Positions 1 to 64,000 of a stretch of DNA of 64,000 nucleotides are shown here, piece by piece. The stretch covers positions 7,253,947-7,317,946 of the forward strand of contig OZ007580.1 in NCBI GenBank assembly GCA_963931925.1, in the 5' to 3' direction. Position 1 is the first letter of the stretch. The number at the start of each line of letters is the position of its first letter. Source of the stretch: Onchidella celtica (taxonomy: Eukaryota; Mollusca; Gastropoda; Systellommatophora; Onchidiidae). Below the pieces are notes generated by a model. That model saw only the letters and a list, made by a program, of their open reading frames with translations, was not told where the DNA came from and made no database searches. The translations under genes and the position numbers were made by a program.

Positions 1-1863
1 TTAAGTGCAATAAAAGTGATTGAATGAATTAGCATGAGTTCGCAAAAATGCCACATTATAAACTTAGAATGTTTTGAGGGCAGAACCATTTGCCAACATA
101 AAGGTACCGAGCAAGTCTTGTTTGAATTAGTGGGGATTGTTTACACAATATTCCCAGTTATGACATCTTAAATAAATAAATGATGTGTTTGCTTAGTTCA
201 GCACTTCAGTTTATCATAGTTTATGGTGCCTCTCCTTTCTGTGTCATACTTCTAGTCTGCAGTGACAGTTCTTGACACTGGCAGCGTTTGGTGATCCCGC
301 TGCTTTAGTCTGTCATTTTGATGCTTTGGCAGATTTGATATTGGTGGAGACAATACTATCGATGGCTCTAGAAGTGAAATGCGGTCCCTGCGTCTGGGCG
401 GATTCGAATACTGTATTCCGAATCAATAAGCAGCGGTGAATACACTGATACACGGAATCGATTCCGCCCACACGCAGCTAAAATGCCAAACGGGGGGCCG
501 GGACCGCATTTATCTGCTAGTGCCCTATCGATGCTGTGATCTGTTCTCAGCAGGGAATCACAGAGCCGAACATTTACTATAAAAAACATCCCTTTATAGG
601 ACTAACTCGCCAGGGGGATCTGCTCCCTTGCCACCCCCCGTGCACAGCCACTCCTAAAGTAACAATGACACTCAGGCGCATTTCTTTGGGTCCGAAATAG
701 GTCACCGCTCGTGGGTGTATTTTTGGACTGTGTGTGAAAGAAGGCCGTTTACGGTTTTCTTGTATACACCTGTACCGTGTTGAAGCTGAGGTATGGTCAA
801 TTAAAAAAAAAAACACGTGGTTAGAAGGTCCGCTTTTTGAGAATATTTTCCTCTATAAATGTGTTCCAAATTCTAGTGGTCTGAAAACCCCATAACTTTT
901 TCATTTTTGGATGCACAAAGCTAAAGACACTCAACATAAATACAAAAATTTTTCAGTGGCATGGCTACCTAAAGTCGTGTCCTTGTGGAGATCCTTGTGG
1001 TGTACCCCTGCAATTTGGCATCAGCTGGTATTGAATCAGCCATTGAAGTGTGAAGATGGCAGACCGAAGCAGCAGGACCACCAAATGCTAATAGTGCCCA
1101 ATACTTACTCTCAGGAACAAGAATACCTTTGGCACAGTTGGTACTGAAATACCCACCCTAGCCAATGTTCCTGTGTTTATCAGACATAGATTTGTCTAGG
1201 ATTTCCCATGTAAGATTGCCATAGGGGCATATTTCAGACATCATACCAACGGGGGCCTGCTGTCTGTAGCCGGTAGATCTACATAGAAACGATGTCATTC
1301 CTATCAGCAAATTTGAGGTTAATCCTATGTCAATTTGATACTGGGTAAATTGCTGTCTGGGATATTATGCCAACAGGGAAATTTTTATGGCAGTCCTAAA
1401 TGGTAGAGCACTCAATTTGGAGTCTAGAATATGTGATTTTACAACCCACCACTGGGCTTAGTAGCCGAGCTTGATTCTCACAAATACTTACAGTTTGGTA
1501 GCAGACACTGTATGTATCACATATTTTATCATCTATTCAGGAAAAATTGAGTTTCTTTGTGAAAAAAACATGATATTCATAAAAGTTAAGGTTTGTTATG
1601 AATTAGTACAAAGTAATGCATGATTATTCAGATATTGTGTGTAAAATACACTGAAGTTTGCTAGCAGTAGCACAGCAAAGACAATGAAATGTGTCCATAT
1701 GAGATGCATTTTGCTCTGCACCTCCAAAGAGCAATCTACAAGTATGTTATAAATAAAGGTGTAATGGAGTTTTTGTAAAACTGCTTTGATTTCTGGCCTG
1801 TTTTCTATCCCAATTAGCGACAGGCCTAGAGGTCAGCATTAGAAAGGGCCGAGAACTCTTACA
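1..1863. other. 5' flank of the MINDY-4B-like gene
   Basis: No coding exon is recognised here. The only structure seen is the fold-back repeat near 357-532. The short open frames have no family signature and no splice context. The 60 bases before the ATG at 1864 probably belong to the 5' untranslated region, but no TATA box or clear initiator could be assigned. Confidence 0.5.
357..532. repeat. Fold-back (long inverted repeat) element
   Basis: The two halves pair imperfectly. AAATGCGGTCCC at 377-388 matches its inverse at 500-511. Further in, CTGCGTCTGGGCGGATTCG pairs with the inverse of the sequence near 452-477, and outside the halves share TATCGAT. This is the shape of a fold-back MITE or its relic. 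No target duplication was identified. Confidence 0.55.
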
Positions 1864-1971
1864 ATGGCAGAGACTGGCAACTCTTCATCACTGGCTGACA
1901 GAGATCAGCTGACAAGACTGCTGAAATTTCTGGAGACAGAAACAGGAATTGGACCAGGAAATGAGGGAAAG
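1864..1971 (+). CDS. MINDY4B: MINDY4B-like exon 1 (start codon)
   Basis: It starts at an ATG, encodes 36 residues beginning MAETGNSSSLADRDQ and ends in phase 0 at AAG|gtaact. An in-frame upstream coding exon cannot be excluded. The segment DQLTRLLKFLETE looks like a short amphipathic helix. This part is not recognisably conserved with MINDY-4. Confidence 0.65.
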
Positions 1972-4900
1972 GTAACTTTATATATTTCGTTCTTTAGAAC
2001 TGTGATCAAAAGCTATATAGACCCAACCTTCTTTCAGCACGCACATGAATCATGAAGAATTAAAATACAGGAGGGATAATTTGGGATTGGTAGGATGTAA
2101 TTCATTAGGATAGTAATTCCCTGATACCCGTATCTTCATGATGCCGTGTTCTCAAGTGTCCTCTGTGCTAATATGGGTGGTCAAGCCAACCCACATGGGG
2201 CAGAACCAGTGATTTTATAATTCAGGTTTCTGTCCTTTTTGAGACATAATGAGGCCTACTGTCTTATTGCTCTCTTTATCTTTTCTATATCAAAAGCTTT
2301 GTGACAAGAACATATTAACCCTCGTCCCGTGTTGAGTGAACTCGTCCACGTAACGCCCCATGCGGGGATAGCCAGCGGCCAGTCAGCCGATTGTTCGCGT
2401 GTTGCCGATAACCTCGGCAGTCGTGTCAATCGGGTCCTTGTGAACACTTGTATCGCGTATACTTCAGGACGCAATAACAACAATAGTGGTGGATAAATCG
2501 TAAGGGACCCCTATGATATTTGGATAAAGTGCTTGTGATGATATGCAGTAGGTTTTATTGTGAAATGGAAGGCCCCAAATCAAGAATTTTCTGCCTTTAC
2601 ATGCCGTTTAACACACATTTTATCATTTTCCCCAAGACCTCTGTGCTTTTTCTGTCCCTATGTCAGGCCATTCAGGTGGACAAATTATTTTTTAAGCCAT
2701 TCGCTTAATTTACTAACCACATGTATCGTGACATTGCCTTCTCCCTCCTCTACTATGTAAAGCGTCCACTTACCATAATGTTAGTTTTAGCAAGAGATTT
2801 GATTTCCAGTTCCAGGTCGTAGAGCACATACATGTACTGAAAAGCGGTTTAATCAAAGCAGCACAATATCTCTCTAATTAACACATCAAATAAAGACAAC
2901 GACCAACAACAAAGTCGGTCATTTTCTCCCAGTTTTCCCTGATGAAAAACCTACTGACAGACGCCCTTATGCAGCATGCCCTAATATTACATCGGAATTC
3001 ATAATTACAGATGTAGAACGGCGTCTCAAATACGCACTGTATTGGCCCTTTCTTCTCATTTCACATGTAGACGACAACCAGCATCAAAGTAAAAGTTTCC
3101 CCAAGATTTTCCCCAGTTCAAACTTCAGACCGTCAGTACTATTACACGAGTATGACGAATAGTTGCATCGTAATAAACGCAATCGAACGATACCATTTTG
3201 TTAGATATAGTAGGGGTGGCAGGATAGATAAACAGGCGAAAATAGTGTGGAAAAAAACAACAAAAAAAACAACAACGACAGCCTTGGCAACCGAATAAAC
3301 AAAGTGCGAGGAGCACCATTGCTATACAAAAATGTGGCCTCCCGCAGGACCCGCAGGACCCGCAGTTAAGCGTGTCGGACAAAATAATGGCCTCGCGTGT
3401 TGCGCGGGGAGGCCAATATAGTGGCCTCCCGCAGGACTAGGGTTAACCAATGAACCACTGGTCGGAATCACAAAGACTAAGCTTTCCAAGGGTGTCCCCA
3501 CACTATCAAAAGTCAAAGCATCAAGATGCGAACTGTTGCTTGACAAATTTCTTATTTAATGTTATTTTAGTTTTCTCCTAAAAGGCCATCATCTAGAGTT
3601 GTCTGTGACTAAGAACCAATCAGAAGTAAGCTCTGAAGTGACGTTTGCCCCAAATACCCACATTGACTCATTAGTATGTGCCAATCTGGACAAGATAACT
3701 TGTCTAGAGGTTGGGGCATGGTTAGTTGTCATGCTTTGTTCTCAAGAAAAATACAGCTATCAGTTTGGTATCATAAGTCAGATCTTTGGTTAGAGACAAA
3801 GATTTCACTGTTTAATTTATAATCCAGTGTCTCATTGTAATTGGGAGTCCCATGTCCCTACCAAAACAAACCACCTGCATAGCTGTACCATGTATCTTGG
3901 CAAAGCTCACTGACCCCAAAAAGATTCCCCATGAATTAGATCACTGACCCGGTCAACGGGCTCTACCCATCGAGTGCTGCTGGGGGTTAATTTGAGTGTG
4001 TGATTCACATTTTACAAGAACAGTCAGTGTTGATAGCATATAGGTAGAATGCACATATTCGCCATCTGTAGTGTCCAGACCGAATATCACCATGGCGATT
4101 GTGGCGTTGATTTTGATTCAGTTGGCTGATTTGCACCGCGAGCCACGGGAGGTGGCACGAACCAACCGGCAGCAAGCTAAAAATAGGTGACTACAGTAAA
4201 CTATGGCACTTATGTATGTTCAGTGGGCTGTGTTTGGCCAATTCTTTCACTTCCTTTCTCTTGCTTACGCGAATGGTAGGGAATGTGACCAGTTTGGGAT
4301 CCACCCTTTCCACCCCTGTCGTAGCAATCAACTACAGTGCAACTAGCAGGCATTTTAACTACTTATCTTAAAGTTACACTAATAAGCTGGTCCACTGGCC
4401 ATCTTTAGTGTCGAAAGATCAAAGCAAAAACACTCTGTGACGCCATGCGCATTCTGCCTATTAGATACGTTTATGTACTTTCAAAGTGTGCATTGTCTTT
4501 TTTTTCTCAGTAACTGTTGGTACTTTTCATTTCACAAACACCCTTTTTGTTGCTGAAGAAAGGCCTGAGATTAGAAGAACTTAGAGTGCTTTCTTTCTTG
4601 GAGTTCCAATGCTTTCATGGAGAAGTGGTACATCTTTCTGAAATATAAATTTGCTTGTAAACTAGGGATATAAATCATTGTTACATGATATGTGAACAGA
4701 GGGGAACTTGATTACATTGGATATTACCTATACTGTGATGTTGAAGTGTTTTGTATATAAATGAACCCTTCTGTTTCAGCGTCGATTGAGTGTTCCTCTT
4801 TATGGCCGTGTAAGATGTTATGAAGTAGTTCATTTTTAACAGTGGTCTCCGCCATCGAGCCCAATTTAAAAATGTAATATATGCTGCTTTACAGTAACAG

Positions 4901-7900
4901 TATTAATTTCGAGAAACAGGCCTTTATTTCTAAATGCCACGCCATTTGTTTCCCCACAAATGCTTGTTTTGCAGCAAACTCTCAATGTCCATCTGTTGTA
5001 TTTTCCTATTCCTTAGAATAGTCAGTGCTCTGTAAAAGTGTGTGCAAGGCCTGAGTTATTAAAGTTTGATCTCGAGCCACATGTTGCCTATGATATGGCG
5101 GAAACCACTGAAGTCTTAGATCATTTACGCTTGCATTATACCTATTGTATTTTGTTATTTGGAGTTGCTATTTGAGCCATTGGCAAAATTAGGCTTTGTT
5201 TGCATAATGAATTTTATGGAAAGTTAGAGCTTGATTAGGATTAATTTAACTGGTGTGTCATAACAGCCATTTTGTTTTGAAATAGCTATAGTAATGTTTC
5301 TGGAAATTGGCTTCAACAGTATTCTCGGAAATTGGCCACTGAAAGTAAAACCATTCGCAAGCATTTTGTCTTCATGGCCCAAGTAGCCACTAGCACCATC
5401 TTGTTTATTTGCATGGACATTATTTGTAATACACATTATTTTTGTTTCCCTGTATTCCATTAAGTTAAGCTCATTATTTATTGCCATCTTACAATTCATG
5501 TCATAAATTGATGTGATAATTATAGATCTTGTGCCCGAAATGGTTACTTGCAGGCATTAGAATATTGGTATAAGAATAACATTCTACTGTCTGTGCTTTA
5601 ACTCTATGTCCTGAGGAACAACAGCAACATTTTGTTTTTTCACCATATTTTCCCATGAAAATTATCCAAACAGTAGAAACAAAATTTTAATATGAACAGA
5701 TGCCGTAAGGGTTGCGTGCATGTTTTCCCTGTTGAAATGCTACAGTTACACTGTCTTTGGTATGGGTGACCACTCTGTTTATTTATGGCAATGAAATTGT
5801 CATGTTGTCTATTTTAGTATAGTGCATTATATTTATATTGTTTTTCTTATTTTTTCTTTTGGAAGCGTTCCTGTAGTTGTTGATTCTATGAGCTCATTTA
5901 TTGTCATGTATAATTAGTTTGCTGCAGTAGTCATGTATCTTTGTCATATTACAATATACTGCAATAATCTGCATGCCAATTATTTTGTTCTGCTTACTCA
6001 TTACCTTACCAAATGTATAACTGTTTGCACTATGGTAATCAACCCCACAGTACATACTTTATTGTAGTCAGTAATTACCATAATGAAGTATTATGTTTGT
6101 CTTATACATCAGTGCAGGGCAGTCCTGCTAAATGGATAGGATCATTATTTCTTAGTTTAGTCCCTTCATCTTTCATTCATGATAGGGTTTTTATTCCATT
6201 CATCCATAGCTTTGCAGATATTTGCCATTCAGTCTGATATTATCATGTGGCACTCACAATCTTTTTATCTCACACCTGTCTTTGAGATACCTTTTCCATA
6301 ATATGAGCTCCAAAATAGAAGGCAAGCTCTTTAAGTTTGTGTTAGCAAATTATGCAAGTTATAAATGTACATTCCTCAAATCTGAAGAATTTTTTTTTTC
6401 ACTAAACGAGAAGGCTTATCTGACTTTAACAAAAAATGTTCAGTGGCGCCTATGACGTTTGCCCTTCCTGCCATACCTTAGATATGTCACTGCATGGAAA
6501 GGAAGGACAAAGAGAAAGAACTGAAGAAGGAAGAAAAGGAGGAATAAGTTAAGAATTAACTAATGGAATATTAGGATAAAAATGGAAAGAAAGTTCCTGG
6601 ATTTAGTGATGAGACTAATTAAGCTATGTCATTTGTAAAATTAATTTTACTGCTAGTTGTGATACTGCACACTGCTCGATTTCACCCGAGCTCCAACTTA
6701 AGTTCTGCCACAGAATGTCACTAGAAGGACATTTCACGTCATACCTGATAAGATTTATAAGTTTGAACATAAACTGTAGACATTTATGCCACAAAGTCTG
6801 TGCACTAAATATTGAATTGCCTGTCCAGAATGAGACATATTAGCTTTTAATTCTCAAAGAGAAAAGTTTTGATGACACAGTATCATATTCAAGCTCAAAT
6901 TTGATTGGAGCTGTATGTTTAACTGATTTTACTTTTTAATCTCCTCAGAGAAGTGACTCAAGTCCAGGAGAGAGAAATGGCCAGCCGCCCCTATCTCATG
7001 CAGTATCCCCACCGCTACTGAATTCAAGAGTCCAGACTATCCTTATGGATGGGTGGTCTCCACAACCGTTGGTTGTGAAAAGGGGTGGGTTTGAGACAAG
7101 AAACATACAGTCATCCACAGTTGTGTTTCATTGATAAATTTTATGTTTTCATTTACGGATCTGGAGGATTTATTGCAGGGATTGGAATTCTCTGGAAATT
7201 TCCTGATTTCCAGATTTTTGAAAGTTTATGTCTGTAAGATGGAATATACACAAGCTTATTTATGTGTGTGTGTTGTGGTGGGCACAAATGACATGTTATG
7301 TCAAAAATTCAGGAAATTTTTCAGTCATTTCCCATAGCTGGTAGTGGTAATGGGAAGTGCACAGCTTAAAGCCTGACCATCCAAACATTAGTTGTCAATG
7401 ATTGCAAGTTTTCTTAAAGGTGTTTTGTGTTGTCTTTAGTCAGTGAATCCTGACTTTGATGATTTGTACAGGCTGGCAAATGCTTAATTATTTGCTTTGT
7501 GTCGCTGACTTTGCTCCTCGATCCTTTCTTTTCCCTGAACACGTGAGCCCATGACGTCAACACAGCTTGTGATGTGTTCACCATTAAACAAATTGCCCAG
7601 TGCGCAGATTATTATCATTTATTGACAATCTTCGCTGACAGGGTGTGCAGTGTATTAACGCGCATTGAACAAACCACAGCCATTTATAGCTTTTCCAGCT
7701 GTTTGATATCATGCAGTATTTCAATTATACTCACTACAGGAGTATACATTTATCACTGGAAAGACTAACAATTTCTGCCAGCTACAAAAATTACTTTGGA
7801 GACTTTGCTTTGTCCTGAGACCCATTTTTGCTTGCTTTCCACTTTGTTCACAAGGATGTAGGAAGTGAAAACATGCCCCCATAAGATGTGGTAATAATGG

Positions 7901-10900
7901 CAGACTGAGTCTTAAAGGTTTAAAAACAAACAAAAGAAAGCAAAGAAAAATCGTTTGTCCCCAGGATTGACGGTATTGCCTGCAGCAGTTGATATTCCTG
8001 ACAAGTTCAGTGCTGCTATTGCAGTTTTCTTCTTTTCTGTCCTCTGTTTTCTTGTGTGAAGAACATTGGAAAATAGGTGCATTCATCTACTGGTTGTCCT
8101 GAAATTTTTGTTGCTCTGAGTTGAGTGTTTTATGAAATTTTATGTTAATGAACTTTTGTGTTATTGTTTTTTTCCCCCACATTAGGAGACACTGTGTTGT
8201 TCCCAACCTTGGCTCGTAGATCTGCCAATACCATTGGTGGCATCCCCATCACACTGGAAACTGCCATTGTGAGTTTCTACGTATTTAACTTAATGCTTAA
8301 GATGTTTATGCATCCCCAAAGTTTCTTGATTTGACATTTCTTCGTGTGAAACTATAAATGCGACAGAATATATGTCATTTTCTAGAAAACCTGCTTATTT
8401 TCAGGAATAATTTTGTGTTGTATGACTTGAGGAATTATTAGCAAAATTGTGTCAGCCATCTTGCACAAGCTTCAGATATTCATGAGAAAAACAGAGATGG
8501 CGGGAGAATTGTCAGTTTTCTTGTGTAGTGAAGAAGTCCAAAAAACCAGAACTGCTTTCTCTAATCAAACATCAGATGCGAAATAGTTTAAAGTCTACAA
8601 ACTAATTAAAGAAAAAGGCCACACATATCTTCGGTTCCCACCTTGTGATTCATATTATTTAAACACAACTGAACTGGTTTGGCAAATGTAAAGAATGATG
8701 TTGCAAATGCAAGTGCAAATAACACTTTCAAAATTGCAGATGTCAAAGAACTTTGCGTGTCATCATTGCCTGGAATCAGTAAGGAATACTGGACCAAAAA
8801 AAACAACTTCATTTTTCTTTTTTCTTCTCAACATCCTTAATAATGATGTACGTTTCATCATCTTATTGATATTCCTTATACAGTCTCCATGAAAACGTCC
8901 CTCTCATATGCGTCATTGAGTTACAGGCAAACTGACAACAAAATTATAGTTAATAAAATCAAAAGTTTTATCACTTGTTCTTTATTGTTCATGCCAAACA
9001 GTCATAGTGCTATTGAAAACTGCCTGTAATTTTGGAATCATCATCTAAGCAGGAAGTTTTTCAGTTTGACTATTCACACCCCACACCCCCCCCCCCTCCC
9101 CCCCCAAAGAATTGCCAACCGGCACTGCACTGTGGTGACAATGTGTCTGCTCCAGTTGTAACTGGACTGCAATGATACTAAAGCAAATTTCCCAAATGGG
9201 ATTAAAGAAGTATACAAAATACAAAAAAAATAAAAAAAACAAAATACATCTTAATCCCTTTACTGCAACACATTTTCCCCACCGTATGCTGAAAAACATT
9301 TCTCAGAGTGCATGAAGTTACAAGTGACAATTTTGAATGCCTATAGCTGGCTTAATATGAGAGGCAAACATACAAAAGTATGTATCAAATGAAAGAAAAA
9401 TCAACAGAGCATCTAATGGTAGCAATATTTTTGATATTGAAAGAGGTGCCTGATTCAAGATGCTCAGCCTCATCTGATTTGTAGCCTGGCTCACTGTCAC
9501 CACTGTCACAAACTTCTCTCAGTTGTAAACTGTCATCGTCTGTGGGATCAAAATCATATTCGTTGCTTGACGGGCATCTTGACATATTTCTTCTATAGCT
9601 TGATCAGCAGTGAACATGATTCTCTTTGAACCCATTTTATTGGTTAGCGTGACTTGAACAGTCAACGGGTGAGTGCTGGCTTCGACAGGCTACATATGCT
9701 GTGGCTTACACGCTACTAAGCAAAGACAAAATGACTAATCTGTTACAACCAGGAACCATGTTTTCAGAAAGTCCTGACCTTTCTGGGAATGTTATTTGTT
9801 ACCCTCTTTACTTTATTCAAAAGTGTTAACTGATCAAGAAGTCGACCAAAGAAAATAATGGTTTTAGTAGGAGCCATGGCATACATGGGCAGGGCCTTGA
9901 CACTCTTGATCTCAGGATGCACAGCATATGTCAACACTGCAGGGAAGGGATAAAGTATTTCTTAGAAATCATTTACACGATGTTATTATATAATGTTTTG
10001 CTGCAGTGTTAGTGTATAATGATTTTTTGTTTTTAATTACCATGGTATTCTAATTTAATTTTGTCATTTTAGGATCTGAGAAAGATTGTATATGGGTCCC
10101 CCATTCATTCTTTTTCAAAAGAATGGCGAAAGTCAAGCTTAGAGTTTTACTGCCTGGAGGGACAGTTTCCATACGGAATACAGACTTTAAGAGTAAGTGG
10201 TCAAATTTCAAGTGGCTCACAATCTACAGTACTTTCATCATCTTTAGATCATCTGTTGAATATAATTATTACTAGAGGTTGTAGTGATAATTAGGACAAT
10301 ATGGGCTTTTTAAGAGCATCCGAGAGGTGGAATGAGTGGCGAACAATGATCCTCAATATCTGTTCCAGATTGGCACTTGAAGATAGAGAGAGAGAGAGAG
10401 AATGATATTTATCTTTAAAATATTGAAATTATATGGTAGATCTATTAACAAAACTAAAAGCATTTTTATCTGCATTGTGGGTGGAACCTAAAAATTACAT
10501 GTTGTTATCTTTTTGTTCATAGAGCAGTGTGGGTGTACATGGTTGTTAATGCAATTTGATGAAATTGTTGCATATTATCTCTAATGTATGGATATTTCAT
10601 GACTTATGGCTTCTCATGTGACTGATAAGTCCTAATTTTGCCCTGAAGACCCTTCCGCATAAGTGACAAGAGTGCTCCGTGTCATGAAAGAACAGTCTTT
10701 CCATTCTGTCCTCTGTGTCCTTTACTTCTCTTTATTGTCCATGTGTTGAAATTCTCAACAATTTCTGTTCTTTATTCCTCTGGTGTTGTTAAGGTCATCA
10801 TCATACCTGATGGACGAACTATTAATTAATGGATATTTAAACAAAGCTGAGGATAATGGCCGTGGGAAAAACCAATATGTTGATACATACAGTTGATACA

Positions 10901-13900
10901 GATTGGTAGGAGATATTCATACCTGAGCCACTGAATCTCCATTCTGGAAATAAGCCAAACATCGCAAATGGGTATGGAATTTCCATCATAGTTACAGTTT
11001 CACATGTCAGAAAAGTCATGCAGTATGCCATTATTGTTGTATTATGAAAGGACAAAAAAATTTTTTTTAAAGAAAAGCCTGATTTATGGTATGTTACCTT
11101 TCAGTGTGGTTCAAGGGGCTTGGCTTTATGTGTTCAAGGTTACATGCTGAAACAATTGATATTTGATAGAGAATACAAGTCGTCTGTCTTGTCAGGGACT
11201 GGGTAAGTGCAGAGAGTATTTCATTCTTTGTGGGATTTCTGTGTTGTGGGAGCTTTAGAAAATTATTGCATTTGTTTTGGAGCAAACAAACTTGCATTAT
11301 CTCTGATAAATGGGATTTCTATGTTGTGGGAGCTTTAGAACATTACTGCATTTGTTCTGGAGCAAACAAACAACTTGTATTATCTCTGATAAAGAAGAAA
11401 ATCTTGCCACTGTTCTTTGAGGAGATAAAAATCCATGAGGCAAAACTTAATAACTTTTACTGCATGGGCTAGAAAGTAATGCACCATGTAATTGATAAAT
11501 CTGGAAGTTCTTTATAGAAACAGAGCAGAATCTCACTGATGTTTACAGCCATGAGACTTTCTTTGGTCACATTATTTGGAGAGCCAGGGAAAAAAATTTA
11601 CATGAAATGGATTTGAATTTCTGTATTTCTTTTGCATTTTCTCCCAATTTCAACTTTTTTTCTTTTCCTTTCCATCTTTTGTTTAGTATTTCTCATTGTA
11701 TGTCCTTTTTTTTCTTTGTGTCACATAGTGCATCTGTTTTCATTCTTCCTGGATTAGAAAATTTGTAGGCAATCTTACTTGCTCTATCAAATTCATGAAG
11801 GTGTGGTAATTATTGTCTGAACAGTAATGTTTTATTACAGTGTTTGTCTCATTCTTTTCTTTGATATTTTAGTGCTTTGAGTCCGAATGCATTTGAGCGA
11901 CGACGAGCCCTGATAGGGGCTATGTGTGAGATCTTGTGGCAGGCAGGAGAAAAGAAGAGAGCATGTGTGTGCTTGAAGGAAGTGGAAGCTTGTTTTGGTC
12001 CTGATTACAGATATCGACCAGACTCCATCACTGAGAAGGTGAATATGATTTCCTCTTAAGCTTTTGAAACTGCGTAGCGAATTTCTAGACATTTTTTTCA
12101 GACTATTGATGGAAATGCACAAGGACACTCAATAATATGTTTGAATAATCTAGTAATGATAATAATGATAGAGTACATTTATACAGCAGCTGTCTCCACA
12201 AATTGGACCCAAAATGATTTACCCCCAAACACCACCTTCTCTCTTTCTCTGTGTACTCACAAACATACTGTCATGCTGTGCAAAAGAGGCAAAGTTTAAC
12301 TCTTTCCCTACAGTGCAACGCACACTGGTTGCACACTTCCCTAGCAATAGCTGGTACAATGCATCCTGCATTGTGACATTGTAAGGGTATTCCTTGACCA
12401 CTATAATAGAAAATTTTAACATCCGGTGAGGTTGAACCTTAAAAATAGAATTCTTGGTGAAGCTTCCTTTGTCCTAGCATATCCAGCGATACCATGTGTG
12501 TGATAAATGTGTAGTTTGGACAGCTGTTATGTAGTGAAGTGATCTTTGTTTACAAATGCTGAGTGCAGTATTGCGTGTAACCCCAGGAAGTGCTCTGGCC
12601 AGACATCAAATGCTGGCCCGTAGGGAAAGAGCTAAGGGGGACATCATCAGTCAGTCAACAGATGTGTCAGATAAAAGACTGATTTTAGCTCTGTATTGAA
12701 TTTCTCAAATGAAGCATTATTGCCCAGTTACCAAATGTTTGGTGTATGTTACCAGTGATTACCTGCCATCCCTCCCCTGCTCACTGACTGATACTTATTG
12801 AGAATGGTCTCTACTTTCTCTCACTGGCAATCTCCCCTTCAGCTTTCTTTATTGGTCTGCTCTCTTTCTCTTTTCTGGCACACTTGGTTTTTACTTTTCT
12901 CTGTCATGTGCACGTTTTTTTTTTCACCATCTGAATTATTTTTCCAAAAACAGCTAATAAAATATTCAATTTCCTGTGTACATGTAATATATATTATATT
13001 GTTATTCCATGCAGTATTGTGACATGAAGCCAGGCACTTTCAAAAAAGCCTTTATTGTCCATGACTAATGCTGCAAAGTTACATTTCCATACTTTGTTCT
13101 AAATGAATATGTTAAACTAAAAATACCTAAAATTCACATTTTCTGAGTTTGGGTAGGACATGAAAGAAAGTATGGCAGTGTTCTGCATTTAAAAAGAAAT
13201 GGAAAAACAAAGAGCATCCCCCCCCCCCCCCCCCACAAAAGGAAGAAAAAAGAAAAAGTTACCAAGTTTGAAATTGATCTGCAATTTTCATTTCAGTGTC
13301 CCTGTGGCTGTGTCACCATCAAATTGTGTTGTAAATTTTATTTTAGCTTGTCTGAAAATCACCAATTATAGTGGATCATGCTGCATGGTGTTTAAGCCCG
13401 TTACACATAATTTATAATAAATTTAATGATTGTGTGACAGACCACTCAAATGTGAGGCGGCCCAGGAAAACCAGGTCAAAGTCTCAAAAATCACATTTTG
13501 TAATTATGTTCCTATCTTAATCTACAGCCATTCCTGGTCATTTTGCTTTTTATTTCATGTTGATATCTCACCGGAGTTTGAAGTCGGGAGGGTAAGAAAA
13601 CATGAAACTGAGAAAATCGCATTTAACGTGGCTGAACTCCGTGAATGCCCGCATTCCATCAATTTTACGTATATTTTTGTTCGTTTTATGTTATTAAAAG
13701 TACAAAATAACATTTAAAACTAAGTAGAATATTATAGTATGTAATATTTTACCATATAAACAGGTTATCCTTTGCAAAAAACCAAAAATTGGACGGATTA
13801 TTGTGTGTGACCTATTTTTGGATTCTAGGTTATTTCTGTCATGCGCACTACATTTTGGTGCCATATATTCATGCGCATTCACGTGAAATAGATTCTACAC

Positions 13901-16900
13901 GTTGTGCCCATTAAAATGAGTGTAAAGATGGGGGGGGGGGGGTCCGCCAAAATTGACTTTATTAGCCTATATCTCGGGACCTCCCAGTGCGACTTTGACC
14001 GGGTTTTCCTGGGCCGCCTCACAAATATTAAAGAACAACTTGACAACTGCTTGATCCATTGTTGGCTGGGTCATCCACTGAGAGAAAGGTCATGCAGTTC
14101 AAAACATGTGCATTTCAAAACATCAGTTTATTCGGGAACAAAGATGTCTACCAAGGCAATTTTACGTACCTCTTCACCTTTTGAACACTGGTCCCCCTGT
14201 CCTTATGAATGCCTGTCCCTGGTCCCCCAGCCCAAAATTGCCATTTTCATAGATAATAATATAATGATGGAAACACACAACAAACACAATATTGATGGAT
14301 AGGGAGCAAATGTGAGTATTATAGAATGTTTTTCTTATCTTTTATCTCCAGTATTGGGCCTTGATATGCCAGTCGGTCCAGCACGTTCAGCCCCTTTTGA
14401 TTCATACAAAAACTTTGCATTCTGTGCATTCATCATGAAAATTTCACAAAAAACCTCTCCAAACTACGCGCTGGCTTCTAGTTTCTCTTTGTTTACAACT
14501 GGGAATAAAAAATGGCGGCCAAACAGAACTTTTGATGATGTAGGAGCACAAATATGCGGTGTCACCCTTCTGACCACTGTACCAGTCAATAGTGTATATA
14601 CATTGCCGTAGAATTTGACTGGTGTACCGGGCAATAGTGTTCAAAGGGTTAAAATAACAAACAATGCTTTTGATGACAGTATTTTCCGGTTACATGCCAT
14701 CTTTCAAAGAATACTTGAATGTTTTCATTCCATTTTCCCAGCCACATTAAAGTGCAGGTCATCTTGAATGGAAAAATGGTCAATACAGTGAGCCCTTATC
14801 AAACGCTACCCCACACACAAAAGTATACCTGTGTTAATACATTTTAGTGTTTTGCACGGGCACTCCATTTGTGTCAGTGTTGGATGTAAAAATGAGTGCT
14901 AGTTGAAAATTATGCATGACACTGAATTGAACAAAAAGTACTTTCCAGCAACTAGATTAATGCAATGTTCAAAAGGCATTACTTCAGACCAAAGGGAATC
15001 AGCAATACAATTTTGGTTAGAATAGATGGAGAGATAGCTGTATATATGTTACAGTCAAACCCAGAAACTAGTCATTCTCGGGAAATGCCTGAACATTCAG
15101 TCATTCCCAAGTAATTCCTATTTTGATCAGGCATTTCCAGGAATGCCTAAAAATATTACTCATTTTCAGAGAATGACTGAAAAAGGCAGTCAGGCATTTC
15201 CTAGGAATGACTACTCTCGAAAAAAACCAAAATGGCGGAATGACAGATGTGAAGTAAATGACAGACGATACATGCAGTAATTTATTCATCCCGTTTAATA
15301 AAAGAAAATAATATAAAAAACTGATAATATAAAAAACTGATAACTACATATAAAATGTTCATTAACACGAGCTCATTTGTTTTTGCAGTTGAGACTTTGG
15401 TGGCATCGTCTATTACATTTGAGCTTTGCTTTGAAGCATTTACACCTGTTTGTTTGACATTTCTTTGACACTGAACAGTTGCATTTAATGTAACCCTGAC
15501 CACCACACTGAGAGCCAAATACAACCGCTTCTCTTAAACTGACATGTGTGGTCCAGTTAACCTCGCTCATTAGAAGTAATTTTTCAGGGCAAAGTTCAAA
15601 TTCGTTCCTGCTGTATGCCCCTTTTAAGATTCCATGTTTGGTAGCTAGTGTGTAGTTATTGTTGTCACTTCTGTCCAAAATAACAGCCAAAATGTTACGT
15701 GGGTCGCCATGGCCTCGATCAACAAGAGGAATGGGAATGGCAACATTGTCACTTTTCTGGCCTGGAGCGAGTTCTATTCTACTTCTTTTTACCATCCGTT
15801 CTGCTTGCTCCATCTGGAATTTCCTACTCTGCTCTCTATGAAATTTTATTTGAGCCTGTCTAGCGTCAAGAAGTGCCACGTTTTAAACAGTGCCAATGTC
15901 ATCAACTTGGTCAACGTGAGAAGAATTCAGGTTTGTGGCTTGCCCGTTTGTAACAACAAAGTTTATGGCTTGCACAGAGTGTGGAAAAGCAACGTCTGTG
16001 GTTTCGTCGACATTAGGAGCAGCAACCTCGGTGATTTCGTCGATATGATGAGCAGCAACCTCGGTGATTTCGTCGATATGATGAGTAGCAACCTCGGTGA
16101 TTTCGTCGACATGAGAAGCAGCAACGTCGGTGATTTCGTCGACATGATGAGCAGCAACGTCGGTGATTTCGTCAATATGAGGAGCAGCAACGTCGGTAAT
16201 TTCGTCGATATGATGAGCAGCAACCTCGGTGATTTCGTCGATATGATGAGCAGCAACCTCGGTGATTTCGTCGACATGAGAAGCAGCAATGTCGGTGATT
16301 TCGTCGACATGATGAGCAGCAACGTCGGTGATTTCGTCGATATGAGGAGCAGCAACGTCGGTGATTTCGTCGATATAATGAGCAGCATTCTCGGTGATTT
16401 CGTCGACATGAGAAGCAGCTGCTTGAGCTGTTTGCTGGGCAAAGGCTCGTAAATCGTCTTCTGACTGAAACTGGTCCGGCATTTCCATTGGTAAAGATGT
16501 TGAGTTAAGGCCCACCCTTGGTTCAACACCCAGCAGTGCTTGGTAAGGCGATCGTTTGACGGCGGCATTGAATGACCTATTCTTCATGAACTGTACAAAT
16601 CTAAGTCCAACTGACCACTGGGTGGTGTTGTTGTCTGACATCCAGGAAATCAGCATGTCCTTTATGTCACCGTTGGCACGTTCAACTGAACCTTGTGATT
16701 GTGGATGCCTGGGCTTGCCATGAACAAGACAAAGCTCAGGCCACAACTTCTTCAACTCTCTGATGACAACTGCTGTAAACTCGGAACCATTGTCTGACTG
16801 AAGAATCACAGGAGCGCCCAGTAAAGTAAAAATATCCACCAACTGAAACGCCACCTCACAAGCTCTTTTTGATGTCAGAGGTCTCAATACGACGAATTTA

Positions 16901-17375
16901 GTAAGACGGTCTTGGTAAACCATAATCCATTTATACTGACCGTCACCCATTGTCTGAAAGTCTATGAGATCAACTTGTCCTCTAGATGAAAATTCATTTG
17001 AAAGAATGGGCCGGACAACAACACCTTTTGTCTTTTGTCTCTTTGTTTTTTCCTGGCACACCTTACAAAAAGACTTGAACAGTTCTATGCTTTCTCGGTG
17101 CACATTTGCAAATTTCTTTTCAAGTTCTTTAATCATCCTGTCACGCCCGCCATGTCCTGTCGCAAGGTGAGCAGTTTTGATCACACCATAGGTTTCTTCG
17201 AGCGTAACAAAGTAGACTGGCGATTCTGTTGGTGACTTGCTTCTCTTTATTAGCTTGTCCAAGTGGCCGCATTGCAGTATTTCATATCTGTGTAAAAGAA
17301 CACCATTAAGAAACAGTTATAGTTACCAAGTAAGAGAGAGATATTTTTGCGTGTTCAAATAAATAAATAAATAAA

Positions 17376-17408
<33 letters not shown>

Positions 17409-20400
17409 CAGTAGCAGCAGCAGTATTAGTAGTAGAGAGAGAGAGAGAGACCACAATGACTGCGGCGCTAAAAATAGACATATAAACAAACGTAATGTTG
17501 GCCTTAAGTCTAACAGCATTAATTAAAAAACACGTCATGCCATCAAAGTTTTAATAACAAACGAGCGTGTCGGAAGTGTGTACTCGGTCCCCACATTCGA
17601 CCACAATGACTAAGCGTGTTCAAATAAGAGGGATGTGAAACTACAACTTAAAAACAGAGAGAGAGAGAGAGACAGAGAGACAGAGACAGAGAGAGAGGGA
17701 GAAAGAGAGAAGAGATAGAGTAAGAGAGAAAATCGAAAACAGAGAGAGAGAAAGAGAGAGAGAAGAGATAGAGTAAGAGAGAAAATCGAAAACAGAGAGA
17801 GAGAAAGAGAGAGGAAATAAAAAGTAAGTTAGAAACAACAACAATTGAAACTGACCTTGATTGAAGCTTGTACTGTCGAGCTGTTTTTCTGGCTACACCC
17901 AAACTCGCCTGCAACTGATGTATAATTTCCTGATATTTGGTCTTGGGTAATAGGTAGTTTGGGTTATTTTCAAACTTTTCAAAAAGCCTTCTGGTAAAAG
18001 TTTCTTCCCAAGGAATTTCAGCCATGTTCAACCTTAACTATTAAGTGAATATTAATGACAGGTATCAGGTTTGAACTTTCGCTACTTTGAGACATGCAGA
18101 GTTACAAAATACACATGTAGAAACCACTCTTAAGCTTATTCACCTCAATTTGGATTAACACAGTTAAATAAGTGAGTGATAGTCGAATATAGTTAAATAA
18201 GTGAGTGATAGTCGAATGGTATGACTGTTACAGTCAAACCCAGAGAATGACTGAAAAAGGCAATCAGGCATTTCCTTGGAATGGTATGACTGGTGGGTCA
18301 AAATAACAACCAGGCAAAGCTGGAAATCTGAGGCTTTCATTTTCAGACATTCTCCGAGAATGCCTGGAATTTTTAGGCATTCCTGGAAATGCCCGATCAA
18401 AACAGGAATTACTTGGGAAGGTACACTCAAAGAGATAAACTGAGTGAGAATTGTAGTGGTATATAGATTCATAAGTGTGGCACTCCAGGAAAACCCGTCG
18501 GATGACGCACAGGCTGCTTTTGACATACAGGCCTACAAGGTCATTTTTCTGTTTCTCGTGTTACTGCACCTGACACTTTAAATGGCCATATCTCAATTCA
18601 AACGCTATATGAGATATTGACTTCAAATAAAAAACAAAATACACAGAAAATTACCCTCTTTCATAATAGCTGTATATCTCAAAATGTGAAATTTGACCCA
18701 TGCGAAGGGTTTTCCCAGAACACCACACATATCATTTGCTTTATACAAAGTTTCTCTTAAATTATGTATGTGAAACAATGTTGTAACATTGTGGAAAAAG
18801 AAATTGTCTATAAAAGCGATAGTGTCCACATCCATTATAACTGAATTTCATTGAATCCTCACCTTCTCATGTCACAGTATTTGATTATTTGCTCTGTTTA
18901 TTCACTGTCACATTTTTTTATATTTATGTATGTGTTCCTACTAGATTCAACTATTTGAGTTCAAGAAATTTGAAGATTTGCAGAATTTTGTCAAAAGAAA
19001 TTTGGAACAGGTAAATTTTACGTACTAGTATGTTACTGCTTCAGCCACTCATACTTTTAGAACTTTGTAATATTTCAAAGGGCAGTGCCATTTGCCTTTT
19101 ATTGCAATTAGTTTTTAACTTCATTGCACTGTCATTGTTTTTTTGTACTGGAATTCTGATTCATTCTTGTAGAATGCTATATTAGTAAGAAATCTTTAGA
19201 ACTTTCACAGCAGCAGACCTCGACAGTCATAATATGGGAAGAAGCAATTAGAGAATATGCAGCCATGTCCAATATTTCATCTTGATCAATTTAAGTACAC
19301 AGGCATTTTAAAATATTTTTAAATATTCATTCTTGCTGGGCATTTAAGAGTGCTGTGATGTCATGTTAACATTAGCCCTTGATATGTATTTTACAGTATC
19401 TGAAACTCAGCTGTCGCAGATAATATGGTAGAATTGCTTTTGTTTGCACCATCACATAATCCATACCTGTGAAACATATGCCCAAAAAAAATAAATAATT
19501 GTATACATTTTTTTTATGTCACGTATTGTTTTATATTCTGACATTGCATGTAATCATCATCTATTCCCTCATTTACTTTGCTGAAAATTTTAAAAAAATG
19601 TTTTGTTTCATTTGCCAAGAAGGCTTGTTGTAGGGACAGACTGAAGTCTGGCTCTGTGGGGAACCATCTAGTGCTGAAACTTTTGTTATTTCACAGTTCA
19701 CAATAGGGATTCCCGGGCTCTGTTTCTGTATGAACAATTAGAATCAGGTTACATCAGACAAAAATATAGAAGTTGACCAACAGTAATCAGTTTTACATTA
19801 CTAAATGTTTCCTACAGATACTTGGGCAAACCTACTGAGAAATACAAGAAAACCCCCCAAAATCTGTTGACCCGTAACATATTCTAGTAAATTTATACAG
19901 GGGAAGTTGGTTTACCAAAATTTAAGGGACCAACAATTTTATTTCGTGCTAACATTATTTTGCAGAAAGAGTTTTTGATCTAAAATGATAATTTTCAGTC
20001 TCTTAAAGGGAAGCAATCGTGATACCTTTGTAATTTTACTTTATTACCATTAGCTGTACTGTATCCAACAATGGGAATGAGATAAGTACTTCTGTATGGA
20101 AACTGCAGAGAACTGCCAAAACAGCAGGTGGTGATCAGCCAGTTGTATCAAGTGTGAAATATTTTAGCTGCCTGACAAATACTGCTGACGAATGTATTCT
20201 GGTCAATGTGACATGTTTGACAAATTCATAATGGCCCACATAAAGATGTGAAAAGGATGGGGTGACAGGTGGGCTCCTTGCTGTAACTGTAAGGGCACTT
20301 TTCTGTCTATAATAGTATATTATCTTCATGGTCTAACTTTATAACATTATACTCTCAGCAGAAATCTTTTGATTAAAGAGAACTTCTGTATAACCTAGTC

Positions 20401-23400
20401 ACCCCGCACCGTGCATGAGCAACCTACTTTACAACCAATATTATGCTGGGTGCGATAATTGAGTCCCTCGTTGCCCAATGAGGCACAGACCCTTAGTTTG
20501 TGAGATCTCACATTGTATACTGTACCACTTATGTTTGCGTTCAGAAGATGTGATATTCCTGTCCTCTACTTTTAATACTTCATACCATGATACCCTGTCA
20601 CATTGTAGCTTTATCAGGAGATTTTTTGTCGATTTTCAAACTTACCCCAAAATCGTGCATATGCAGGGAATAATTGCTATGAAATAAGAGTGTTCAGAGG
20701 AAAGGTGAAATGTGTGCGCCGTGCATTGTGAAAGGGTTAACCAACTTCCACTGTAGTAGATATTTAATTCATGCTTTGTAAAGATATGAGAATGATTTTT
20801 CTTTCTTGTTTTCTTTTTTTTACAGTGCTATATTGGAGGAAGTATGTCTGTCCAAGTTGGCTTGTTCATATTTAAGCTTATCTTGTCTTCTGACACAGTC
20901 GACACAGTCCCATGTAGTTGCTTTACACATAATATAGCTTGCACATCTGTGTTGCATTTTCTCACCAGGCATATTACTTTCCATATTTCAGTTTCAATCT
21001 GAGCAGGGGAATGGGTGTATACTCTTTCTGTACAGCCTGGTGCTTTCTAGAACAATTCCAAAGTGAGTTAGCAGTTGGATGTGGTGTTTTCATGCTATCA
21101 CTAAAATATGGTAGAGAAGACTGCAGCACAAAATATTGTAACAAGACCTTGAAATATTTTCTTCTTTTACTGTTTACTTTGATTTGCTTATAATGCTGTC
21201 AAAACTCAGCCATAAGTCAGATAAAGAATTATTGCAAATCCATTTGAATCTGATAGAAAGATTATCAAAGCTGAATAAATTTTGTTTCAGTTTGTGATCA
21301 TTGGAGTACTTTCTGGTAATGAAAGCTGATGCATTTGTTTCACTGAAATATGTACAAATGAACTCTTTCAGGCCTGCATATTTTCATATATTTTGCCCAC
21401 ATTAAATTTCAAATGTTATAAAAAATATACGGTAATACTTTATTTCCTTCCATGAAACACATATTTATTTATTTATGTAATCCTTTGAAACTATGATGAT
21501 AGAAATGAATAAAGACAAAGAGAAGAAAAAACGCAAATGCACTAATTCAAAATAAAAAATAAACTTATGGACATTTATTGTGGTTAGGTTATCATGAGCA
21601 ACATGATCATGACACTGTGCATTGTTTGGGCCTTAAAGAGTTATAACACTGTGACTAAAATCTGTCCTTTTACTATCCCCTCTTCTCTCTTGCATATCAC
21701 ACCTGAAGAAAGAGTTAATTCTGTCACAACATCTGAGTAAAACTCAAGTTTGATCCATATTAGTTTTAAAAAGATGTAATGAAGTAGAGCCCATTGTCAA
21801 CTTCCAAATCAAATGTCAAGGGAAATAAATTTTCATTCAGGAGGAAAGGAAAATTGTTTTCACCAGTGCGAGTGTCTTCTGGCCCTCTGTTTGAGTTTTT
21901 GTTGAAATGTTTGTGTGTAAATTCACCATTCTTAAGTGAGACCACAAAATGACCCTATAGTATGCAGAACGTGGGCCATAAAAGCATGGTTGCAAACATA
22001 GATTTGACTTTTTATCGTTGTCATTCATGCCAGTAGATTTTTGTTATTGAAATTTATTAAAGTATTAAAGTAATTGTTCATTTCTGTGCTGAATTGTAGG
22101 CCTAACCTCTTAAGATCAGGTTTAGTTGTGGTCACTACGATTTTGTATTGCCACTTGATATTGCAATTTACTGTTTTTGTTTGCATTAGCTGAAGGACTT
22201 CCGATTTATCAAACCCTTAACAATTGTTTTTTGAAACAAGCAAGTTCTCTAGTTATAAAATTTGTTAACATACTACTTGTAATACAAGGGGAACTGTCTG
22301 TAACAAAATCCATTACTTCTTGGATGAAGTATAAAGCAATGTAGAACGCCTGTTCTGCGAAAAGAAAAAAACATTATCACGTGGGGTGTAGCAATATATC
22401 CTAAGTGTCTTGGTCATATTAGTGAGAAGCAAGTATTTTGGGACCTAATTGTATTTTGCAAATCAGATTCAGTCCAGACATACGGAAATAAAGAACACTG
22501 AATGAAAACATGAAATAAGGCCTGATGTTTTTTTAGATGTCTTTTTAGTCTTGGCATGTATGACTAACTTGCATACTCTTGAGAATTTCTTATCTTGTCC
22601 TTGTGGTCCCATTTTTAAAAAAAACTCATTTCCTACATTCACTTTAATGGGTGTGGACGGGAACTCTCAACACTATCCAGTTTGAAATTTAGATGTAATT
22701 CGAAGATGTTTCTTCTTTCCCTCAGTATAAACACAAGTCATAATACATTAGACATTAAAGTAAAGGAAAATCAATGAACCAGAATGGGATTCAGTATTTG
22801 AGAAGTTGGCTTAGGTATTAGTGGTGGAAAATTAGTGTCCGTTCGGGTGGAATATTCATCTTTACTTTGTGAAGTGAAAATCCGCAAGTCGAATATTCGG
22901 CTTACCATAGCGATTGAGTGAAAGGAAATTAAGGAGAAGATTTTTAACATACTAGAAAAATAACTGTGTAATAATGATGGTCCTAACTATTAGTGATGAA
23001 ATAAAGTATATGTTTTTATGTGGTTTATAGGGTACGAGAAGACTTGCAAGCAGACCATGAGACTAAAATCAAACTACTGACAGATATGGAAGACATTTCA
23101 CAGAGTTTGCTCAATCTTGCCCTTACTGGCAAGGCCACACCTTACATTCACAATGGAGAACTTGTGTATGATGATAAAGGATTCTTACTGGTGAGTTTGT
23201 ACATCTTTATGTATAAAATGTTTATAAGGGTTAGTGATTAGCTTAAATTGAGTTTTCTGTCAGTCAGTTTCAGTTAGATTCTTATTGCTGTGAAACAGGG
23301 TTTTGATAACATAAAAATATTTTAATTCCACTGTACACCTTTATTTTGCCAGCACCTTTTTTTTCAAATCGATGAGAGAACTGGCTAGAGATAGGTCTTT

Positions 23401-26400
23401 CTAGATGGAGGTACATTTTTATGGATTTCAATGGTAGCAAATATTGATATAAAGGCTTAAAAGTTGTATTCTACTTGTAAATTTCACCTTTCACCAAGGT
23501 GTTGTCCATCCACTGCAGGATGTCGCCTCCTCCGATAATGATTTCCATTCTTCTCTGTTGTTTTCCTAATCCATGATGTTCCTCCTCTCTGTTTTATGTC
23601 GTCTTGCCATCTTCTTCCTGGTCATCCTCTTGTTCTTCTTCCTGTCTTTGGTTGCCATTCAGTGCAGTGTTTTGTCCACCTGTCGTCCTGCATCCTTCCC
23701 ACATGTCCGGCCCAATTCCCCTTTTGATGTAGCATGAATTTTACTTTGTCAGTTATTGCTGTTCTATTTGTAACCAGTAGGAACAAATCCCCATGATTAC
23801 ATTTTATTGGATTTTCTCGTTTGCGTAAAATCTCCGCGAATCCATGAATATCGGGCAGGTTTGGGAGAGTTTATGGAACTTTTGTTAAGGCTCGTGACTG
23901 AAAATGACCAGATGGCAAGAGAGTAGAACAAAGTAGAAATAGGGAGAGTTGAATTTTGTATTTAATGCAGTCCTTGACTACAAATGGCACTCACTCAGTA
24001 TGTTGACTTTGCCATGTGTATGCCCATGAACCCATTCAGATGAGGAACTTACTCCTTAAAAAAAAAAAAAAAAAGAGAACACCCTCACGTTCCACACAAA
24101 ACTGGATCCAGATTTGGACTTCTTGTGTGTGTGAGAATACTTTCTGGAACACATCATACACATATAATATAATAGAGCTAAAACTTGGTGACTACACTAT
24201 CAAAAATCATGAAACTTAGCATACTGTCTCACTTTTTGATGATAAGTTACGTGGACACATTCATTTTGGACAAAAATCACTCTTTAATACATGTATTTGT
24301 TTAAGATCTTTTTGAGCCACAAAAATAGAGATGCATTTTCGTCAAGTAAAATCAAAAAGCATGATCGGAAATTTCATCTTTACACATTGGTGGTTGAAAA
24401 TCAGCATAATCACATCTGTGTATTTCTTCATAAGTTCTATTAATCCTTGCATCGAATCCAAATACTGCTTTTAATGTAGCCCAGTTCTAGATATGCGATT
24501 GGGTTTCCTACAAAGAATCTGATTGATTTATCTTGCGTCAGGTCGGCTAGTATGTATAATTTGTCAGTGGAATTGTATAGAAGACATTGATTTTTTTTTT
24601 TTTCAGTAATGGTGGTAATTTGTGAGGCACAGGTCTTATGAAGTGGTGATGTACTTTTGGTGGCATCAAGGGAGTCAAATGAATGAATTATTGATTGTCC
24701 AAACTATTTCCATTTCAGCCCTATCCTGTGTATGGTATACAAACCAGAAGCCAAGTAGGATTTTTGTTTTGGGACAAGGGAGAAAATCCTGAAAATAGAA
24801 CTGAGGTAAGTCTTATGATTTTTTTCCCTCTAATTCTATAATTATGTCCGAGTCTGTAATTTAGTCTCACTATCTCCGTCATATTTCTTTTCTTTAGTTT
24901 AGGACATGCCTGGCGTAATAGCACAGTTTGTGTTAAACGTATTTTTTTCACACCACCTTTAAGCCTTGCGGTGTCACAAACCTCCATAGAGATCACTGGC
25001 ATTTTCCTGAAAATGTGCACCTAGACCGCTATAGCGGTGGATCAGGGGTAGGTTGGATCTATGATAAAGTATTATGCGAATACAAACGATGGCATTATAG
25101 TTTCTTTTTCATGAGTTTCAGGAGTGATTTTCGGGTAATATAATTTACCACTATGTCCCAGGGCTGTGACACCGAAAGAGTTAAGTCATATTTTCCCATC
25201 TTTATTTCATTATTTTTTCCATGAACTACTGATTCCTGGAAAAGTAATTTAATTTCACTTTCACCCGTGAGGTCAAGACATGTTAGCTAGTTTTATCCTT
25301 TTGAATCTTTTCATTTCCTAAGCTGATAAGTGATTACAGAATGAAAGCAGTTTGTCTTAGTCAAACAATATGTGAATTTTTACCCTCTTTAACTCACAAT
25401 ATTATAAAATGGATGATAATATCAGCATCAAAGTTACCCTCGTCTCAGCAGTTTTTTTTTTAAAAGTTCAAACTCGTTTGGATTAGGCGCTATATAAATG
25501 ATCTTCATTATTATTATTGTTATTATTATAATCATTACCAAGTTTGTTGTATGCATAATGCCAGATCCAATCGAATCATCATGAAATGAATAGGTTGTAT
25601 TTTGCACAGTGCACACTGTGCCCTGACTTGTTCTTTGATCAGCTTTTTTTCTTTTTGTTTTTTTAAATGATCAGATTGGGTCTATGCTCAAGACTCCAAA
25701 GAACCCAATCTGGGTAACCAAGGTGAATGGTTTGTATGGTTTGCTGTTCAGCCTGAACCCAGATTTAGTGTGTGACTGGCGAGTGGAGAACAGATTTACA
25801 ATGTTGTATTACACAGGACTAGTCACACAACCCAAACCAACAGTTTTGTCTATAGGTAAAACATTTTCCTTACTGTAATTCGGTGTGTTTTTTTCATTTT
25901 GATGTTATTTCTCCAATTTGGCATTTGTTTGCCTTATGTAATTTTTATTCTTCAGAATATAGTGAATGTTTTCTTTTTGTCAGTTACATTTGTACATGTT
26001 ATCATGTAAATTTAAAAAAATAAGTGCTCCAGGGACAATTGGTAAAGAAGAAAAGTTTGTACTAATATTCATATCATTCCTAAATGAAAGCTGACTCTTC
26101 CAAAACATTTTCAGGCTATGGGAGAACATTTAACCCTCCCGAGCCCCAAGTACCATAAGTGAAACGGTGTTCACTTACAGAAATGTGACCTTTGTACATA
26201 TACCATACCATTTGCTTAATTACGTTAATGTGATTTTTTTTTACAGGTGTATAATAATGAGAATCTAGGGGAATGAAAGATCATGCTGTAGCATTGAAAT
26301 TGAAGTTAAAACACATTTCAGACATATTTCAAAATTTGTCTCTTCTACTGCTTGGGCCTAAAGGATTGAAATTTCCTTTCTCTGCAACAAGTATCTTCCT

Positions 26401-27264
26401 TTTTATAGTTAAATGAAGTATGTTTACATCAAAATTTAGCTGTGAAAACATTGACGATGGATCAGCTGCAGAGTATAGAAATGAATATACATGGTGTTGT
26501 TTTAAACAAAAATTTTTTTTTGACAGTCATTTCGTGTTGTTGGTACAATTTGTTTTTGCCATTGCCTGATAGATAACATGCCAACAATCAGCACTGGTAC
26601 AAATATATATATATCTCATGTGCATTTTAGAAACCAGAATAGGACGGCCGAGACCAAAGACAGCATTAGGCAGAAGAGAAGAAGAAAGCAAAATTCCTCC
26701 TCTGGAGAATTGCATCATGACCAAGTAAGTTCTATGTTTTACATGTGTACTGAAATATAACTAAACCAAATATTTTTACCTCTTTTATTATATTCAATGA
26801 AATCTACTTACTCCATAATGGTTATCAAAAATCATATTCATTACAATCACAAAAGTTTCATCATTGTTTGGAACAAGGCTTTCTTTATTGTATTAAGTTC
26901 ATTCAATTTTATGTGTCTCCAGTGATCTGACATACATATTAGATCCTGAAGTTGATAAAATCACCAAAATGTAACTTTGTATTCTTAAATGAATCACAGT
27001 CATTCAGTTGGACTTGTTTCGATTTGATAGTGGAAAATATCAATTTGGTGGATACATCATTGCTTTTCTTTACTTTCAAATGTTTATTAGATTGATATTA
27101 ATACATTGTATTTCCTATTTTCACATACTGTATTGTTATGGTGAATCATTTTTCTGCTTTTGCACAACACTGTTTTTTTATGTCAAATTTTACCAGATTT
27201 TTGTTTTCTTTGCAGGTGGTATGGGGCTGCTATCAAATGGAATGGCACAATGCCCTTCGTATGA
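1864..27264 (+). CDS. MINDY4B: MINDY-4B-like inactive deubiquitinase (13 exons)
   Basis: The spliced gene is 1864-1971, 6949-7084, 8186-8268, 10073-10192, 11105-11202, 11873-12038, 18945-19010, 20826-about 20906, 23031-23190, 24719-24805, 25675-25855, 26631-26724 and 27216-27264, about 475 codons. Active MINDY enzymes (MIU-containing family) cleave Lys48-linked ubiquitin chains. From exon 3 on, the order of blocks follows the MINDY-4 catalytic domain: the IGGIP/LRKIVYG block, the YGIQ active-site loop, VQGYMLKQLIFD, LLNLALTGKA, LKTPKNPIWV, LFSLNPDLVCDWR, and an ending like WYGAAIKWNG. The first 80 residues are low-complexity and unplaced. At the loop where MINDY-4 has GGPCG, this protein reads RCGSRG, so Arg153 replaces Cys. 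Near Leu388 the His of MINDY-4 ESHFS is also missing. Human MINDY-4B is likewise described as inactive. All splice phases agree except exon 8 to 9. Confidence 0.85.
2315..3446. mobile_element. Possible TTAA-flanked piggyBac-like element
   Basis: TTAACCCTCGTCC at the left faces GGACTAGGGTTAA at the right, so both ends read TTAACCCTnGTCC with TTAA duplicated. The CCCT terminus next to TTAA is typical of piggyBac. Only about 13 bases pair, and no transposase frame is seen inside. The right end carries two copies of GTGGCCTCCCGCAGGA and a GC-rich hairpin. This may be a chance pairing or a degraded non-autonomous copy. Confidence 0.35.
3391..3416. repeat. GC-rich perfect-stem hairpin
   Basis: GGCCTCGCG faces CGCGGGGAGGCC across a TGTTG loop, a strong stem within otherwise AT-rich intron. 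Two copies of GTGGCCTCCCGCAGGA lie at about 3333 and 3421 on either side, with a short CCCGCAGGA tandem between them. Confidence 0.5.
4041..4460 (-). mobile_element. TIR MITE, family A copy 1
   Basis: The left end TAGGTAGAATGCACAT and the right end ATGCGCATTCTGCCTA are inverted copies, and TA lies at both borders. The block at about 4400-4455 (CATCTTTAGTGTCGAAAGATCA and the following CACTCTGTGACG region) is the reverse complement of the left end of the element at 30882. The two are therefore the same family in opposite orientation. No coding capacity is seen. A TA target suggests a mariner-type mobiliser, but this is inference. Confidence 0.7.
6949..7084 (+). CDS. MINDY4B: MINDY4B-like exon 2
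   Basis: It begins after ctcctcag in phase 0 and encodes a Ser/Pro-rich linker beginning RSDSSPGERNGQPP and ending WSPQPLVVKRG. The donor G|gtgggt leaves one base that joins GA of exon 3 to give Gly, which is the only choice of GT that keeps the frame. A later stop at 7132 shows the donor must lie before it. Confidence 0.7.
7085..8185 (+). other. Intron 2
   Basis: No repeat family, exon or RNA gene is recognised. A pyrimidine-rich tract (ttgtttttttcccccacattag) precedes exon 3. Confidence 0.6.
8186..8268 (+). CDS. MINDY4B: MINDY4B-like exon 3
   Basis: Two bases complete Gly from exon 2, followed by DTVLFPTLARRS and NTIGGIPITLETAI, ending in phase 0 at ATT|gtgagt. The GGIP(I/V)xLE element precedes the catalytic domain in MINDY-4-type proteins, where it corresponds to the KPIDLSVAKEI stretch. 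Confidence 0.8.
8269..10072 (+). other. Intron 3
   Basis: The intron contains a 3' SINE fragment at about 9085-9245 preceded by a poly-C tract. The rest is AT-rich with nothing recognisable. Confidence 0.6.
9085..9245 (+). mobile_element. SINE 3' fragment
   Basis: From CCGGCACTGCACTGTGG through CTCCAGTTGTAACTGG to CAAATTTCCCAAATGGGATT and an A-rich tail, this copies the 3' part of the SINE at 53237-53718. The tRNA-like head is absent, and a C-rich run sits where the 53-kb copy also has one. It is a 5'-truncated insertion in the sense of the host gene. Confidence 0.8.
10073..10192 (+). CDS. MINDY4B: MINDY4B-like exon 4 (start of catalytic fold)
   Basis: Forty codons, phase 0 to phase 0, ending AGA|gtaagt. 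DLRKIVYGSPIHSFSKEWRK aligns with the MINDY-4 stretch IKTLLFGSSFCCFNEEWKL. The exon ends YGIQTLR, just before the active-site loop. The Gln used for the oxyanion hole in active MINDY enzymes aligns here with Thr. Confidence 0.9.
10193..11104 (+). other. Intron 4
   Basis: Apart from a short GA run near 10385-10401, no repeat or coding segment is seen. Confidence 0.55.
11105..11202 (+). CDS. MINDY4B: MINDY4B-like exon 5 (altered active-site loop)
   Basis: It follows ttacctttcag and encodes CGSRGLALCVQGYMLKQLIF and a few more residues, ending with two bases of a Gly codon before gtaagt. It aligns with MINDY-4 [20 protein letters not shown]. The catalytic Cys position is Arg, and Cys occurs instead three residues earlier and again in ALCVQ. 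Confidence 0.9.
11230..11394 (+). repeat. Tandem duplication, about 82 bp x 2
   Basis: The block TGGGATTTCTGTGTTGTGGG... through ATTATCTCTGATAAA occurs twice back to back (about 11230-11310 and 11311-11394) with few differences. It is intronic and begins 28 bases after the exon 5 donor, so it is a recent local duplication without coding meaning. Confidence 0.85.
11873..12038 (+). CDS. MINDY4B: MINDY4B-like exon 6
   Basis: One base completes Gly from exon 5. ALSPNAFERRRALIGAMCEI, LWQAGEKKRACVCL and YRYRPDSITEK follow, ending phase 0 at AAG|gtgaat. It aligns with MINDY-4 [20 protein letters not shown] and GKYKADGVLE. The next intron, 6.9 kb long, holds the antisense integrase element. Confidence 0.9.
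12296..12635. mobile_element. TTAA-type MITE (degenerate)
   Basis: Left end TTAACTCTTTCCCTAC pairs with right end GTAGGGAAAGAGCTAA, with one mismatch inside the 16 bases. The right TTAA is mutated to CTAA. The 340-bp interior has no open frame. It resembles a non-autonomous piggyBac-like element. Confidence 0.55.
13452..14022. mobile_element. 571-bp TIR element with AAAT target duplication
   Basis: GTGAGGCGGCCCAGGAAAAC at the left and its inverse at the right form a TIR of about 32 bases that differs at one position. Both borders are flanked by AAAT, a four-base target duplication. The interior includes a poly-G run near 13930 and open frames without family signatures. It is a non-autonomous DNA transposon of undetermined superfamily. 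Confidence 0.8.
15051..15215. repeat. Left palindrome-rich flank of the integrase element
   Basis: Five near-palindromes of about 20 bases are spaced about 30 bases apart, for example AGGCATTTCCAGGAATGCCT at 15129 and the AGGCATTTCCTAGGAATG unit near 15188. TCATTCTC/GAGAATGA variants alternate with them. Part of the block is the inverse of the right flank. Confidence 0.75.
15985..16420 (-). repeat. 33-bp coding minisatellite (11-residue units)
   Basis: About 13 in-frame units of the type HVDEITDVAAH sit in the integrase protein after the DDE core. First-position residues run S-H-H-P-H, and this five-unit order recurs, giving a higher-order period of 165 bp. The array is also open in the opposite strand and in a third frame, so long open frames there (for example + strand 15709-16452) are shadows. 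Confidence 0.9.
17290..17855 (-). other. Intron of the integrase gene, microsatellite-filled
   Basis: The intron contains AAAT repeats, an (AGT)n run at about 17378-17433, and GA-rich tracts at 17434-17450 and 17655-17816. The latter includes a duplicated block GAAAATCGAAAACAGAGAGA. The borders gtcagt and acacag fit splice consensus and preserve reading frame. Confidence 0.75.
18171..18221. repeat. 27-bp direct repeat x 2
   Basis: AAATAAGTGAGTGATAGTCG with a few more bases occurs twice in succession immediately inside the right flank of the integrase element. Confidence 0.8.
18227..18425. repeat. Right palindrome-rich flank of the integrase element
   Basis: It starts TGTTACAGTCAAACCCAG as does the left block, then AGAGAATGACTGAAAAAGGC. 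It ends with AGGCATTCCTGGAAATGCC and GGAATTACTTGGGAA, which are inverse to the left block. The near-palindrome CATTCTCCGAGAATG lies at about 18349. Confidence 0.75.
18945..19010 (+). CDS. MINDY4B: MINDY4B-like exon 7
   Basis: Twenty-two codons, phase 0 at both ends, between ctactag and gtaaat. IQLFEFKKFEDLQNFVKRNL aligns with the LHSLTCYEDLVTFLQQSI stretch of MINDY-4. Confidence 0.85.
19011..20825 (+). other. Intron 7
   Basis: AT-rich with no recognised repeat or exon. A poly-T tract precedes the exon 8 acceptor. Confidence 0.55.
20826..20906 (+). CDS. MINDY4B: MINDY4B-like exon 8 (3' border uncertain)
   Basis: It begins after tttttacag and encodes CYIGGSMSVQVGLFIFKLIL followed by SSDTVDT. 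A nine-base tandem duplication (GACACAGTC twice) sits at the end. Exon 9 needs two bases left over here, but the plausible donors leave none (ACA|gtccca) or one (CAT|gtagtt). Only a weak TT|gtcttc fits. The end is therefore a guess by alignment. Confidence 0.6.
20907..23030 (+). other. Intron 8
   Basis: It carries a possible inverted-repeat element near 21359-21643. Otherwise it is AT-rich with nothing I can support. Confidence 0.5.
21359..21643. mobile_element. Degenerate MITE with AACTCTTT ends
   Basis: AACTCTTTCAGGCCTG at the left faces GGGCCTTAAAGAGTT at the right. The ends resemble those at 12296-12635 (AACTCTTTCCCTAC), so it may be the same TTAA-type family in decayed form. Confidence 0.4.
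23031..23190 (+). CDS. MINDY4B: MINDY4B-like exon 9
   Basis: After tttatag one base completes a codon. VREDLQADHETKIKLLTDME and ISQSLLNLALTGKATPYIHN follow, ending phase 0 at CTG|gtgagt. ELVNLLLTGKAVSNVFND of MINDY-4 is the matching conserved block. Confidence 0.9.
23484..23745 (-). mobile_element. LINE 3' end fragment (decayed)
   Basis: Read on the minus strand it encodes AGHVGRMQDDRWTKHCTEWQ, then KTGRRTRG, a stop, PGRRWQDDIKQRGG. This is the C-terminal region typical of jockey/CR1-like non-LTR retrotransposons. It ends CTGCAGTGGATGGACAACAC followed by one or two AAAGGTG units. The same 3' end occurs at 53.1-53.8 kb. Confidence 0.75.
24719..24805 (+). CDS. MINDY4B: MINDY4B-like exon 10
   Basis: Twenty-nine codons, phase 0 at both ends, between catttcag and gtaagt. 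PYPVYGIQTRSQVGFLFWDK matches the RGIAARSDIGFLSLFEHY block. Confidence 0.9.
24955..25184. mobile_element. Possible decayed MITE in intron 10
   Basis: CTTTAAGCCTTGCGGTGTCACA at the left is inverse to TGTGACACCGAAAGAGTTAA at the right, with the inner ten bases (CGGTGTCACA) pairing perfectly. The outer TTAACTCTTT motif recalls the elements at 12.3 and 21.4 kb. Confidence 0.4.
25470..25540 (-). repeat. ATTTATATAGCGCC / AAT-repeat element fragment
   Basis: Minus-strand reading gives an (AAT)n-like run and then ATCATTTATATAGCGCCTAATCC. The motif CATTTATATAGCGC next to an AAT run is also at 34730-34800, so both are pieces of one dispersed family. Confidence 0.6.
25675..25855 (+). CDS. MINDY4B: MINDY4B-like exon 11 (catalytic His lost)
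   Basis: Sixty codons plus one base, between tgatcag and gtaaaa. LKTPKNPIWVTKVNGLYGLL, FSLNPDLVCDWRVENRF and MLYYTGL align with [37 protein letters not shown] and YYDGL. The His position of ESHFS is Leu (about residue 388). Confidence 0.92.
25856..26630 (+). other. Intron 11
   Basis: TTAACCCTCCCGAGCCCC at 26130 and the partly inverse GCTTGGGCCTAAAGGATT near 26350 may be the ends of a decayed TTAA-type MITE. Nothing else is seen. Confidence 0.35.
26631..26724 (+). CDS. MINDY4B: MINDY4B-like exon 12
   Basis: Two bases complete Glu from exon 11. TRIGRPRPKTALGRREEESK, IPPLENCIMT follow, then AA before gtaagt. PPLExCIxTK is the MINDY-4 C-terminal signature. Confidence 0.88.
27216..27264 (+). CDS. 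MINDY4B: MINDY4B-like terminal exon 13
   Basis: After tttgcag, one base completes Lys. WYGAAIKWNGTMPFV and a TGA stop follow. It matches the WKGASVNWNGSDPIL ending of MINDY-4, which fixes the end of the gene. Confidence 0.9.
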
Positions 27265-27860
27265 TGCAGTGCACTTTGTAGGCCTACACAGCATTAATAT
27301 TCCAGCATTACAAGATGAACAAAGCATTTAGTTTCAGTTCGTATTATAACATAATAGTTGAAATCTCAGTGTCAAGATTGCAAAAGCATTAAAGGATGAG
27401 GAAAGATGTGTTTCATTATCACTGAATTGTTTCTTTAACAGGAATTACATATCCTGGTGATGTCTTTCCCAGTGCTTATAGAACAAATTTAATTGATTAT
27501 GGCACGGTTAAGGAGAATTTGGTTAATAACATTCTGAGCAAACATTAATTATATTTGTCATGAAAGCAGGTATGATAGAAAAGAGTGTGTTTCATGAAGA
27601 TTGGCCAAAAACCTTAGATGAATTGTGAAATCCCATGCCAAAAGTACATGTTAATGTCAAATATTTAATTTTCAGTTTGAACTAACCAAATACAAGTGTG
27701 GATCATGGCAAGCCTGGAGCTATTTCTGTATTTTATTTGGCTTCCAGATCACATTATTTTCAGTCAACAAGAAAGATTTTTTTGTCATTTTTTTAGAGAT
27801 TCCAATTTTTTTTCATTTCTTGTCAATCCAAATAAATGTCTTTCATATTTACGTTTCCAA
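27265..27860 (+). other. Likely 3' UTR of the MINDY-4B-like gene
   Basis: An ATTAAA at about 27388 is followed by a GT-rich stretch, and a canonical AATAAA lies at 27831-27836. Either could direct polyadenylation. No further exon is seen. Confidence 0.5.
27831..27836 (+). terminator. AATAAA polyadenylation signal candidate
   Basis: First canonical AATAAA downstream of the TGA at 27262-27264. T-rich sequence follows. Confidence 0.45.
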
Positions 27861-28442
27861 TTTTGTTTGATATATGGATGTACACAAAAAGTTGCTCAGA
27901 GTTGCTGATTTATTGAGTCATGATTTAATTTACAAAAATGCCTTGTTATTTTTATGTGCGCATAATTATGTTGTACGAAAGATGTCAGAGTTCACATAGA
28001 TGAAAATTGTCTGTTTGTTAGAGGATTGCAGCTGAAGTAAAAGTTTGGTTTGGTTCTTCTGCCGCAAAAAAATGTCATGCATTAATTTATTGTGTTCAAG
28101 AAATGCAAATTAAAGTAATAATGAGCAGAATGAAGTAATGTAGTGACAGTTTTGAAATGGATTTTGTACAAGAAGATGTGATCTTGTTTTTTTTGTATTC
28201 AGGTAGTTTATTTCATTCAAAATGGCACAAAAATGCAGCATTCTTTCCTTGCAGGCACCTACTTCAATGTGCAACATCCTAAATCACTTTTTCAACTTAC
28301 ATGTGTGGTTCACAAAGCTATGCATTTAACTTGTGTGCCTCCTTCACAGCATTCCAGTTTGGAACATTGTTACATTAGCAGTCATTGTTAATTTCACAGA
28401 GTTATCTGTACACTTCGCACGGCTGAGGGAAGTGAGAATGAA

Positions 28443-28696
28443 TTAACCCTCTGGCTGCCAAGCCCAAGTGCCCTTTCTTCCCTTAGACGACCAGAATGAC
28501 AGATTATAAATGGGTAAAAAGACAGGAGGAAGTAGTATAAAATTGAGAATGCAAAACATGCTGGAACAATGTTGGCCAGTACATCGGCCTCGTGGCAGTT
28601 TAAGCATGAGACGGTAGGGCCGAATTTCGGCCATGATCAGTCTTTTTCAAAATATAATGGGCCAATACATTGCAACTGTGGCAGCAAGAGGGTTAA
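28443..28696. mobile_element. piggyBac-like MITE flanked by TTAA
   Basis: TTAACCCTCTGGCTGCCA and the inverse of TGGCAGCAAGAGGGTTAA agree at 17 of 18 positions, and TTAA stands at both borders. The 246-bp interior has no transposase. The CCCT terminus at a TTAA target is characteristic of piggyBac. Confidence 0.85.
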
Positions 28697-30881
28697 ATTC
28701 CACGTTGTCAACAATGTAAGAATTGAATCAAGATGTTTTGATCAGAAAAATGATTGTTTTAGTGAATAATTAAATAATTAAATTGCTTCTGCATCTTTGG
28801 CCATTTCAGTTTGAATATTTGGATCTGCTCAACATTATATTGTTTTCAGTCTGTGTTCAGAGAAAGTCTCAATAGAAAAAGGGAGTAATAGAAATTTTCT
28901 GTTCTTTTTGTTTTGTTTTGTGTTTTTTTTGTAAATTTTTCATTCTCCAACTGGAATTGTTGTCCTGAATTGATTTTAGATGTATGCAGAAAGACCATAA
29001 CAGTTTTTGTTCTATGGGGTGCTGATAAAACATCCATGCCAAATTGTGAAAACCAAAGATTCTGTATTTTCTGCAGATTTTGTATTGTGTGATAACTGGG
29101 TGAATTGACCTTAAATATGATGTCATGTGTATAGCATTTAATCCACACAAAAGCTGTTTTCTTTGATGAAGGAAAGGTTTCCAATAGCTTTGCCTTTCCT
29201 AAATCAATCAACTGGAACTGTCATTCCCATTGTCCATACCTGTATATATCAAAATGGTTGTTTACTTTTGCAACATGCGTGAAAAGGGTGTAGGCAGGCA
29301 GTCTTCAGATATCCCCTTGGGCTATTGGAGATAAGTAGCCTATGCATTAAAATTTTTTCCTTAAATTTCTTCCGTTTCTTCTAAGGAATAACCAGTGACC
29401 AAATACAACAAAAAAAATGATCTACAATCAAATTAAAAGTGAAGATTGTTGTGGTTTTTGGCACTCAGATGGAACTATTTAAATACAGTAATCTTATATT
29501 TTTGTCGCTGTATTTTCTAAGGATATTATATCAGAGTTGGCTGACCTATTTTTATGGCCAGGAAAAAAATGTAGGCTTTTTCAGGAGTTCGATCTTTTTT
29601 TCTTTTCCAGTCTATGGTGTTGTTTTTTGTTCTTTGTTCACGAAATTTACATTTTTATGTAGAGTTCAGTATCTTGTTTCCACTGTTGTTCACAGTGGAC
29701 GCAGAAGTCTGTTACAAGACTGAGCAATTTTTCCCCCCGATGTCAGTAGTTAAGGGACCATGAAAACTGGTGCACAACATCTGTATGAGAATAACGAATA
29801 ATTTAACTCGGGTTATTGTGATTCTCCTTATCACAGATTTCGCCATCCCAAGCGTTAGTGTGAAAAAGAAACAGGTAACTTTTCAAAGATGTTCATCTGT
29901 GCCCCGTAATTATTGTGTAATAAAATATTCCATGGCATTTTAATGATCTACTTTTGAGAATTATGTTATAGAATTTTTTGTACATATCGGGAATTTTCTA
30001 ATCTGCAGGATCAAGGATTCTATTATAAAAGAAAATAGTAGCGAGAGTAATTCATTGTGGTGCAATTTTTGGTCTTTTTTTTTGCTCAATGCTACAGCCT
30101 AAATGACAGTTTCAGAAGTTAGAAAATCAATTTTCTTAAGTGTCAACTAATCCAGCCTAATCACTTTTGTATCCACCGATTGTATTGATTTAAGTTTCGG
30201 GTATTTTTAAATAAAAAGTTGTAAAAATGTGAAATGCAAGGGTCTTTGTTTTTTTGCTCCCTGTAAATCTATGGCCATCATTTCATGTTGCTTCATTTGT
30301 TATTATGATATCTTGAATTCCATTGCTGTGATATTTACGCACATGTTTTACAATAGATTTACAAGTGTATATTTATGAGCATTTATATATTCTGGTATAA
30401 ACTTTGCTGATAACATTTGAAAGACTGGTCAATAGTTATTCACAGTCTGATCACAGTTATCAGGATTTCGATTTGGATAAACTAGTGGATAAACAACATA
30501 ACTTGCTTAGAAATGAGTACCTCTGATTAAGGCAAACACTATTCATTCCATTAGTTTCTTCTCTCTGTCACAGGAAAATAGAGAAGTTCATACATACATG
30601 TACTAGGTTCTATAACTGCTTGATTAGCTTTCCCTCTCTACAACTGTATTTCGCATCTGAGAGTTTATAACACAGAGGGCTCCGTCTTATTTCTCAGCTA
30701 GCACATAATCTCACTGGAATGAGGAAGCTCTGATAAACATGGTCAGATTGTAAATGTTACTACCTGGACTGACATTCAGTCTCTAATTGATTGGATCAAT
30801 TATTATTCGTTTCATTCAGTATTAAGTTCATGCATTTAATAATGAGTTGTTAGTTTTCAAATGTCTGTGAGCAGAAAATTA

Positions 30882-31172
30882 TAGGTAGAATGCGCATGAC
30901 ATCACAGAGTGTTTTTGTTTTGATCTTTCGCCACTAAAGATGGTCGGTGGATCAGCTGATTGGTGTAACTTGGAGGTATGTCTAAGTGGTTAAAATGCCT
31001 ACTAGTTGCATTGCAGTTGATTGCTAGGACAGGTATGGAAAGGATGGATCCAAGCTGGTTAGATTCCCTGCCTAGCAGTGCAAATCAACCATCGAATCAA
31101 AATCAATTCCACAATTACCATGGTGGTGGGTGGATCCAGACAAGAAAGATGGCGGATATGCCATTCTACCTA
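30882..31172 (+). mobile_element. TIR MITE, family A copy 2
   Basis: Ends TAGGTAGAATGCGCAT and ATGCCATTCTACCTA are inverted, and TA lies at both borders. The left end continues with CACAGAGTGTTTTTG and GATCTTTCG, the inverse of the right end of the 4041-4460 element. The interior frames are accidental. Confidence 0.8.
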
Positions 31173-33998
31173 CACCAGTCAACAGAGTTTATTAATGTGG
31201 CTTACGTGTAAAGACCACAAGAGAGAGAAATAAGCAAAGTCTTAAAAAAAATGTTTTTGGGAAATTGAAGGCTGAATCTGTTAGGAAGGTTCAGATAAAG
31301 TAATGAATGTGTGTGTGAATCACATATGAGCATCTATGGCTTATTGTGTTTGAAGATATGGACAGATTCTTTTCTCTTAAGCGCCAGCTATTGTGTCTGA
31401 TTTTCAATTTAGGTTTGAAATTCAAACATCTTGCTAAGAATACACAACAATTCAGTATCAAGATGGCTCTTTTACAGATTTGAAGATGCATTTCTGAATT
31501 TATACAATATAAAAAGTCATATGGCAAGAATGTCTTGTTTTTTAAATTTGTTCCTGTGTAAGCTTATCTTATAGTTTAATTTACATGAGCAATCAGCATT
31601 ATAAATAACACTGGTACAGACACAGCTTACTCTCAGAATGAGTGGATGATTTCTCTTCTTTGTTTTCCTTTATTTTTAATCCTTGGATTCATTTACTCCC
31701 CTTGACTGGGTTAAATTTTTCCAAAACAGGGAAGTGGAAACATTTTGCATGTATGGCAGGGGATTGTATGAACAACTGGTCAGAATAATGATAACAAGAG
31801 TAAAGTGCTTGGCAGATTGTTTATTTAAGATAACCAGCAACGGATGTAGGGCTCTTGATGCAAAATATGGAAACAGAAACAACCCTCCCCAAAGTTGAAT
31901 ATATGTACCACTTGACCTGATCTAAGAGCAGTTCTGGGGAATAACAATAATGGGATGCATTACTAGCAATTGTTCATTGAACATTTAAATAAGAAACTAG
32001 ACAAATGGATATTTTATTATTGCCTTTATCACTGTTCATCACCGTCCCTTTTGTTAGGAAGATAAAACTTGTGTATTTGTGACAAAGAACAATGTTATGT
32101 GGCCTAAATAATGCTTTAACCTAGTGCATGATGTAATATCTTCATGCATGCACAAAAAATACACATTTTATTTATAAACTGAAATTGCATCACTCCAGCT
32201 GTTGATAATTTGTTATCAGAACAAACTGATAAGGTTTTTGATGATTTTTTATCTAATGTTAATCCAGACATGTTAGTTTTTTAAACAAAAATTTTAAACA
32301 AATACAAAAGCTTTAAGTTGTTAAGTATTTAAACACACCAATTATTTAGCAGTGACGCATTCATTTATTTAACAAAGTTGACAACAGAACTAAAAATAGA
32401 TCTGATGGCAGACTTCAAATTAAACAACAATTGACAGCTAATTGTGAGACAGGAATGAGTTATGTGGTTCCAACGTTGTTGACTCTCGCTTCAACTGGGC
32501 CTTCAGTATAACATCTGTCATCTTCTGGTGCAGTTATAAAACAAAACTCACCAAAGCAAGTACCCTGAGTTTGGTGATATGTCATGAAAAAAGGTCGGTT
32601 TATTTTACTTGAATTTGGGAAACTACACAAGAGGCTGCGTGTTCAATTAATACCCTAAAAAGAGATCATAGACTCCCACAACACTCATCACCTGTGGAAT
32701 ATATGCTTCAACTTTAGGCTAAGGATACAGTGGGAAGTTGAATACATCGTGATATTTGATTTGGGCTTCAGAAGTCACCTTGTAACATAAGAAAAGGAAA
32801 AAGCATAAAAATAAGTAAATGGATACATGAAGTGATCAGATGTATAGAATGACAAACAATTAGAGCGTCCTGAAAGGTAAATATGCTTTTGAAGGTTTTC
32901 TATTGCTTCCACTGATTTGAAAATGCATGCATTAAAAATAAGAGAAATAAACTGTCTCGCCTTCAAGTAATTTATTGTAATGCAGATAAATTATTTATTA
33001 TGTAGCTTTGATTTCCTTAAAACAGAATCGTAAATGAAACTCTAACTTATTTCAATGTGATAAGTTGTCGATATGGAGTCTAATACAATAAAAAAAATTT
33101 TTTTGAAAGTTTGAATTTCTTTTCTCTCACACAGCTAATGTCAAACAGTTCTCTAAAAATAAAAGCACTGAAAAAAGGCCAATTTGAGAACAGATTTTCC
33201 TGTCGTTTCAAGGCCAAAGGTAGACGATTTTGGCCAACTTCACTTCATTTCCCTTTTTCAGACCAATCTGGCAATCGCTGAGTTCAGTCCTGGCATATTT
33301 GGCTTGGCCAACTGAACAAGCCAAAGCTCCCGATGTTCAAATGTTTGCACGGGACTTGCTGGCGTTCTCTGCGCTCAAGCTTATTTGGCAAAGGGCGATT
33401 ACTAATGTAATGTCCTTCTGGAAAAGGACATAACTCTGCCTTGATAGCTTAAGAAAATAACATTGCACTATTTAAGCTTTTGCAATGGGCACTAACAAAA
33501 TGTACTTTGTCACTGTGAAATGACTGTTTTAAGTGTAAACTTTGGTGATGTCCCGTTCAGGAATTAGAACTGCTTATCCCAATAAAATACATCACATGAT
33601 GGCATAAATCTCTGAGAGGGATTCTCTGTTCATTGTGGAGGTTTCCAAATTGAAATACTTGTGGGAAAATATACTTAAAGTTCCATGACCTTGGCCTAAA
33701 ATTTTGGGGTGGCCTTTGCCAAAACGAATAAACGGATGGTCAAGTTTCGTGGCAATGAAAAAAATGACAAATTGCAAATCAAGTTTATTTTATCCCGTGA
33801 TCTCTTAATTTCATTTGTTGTTGTTGTCTTTGTAATATGCTCCAAATGTAGTTTATGATCCTGTCTCTCAAACATGTTGAAGCTGCAACCCAGTTGAGCT
33901 AATACTTAAATCAGTTTATATGTGGCTTTGCTTTCTTCGGGGACAATCTCATGTTTGTTTCACCTTAGTTGAATGTTTACCTTCCTCAGCTGGTTTTA

Positions 33999-34059
33999 CG
34001 TTAGAGGAGGTGAGGACGAAAGAGAGTCAGGGCATCAAGGTTACGAGACTTGAAACAGG
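33999..34059 (+). CDS. Isolated possible exon
   Basis: Between a pyrimidine-rich acceptor (ccttcctcag at about 33989) and a donor (ACAG|gtaata) the frame encodes GFTLEEVRTKESQGIKVTRL. It looks like a short coding exon, but no partner exons were found and the family is not recognised. It may be a false positive. Confidence 0.2.
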
Positions 34060-34721
34060 TAATATGCATCTGTGTCATGATATGCAGAAGCACATCCTCT
34101 GAATGGGGACAGATTTTTATTTTCTTAGATTATCTCAAAAGGGATGCAGTGCAAACTATTCAATAATGTGAAATTTAGAATATTTTACCTGTTACTTTTT
34201 TATTCTGTAATTTATCACATTTGAAACTAAATCTTTTGAATACAAAAAAAAATATCTATAGGAGTTAAGCTGATAAGATATCAAAATTGTGTATCTCAAG
34301 CATATATAATTTCAGGTTGATTATGATTTTTTTTGTTTGTTGAAACTTCTTCATTTCACAGTACAAAATCCAATTGACATCCATGTTTACTACAATTCAA
34401 AAACGTTTGACAGCATGCTTTTGAGAAGATTTCAAGAATTAAAAGTTCTTTCAATCCAGCCTTCCTGGTACTGTCACTTGTGTCCATCCACCTAAATATC
34501 ACTGACATATTAAAACAATTCCTTATTGCCGAAATGTCAGAGTACTCGCATCCGACAATGCGTTTTCAGATGCAGGGAAATTGATAGAATCACTATTTAA
34601 GATTGTGTAAAAGTAAATTGGATCAGGAGCTGCAGCAAAACTGCCTAGGATGTTTTTTTTAATTTATCACTATCAGTGTCTTGCACACTTCTAATAATTG
34701 ACATTTTCTCCAACTTGTAGG

Positions 34722-34920
34722 ATGAATAATAATAAATAATAATAATAAATGGCATTTATATAGCGCTTAACCCTGTTTCACAGGCTCTAAGCGCTTTACA
34801 GAACTTATTTACTACTTTACAAACGCATTCACTCCCACATTCTAATTGTACATAATACGCACACAATCTCATGTCAACCACAGAGCAGAATGGAGCTGCC
34901 TGCGAGGCGCTGAACACACT
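34722..34920 (+). repeat. AAT-run / CATTTATATAGCGC dispersed element
   Basis: An (AATAAT)n run is followed by GGCATTTATATAGCGCTTAA and GCTCTAAGCGCTTTACAGA. AGCGCTT...AAGCGCT forms an inverted pair. Such AAT-linked elements are common in marine invertebrate genomes. Partial copies lie at 25.5 kb and perhaps 12.15 kb. Confidence 0.65.
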
Positions 34921-35174
34921 GCACTGCTTCTTTCTCTCTCCCTGTCTCACTCACTCTCTCTCTCTATCTCAGAGCAAATTGTAAGGCAGCCTGTTAGGCG
35001 CAGATCACAACTCACAACAGTTCACAACTCACAGCAGTTCACAACTCACATCAGTTCACAACATACAACTCAAATAATATTTGAAAATTTATTAATAACA
35101 ATATATATTTAATAATGAATAATAATAAATTTTTGTTGTTGCTGGTGGGGGAGGGATATGGATAAATCTTAATC

Positions 35175-35216
35175 TATTAATTTCAATTTCAATTTTGCCC
35201 GGGCAGCGGCCTTGAA
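35175..35216 (-). mobile_element. SINE internal fragment (inverted)
   Basis: AATTTTGCCCGGGCAGCGGCC is the inverse of the GGCCGCTGCCCGGGCAAAATT block at 53489-53509 in the SINE, with a similar AATTTCAATTT tail on its far side. Confidence 0.65.
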
Positions 35217-37233
35217 TGCAAAATGATAAAACTGAACTTGACATGCATCACCCAGATAATAGTGGCTGTGTAGTAGGCTGTAAAACATCAACAAAGCAAA
35301 ACTTAAATTACATTATTATGCTCTGGAGAGGTACGGTTTGGTTTGCACTTCATGTTTTCAAGTCTGAAAGGAATTTCTAAATAACATTTGACAGAAAAGA
35401 TAAAGATTTGGTTCTCAATAGCTTTGTTCTACAAATTCTCTCGCTGTCCTAGATAGTTTGTTTTTTTTTATTCGTATACCAACACAGCATTTTACACTAA
35501 TGTAATTAACTCTCAAAGCTTTAGCAGATAAATGAAAAATATTTTTCGTAATCAAAATAAAGACAGTGCTGTACAGCCGTGAGACATTAACTTTGACGAC
35601 CTTGCTTAATCTTATTCAGGGTAACAATTATAGCATACCAAGAGATGTGAATCCCCTTGTTAAATGCAGTATCTCATACCAAAAAAAACAAAACAATGTA
35701 ATAATCTCTCAAGGTGTTCCATAAACATATGCGCAGAGAAATTTTCAAGAGTTTAATTTTTATGATGTAATTTAACATACCTGAATTGCAAATGATGCCA
35801 TTAAGGCATCTGGTGTTCATTAAGAAATCTTTTTTTTTTTTTTATATATAACATGCTAAGGAAAATCTCTCTGTGTCTGTGTGTGTTTTTTGGGTTCTTT
35901 TTTGTTTGTAATTTATGAGCCGCAAGATGGGGCTACAATGTTGAAATTGCTGCAGTTACCGGTGACAACTGAAGCCTTGTGCTAAATTAAAGATTTAAAT
36001 TAATTTGCAAATGGTATGTTTAATATTCAGTTTTAAATCGGTGACAATTTCCGAGAGATAGTAAGTAGCATAGGTACTGAAGTAGCTGAGAAGCAAATCA
36101 TTTTTATCTGTCTTTCACTATCTATCTGAATATGAACTTTTTTCTTAACTTCAACATACAGATATTTTCTCTCTATCACCAAATACATACACACAGTGTA
36201 TAAAATGCTGCTGAGAGTAAACTGTGAGATGTGTAAATGGGAAAACAATGTAACTTTGCACTGCATTTCATGACAGTACATTCTGATCACTGGCACTTTC
36301 TCTCAAGTAAAAAAGATGACATGGACTTGCTTTGCTGTTCAATAAAAACAAACAGAGGTCGTAAAGTTTTAAAGCTTTATTGCTGCTGAATCTCATTCAC
36401 ACTGGCTGCATGATAACTATGTCCAAGCCATTTATAAATATGATTACATCTTTCGTTCCACAAAAAAAAGGTACATGGACTTGTATAGTAATAATAACAG
36501 AAAACAATATGAACACAAAACAAACAGGACCTTCAATCACCATACACATAAGTTGGTGAATTCCACCAATTGACAAAATTTCACAAAGACAACATACTTT
36601 TTTGTGTAGTGCAATGCACTTTCACAAATTTTGTGTTTCAACTATAATTTCTGAGGTCTTAAATTGACACTGATGAGATATCTTGCCTTTTTGTTAGTTG
36701 ACATTAATTTTTAATGTTATTTCTGACACCATTTGCCAAAACAGCCATTGGCATATGGTACGTGTATTATTAATTTGATAACAACTGGATTCTCTGACAA
36801 TATATAACCCAGTCTGTCATATTGCTGATAATAAAAAAAAAATATATACATACCAAGGGGAATTCAACTTCCTGACAGTACATTAGGTCACACAGAAATA
36901 TAATTTCTGCAGCTGTTGACGAACTGACAGGGGACAATGTGCCAGTAAAAGCCTGCATTTTTTATTCAAACTATTGTACACATGAATCAATGAACGGTAG
37001 CTGAATATACCAAAATGAAGTGAAAAGAGGCCATAATGCTCTGAGAATTCAAAATCTCATGCTCTTGTGTTTGGGGGGAGGGGTGTGGATCTATATGTTG
37101 CATATTCAGTTTACAATTAAAAGAATTAAATAAGTTATATGTTTCTTAATGAGCACCAGGCTTATGAATGATAGCTTTAGCAATTCAGATATGTTAAATT
37201 ATGTATTGAAATCTTTAAAAATTCTGTGCGCTT

Positions 37234-39692
37234 CACGGCGTACAAAAATGCTCCAAATCGTGCCTCTTAGTTGTCGCCGGCTGGCGGTCATAAATCTCGT
37301 GCGCTGGAATGCTCACCGGGGTCAATGCGGTCAGATTTGCTCCGCGGGCAGCAATTAACGGGAGACGCTTTCATGTTAAAATTCGACTCTTTTGATATCA
37401 AATTTGCGACAGTCCCCGTGGGCCCATCCCGATGTCTTGCTATGAAGTCTCCAGCAACAATCTTTCCCTCACAGTCTGCGCAAATCCCAGCTTTCTACGT
37501 GCTTTTGTCTTTGTTTTACGCACGTGTGTTTATTACCTATACAATGTACTATTTCGATGCCCAATCGCATATAAACTATTGTTAATTACACAAAAACGGC
37601 CGAAGAAAACAGTTTGCCGTTTTCATCTGTGTGATCAGAAATAATTTCGGATCTGTCTGCGCTAATTTCATTACCGGCGCAGCTTTAGTTGGAACGCTAT
37701 ATCCATTTATATGTGACGTGCTCACCTATTGTTATGTTGGCTTAACTACTGACTTTCTTGTGGTGTAATAAACTGCTTGAACATAATAATAACGTGCACT
37801 ATGCACGAAATAAGTATATTTCTGCTCTGGACATTTGTGACGTGTTTGGAAGATAAAAAACAACAACAAAAAACAGATCAAAAACCATTTTTTTTTGTGT
37901 TCATCAATTGCATGCGACGTTTTTTTTTTTTTTTTTGTCTGCCGACTAGATATCAGGGAAGGCTAGATGGAGAAACATTCCAAATATATCTGTCCAGAAT
38001 GTTACAAGATAGTTCAGGACGCTAAACGTGAACAAAGCACTGTTTCACTTGATTCTCAGACCTACTATTGAAAACAGTTTAAACATTTGGAGCGAATACA
38101 ACCCCAACTGTAACGAAACAGCAGAGGTAGCGAATGTCTCACGGCTGTGTCCTACTGAAGCAGTTTGCATCCCAGTCATCTCACCTCAGCAGCATAAAAA
38201 AACAACAAGTAACACACCACTGTAGACTCTCCAAGCTCAAGTCTCTCTAAGACAAACATAACTGACCAAAACATACCTCACACTGAAACAACCAGCCAGG
38301 ACATACCCTATATAAATTTTTTTTTTTTTTTAATGTAACTAACATAATTTTCAGCGACACGGACGCCGACAAAACAAAATACAAGAATTGAAGCAGACAG
38401 AAGATGCATTATCTCTTAGCACATTTTCTGGGCTCACCCCAAATTCTGGCCCTCTTGCTTCCTGTTTCGATGGAATTCTCAAAACACACAGAATTTCACC
38501 ACGTGCTTATTATAGCAACAGGTCATTTATTGGTAACCCCTCCCATAAGAATCTCAGCCTCACCGAAGAGATTGTCACTCAGGCAAAAACGCATACACGC
38601 AATTATATCCATCATCGAGGAGGCATGTAACACTGCAAATGACATTCGACTATCTCCACAACTCTTTCAGTCAAGTTCACAGAGCCATCTCAGACACTAA
38701 ACCCATACACACAGAATTACTCTCTGGATTTCAAACTCTGATAGTGATAGACAATTACAATGTGACATACAGTAGGATGTTGCCCAACAAAACAATCCCA
38801 GAACAACACATTGTAGAACACCACTAGATCTACATACTATACTATATAAGACAATAACATTCGGGTTCGGTTGCTGAGTGAGCAAGGCAGTGCAAGTAGC
38901 CACCAGGCTATCGCCAAACTCGAAAAAAAAAAAAAAGAGTATGTGGCCTCAATGATAACTTTCGTAAACTAGAATTTATCATGAAAATCCATCTGTTGCA
39001 AGTAGCTCCGTCACTGAGCTGCACAGTCAAACCCTGGCCTAAAGTGTGACCAAATGAAAATTCGGAGACCGACCCCTCCACACAACAATGAACCAAATTG
39101 TGAGGCACTTCGAAACTGTATTTAGTGTACATAAATAAGCTGTTCCAAGTAAAAGAAATGCGCAAACATTCTTACGAGGAGACGGCAAATGCAAGGTAAG
39201 GCGACATAATATGCCAAGTGATAACACGTAGCTGTTTAAATTGACCTGTACGCATTATAAAAGCTGAGGCAAAAAAGCCACTTGGTGAGAAAGCTTGTAC
39301 ATGTGTCGACTTCATATGTTGTAAATTTGAACAGGAACCGACCGGCAGTTACCGAATTATGGATCTTTATTATGTCATATCTAACAACAGTGTCAGCATT
39401 GAAATAGGGTCAACTTTAACTACCTACTACAACTAAACCAATCATTTTTTCTTTCGATATCTTACACTAACAGCATTTGCCAACTGCTACCCACTAACAA
39501 TTAATCGCTGAATCAAACGTTGTTAGCGTAATAACTCCCCGATAAAGTACAAAAAAACGCGTTTTGCAACATCCATTCTACGGCGCTCGCTGACTGACGA
39601 GTAACCCCGGTCACCGTCACGGCCCAACGACCGCGGGCGCCTCCAGCCTATTACCGGCGGCCAACTAAAGTATCTGGTTTTTGTACGCCGTG
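37234..39692 (+). mobile_element. 2.46-kb TIR transposon with GCTT target duplication
   Basis: CACGGCGTACAAAAA stands at the left and its inverse at the right. Weaker pairing extends about 45 bases (TTAGTTG..CGCCGG on both). GCTT lies outside both ends as a four-base target duplication. The ends and inner flank are GC-rich compared with the surroundings. Inside, frames at 38388-38830 look like one protein broken by frameshifts. Confidence 0.7.
38388..38830 (+). pseudogene. Decayed transposon protein fragment
   Basis: Three overlapping frames carry linked pieces: GPLASCFDGILKTHRISPRA with YYSNRSFIGNPSHKNLSL, then VHRAISDTKPIHTELLSGF, and MLPNKTIPEQHIVEHH. The order resembles a transposon protein repeatedly met in marine invertebrates (FxGNHxHK..., HxxxP, FP...PKxHxLExH). 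I cannot name the superfamily. At least two frameshifts separate the pieces. Confidence 0.45.
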
Positions 39693-41732
39693 GCTTAAAT
39701 TTATGAAATGAAATAAAGGAGTTTGCACTTTTTTATTAATCTGCCCATAATTGTTTCACATCATAATTATCCCTAGTTTTCCCCTTCTCATGATCACGTT
39801 TAACTCTCCATGACAGCTACTGATGGTTTCCCGTCCTTAATGATTTGGAAATGTCAGAAAGGTTTTCATATCGTATATATATGAGGGACTTAACAGATTT
39901 GTGTTTGCTAATGTATCCTCCCCATATACAATTGTGGTGAAAATATTTGCTTGTTCTGTGCTGTGCTACAAAGCGGCAAGTTTTGTTGTTGTTTTGTTTT
40001 TTTTTTAGCTCACACCTATGCTAAAAATCCCCCCAATAAAACGTCATTCTTTTCATTCTGGTACATTCAGTGACTTAAACATGCCTTTCAAAAGGTATTA
40101 CAGATGAAGCGCAAACAAGACAAGAAGAGACCAAAAAAAAGTTTTTTTCATCAAAAAGTCCATATTTTCAAATTTGACTGACATGCTGGTTTTCAAAGGA
40201 ATCAGTTATTATGTTAATATTCTTGCATACTGAGAGTTTGTGTGCATACATGACATACAAACATGTGATATATACAGGAATTGTAATAAATATGTGCAAA
40301 CCAGTCAAAAAAACAAAAACCATCAATGTGCATGAGCCTCTCATGAGAAATGAAAGTGGTAATATATATTATTATAAAATAGGACACAGGTCTTCCATAC
40401 TGTGATACAGATACCCACAAGCACATATAAACACAAAATTATTGAATAATGAGCTATGTTTCATAACTTATGTACAGTATAAGATCAACTAATGTTACAC
40501 AGTCTATGGAAGTCAGATGCTATCAAAATTCTTGTTCGTCCACCTGTGATTGTACATAATCCTCTTTACCAACAGATTCAATGCTCTAATGTCTAACAAA
40601 ATTCTAGTAGAAAACAGAATTTGGTTGATAACAATAATAAAATACACTCATAAAACATTGCAACACCCTGAAAGATTGCAATCAAAAACATGTTTAAGAT
40701 GATTTATCATGTCACATTCAGGTAATCTATAGACCAGGTCTCTTGCAGAAATATGGACCTGATACCAGCTTATTTGCCATACAGCTCCATTAATAGTGAA
40801 ATCTTACATATAAAAGTCCACAGGATACTCTGTAAGCACACTACCTAAGCATGTTGTATAATCTTACTAATACCAACTCCGGGGACTGGCTGCTGGTACT
40901 AGAAATGACGCTGCATCTGTCATTCAGTTTTACCATATACTGTATTGTACTGACAGTCATTATTTTACAGTGAACATCATGATTGTTTTGTTTCAACATT
41001 GGCCCTATTTCAGTTCAGTTTCAGAGATTATTCAATCAGGATGCCTTATACTATACACCAGAAACAGAGCGCTTATCTCTTCCCGCAGAAAAATCCAATG
41101 CTGACTTTTCTCAGTTTCACTGAAATTTGTCTCCTTTTCTTTTCTTTTTTTTTCTCAGTGATTCCGTGGAATCTATGTTAAAAATTCAGCTTAAATATAA
41201 ACTTAGAATAATAAAACTGTATATTCATTGTTCTATCATGTAGCCTAACAAGAGAACACCGTATAACTGTAATCTGATTTCAGGGTTCTCCACTGTTTTG
41301 GGTCTGTTTCAAGAACCATGCCATAGAGCCTGCATGAAACAGTGACACTCAACAACTTAATAAGCTTTATCATTTGCATGTGAATCCAGTTTTCGTTTGA
41401 AAGTTAATCTAAAAATGCCCTCAGCTGATGCACTCAAACGTAGGTCGCATGATGTTTAGGTAAGAGAAGCATTTTGCCAAATTTCCTCCAGAAAATATCT
41501 CCCCAATGCAATTTTAGTAAGCTGTTGGCGTCAAACAAACCCTTCATTTCTCGAGAACAAGCCCAAATAAACATACAGACAATGAGGTAAAGGATGAAAC
41601 ACAGTATCCCCAGCAATCACCTGACATCATGCTGCATGAAAAGTAAGAAACAAATCTAATCTGAGATCAAAGTTTCTGCAATTGACATTTCATTTTCCTT
41701 GTGGAGAATCCACCTTTTTCAATTTCTTTATT

Positions 41733-41783
<51 letters not shown>

Positions 41784-42899
41784 TTTTTTAAAGACAAACC
41801 AACATGTATTTTGCTCTAAAGTGGCAACTTTGTGCACTGAAATCAAGTTCAATAAAAAACAACAACTCCATAATGGTGGTCATCCTCCCACATTTTTGGT
41901 TATAAAACTCTGAAAATGCCAGTGGCAGGACTTTTGACCCCAGATCTTTGCATAAACAGCATCAACAGCAAAGAAGGGAGCCATCACAAATCTAATGTCA
42001 GCAATTCCATAACAACATATCACCAAGAGCGATTCAAAGGCTCTCTCTCCCTCTCTATCTCCTGAACAAAACACAAATGCATGTAATCAAGAAGAGTGGA
42101 TTTGAATGTAGATACAATAGCTGTCATAATATCTAAGCTTGGCCTGACCATATCAAAGCAGGATGTTCTCGCAATAATTATGTACATATGCATTTGACAT
42201 ACTCTTCACGTAAGGGCACTGAGGAGGAACAAACTAAAAATATATCCACTAAAAAAACAACTGTTTAAATCCACTACAAAACAACTGTTTAAGTCGCCAG
42301 CTATTGCCTAACAACAAAATTAAAGCACTCTGATTTTTATTGGATTTTTTGTTGGTGTTGTTGTTAATTTTTCATTGCAAACGCAAATGTATAAAATAAT
42401 GTATCTGATTTAATGCCAGATTTATGATAACTGTAAGATCACTTTCTTCAGTTTTAAAATTAATCCATGCTGGCATAAAGGAATAGCTTTCTGTATATTT
42501 ATTCATAAATATTTAAAAATGAAAAAAAAAAGGAAAGAAAAGAAAAACGATATTGTCAAGAACAGATTTAATTCATAAATGTTTCCACTGACTAAATTTT
42601 TGTGAGAGAGCAGTGAGTAATTTTTACAAACGTAATTATTGTGCGAGCCAGCATAACTTGGTCTCGTAAACAAGTTGTTTTGAACAGTTTTTTTTATAAT
42701 AGATAGACAGAAAATGTGGGGAAGGATAGACGGACAGCGTAGGTGTGCATGACTGAGCACTTGTTGTATCTCGTGTTTTGAACTAGGTTTAGTAAAGAGG
42801 GAAGGGGTGAGTAGGAATTAAATGTTATTGAGACGTCTGTTGACGTACAGAAAAACCGTGATCCAGAGTAAAAGCTCGGGGTTTTGAACATGTTAAGAA
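39693..42899. other. AT-rich stretch without recognised genes
   Basis: It includes a (TG)n run at 41737-41783 that turns into GTGC, and a 25-bp tandem pair near 42245-42295 (CCACTA..AACAACTGTTTAA). No exon is supported on either strand. Confidence 0.55.
41737..41783. repeat. (TG)n/(TGCG)n microsatellite
   Basis: An uninterrupted TG run followed by GTGC repeats. The open frames here (VCVCVC, HTHTHT) are artefacts of it. Confidence 0.95.
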
Positions 42900-42959
42900 T
42901 TTATTGCTATAAAATTTATATTATATTGTATTGAAGTAATTCGACCTTTGATGTCGACC

Positions 42960-43800
42960 CAAGGTCGTTGCGTAGGGCTGTTACTTAAAATAACTCAGTT
43001 CGGCAGCTGAGCTAGAAGTGGTTGCACCAATCACAATCCAGGATTTAGACGGTAAGCTGCAGATGCAGACCAGTATTTAAGGCCATACAGAACTTAGTTC
43101 TGGGCCACATGTAGAAAATCCATTTACGAGGTGGACGGCGATAGTCCTCAGCCAGATGAGAGACATAGAGACGCAGTTGAGCAGTCCATTGTGAGGGGCC
43201 TGATTTAAAGCTCCAGAGCCTAAGCTACTTGGTTTGATATAAACCCACAGCGTTTACATCCAGCGCTCTCACTCCCAGTGAGGGCCGCATGGTGAGAGTC
43301 CATACTAATTTGTAATGATGAAAGTGAACCGTTCTACTTACTTTTGAAGACAGTTTCAGAGCTACCGCCAGACAACGCATGGTTGTACAAGCATTCTCCA
43401 TGGCGTGTCTAGAGGAAATGTCCATATCATAACATGTCTCATTGAATTAATAGAATTTAAACGGTTAGATCCGTCGCCACGTGCGCGGATTCTTTTTGCC
43501 ATATAACTCATATGACCTGCAAGTAGTAGATTGAATACGTTAGTCTTTATAAAAGCTGTAGTTCCATTAGTTAGATTCAGTTGCCTTTGAATTGATATTT
43601 ATATTTATAATTATATTTGTTACATTAATTCCTGTAATTAAACTGCCCTACAGTTCTGCTAAAATTGAAAGCAATTGATTTATTTAGTTTTTAGAGTGCA
43701 AGTATTTATTTTTGTGTGTTCGTCGATTGTGGGAGCGGACCTCGAAAGAGTGTCAGTCGAAATATCCCCATGTAACCCACATCGCGACAGATATGGTGCC
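42960..43800 (+). mobile_element. Possible solo LTR or retrotransposon remnant
   Basis: The block is more GC-rich than its surroundings. It starts near TGTTACTTAAAATAAC, has TATTTAAGG (TATA-like) at about 43074 and ends in a region with CATGTAACCC near 43770. Size and layout resemble an LTR, but no second copy, primer-binding site or target duplication was found. Confidence 0.25.
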
Positions 43801-43920
43801 ATCAGAAAGAAACCCCAAATTTCTACTTCTTTCAACTTCAATAGAGAATATGGTGTATTTCAGGTTTTCATACGCAATACAAGCAAAAAATTCTTTGAAT
43901 TAACTGCAAATACTTTTTAA

Positions 43921-46900
43921 TATATCAAGGAGACAGAATTTTAATGAACTTTCCATTAGTTTTCTTGGATCATTTCTTTTAAAGATTAGACTGCATATAA
44001 AAAAAAAAAAAACTTAATATTTTAATTTTTAATAATCATTTTTCATTGCTAGATTAGAAACGAAATCACTTTTTTCTTCAGTAAATGAAAACCTCTTCAA
44101 TTTTGCACAAACTTAGTTTTTCTTTGTTCTCCTCACACCAGCATTTAATTCCATACAGTGGTGAAGCTTTGAGAGAATTACAGTAATTTCCTGCAAACAA
44201 CACATAAAACCATGGCAAGTGCAGACACATATTTCATAAAATGATGCTTTTCCCTGTAATTTCCCCATGACAGAAGCAATAATAAAGCCGTCCCTATTTG
44301 ACCTGGGGTATCAAGTGTTTGAAAGGGGAAAATAGAAAAAGCACAAAAACAACAAAAAGTAGGCAAACAATCACATAAATCATTCTTTTAAAGGTCAACA
44401 GCATAAAATAATCCTATTTTGCTTGAGCTCCATACATTTCATGTTTTCCTCTAAAGTGGTTGGATTTCACATAATTACCTTGATTTTTTTCTGTTTTCCA
44501 TCAGTAGTTAAGCAAATTGATCACACACACACAAATGGGTTTTGTATAATTCCTAATATATTTCATCTGCAGAGCATGAGCCACCAGGCTTACATAGGCT
44601 TTGTGAGGGCGAAACTGATAGCGGTAACAGTGGAAATAGGGGCTGTAATTACAAACACAAATCACAAATGTCAGGCCCATTCTAAATTAAAAGTCCATTT
44701 TTACCTAACAATGAAATTGGTTGGCCTACATTTTATGAAGGAGAGGAGTAATTATTTTATCAATGGCCACTCTCTGAAAAGGTTATCACCTTTGCTGAGA
44801 GGTCCAGCTTGTAGCAGGACATTTTCATAACTTAAATTAAGAATGCTCTATTGGGCTGCACAATCATCAAAAACAATGTACTGTCTATGCCTAACCAGGC
44901 TCCACTTACAATATCCTCTAAGAGTTAAGGACCACAAAATACAGATGAGTGTCACTCCTGGCTCAGGGTTTTTGACAGTGATTACAGTCAGTTTCCCTCT
45001 TATTTACAGAGTGATATTTACATGCCCCAAGCTATTCTGCCATGCAAAGGCAGAGCGACGCAACTGACAGAGTGGCCAATTTCTACTATCTCTATGAACT
45101 TTCTCACACACATTTCTTTTATGTAAAAGGCAAACAGACGTATCTGCTACTGAAATAGTAGTTTCTAGTATGGCAAAACTCATAAATAAGAGAAGTGCAC
45201 TGGCCGTGCCACATAAATTTTTTTTTGTTTTTCTCAAAACTATGAAATTAGCACATACGCCGCTCTGCCTTTGCCAGACAGTATTCTCCTGTTACACATA
45301 ATATGATACTGACATTTAAGTTCAATGGGGTCATGGAGGAAAATCTACCTTCTATCTGATTCATCTAGTATGGTATGTTTGTTATACAAGACAAACAGCC
45401 TGAAAACATCAATGGCATTCACATCCAAGGACAATAAAGTGGGTGGTGAATCATTTAAACAAATGGAATAGAATGAATTAAGGCAGAACTTGCTGGCAAA
45501 ATTAGTGTGATTACTTCTGTTGTTAAGTAGCTGTGAAAGAACTGCAGGGTGGCTGCCAAAATGATCTAAGTACATCTACGGTCAAATGTGCCTCGAGGCA
45601 TTTAGGTTTTATCAGTGACAATGCTTTTACTGAAGAAGTCACAAATGATCTAGTACATCCACAGTCAACTCGTCTAGCAGGGGTCTAAACGATCAGTGAC
45701 AATGTTTTTCACTCAAAGAGTCTGGGCGTAGCTTCTGCCATCCTCTTAATTTGAATACACCATTTAAAATTTATTGTGAAATTCCACTCTACAATACTTG
45801 GAAAAGAAAACCGAGGAAAGCGGGGGAGGAGTGAATATAAAAAGATGTTCATGGACCATATTTACCACTGCCTGTGGGGCAACAAAAAAATCTGTGACTA
45901 TTCTAATGAGAAATTAAGATTTTTTCCTCAATAAAAAAAGTCTGTACGAATATAAATATTATATCTCATCTATGCTATGAACACTAATTCTGTGGTAAAA
46001 GGCTCTGTACACAGATGTTTCATAAAATATTCATATTCTGAAACCAAAAGAAACAATAATACAATTGTAACTTAAATTGAAAAATTGCGGCAAATGAAAC
46101 CGCACCAGTGAAGTTCAACTCTGTAACAGTTTCAAAATAATTCTAAATTTCTCCTTCAATATTTCTACCTTGAAATCACTGAATTTTGCATTTAAAGATA
46201 GTGCTAACTAAATCTGAGGGTTCAGGATGAGGACATTTTGTTCAAATGGCAAAAATGTGAGCCTTGACCTGGCAAAATAGGAACAATATACATGACAATA
46301 ACAACATGTCATCTTGGAAGAAGAAGTTTTAACACATTGAGAGATCTTACACAAAAACCAACAAGACAATAACATTTCATCATATTACCCACTTTAAAAA
46401 ATTATAATAACCGTTGGACTTACCCTTTTACATTGCAATGATGAAATGTTAAAGTACGGGGTATCTACGAGTATTGTACATTCTTGGTACATCAAGCATA
46501 CAGTTCAGAAGATCAACACGTTGAGCATTCTCTTTCTAAAACTGTGTGAAATTGAAAACCAGTTTGAATTTCAGTCTTTGTTAGATTCCATACTGCAGAA
46601 AACCAGACTTATTAGGTTTCATTCACAGAATATGGACTTACAACAGTTTCCCAGTGAGTTTATACACTAATCATATAAAGCATAATGCTGAAGCAAAATT
46701 TGTCTAAAAAAAACTTTGAGGCTCTGTGAAAGACACTATCACTAGAGTGTACCATCATTTTCTGCAGCTGCTCACATAGCCTAGTATGTTACGATATGTG
46801 CTGCATATCAGTGCAAAAACTCACTGTATTCTGGAAAACAACAGATGCAGGTTGAAGTGTAAATTTGTTCTTACTTCTGAATTCCTGACCTCCAGATCAC

Positions 46901-49200
46901 AGTTTGTAAAAGTCATCAACACTAATGAAAGAAGAAAGTAATGCCCATGTAAGTCAATTGCTTAATTTTTTTTTTTTTTACTTCATAAGAATTAAAATAT
47001 CCTAATTGAATTAAACTGAAAAAAATATCCATGAAAATGGAACTGCATTACAAATCTTTAATACAGATAAAGATCCAACTAACGGCAGGTGGACATAAGG
47101 ATGCTATGGTTTGAGGCTCATTTGAACAATAAGGCTTGAGAATTGTCATGTTGGCATCAAATGGACAAATTCCAATGAAGATGGCATTGAGAAGCTTTTA
47201 TTACATCCTTAAAAAATAAATTTTTAAAAATCCCCAAAAGATAACAGATTTATATCATTTCCCACTGTTAATGTCAAAATCTGATTTCGCTACATTGTTG
47301 TTAACATATATATCTAATCTGCCCAATGCAGAGACATGCTACTATAATAATTATAATAAATGTAGGTCACTGGTCCTATGCAAATTAAAAAATCAGAATT
47401 GGCCAGTTAAACTTTTTCAAATTCTGGCGTAAATCTAAAAATCTCACTACCGGAAATTTTAAACGAAAGAAATACACAGTTATTCAACTGATGGAAATTG
47501 TGATTGGGGTCTGAGTGGGAGTCCGGTAAAAAGAAAAAAAAAAAATATTGGTTCATTGTCCTCTTGTAAAACAGCTAACAACAAGTGAACTTTCATCAAA
47601 GCAAGTAGGTTTCTTATTAATTATGATAGTACATGTATTTCCACTAATATTCCATAAAGGTGAAGTATCAATATCTGTTTGTTTGTTCACCATGCATTCT
47701 ATACCTCCTAACACAATTCCTGAAAAGTGGGTATCCTTTCTAATCTTTATCTCTTTCTCACTTTTTTTCCCCTAATCCTACATCAATTCATCAGAAAATA
47801 AAAACCTACCAAAAATCAATCCAGAAATTTTTCTGCCCCACTGGTGAAATCCCATCTTCTTAAATATTTCCTGGACATGGGGTTACAACACACTGATTTG
47901 TTTGACTGTACCAGTGGTGTCATCCCATATCTCATCTCCTTTAAAACAAATTGATATCAAATTAACTTTCCGGAAAGCCGTTGTCCATGGAAACAAAAAT
48001 CTTGCTACCACTATACCCAATACAAATATGTACTGACATTCCTTGAAACAGTCGAAACAAATTACCGAAAGGGCATATATATAAAGGTTGCAGTTAAAAT
48101 TCCAGCCATGCTCAGTTTTTCCAGCCAAATTCACACATGAATAATCTGCATTTATCTTTGCGACAAAATAAATTGCAACATCCACTGAGACTTTGGTCAT
48201 TGCCAGATTCTGAGACATCGTTATTACATCTACCACAAACACATTCAATAGTACAAATACAAAGAAAAAATAATGGATAGAAACAATCATACATGGTTAA
48301 GATATAAAATAAGATTGGTTTAAAAAAATGATTCCGTAGCAAAAACTGGTTTTTGATACTGGTTAAAGGCATTTGCTCAATGTACAGACATTATAATATA
48401 AGGGAGGAAAATATTCATTGTCAACATGCATTGTCAGTTCAGTCATGATTATTCAAGAAGGATTATCTTTTGTTTGAACTCCCGGCTATCTCCATAATGA
48501 CAGAGATGAACGTTTTACAGCACAAAGAACTGTTTTAATTGCCAGGTTGTTTTCAAGTCATGTAATTTATGACATTTGAAACTTCAAAGGGAGTGATATA
48601 TTTGCACCATAATGCCAAATTGGGTTTTTTGTACAGTGTGAATTTTCGGAAAGTTTTAAAGCTTGAGTTCATGTTAGGGCTAAGACTGAGTCCAGCTAAT
48701 TGGGCACAACAACCTTTTCATTAGCCGCCTGGCCACCATCATGTTTTTTTTGTATTTGACCCAAATTGGCAACAGAAATTCTACTGAAAGTATTCTGTTT
48801 TGGCTACATGGCCCAAGCAGACACTACCAATATTTGAAAGCCATTTCTCAAAAGAGTGTTTGGTTGGTTCTGTGTATGTAAATTCAAGATGTGTTAACAC
48901 TGCACTTGGAATCATGCCCTAACACCATAAGATCTGAGAAACACAAGTTTTCAGAATTTCACAATGTCTCTATTATAGGACTACTCTTGAATCACAAAAA
49001 AAAGTGTCTATTTTCGTGACACCGCATCTGTTCGAAGTGTGGAACTGACAGTCCACTGACAGGTTTTCCGTTATCCTCAAAATCTTGATCTTCAGTTGGT
49101 TCTTCAGCACATAATTTTGATCTGGCATCATAACAATTATCATACTTTCTGTGTAACATGTTGCAGGACTCCCCACATTAATTACATTCAAAGTACATCC
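43921..49200. other. AT-rich stretch without recognised genes
   Basis: Only one local duplication (about 45562-45722) stands out. Short frames on both strands lack family features. Confidence 0.55.
45562..45722. repeat. Diverged tandem duplication, about 82 bp x 2
   Basis: ATGATCTAAGTACATCTACGG ... ATCAGTGACAATGCTTTTACT is followed by ATGATCTAGTACATCCACAG ... ATCAGTGACAATGTTTTTCACT. The two halves are clearly related but have substitutions and small gaps. Confidence 0.75.
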
Positions 49201-49212
49201 AAACAGAAATAA

Positions 49213-49470
49213 TTAAAAAAATTGCATATTTATATAGATTGATGTTATGGCCTTGCTCCTCAGTGGGTACAAAATAAAAATATCAAAACAGATGTCGCTG
49301 CTTTCTTTGTCATCTCTGTCATCATCATCATCATTACCATCATCACCGGCAGGCTCAGGGTGGACAGCAGCAAAAAGAACAGCAACACACAGCTGCTGGT
49401 GGTTTTCAGCAACAGCAAATCCCGTCAACACGTCATCACTACTCCCAGCAGACCGACGGAGGTCCAGCTT
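49213..49470 (-). CDS. Possible acidic 3' exon, unrecognised
   Basis: The minus-strand frame reads KLDLRRSAGSSDD, VLTGFAVAENHQQL and an acidic run DDGNDDDDDRDDKESSD before a stop. A weak acceptor (aaacaag) precedes it. The acidic part comes from a CAT/CAT trinucleotide run, so it may be accidental. No neighbouring exons were found. Confidence 0.15.
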   Translation of the reverse strand, partial: KLDLRRSAGSSDDVLTGFAVAENHQQLCVAVLFAAVHPEPAGDDGNDDDDDRDDKESSDICFDIFILYPLRSKAITSIYINMQFF

Positions 49471-49774
49471 GTTTCAAAAAGAAAAGCAAAAAGAAAAAGG
49501 AAAAGAAAAACCTGCCCTTGAACTGAAGAGTTGTCTTCCCTTCAAAGTCATTGTCTCCCCTCTGTGTCCAAGTCCAGTGAATGGAGTTCAAAGTACATCA
49601 CAGAATCAAAATTGTTCATCTGAAAAGACAGAAGAAAAGAGAAAAAGGTGTATCACCCATCATAACTATTATAATAACATATTATATATACATTAAGGAC
49701 AACATCTAACACCATCAGAAAATATGTTTAAAGGAATGTTCACAAAAATTGTCAATCTCTGAGCCTATCATGAA

Positions 49775-50085
49775 AGATAAGATCAGATAGATAAGAGATA
49801 AGATAAAAATCACTTCCTTATCCCACGAGGGAAATTCTCTTTCACAAAGTGTTTGACAGCACATACATAGTACATATATTTTAGGCATCATTACATAAAC
49901 ATGTCACAGCTCAATAACTCAATAACAGGAAGATAAGATAAGATAGAAGAAGATAAGAATAGCTTTCTTATCCCATGAGGGGAATTCTCGTTCACTGAGG
50001 GTTTGAGAGCACATACATGGTACCCATATCTTAGGCATCATTACATAAACATAATTATATATCACAGCTCAATAAACTCAATGAC
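49775..50085 (+). repeat. Tandem pair of GATAAG-headed repeats
   Basis: Two units (about 49775-49920 and 49925-50085) each start with GATAAGATAAGAT-like runs. Each continues CTTATCCCA(C/T)GAGG and ATTCTC.TTCAC and ends CATTACATAAACAT...ATCACAGCTCAATAA. The CTTATCCCAnGAGGGAAATTC block resembles 3' ends of non-LTR elements. Confidence 0.75.
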
Positions 50086-50443
50086 AGGCATACATGAGTG
50101 ACATGGTACGAAACCTTAGTGAAGTATGGCACTCGTCTAAAGTGTCTTGCTGAGGCGAACTATGGAGGGCAAAAACGATCTTCTGTATCTTTCTGTGAAT
50201 TTCTGTACTTTCGTAAATTTACAGAAACTGCAGATGCAACTCTTTTCTGCCAAGTATTACAGGTCTCCTTGAAAGAATTTTATCTATTGGGTTGCTTCAA
50301 TATTTCAATCGTTTCCGAGAAAATTGTATTGAAGAAATGGAATACATAAAAGCAAAGTTAACCATTACAAAAATAATCAAAATGTAAGTGGGAAGGAAAG
50401 CAAAGCTTATGGTCGGGGAAAATCAAATCAGACAGCAGATTGT

Positions 50444-50689
50444 CCCCTTAGAATAACAAGGTTTTATCTCCACTTTTTGGCTGAACTGAGTTAAGCACTT
50501 AACACTACGTCTACGGGCCTTCTCCATTATGTGTCAAAATATCAAGCTGATAGTTTACGGTGTGTAATTAGTATGTATTTCTAAAAGGACACAAAGTCCT
50601 ACCGCTGTAAGCCTTGAGCACATCGAAGTTCAATCACCAATTTCTCAAAAGTTGAATGAAGGGACTTAGAACCTTGTCAGTCTATGGGG
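50444..50689 (+). mobile_element. TIR MITE, family B copy 1
   Basis: Left CCCCTTAGAATAACAAGG and right inverse CCTTGTCAGTCTATGGGG form TIRs. The interior shares CTACGGGCCTTCTCCATT and TCAATCACCAATTTCTCAAA with copies at 57877 and 60082. Confidence 0.8.
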
Positions 50690-51900
50690 ACGAGATATCA
50701 ACTGCTGTTTGCCTCAGCATTACAGCCTTGCATGAAGGTCTCCCCGACTGCTCTAAATCACCTCATATTTCGGCACCCTCACAATCCCCTTGACAAGTCT
50801 CTCTGTCTCTTTCTTCTTCTTTCACTCGCGCTCTGTCTGTGTTGCTTGTCTCCCCGCCCCCCCCCCACTCGCTTTCTTTGCGTGTCTCTCTTCCTCCCTC
50901 TCTCCATCCTTCTCTCACTTGCCTTCTCTCTGTGTTTGTCTCCCCTTTTCTTCCTTCCTCTCTCTCCCTCCTTCTCTTACTCACTCTTTTTCTCTCTCTT
51001 CGACCCACTCAACCCCTTTTATTTCTTCTCTTCTTGTCTCATTTCCCTGCTCTTTCACATAATGTTTACAGCGTCACCCCCCCCCCAATCCCCACCCCCC
51101 AAACACACACTTTCATCCATTCCTATGTGTAAGTTCACTAGGCCAAGCCACGCAAACAGCGACTATCTGTACATTTCGCCCCCCCCCCCCTCAGAAACAA
51201 TAAGAACATCCCTGCCAGTCAAGTGTCAATCAGGTGCACCTGTACAGGCATTCCACTCCCACAGGTAGTCCATTAGACACAAAACATGCAGTAAATATCC
51301 TGCAAGTCAAGCGCACGCCAATATCACTGTCCCAGACAGATGGAGAAAACATAAAACTGCACAATGGCAGGCAGAATAGAGAAGATCAAATAGACAGAAA
51401 GAGTGAAGGACAAGCGGGGAGGAATCAAAGCAGAATGGGGATAACGGAGAGACTTGAATTGTTTGATGTGGGGCAAGCTATGAAGGAGAAAGAGAGAGAA
51501 AGACAGGGGGAGAAAAAGAAAGAGAGAGAAATAATTGGCACACATGCATAGATAACTTAGAAGAACAGCAAGGCGGAATGTGAATAAATGCATTATATGA
51601 AAGAAACGAACTCAAAGTATGTGTATGTGTGGAGGGGTGGGTGGAGGTGTGTCTGGATGAGAGGGCGGGGGGAATGGGTGGGGGAGGCCAGACGGAGCTT
51701 TTTTGTTTGTTTGTTTTCGTTTAGCTATTGTTAAGGGGAGGGGGGTGGGGGAAGGAGGGCGAAGTGTCATAAAAGAGGACAATTCAACACACTGTGCAAT
51801 GTGTAATGACATAATATGATTACATTATATTATGCTTCTGTGGCTTCTGAGGCAGCGATGTACTGTTGTACCCATACATGGAAGTACAATAGCAAAGTAC
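50690..51900. other. Pyrimidine-rich low-complexity stretch
   Basis: CT-rich sequence with poly-C tracts at about 50860, 51077 and 51180, then GA-rich around 51480-51530 and G-rich around 51660-51760. All long frames here are low-complexity and not genes. Confidence 0.7.
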
Positions 51901-51904
51901 CGTA

Positions 51905-52545
51905 CATCTAGTGTTGAACCATTTCTAAAACTCCTACAGGCGGACAAACTTTTGTACCATTTTTAGAATCCCTACAGGCGGACACACCTTTCTGCCATTT
52001 TTAGAATTCCTGCAGATGGTCGAACCTTTGTGCTAAAGTTAGAACCCTACAGGCGGGCAAACTTTTGTATCATATTTAGAAACCCCATAGGCTGACAAAC
52101 CTTTGTACCATATATTTAGACACCCAACAGGCTGACCAACCTTAGTCCATATTTAGAACTCCTACAGGTGGACAAACCGTTGACCATTTCTAGAATCCCT
52201 GCAGACTGGCAAACTTTTGTATCATTTTTAGAACCACCACAGATGGGCAAACCTTTGTACCATTTCTAGAATCCCGACGAGGGGACAAACCTTTGAACCA
52301 TTTTTACAATCCCAACAGGCGGACAAAGCTGTGCGCCATTTCTAGAACTCCAACAGATGGACAAACCTTCATACCATTTCTGATTTCTAGAAAACCTGCA
52401 GACGGACAATCCCTGTAGGCAGACAAACTTTGGTACCATTTCTAGAAACCCTGCTGGTGGGAACAACTTTCTACCATTTTCAGAACCCCTATAGGCGGAC
52501 AAACTTTCGTAGATTTCTAGAATCCTTGCAGGCGAGGAAACCTCG
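51905..52545. repeat. Minisatellite, about 42-bp unit, about 15 copies
   Basis: The unit is roughly CCATTTCTAGAATCCCTACAGG followed by CGGACAAACCTTTGTA. Units are diverged and vary by a few bases in length. The minus-strand frame at 52266-52502 derives from it. Confidence 0.9.
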
Positions 52546-53097
52546 CCCCATATTATGATCTAATTCTGTTGCATGGCCAGCAGTAATTGCCACAGTCTAC
52601 AGCCTGGTTCTTTGCCGTAAGCACACCAGTGTGCACGTTTCTGGCCACACTATCTCTCACGCACGTGCATTCATTCTCTTGGCTGCTGACAGAACAGCTG
52701 ACGACAACATAATCAGCTAGTGAGATTTGGGATCGAGAGTAGTACAGGGGGATGTGAGGGGGGTGTGTGTAGGTGGGGAAGTGAGCTAGACAAGGAGCTG
52801 AAACGTTTTGTTGTTGTTGTTTTTAACCAAAGTACCAACGATCGTTTTGTTTGCTTTTTGGGCCATCTTGGCGCCTGCAGAAGATTCGACTTTTGTTTTG
52901 TTTTGTTTCTTTCTTTCATGCTTTTATCGGAAACACTTTTTAGTTCATACTTTTATCTAATTTTCATTGGCGACTTTCCTAGACACTTCAGTTTCTGCCT
53001 AGGCTATGCTGAAATACGATATCCATGAGAAAAATACTGAGAACAAGAACAAGTAGAAATAATGATAACGACAACTTACATAATTAATCTAGATTAA

Positions 53098-53236
53098 AGT
53101 CACATGTAGGAAGGATGAAGGACAATAGATGGACAAAACGCTGCACTGAATTGCAACCACGGACAACAAAAAGAACATGAGGACGTCCAGGAAGAAGATG
53201 GCACGATGGCATTACAAAGAGAGGGGGGAACAACAT
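53098..53236 (+). mobile_element. LINE 3' part, left of nested SINE
   Basis: DNRWTKRCTELQPRTTKRT, a stop, then GRPGRRWHDGITKRGG parallels the minus-strand LINE tail at 23484-23745. The segment breaks at AACAACATGG, where the SINE begins, and the LINE resumes at about 53719. Confidence 0.75.
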
Positions 53237-53718
53237 GGGGGGACAAGGTGGTCTAGAGGCAAGGTGCTCGCCTCTCGTGCCACGGGTCCCGGGTTCGAAA
53301 CCCGGGCTGTGCAGGCATGTTGGAAATTGGGATTTTTCTCATATTTTCGTGTCCCTGATCCTATTGCGGGGTAGGATCGAGTACCTAGTCTTCTCGGATA
53401 AGGACGAAAAATTCGGAGGGCCCGTGCGCACGTTGCGCACGTTAAAGATACCTTGGCAGTTGGAAATCGTAAAGAGCAGGCCGAACAGGCCGCTGCCCGG
53501 GCAAAATTAAATTAAAATTCATCTCTACCAGTCCCTCCCTCTCCCACCCTCATCTCCCCCCCCCCCACAAAAAAAAACAACAACAAAAAAACCGCCGACC
53601 GGCACTGCACTGTGGCGACGACGTGCCTGCTCCAGTTGTAACTGGGCTGCCATGGCACAAAGGCAAATTTCCCAAATGGGATTAAAGAGTTATACAAATA
53701 CAAAATACAAATACAAAT
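53237..53718 (+). mobile_element. tRNA-derived SINE, apparently full length
   Basis: The head contains an A box (TGGTCTAGAGG, 53249-53259) and a B box (GGTTCGAAACC, 53292-53302). A conserved-looking middle (CCCGTGCGCACG...GTTAAAGATACC) and GCCGCTGCCCGGGCAAAATT follow. A C/A-rich spacer leads to a 3' part with CCAAATGGGATTAAAGAG and an (AAATAC)n tail. The 3' part recurs at 9085-9245 and the middle at 35.2 kb. The unit could instead be two SINE-like pieces in tandem. Confidence 0.75.
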
Positions 53719-53832
53719 GGTTGAGGAAGACATCAGGCAGACAGGAATGGACGTCATTGTCACGGGGTTACATCCTGCAGTGGATGGACAATGCCTTGGT
53801 AAAAGGTGAAAGGTGAAAGGTGAAAGGTGAAA
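53719..53832 (+). mobile_element. LINE 3' end with (AAAGGTG)n tail
   Basis: GTTACATCCTGCAGTGGATG and GACAATGCCTTGGT match the LINE end at 23.5 kb and finish in four copies of AAAGGTG, compared with one or two there. A heptamer tail of variable copy number is a typical non-LTR 3' terminus. Confidence 0.75.
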
Positions 53833-54129
53833 AGCAATTTTTGTTTAGCTATTCTAGTGAAATTCAATATTGCTGAGTTTAACCTCTTTTTTCCACGTGG
53901 ACAGGAAATATTAAATACACGTACGTTGTGTTATCCTGGGATATCATGCTGTGTCCGTAGCAGTTTAGCATGGCCGGTTTGGCTCGCTGCTGGTACCATT
54001 AGGGCTGATAAAAGATTTATCAACCGGTGGGTGCTAATGCGATGGTTTTGGAAAGGGGGGGGGGCATCATTATCGGTGATTTGGGGGGGGGGGGGTAATC
54101 GTTACAGACTTATGTGTGTATGTCCTGTA

Positions 54130-54305
54130 CAGTGGCAGACCTACATTTTTGGGACTCTGACGCTTGAACTGTTAAAGGGCCTCTTCGCAACTAGCAACAA
54201 TAGGTCAACATCCAAAATTCAGGCATTAAAAAAAAAGTTTCTTCAAGGCCCCATCCGGGATTAGAGGCCCTGAAGCTTACGCTTCGTTAGTTTCAACCGC
54301 CACTG
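54130..54305. mobile_element. hAT-like MITE
   Basis: CAGTGGCAGACC at the left and GGTTGAAAC-type inverse CCGCCACTG at the right (CAGTGGCGG inverted) form short TIRs. Flanks GTCCTGTA and GGCCTGTG agree at six of eight bases, as expected of a decayed 8-bp hAT target duplication. Confidence 0.55.
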
Positions 54306-54673
54306 GGCCTGTGATCTCATTCCAGCACTCGCACTGAGCTCAAGGTGGGCTATACAAAGTAAATGGTAAGTGAGAAAATGTACAAATTCTATTTACACGT
54401 ACACAAATAAAACGCGTTCTGTCTTGCTGGAATCTAACGTGACTGGCGAAGATTATCTTGTCACACCTGGGGAAAATATCATGATATACGACTAGTCCTT
54501 GTCAAAAATGGTGATATATGCATATCTGTTGCACACTTATTTTCATACACATCCTTTTTTCTTTCGGGGAGTTTTTACCCTTTTCAACATCACACTATTT
54601 TTCCAGCGGGGAGAATTATTTGATTAATATTCTGCGTAAGCATCTGCAGACTCTTGAGGCAAACGAAGTCCTT

Positions 54674-55012
54674 AGATGGATGGATGGATGGATGGATGGA
54701 TGGATGGACGGCCGGGTTGATGGATGGACGGACGCATGGACGGACTCATGGATGGATGGATGGACGGATGGATGGATGGATAGGTGGATGGACGGATGGA
54801 TTAATGGATGGATGGATGGATGGATGGATGGATGGATGGATGGATGGATGGATGGATGGATGGATGGAAAGATGGATGGATGGAAGAAAAGACCGACGGA
54901 TGAACGGATAGATGGATGGATGGATGGATGGATGGATGTGTGGATGGATGGATGGATGGATGGAAGGATGGATGGATGGATGGATGGATGGGTGGATGGA
55001 TGGATGCATGGA
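54674..55012. repeat. (GGAT)n microsatellite array
   Basis: About 340 bases of imperfect GGAT repeats. Long frames on both strands ([16 protein letters not shown]) are translations of the repeat, not genes. Confidence 0.97.
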
Positions 55013-55375
55013 TAGACACAAAGACGAATGGTTATACTTCAGCAGAGTGACCAATTGGGATGGACATGTGATTTACGTTTTAAGTCCTGGTTTAATGGAC
55101 ATAAAAACCTATGGACAGACGGATAAGCAGACCAACTGAATGGATGGACAGACTGGATTGGATCATGGATAGACAGAATAAATGAATACGTGAACGACTT
55201 CCTTGATGACAAGGCAGGTGGAAACCCTATTAAAAGACCGATGGACATAAAAAAAAAAAGGCAGACAGCCAATGCTGTTGTGAAGATGCCCAGATAAGAG
55301 AGCGGAGAAAAATCAGTGCCACAGATAAAGGAGGAAGAGATAATATATCAGATCAGAGTGAGGGTGGTCGCCCCT

Positions 55376-55560
55376 GTCTCCTAGCGGTCAGTTTGAGCCG
55401 ATCAGCATGCACGCACAGGGAGAAAAAATTATCTTATGAATGAAGAAAACGCCGCCGTGAAAGAGAATGATCCAGAAAAACAGTATAATGTCTCCAGGAG
55501 GTCAAGTTGATCCCATCAATATGCCAGCACCGGGAGAAGAGGCAAATAAAAAATATGATC
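55376..55560. repeat. Diverged tandem duplication
   Basis: GTCTCCTAGCGGTCAGTTTGA at 55376 and GTCTCCAGGAGGTCAAGTTG at 55490, followed by CATGCAC/CATGCCAGCAC and GGGAGAA, show two related units about 114 bp apart. Confidence 0.6.
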
Positions 55561-56398
55561 TTACTGAGGGAATAAATGTCATGGAAGAAGAAACATTCCC
55601 GAAAAATAGTGGAATCAAAATACATGAGAACGTGGATGTATTGTGAAAGAACTTGTAGCATATGCAATGCTACATAACAATAGAAATAGATGCCGTATAT
55701 GAAAGGCGCGGTGGCAAGAAAGAGACACAAACAGACAGACAGACAGATAGCGGGAGAGAGGGGGAGAAAGATATATATAGAAAGACAAACAGACGGACAT
55801 ACAGAGAGGAGACCCCATTTACATATTATGACGTCACAATGCACTGTAGTTTCTGAACACAGAGAGAGAGACAGAGAGAATTGTATTTCGCAACACCATA
55901 CGTTAGCAACAACAACAACAAAGAAAAATTAGACAATAACTTGTAAAATTAATATCAATATCTCAAAAAACAAGCCCCGTTGACGCCATACACGCCTTCT
56001 GTGTTACTTGACCTTTTCCAAATAATCCCCATGGTTCAGACGCTCTAGAAGTACTGTTCTTTATAGGCTGCAGTTAACAAACCATAGAAAAGACCCTTGC
56101 CTCAAGATCTCTCCACGCCACACGGTGATTTACCCAGGGTAGGCACTGTTCCTTCTGATCATTGCGATTTGGCAAAATATTTGGGTGGGTCAGAATCCTT
56201 AATTAGTGGATGAGCGTCAGCCGAGTTAATTTGGAGGTCAAGGGAGAATGGAAGGGGGCGGGTAGGGGGGGGGGGTGTGAGAACCAACTGTGAGCGAGAA
56301 CACGCATGTCTGTGTAGGTGAAAACGAAACTGAACCCGCGGGACTAAGGGAAAGGGGAGCAAAGGGAACGCCACAAGGCAAGATTGATAGATAAGATT

Positions 56399-56433
56399 GA
56401 CAGACAGGCAGGCAGACAGACAGACAGACAGAC

Positions 56434-56532
<99 letters not shown>

Positions 56533-56735
56533 AAATGGGTGGGTGGGTGGATGGATAAAAGGATGGACGGAGGATGGATGGATGAATGGGTGGGTGGGTG
56601 GATGGATGGATGGATGCATGTATGGATGAATGGGTGGGTGGATGTATGGATGGATGATATGATGTATGAATGGATGTATGGATGGTTATCGACAGATAGA
56701 TGATTATAGATGGATGGATGGATGGCTATGGATGG
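56399..56735. repeat. (CAGA)n(GATA)n then (GGAT/GGGT)n microsatellites
   Basis: CAGG/CAGA repeats at 56399-56436 pass into a GATA run to about 56531, then GGGT and GGAT repeats to 56735. The serine- or tyrosine-rich frames here are artefacts. Confidence 0.97.
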
Positions 56736-57876
56736 ATGGGGGGAAATAGCCTAAAGAACGAGTGAGGCAACACCTTGAAAATAGTGAGATAGAAAAAGAC
56801 ACTTTTAGTAGTCTGCGGCAAAAAAAAAGGGGGTGCAAACCACTCGAGACGTAAATATCATAATGAAAGAATGTAAGACTATGCCAAATATTGAAGTAAA
56901 CAGATACCCGAGTCGCAGGGGACCAAGACCGTTCAATTCGCCAAATCCCGTCCGTCGATTTGCGGGCGTATCATCCATGTCACTAATGCAACAATTCGCA
57001 CCACAGCCTTTCATATTTGAATGAAAAAGTCTATTGCCATAGAGCTCTGAGAGTAGTATTCACCGTGTTTATACGCGCGCAAGCTGTGGACATATAGTGA
57101 AAGAAAGAATGGTCCGTCTAGGTATTCTGTGTCTCGGCAGATACACTGTTATTCATTTACAAGTTGGATTTATAGTTGGCCCGTTGACTCGGAAAATACC
57201 ACAGATGTGACTTTTGAAGCTGAGTTTCGATCAGCAATGGATAAACTGAGGCCCAGAAAGAAATTTCCCGTCTTGTTTTTTAATTCTACTCACAGAAAAT
57301 GCCACTTTTTTTCCGGTGGAAGAGAATTTCAAGAACTATAAATAGCTTCTGGTTTCCGTGTTATCAGACACGTTAATATTAATAGATTAAAATTTATCCA
57401 TATCATCTCCCTCCCCCCCCCCCCCGCCAGAACAAGAAATAATAAAACAAGTAAAGTGAGGTGTAAATGCCAAGGGCAGCGAACCTCCTAAAATAAAGAC
57501 CTCAAATCATGTTATCAGACACGTGAACCACCCAGGCACGACCAATTGTCAGGAACTAGCAAGAAGAAGTGAAGAGTTCTTCAGATAATTCAATTGGGGA
57601 AATAACAAGCTGTACCTAATTGATGCGTCTAAATAGGTAACTGTGTAACAGTTGTCCTCTCCGCACGGGATGGGTGGCTAATAGATGGCGTTCCAAAGGC
57701 GTAAACCGAGCACCGTCAGGGTGGGGGTCGGAAAGGGGAAGGGGAGGGGGGGGCTGATAGTAAACTGCCCTTATGCGTCAGTGAGAGTTGGAAAACGGGG
57801 GAGGGGATTGATTATAAGTGAATTAGTAGGAGAGGGAACATGAAGAGGGAGGGGGGGGGGTGTAAGGACCTCTAGT

Positions 57877-58100
57877 CCCCTTAAAATGACAGGGTTGTAA
57901 CTCCCGTCAACTTCTGAGAATTCATGGGACCACATCTTTCAGAGCAAATATTTTTTCTTTTTAGTAATACTTACAAATTACACACCGAATCTGCTTTATA
58001 TTGCCTAATACACACAATGGAGAAGGCCCGTAGAAGCAGTGTGTCGTGTGTAACTCAGTTCAGACAAAAAGTGGAGATAAAACCTTGCCATTCTAAAGGG
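57877..58100 (-). mobile_element. TIR MITE, family B copy 2
   Basis: Inverted relative to the other two copies. It begins CCCCTTAAAATGACAGGG and ends ACCTTGCCATTCTAAAGGG, with ACACAATGGAGAAGGCCCGT inside. Poly-G and poly-C runs lie upstream at 57850 and 57415. Confidence 0.8.
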
Positions 58101-59000
58101 ACGCTCTATTTGGAGTGTAGACTTTCTAATGCAACCCTCTAAACGAGCAGCAAAGTCGCCACGACCTCTGGGTACCCGACAATATTATCACTGTCACGCC
58201 AAGTTGGGAGGCAGAGTCGATCCACCTACTCCGACTTATAAATATATACCGCGCCTGCACACAAAAATCTTTCATAACCTGGTGCAAAAATACCAACAAC
58301 AGTGATCCTCCGTAAACGAAGCCCTGAACTCGAAAAAGGATTTCATCAACATAGCTGTTGTTACTTGTACGTACGCTCTCCAAGCGTTTTGCGCAAGTAT
58401 ACAAACCTGGCCTTCATCCCGTCCTTGTCCTCAACCCTAAATCTAATCGAATCTCTAACTCGATCCCTACCGTCTCAACCCCAAAACAGGTATTCAAAAA
58501 CAAAATCTGAAAGAATAATTCATTAAGGCTGTTGTTTGAAGTATTTCGGGGGGAGCTCTCTAGCTCTGGAGTCACAAAGGGTTTTAAAAATAAGTACCAT
58601 TTTTTAAAACTTGTTTGTATAGTTTACAATTTCTTTGTCTTTCTTTCCAATCGAAATATAAATCTGAGATTAAAGTCTACGTCTTCGTATGCCTTCCGTT
58701 ACTCAGTGAGTCCTCTACACTCGTCTCCCTCCCTCCTGCTCCCGCTGGCCTGTATTTACGCCAGGGTTCTGGTTAGTAAACCGTCTGGGTGCCAGAAATT
58801 GCATATTATGTGGGAGTAAATTATCCATGACTTCCTCTTTCTCTCCTTGGACGTGCCTCCGCCTCCTCCCCCCCCCTCCTTTTCCCTCTTGGAAATCTTC
58901 CTTTGTCTTGTTCACTCTTTAGTACCGGTAGAGTTGGTTATTCTGTCTCCCTGGCAGCTCTGAGAACAGTTGTATTAGTACTGTAATTGTGCGTGCACGT
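58101..59000. other. No recognised feature
   Basis: Short frames only. A GC-moderate patch at 58140-58440 has no splice-bounded exon I can support. Confidence 0.45.
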
Positions 59001-59009
59001 CTGTGTGTT

Positions 59010-59194
59010 AGAGACATAGAGAGAGAGAGAAAGAGACAGAGGGAGAGAAAGAGAGAGAAAGAAACTCGCAGATATACAGACAGACCTGTGAGAGATGTAG
59101 AGAAGGAGAGAGAGAGAGAGAACGAGAATGAGAGAGACTCACGGACATACAGATAGACCTGTGACTGATAGACGGGCAGAGAAAGAGAGAGAAG

Positions 59195-59225
<31 letters not shown>

Positions 59226-59690
59226 AGAGAGACTCACGGACATACAGATAGACCTGTGACAGACAGACAGACAGAGAGAGAGAGAAAGAGGGTGAGAGAG
59301 ACTCGCGGACATACAGATAGACCTGTGACACACAGACAGACAGACAGAGAGAGAGAAAGAGGGTGAGAGAGACTCGCGGACATACAGATAGACCTGTGAC
59401 AGACAGACAGATAGAGAGAGAGAGAGAAAGAGGGTGAGAGAGACTCGCGGACATACAGATAGACCTGTGACAGACAGACAGACAGACAGAGAGAGAGAGA
59501 GAGAAAGAGGGTGAGAGAGACTCACGGACATACAGATAGACCTGTGACAGACAGACAGACAGAGAAAGAGAGAGAAGGAGAGAGAAAGAGAATATGAGAG
59601 AGTCGCGGACATACAGATGGACATGTGACAGACAGACAGACAGAGAAAGAGAGAGACAGGGAGACAGAAAGAGAAAGGAGATTCCCTGTG
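59010..59690. repeat. Minisatellite, about 70-90 bp unit, about 8 copies
   Basis: Each unit carries ACTC(A/G)CGGACATACAGATAG and ACCTGTGAC, then CAGA and GA runs of variable length. Copies start near 59063, 59137, 59230, 59301, 59372, 59443, 59520 and 59602. Long Ser/Leu-rich minus-strand frames come from it. Confidence 0.93.
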
Positions 59691-60081
59691 TTTGAGTGTG
59701 TGTGTGGAGGGGGGGGGGGAGGTGTGTGATTAACCACTGAAAACTACCTAACCACTCTAACCATTTCCTCTTCCTGTCGAGCCCCCCTTCTCCCACCCCC
59801 CCCTCCCTCGGCATACCCCCATCCCCCATGCCCAACTCTAATCCCTTGCTCCCCTCTGGTCTTCCTCAGTACACTCGGCCGATTTTGCTGATTAATGGAT
59901 GAGATGAGGGATCGCATGCTGGGGAGTTGGGGGGGGTGGGGTGAGTAAATATAAGCCTGGGGTAGTGGGTGTATGGGGCGTAGACCGGGTGTGAGTATAC
60001 GTTGTGTGTATGGCACCTCCGGAATGAGGCCTGTGTACTATACTCAATTCTGGCTGTAATCAAAGTTAAAAAGAGGGCGTG

Positions 60082-60333
60082 CTCTTAGAATGACAAGGTT
60101 TCATCATCTCCACTTTTTTGCATTGGCTGAACTGAGTTCCACACTACCCACTACTTCTACGGGCCTTCTCCATTGTGTGTCAAAGTATCAAGCAGATTCG
60201 ATGTGTAATTTGTATGTATTACTAAAAGATGAAAAACAATTAATTGCTCTAAAAGCTGTGATCACACCAAACTTCAATTCTCGATTTCTCAAAGGTTGAA
60301 GGACGGGAGATAGAACCTTGTCATTCTGAGGGG
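60082..60333 (+). mobile_element. TIR MITE, family B copy 3
   Basis: CTCTTAGAATGACAAGGTT at the left is the inverse of AACCTTGTCATTCTGAGGG at the right. The inner sequence matches the 50444 copy in the same orientation. Confidence 0.85.
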
Positions 60334-60694
60334 TTAAACGGTGTGTGTGTTTGCGGCCCAGAAAGGTTGAGAAGGGGCGCAGGGGCATAAAAAAACAACA
60401 GCCACAAGCGATTAACACAAGCACAAACAGGTTAATGAGTGTATTTGACAAAATGACATTAAATTTCATCTTCAAAACCGCCGAGGGCAGGAAATTGTAC
60501 ATACATCATGGCGGTACTGTCATTTCATTACCTTGCCGGTATATAATTAACTAATAAACCTCTCATTCTATTCCAGACGGAATATGATTTACTCGCATGC
60601 ACTAACATTAACCGATTAAAATAACACGTCTCTTCACTGATTCATTCAGTTCTGGTCTCCTTTTTACATGAATCTTGCGTTGGAAAACGACTGA

Positions 60695-60743
<49 letters not shown>
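60695..60743. repeat. (CT)n microsatellite
   Basis: Nearly pure CT run. Others lie at about 61068-61136, 61261-61300 and 61838-61930. Confidence 0.97.
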
Positions 60744-61049
60744 ATGTCGGGAAAGCCTATTGTCTATCCCCCCGAATGGTTCACCGCGCAAAACGATCTC
60801 TGTCTGTCTGTCTGTCTATTTCATGTGGGCGTGCGTTCTCACGCATAGCCGTCATATTGCATAAACGCCTTACTTAGCACTGATATCTATCGGAAAACTT
60901 GGCATTTTCCCCCATAGAACTCTCCGTTTAGTGAATACATTCCTTCCTTCTCTTCGCCTCTACTCCCCTCTTATTTATCCAAGTTCTTTCTCTTCCAATT
61001 TCACGAAGCAAATCCTACATTCCTAATAATCATACAAATAGTACCTCTC

Positions 61050-61105
61050 GCTGAGTAATGCGTGATCGTTCTCTCTCTCCCTCTCTCTCTCTGCTCTCCC
61101 CCCCC

Positions 61106-61136
<31 letters not shown>

Positions 61137-61258
61137 CCGTACCCTTAACTTCTTTTCTATATGTGTATACCCCTTGCTTAGTGAAAAATGTATCACTCCT
61201 TCAACTTTGTTTCTCCCCAAATCACAACATTAATCATTTCTTTCCCTCTCTCCCCTCC

Positions 61259-61299
<41 letters not shown>

Positions 61300-61835
61300 C
61301 CCACCCAACTCATTCTGCACTCGTCTGCCTTTCAGCACATTCCAACCATCTCTCACTCCCCTCACGCCAACATCATTCTGACACCCCGCTCGCTCCTGAA
61401 TTAAATTTGCTGATAAGACATGGCTACTCCGTCCTCCATTTCAACAACTCCCACAATAACGCTCCATCAGCACTGGCAGATTAAAGAACTCTCAACATGC
61501 ACTCACGCACCACTGCTGGCACATGCACGCACTGGCGCTCACGCTACTGCAGGGAAAGGGATTCATTTGGAGTTCGAGGATGTGCACTGATCATACAACA
61601 CACACTCATTCTGTACCTCTCCTTGTCAGAGAAACATCTCCTACAACGTCATCCTCCCACAACTTCCCGCTTAGACGACAACTTACACACATGCTGATAA
61701 TCTCAAATGACACTCAAACAATGCAGTGGTAAATTCCCATGTGCGCCGCATAGAACAACCATACACAGTAATAACACATACACAAAGCCATGTTCACACA
61801 CAATATTACATGTATTGTCATCAGTCATCCTCTAA

Positions 61836-61929
<94 letters not shown>

Positions 61930-62330
61930 ATAAACATAGTCATATATATACCGATAATAAATTTACGTGTACACAAATAATACGACTTCTACAACTCAAC
62001 ATAAGCAAAACACAAACACGTATTGTGGCATCCCTATAACACACCACCCGTGCTCCATAAAACTGTAATTTACACACACGCGCAAACACATACTAGCACT
62101 CACGCATGCACGTATGCGCACACCTACACCTCTCTCTCCACTATTTGTGATAGACACTGCGCAAATGAGAACCTCACATAACACACACAGTATTACACAC
62201 CAAATCCCCAACACAGCCATCTACTAACATACACAGCACAAAACTGGCCGCTCACTCATACACATCGTAACATATGCACACACACATGCACACACAGCAC
62301 ACCCGGACAAGATCCAACCCTAGCCCCACC
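61050..62330. repeat. CT- and CA-rich low-complexity stretch
   Basis: CT arrays to 61930 are followed by CA-rich, non-perfect sequence (ACACACAC blocks) to about 62310. Frames here are low-complexity. Confidence 0.85.
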
Positions 62331-62540
62331 CATCGATTTCCAATGCACAATCCTTGCAAGCAGAGAGCACCCAGGATGAGTAGACGCCAGGCTTAAGGGC
62401 CCATTACTCACTCGCATCTAACACTTTCTTGCACTGACACTGCCAACTCATCATGCGATGACAAGATACAGCACAGCTCCGGGCCACACTCAGATATCTC
62501 AAGATAATCATGGTATTAGATCTATGCATGGTCTTACGCC

Positions 62541-62895
62541 AGTGCCGGATTGACCATTCGGCTAGGTAGGATGAAGCCTAGGCCCTCAAAATCTAGGGGG
62601 GGGGGGGATGGGGGGGGGGGGGGGCTCGCGGCCTCAGGCCAATCTGCATAATATTTTGTGACACGCATAGCCTTTTCTTACATGTATATGGTGTTACAAT
62701 GCACTGTAGTTTCTGAACAATTTTTTTTGCAATAATTGTCCTAGCTTATGTCCTTTCCAGAAGGAATTGCGAAGTGCGGAATTTTAAACACCCGTCATCA
62801 TCCTCGTTACTCGAATTATTTAAACCACTTCCACCTTACTCTTGGCGTGAAGGTGGAGGATTAGTAGGGACCTCTAGGGCCTCTCTTCATTTAAA
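62541..62895. mobile_element. Possible TIR element with CCGGATTT ends
   Basis: GCCAGTGCCGGATTGACC at the left faces TTTAAATCCGGCCCTTAC at the right. The inner parts GCCTAGGCCCTC and CTAGGGCCTC also pair. The interior has a long poly-G run (62597-62623) and a segment ACAATGCACTGTAGTTTCTG that also occurs at 55836. Confidence 0.5.
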
Positions 62896-64000
62896 TCCGG
62901 CCCTTACTTTGCACCCTCGTAGTGCAATGTTTTCCAGATTACTGGAACATAAAAATTAATCGACTGCAAATACTGCGTTTCCAGGTCATACACATTGTTT
63001 ACAAACGGGAATACGGACACGCCCACATAATCTTGTATTTAAAAAAATACACATCCTACTCGCGTTCCTCTGTCTTTTCAACATTTAACACTGTCTTTCT
63101 AAGCTTTAAAACTAAGCTTTTCAAAGCTCTGGAATTCGATACCTCAAAACTTGACAGGTGTACAAAATACTGAAATTTTCAAGAAGCATCTCAAAACACG
63201 CCTTTTCAATTGATGGAATACAATCACATCTGTTCTTAACCGTTGTCAAATGTTTCAATAATAACATGTTCCTGTATTTGCGATTTGATTGTGAGTGGTA
63301 GAACGACAGTGAATCCCTTTCAGCTTGTATTACAGGTTGAAGCGCTATAACATTATATGTTACTATTATTATTATTATCATAAAAATATCGTCATCGTTA
63401 TCTACTGTCTTATATTTTCTTGGAAAAAAAAAGTTCATGCCTCCCCACCTCCCTTTCTCTCCATCTCCTCTTTCATGCAGCTTTCTCCTTCCTACTTCCT
63501 ACTCTCACTTTCATCCCCTCTTGCCCTGCCTCACGCACTAGCTAGACTGTTCATGCAGCGTTACATCCTAGGCCTAGCAGAGATCTTCATGCTCACCCGA
63601 GCACACACAGAATGATGCACTCACTCACAAGCTCAACTCTTGCGTTGAACACAAAGAAAGAAAAAAAAAATCTATAAAGTTTGCCCTGCTGTTGCTGCAA
63701 ATGCATTGTTGTCGACACTGTTGTCGTTGCACATGCTGATACAAAGTACCGTTTAGTTGATGTTGTTACTGATAAGCACAAGCTCACAATGCAAAGGACA
63801 GTCGTAATGAATTGTTCTTCAGATCACAGATGTTGCTGTCGTTAATCCTGCTGTTGCATTTGTTGATGTCGTATGTAAATGTAATAATTGCTGACGGTTT
63901 TTACCTGAAACCATGTTTCGGTTCGTTATGAATGCTAACCCTGTAGGTTCCGGGTATGGAAAGAAAACAAAATTTGTTAAATATCTAAAGCACATTATAA
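62896..64000. other. No recognised gene
   Basis: AT-rich with a TTA/TTATTA run near 63362-63380 and a poly-A tract near 63660. The end-of-window motif TGTTGnTGTCGTTG is trinucleotide-like. No exon is supported. Confidence 0.5.

Follow-up and report, generated by a model that had tools for sequence, protein, structure and literature searches.

Ginger2/Tdd transposons, described by Bao, Kapitonov and Jurka (2010), have TGTNR ends, a 4-bp target site duplication (TSD), an RTATAY target and a transposase with an H2C2 finger and a DDE core (PMC2836005). Their terminal inverted repeats (TIRs) are about 50-180 bp long, and the sizes in Table 2 of that paper range from 2.75 to 6.7 kb. An integrase (rve) core is also present in KRBA2 and SCAND3, domesticated genes that are listed as retroelement-derived (PMC3257199).

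The window analyzed here is a 64,000-nucleotide stretch of DNA from the mollusc Onchidella celtica. Judged by the published features, it very probably (about 0.92) contains one copy, truncated on the right and interrupted by a stop, from a family of cut-and-paste DNA transposons of the Ginger2/Tdd type. Ginger2 is a known kind of element; in this family both the exact ends and the target sites could be traced. As in Ginger2/Tdd (PMC2836005), it has TGTNR termini, a 4-bp TSD, an RTATAY-type target, long TIRs within the published length, and an H2C2 finger with a DDE core; its size falls within 2.75-6.7 kb and it has a short non-autonomous derivative. Several traits go beyond the Ginger2/Tdd description there: a conserved VDRG-DPRNIL segment ahead of the Cys-rich, CXC-like tail, a coding minisatellite with 11-aa units, and TIRs that are palindromic. 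The endogenous nimaviruses of sesarmids likewise combine a Ginger2-like DDE enzyme with TIRs and (AT/TA)n insertion, but these viral genomes measure 265 and 285 kb (PMC10871703), whereas the element here is roughly 3 kb. Protein scans of viral_contigs, genome_contigs and phages found no relatives outside the genome. A 15-mer scan of viral_contigs gave 75 stretches, about the number expected by chance on a rough estimate, and these were set aside.

Structure of the window copy

The features of the element, by position in the window, are as follows.

15043..15046, presumed left copy of the 4-bp target duplication, TATA, in the context GTATATA; right copy absent
15047..15215, plus strand, left terminal block, 169 bp, internally palindromic, intact terminus, starting TGTTACAGTCAAACCC
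15373..17287, minus strand, exon 2 with H2C2 finger, DDE core, 11-aa repeat linker and tail; rve (PF00665) E 8.9e-08
15373..15882, minus strand, tail frame with the VDRG-DPRNIL segment and the Cys-rich, CXC-like end; PF03638 E 0.6, below cut-off
15883..15885, minus strand, in-frame stop TAA; twelve other copies have an uninterrupted frame here
15980..16420, minus strand, 33-bp coding tandem repeat of 11-aa DEITDVA-type units, from a motif count
17288..17855, minus strand, intron of 568 nt, GTCAGT...TTTTACACAG, with simple repeats; junction uninterrupted in loci L117 and L136
17856..18025, minus strand, exon 1, beginning MAEIPWEE
18226..18419, minus strand, right terminal block, truncated, stopping at TTGGGAA; aligned with 11 other right ends

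Alignment of the family copies places the element at 15047-18419. The first-pass annotation had started the left block at 15051 and extended the right block to 18425; the left boundary is now corrected to 15047. On the right, the block stops at 18419; the right TSD is missing, and so are the last 57 bp, which are present in the 11 other aligned right ends. Because the right end is truncated, no right target duplication is visible. The GTATATA context of the left TATA recurs at L085, L089 and L095. As first annotated, related and partly inverted palindromic blocks surround the gene: the left and right blocks match in inverted orientation over 80 nt at 88% (E 6e-26) and in direct orientation over 43 nt at 95% (E 1e-16), both far above chance. 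TGTTACAG at 18226 was considered as a right or nested end and rejected; it is subterminal, being aligned in 11/11 other copies and exact in 9/11.

Complete termini and a live element had also been proposed for this copy. Neither is supported, given the truncated right end and the in-frame stop codon. With its right end lost and a stop codon carried, the window copy is most likely a relic that is not normally excisable.

A young family and its target sites

The left block is found at 17 places in the genome, the window copy included, at 94-100% identity over positions 1-167 or 1-169. An inverted partner lies 0.2-11 kb away in 16 of these, three of the partners being truncated; the left block at C14:20785085 has no partner that was found. 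Twelve copies have both ends, and 11 of them contain the gene, as judged by matches to exon 1 and the tail. Identical 4-bp target duplications, mostly TATA, lie outside the block pair in 10/12, the mismatched ones being at L087 and L088. The left end reads TGTTA in 12/12 and the right end, read inward, TGTTA in 11/12 (TATTA in L096). TIR length in the family is 137-155 bp.

These counts bear on the reading that the integrase gene is a single-copy, domesticated KRBA2/SCAND3-like host gene lying by chance between two MITEs. A 189-bp MITE-like block copy without a gene (L097), the partnerless block at C14:20785085 and the internal palindromes of the blocks speak for it. Against it, the same two blocks flank the gene in nearly every two-ended copy, the window frame is broken, and there are 146 scored core matches genome-wide, a few copies being split in two pieces. 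A host gene between MITEs is thus very improbable, and it was rejected on the paired, gene-bearing copies with TSDs outside the pair. The first-pass annotation had named unpaired, geneless blocks as the finding that would count against a transposon, and that objection fails on the 16/17 pairing and the 11/12 copies with the gene. The short derivatives predicted for a transposon were found, namely L097 and the ~1.4 kb L090.

The earlier suggestion of recent activity holds at the level of the family. Copies of this Ginger2/Tdd-type transposon differ from the majority in the core by 0.4-2.4% (13 copies, those of 21 that cover 85% of the region) and form a star-like, young set. By these divergences a young, recently spread family is supported.

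Several related families coexist in the genome. Sister-family copies have identical 4-bp target duplications in 13/15, with mismatches at L126 and L133; these 15 are the loci taken to have both ends among L115-L134 (n=20), leaving out L115, L116, L120, L123 and L128. Their ends were located by a TGTTAC search, so they are no independent test of the termini. TIRs are about 140 bp in the sister families, 82 bp in L136 and longer, 253 bp, in L137. The two distant members also fit TGTNR: L136 has TGTCACGC ends (TGTCA) and a TATA target, and L137 has TGTCGTGC ends (TGTCG) and the pair TATA/TATG. Across family and sister copies the targets are mostly TATA, often in a GTATATAC-like context, with TACA and CATA too, a preference rather than a strict rule. 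The flanks are AT-rich, and a chance match of TATA is easier there than that of a random 4-mer.

Alignment of empty sites had been proposed as a check. Two insertion-free sites were recovered, both inside the window; they are paralogous repeats of 80-89% identity, not orthologous alleles.

14552..14652, minus strand, paralogous repeat without insertion, matching the flanks of the sister-family insertion L125 at 89%
22623..22873, plus strand, paralogous repeat without insertion, matching the flanks of the family insertion L085 at 80.6%

The target reads TAAA in the paralogue of L085, and a 2-nt gap adjoins the target in that of L125. Other candidate matches extend across a junction by 16 to 21 bases: L097 matches L088/L109 in this way, and L122 matches both the window and L128.

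The transposase

The gene has two exons on the minus strand, as first annotated: exon 1 runs 18025-17856, and exon 2 starts at 17287 after an intron of 568 nt. The predicted splice is supported because two relatives encode a related N-terminus straight across the junction, L117 of a sister family (46% over 84 residues) and the more distant L136 (35% over 98 residues). The HHCC finger, intact D-D(36)E core and Cys-rich tail described earlier are present as residues, but the TAA at 15883-15885, previously unmentioned, breaks the frame ahead of the tail. The spacing in the window copy is H-x4-H ... C-x2-C and D-58-D-36-E. Among the loci covering each position, the catalytic residues are conserved in 34/34 (D1), 35/35 (D2) and 36/36 (E), in a tally of the 38/41 loci with a match; the finger residues are conserved in 33/33 (H1), 32/33 (H2), 34/34 (C1) and 32/35 (C2). 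In Pfam the rve match reaches the cut-off and Integrase_H2C2 (E 0.0025) falls below it. By motif count the 11-aa units number 13 in the window copy and 1 to 16 in 14 other copies, the 16 of L089 being distributed across three frames.

The Cys-rich tail weakly resembles a CXC/TCR domain in Pfam, below cut-off, and Pfam did not resolve it in six members. Folded alone, it gave an unusable model (mean pLDDT 38.6). The tail's probable contribution is binding to DNA or chromatin.

Compared with solved structures, the core matches retroviral integrases, the best being PFV (E 4.7e-18). Such a core could come from the integrase of a Gypsy-type LTR retrotransposon, left as a solo fragment, and TG...CA ends are also found in LTRs (PMC2836005). 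However, the ends here are inverted repeats rather than direct LTRs, and the gene is split by an intron whose splice sites are conserved. No reverse transcriptase was found in the three window frames scanned, and in the 2.9-3.5-kb copies all frames of at least 150 aa seen on the coding strand are the transposase or overlap it. An LTR fragment is hardly credible and was rejected on the inverted ends and the lack of reverse transcriptase in those frames. Ginger1 belongs to the same superfamily and has the same TGTNR ends (PMC2836005). Yet the family and sister targets are TATA-type, not CCGG/CCGT, Pfam scans gave no OTU or Ulp1 C-terminal domain, and neither YPYY nor GPY/F is visible in the translations by eye. 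Assignment to Ginger1 is most unlikely and was rejected on the targets and the absent OTU/Ulp1 matches; Ginger2 is the preferred assignment.

Host gene, mechanism and significance

The insertion had been placed antisense in a host intron, and this is borne out by plus-strand host exons on either side of the minus-strand transposase gene. By profile matches, the host gene is a MINDY-3/4 deubiquitinase.

11873..11964, plus strand, host exon upstream of the insertion, bounds approximate; MINDY-3/4 profile positions 73-100, E 0.0018, below cut-off alone
18945..19010, plus strand, probable host exon on the downstream side of the insertion; alone it has no match
23031..23188, plus strand, host exon; MINDY-3/4 profile positions 172-217, E 3.6e-09

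The next exon scores 36.5 bits alone and 45.1 bits once 18945..19010 is joined to it. Two joined host exons had no match in a search of the PDB.

By analogy with Ginger/integrase-type DDE enzymes, the transposase would bind the internally palindromic terminal blocks, pair both element ends, and cut at the TG/CA termini with its predicted catalysis. Joining of the ends would follow at RTATAY, staggered by 4 bp. The window copy lies antisense in the MINDY-3/4 intron; it has lost its right end and carries the stop.

The window integrase was first labeled KRBA2/SCAND3-like, which we take to be a presumptive label. Set beside KRBA2 and SCAND3 by description, it has the rve core in common with them; they are listed as retroelement-derived (PMC3257199), whereas here it belongs to a DNA transposon. 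In the limited literature collection searched, Ginger2 was not found joined with KRBA2 or a CXC tail. A Ginger2 sub-lineage with the VDRG-DPRNIL segment and CXC-like tail, recently active here, might tentatively be the DNA-transposon source of KRBA2/SCAND3-type integrase genes, though this is somewhat doubtful. Should the core and tail of this family turn out nearest to KRBA2/SCAND3, a DNA transposon would replace a retroelement as the listed origin of those genes. The gain is a Ginger2 family that is young and well bounded, its ends and target duplications known exactly, beside several related families in one genome. A further suggestion is that gene models resembling integrases in such genomes may represent transposases.

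The transposase gene and its surroundings

The window copy of the transposon (15047-18419) carries a gene on the minus strand, flanked on both sides by related blocks, and lies within a stretch of candidate plus-strand host exons.

Features of the transposase gene and host gene
18025-17856, minus: transposase exon 1
17288-17855, minus: transposase intron, 568 nt, ends GTCAGT...TTTTACACAG
from 17287, minus: transposase exon 2 (H-x4-H, C-x2-C, D-58-D-36-E, linker, tail)
~10073-10192, plus: host exon candidate 1
~11105-11202, plus: host exon candidate 2
~11873-11964, plus: host exon candidate 3
~18945-19010, plus: host exon candidate 4 (alone no match; when joined to candidate 5 it lifts that exon's score from 36.5 to 45.1 bits)
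~23031-23188, plus: host exon candidate 5
~25643-25870, plus: host exon candidate 6

The D-58-D-36-E core in exon 2 agrees with the D-D(36)E core of the first-pass annotation. The linker is an 11-aa tandem repeat followed by a Cys-rich tail, with an in-frame TAA (15883-15885) between the two in the window copy. The splice is supported because the intron is missing at the corresponding junction in L117, a sister-family locus, and L136, from a more distant family; both read straight through.

The six host exon candidates, chosen partly with the MINDY sequence as a guide, were scanned with Pfam profiles. Five match MINDY-3_4_CD individually, two well above its cut-off (E 3.6e-09, 9.7e-19) and three below it (E 0.00036, 0.00067, 0.0018); all six joined give E 9.4e-53. 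This MINDY-3/4 deubiquitinase gene spans 10073-25870 (plus strand) and hosts the insertion. The transposon is antisense between candidates 3 and 4, and without candidate 4 still sits between MINDY-3/4 exons, as expected from the antisense intronic position first proposed. No exon covering profile positions 100-165 was found, so the bounds of the host intron are approximate.

The left end retains its TATA flank. The right block ends after TTGGGAA at 18419 and, aligned with 11 other right ends, misses the final 57 bp; both related flanking blocks are present as first described, the right one not as a complete terminus. In a search with 18322-18700, the best 40 of 484 candidates were scored. One is the window. 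In the remaining 39 the match starts at points between 18454 and 18475 and consists of a MITE-like repeat; 18420-18453 has no second match among these best 40. The repeat (18470-18732) has inverted ends, adjoins the truncated end and occurs at at least 39 other genomic places.

Family copies and target sites

Searching the 1.14-Gb genome, the left block gave 17 matches (94-100% identity, covering the block in full or falling two bases short of it). At 16 of these an inverted partner lies 0.2 to 11 kb away, the pairing that the first-pass annotation anticipated; three partners are truncated (the window's, C11:23360235 and C3:13659938). The left block at C14:20785085 has no inverted partner among the matches listed. 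Twenty stretches were taken for inspection, giving 12 copies with both ends. The left terminus, in window orientation, is TGTTACAG in all 12 and the right CTGTAACA in 10, with CTGTAATA in L096 and TGTTAACA in L091. Ten of the 12 have an identical 4-bp target duplication (TSD); L087 (GTTA vs TATA) and L088 (TACA vs TATA) do not. Exon 1 and tail are present in 11. The remaining copy, L097, is a 189-bp MITE-like element, a short derivative of the sort foreseen. Another copy, L099, has an 811-aa open frame (~1458-3890) within its 7.1-kb span, presumably an insert.

For the window copy and 27 insertions, the two flanks were joined and matched against the DNA stretches gathered in this analysis, and five matches across the junction were inspected residue by residue. 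The best two are L125 against window 14552-14652 (89%, TATA retained, 2-nt gap adjoining) and L085 against 22623-22873 (80.6%, target TAAA, junction without gap), both paralogous repeats. Two further matches across the junction, L118 with L135 and L091 with window 4360-4190, are more diverged; in L091 against L097 a gap covers the target, making it uninformative. Junctions lacking the element were found as paralogous repeats and not orthologous alleles, and by sequence comparison they support insertion with a 4-bp duplication. The window has other dispersed repeat pairs (4041-4461/30881-31172; 50447-50689/60084-60333) and diverged self-similar, tandem-like stretches (59010-59677, 51913-52534).

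Age, integrity and related families

Divergence from the majority sequence (K2P) is 0.4-2.4% for the core (13 copies; window copy 1.0%) and 0.4-1.6% for the tail (window copy 0.8%). No two copies are much closer than others; this star-like pattern fits one recent burst, age being expressed as divergence. Judged from these values, the family is young. Among 21 sequences (window plus 20 loci), only L093 has an uninterrupted exon-2 frame reaching from acceptor side to tail end (636 aa); the other 20 have stops, frameshifts, deletions or inserts. The window stop position is read through in twelve other copies (L085-L089, L091, L093-L096, L098, L103), and the window copy is a relic.

A core search scored at least 146 matches (the best 146 of 9813 first-look candidates, a few copies counted as two pieces), with identities grouping near 95, 67, 51 and 47%. 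Of the loci covering them, 34/34, 35/35 and 36/36 carry the conserved D, D and E, respectively (38 matching loci of 41 given). Of 20 sister loci (L115-L134), the 15 with both ends in the stretch were tested for TSDs; 13 are identical, predominantly TATA. L136, of the 51% group, has ends TGTCACGC and TATA on both sides; L137, of the 47% group, has ends TGTCGTGC and flanks TATA/TATG. A single open frame spans core and tail in several relatives (e.g. L117, L119, L124, L132, L136). Sister element L133 (516-3485) lacks an identical 4-bp TSD, and its two flanks repeat each other in inverted orientation, as if it had inserted at a palindrome centre. In L124 (2809-3093) a 93-bp coding unit of the tail domain is triplicated in tandem, in frame, as in L127 and L132; sister copy L120 has one.

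Relation to Ginger2 and possible relation to KRBA2/SCAND3

The label "KRBA2-like" for the window transposase is a tentative one from the first-pass annotation. Compared by features rather than by a tree, Ginger2 is the closest known kind, and its testable sequence-level features occur in the window family; the absence of GPY/F and YPYY, a Ginger2 trait, was judged there by eye only. The mechanism would involve a DDE transposase, TG...CA ends and a 4-bp stagger (from PMC2836005, plus general knowledge of integrase-type enzymes). The predicted transposase would recognise the palindromic terminal blocks, and the Cys-rich tail may add DNA contact. KRBA2 and SCAND3 appear in PMC3257199 as "rve" genes among retroelement-derived ones; further literature serves for comparison (PMC10045372, PMC10294476, PMC7895826, PMC5753468, PMC10871703). 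The elements belong to a known transposon superfamily, in which they form a young family. The point of greatest interest is whether the sub-lineage of the window family was the source of KRBA2/SCAND3.
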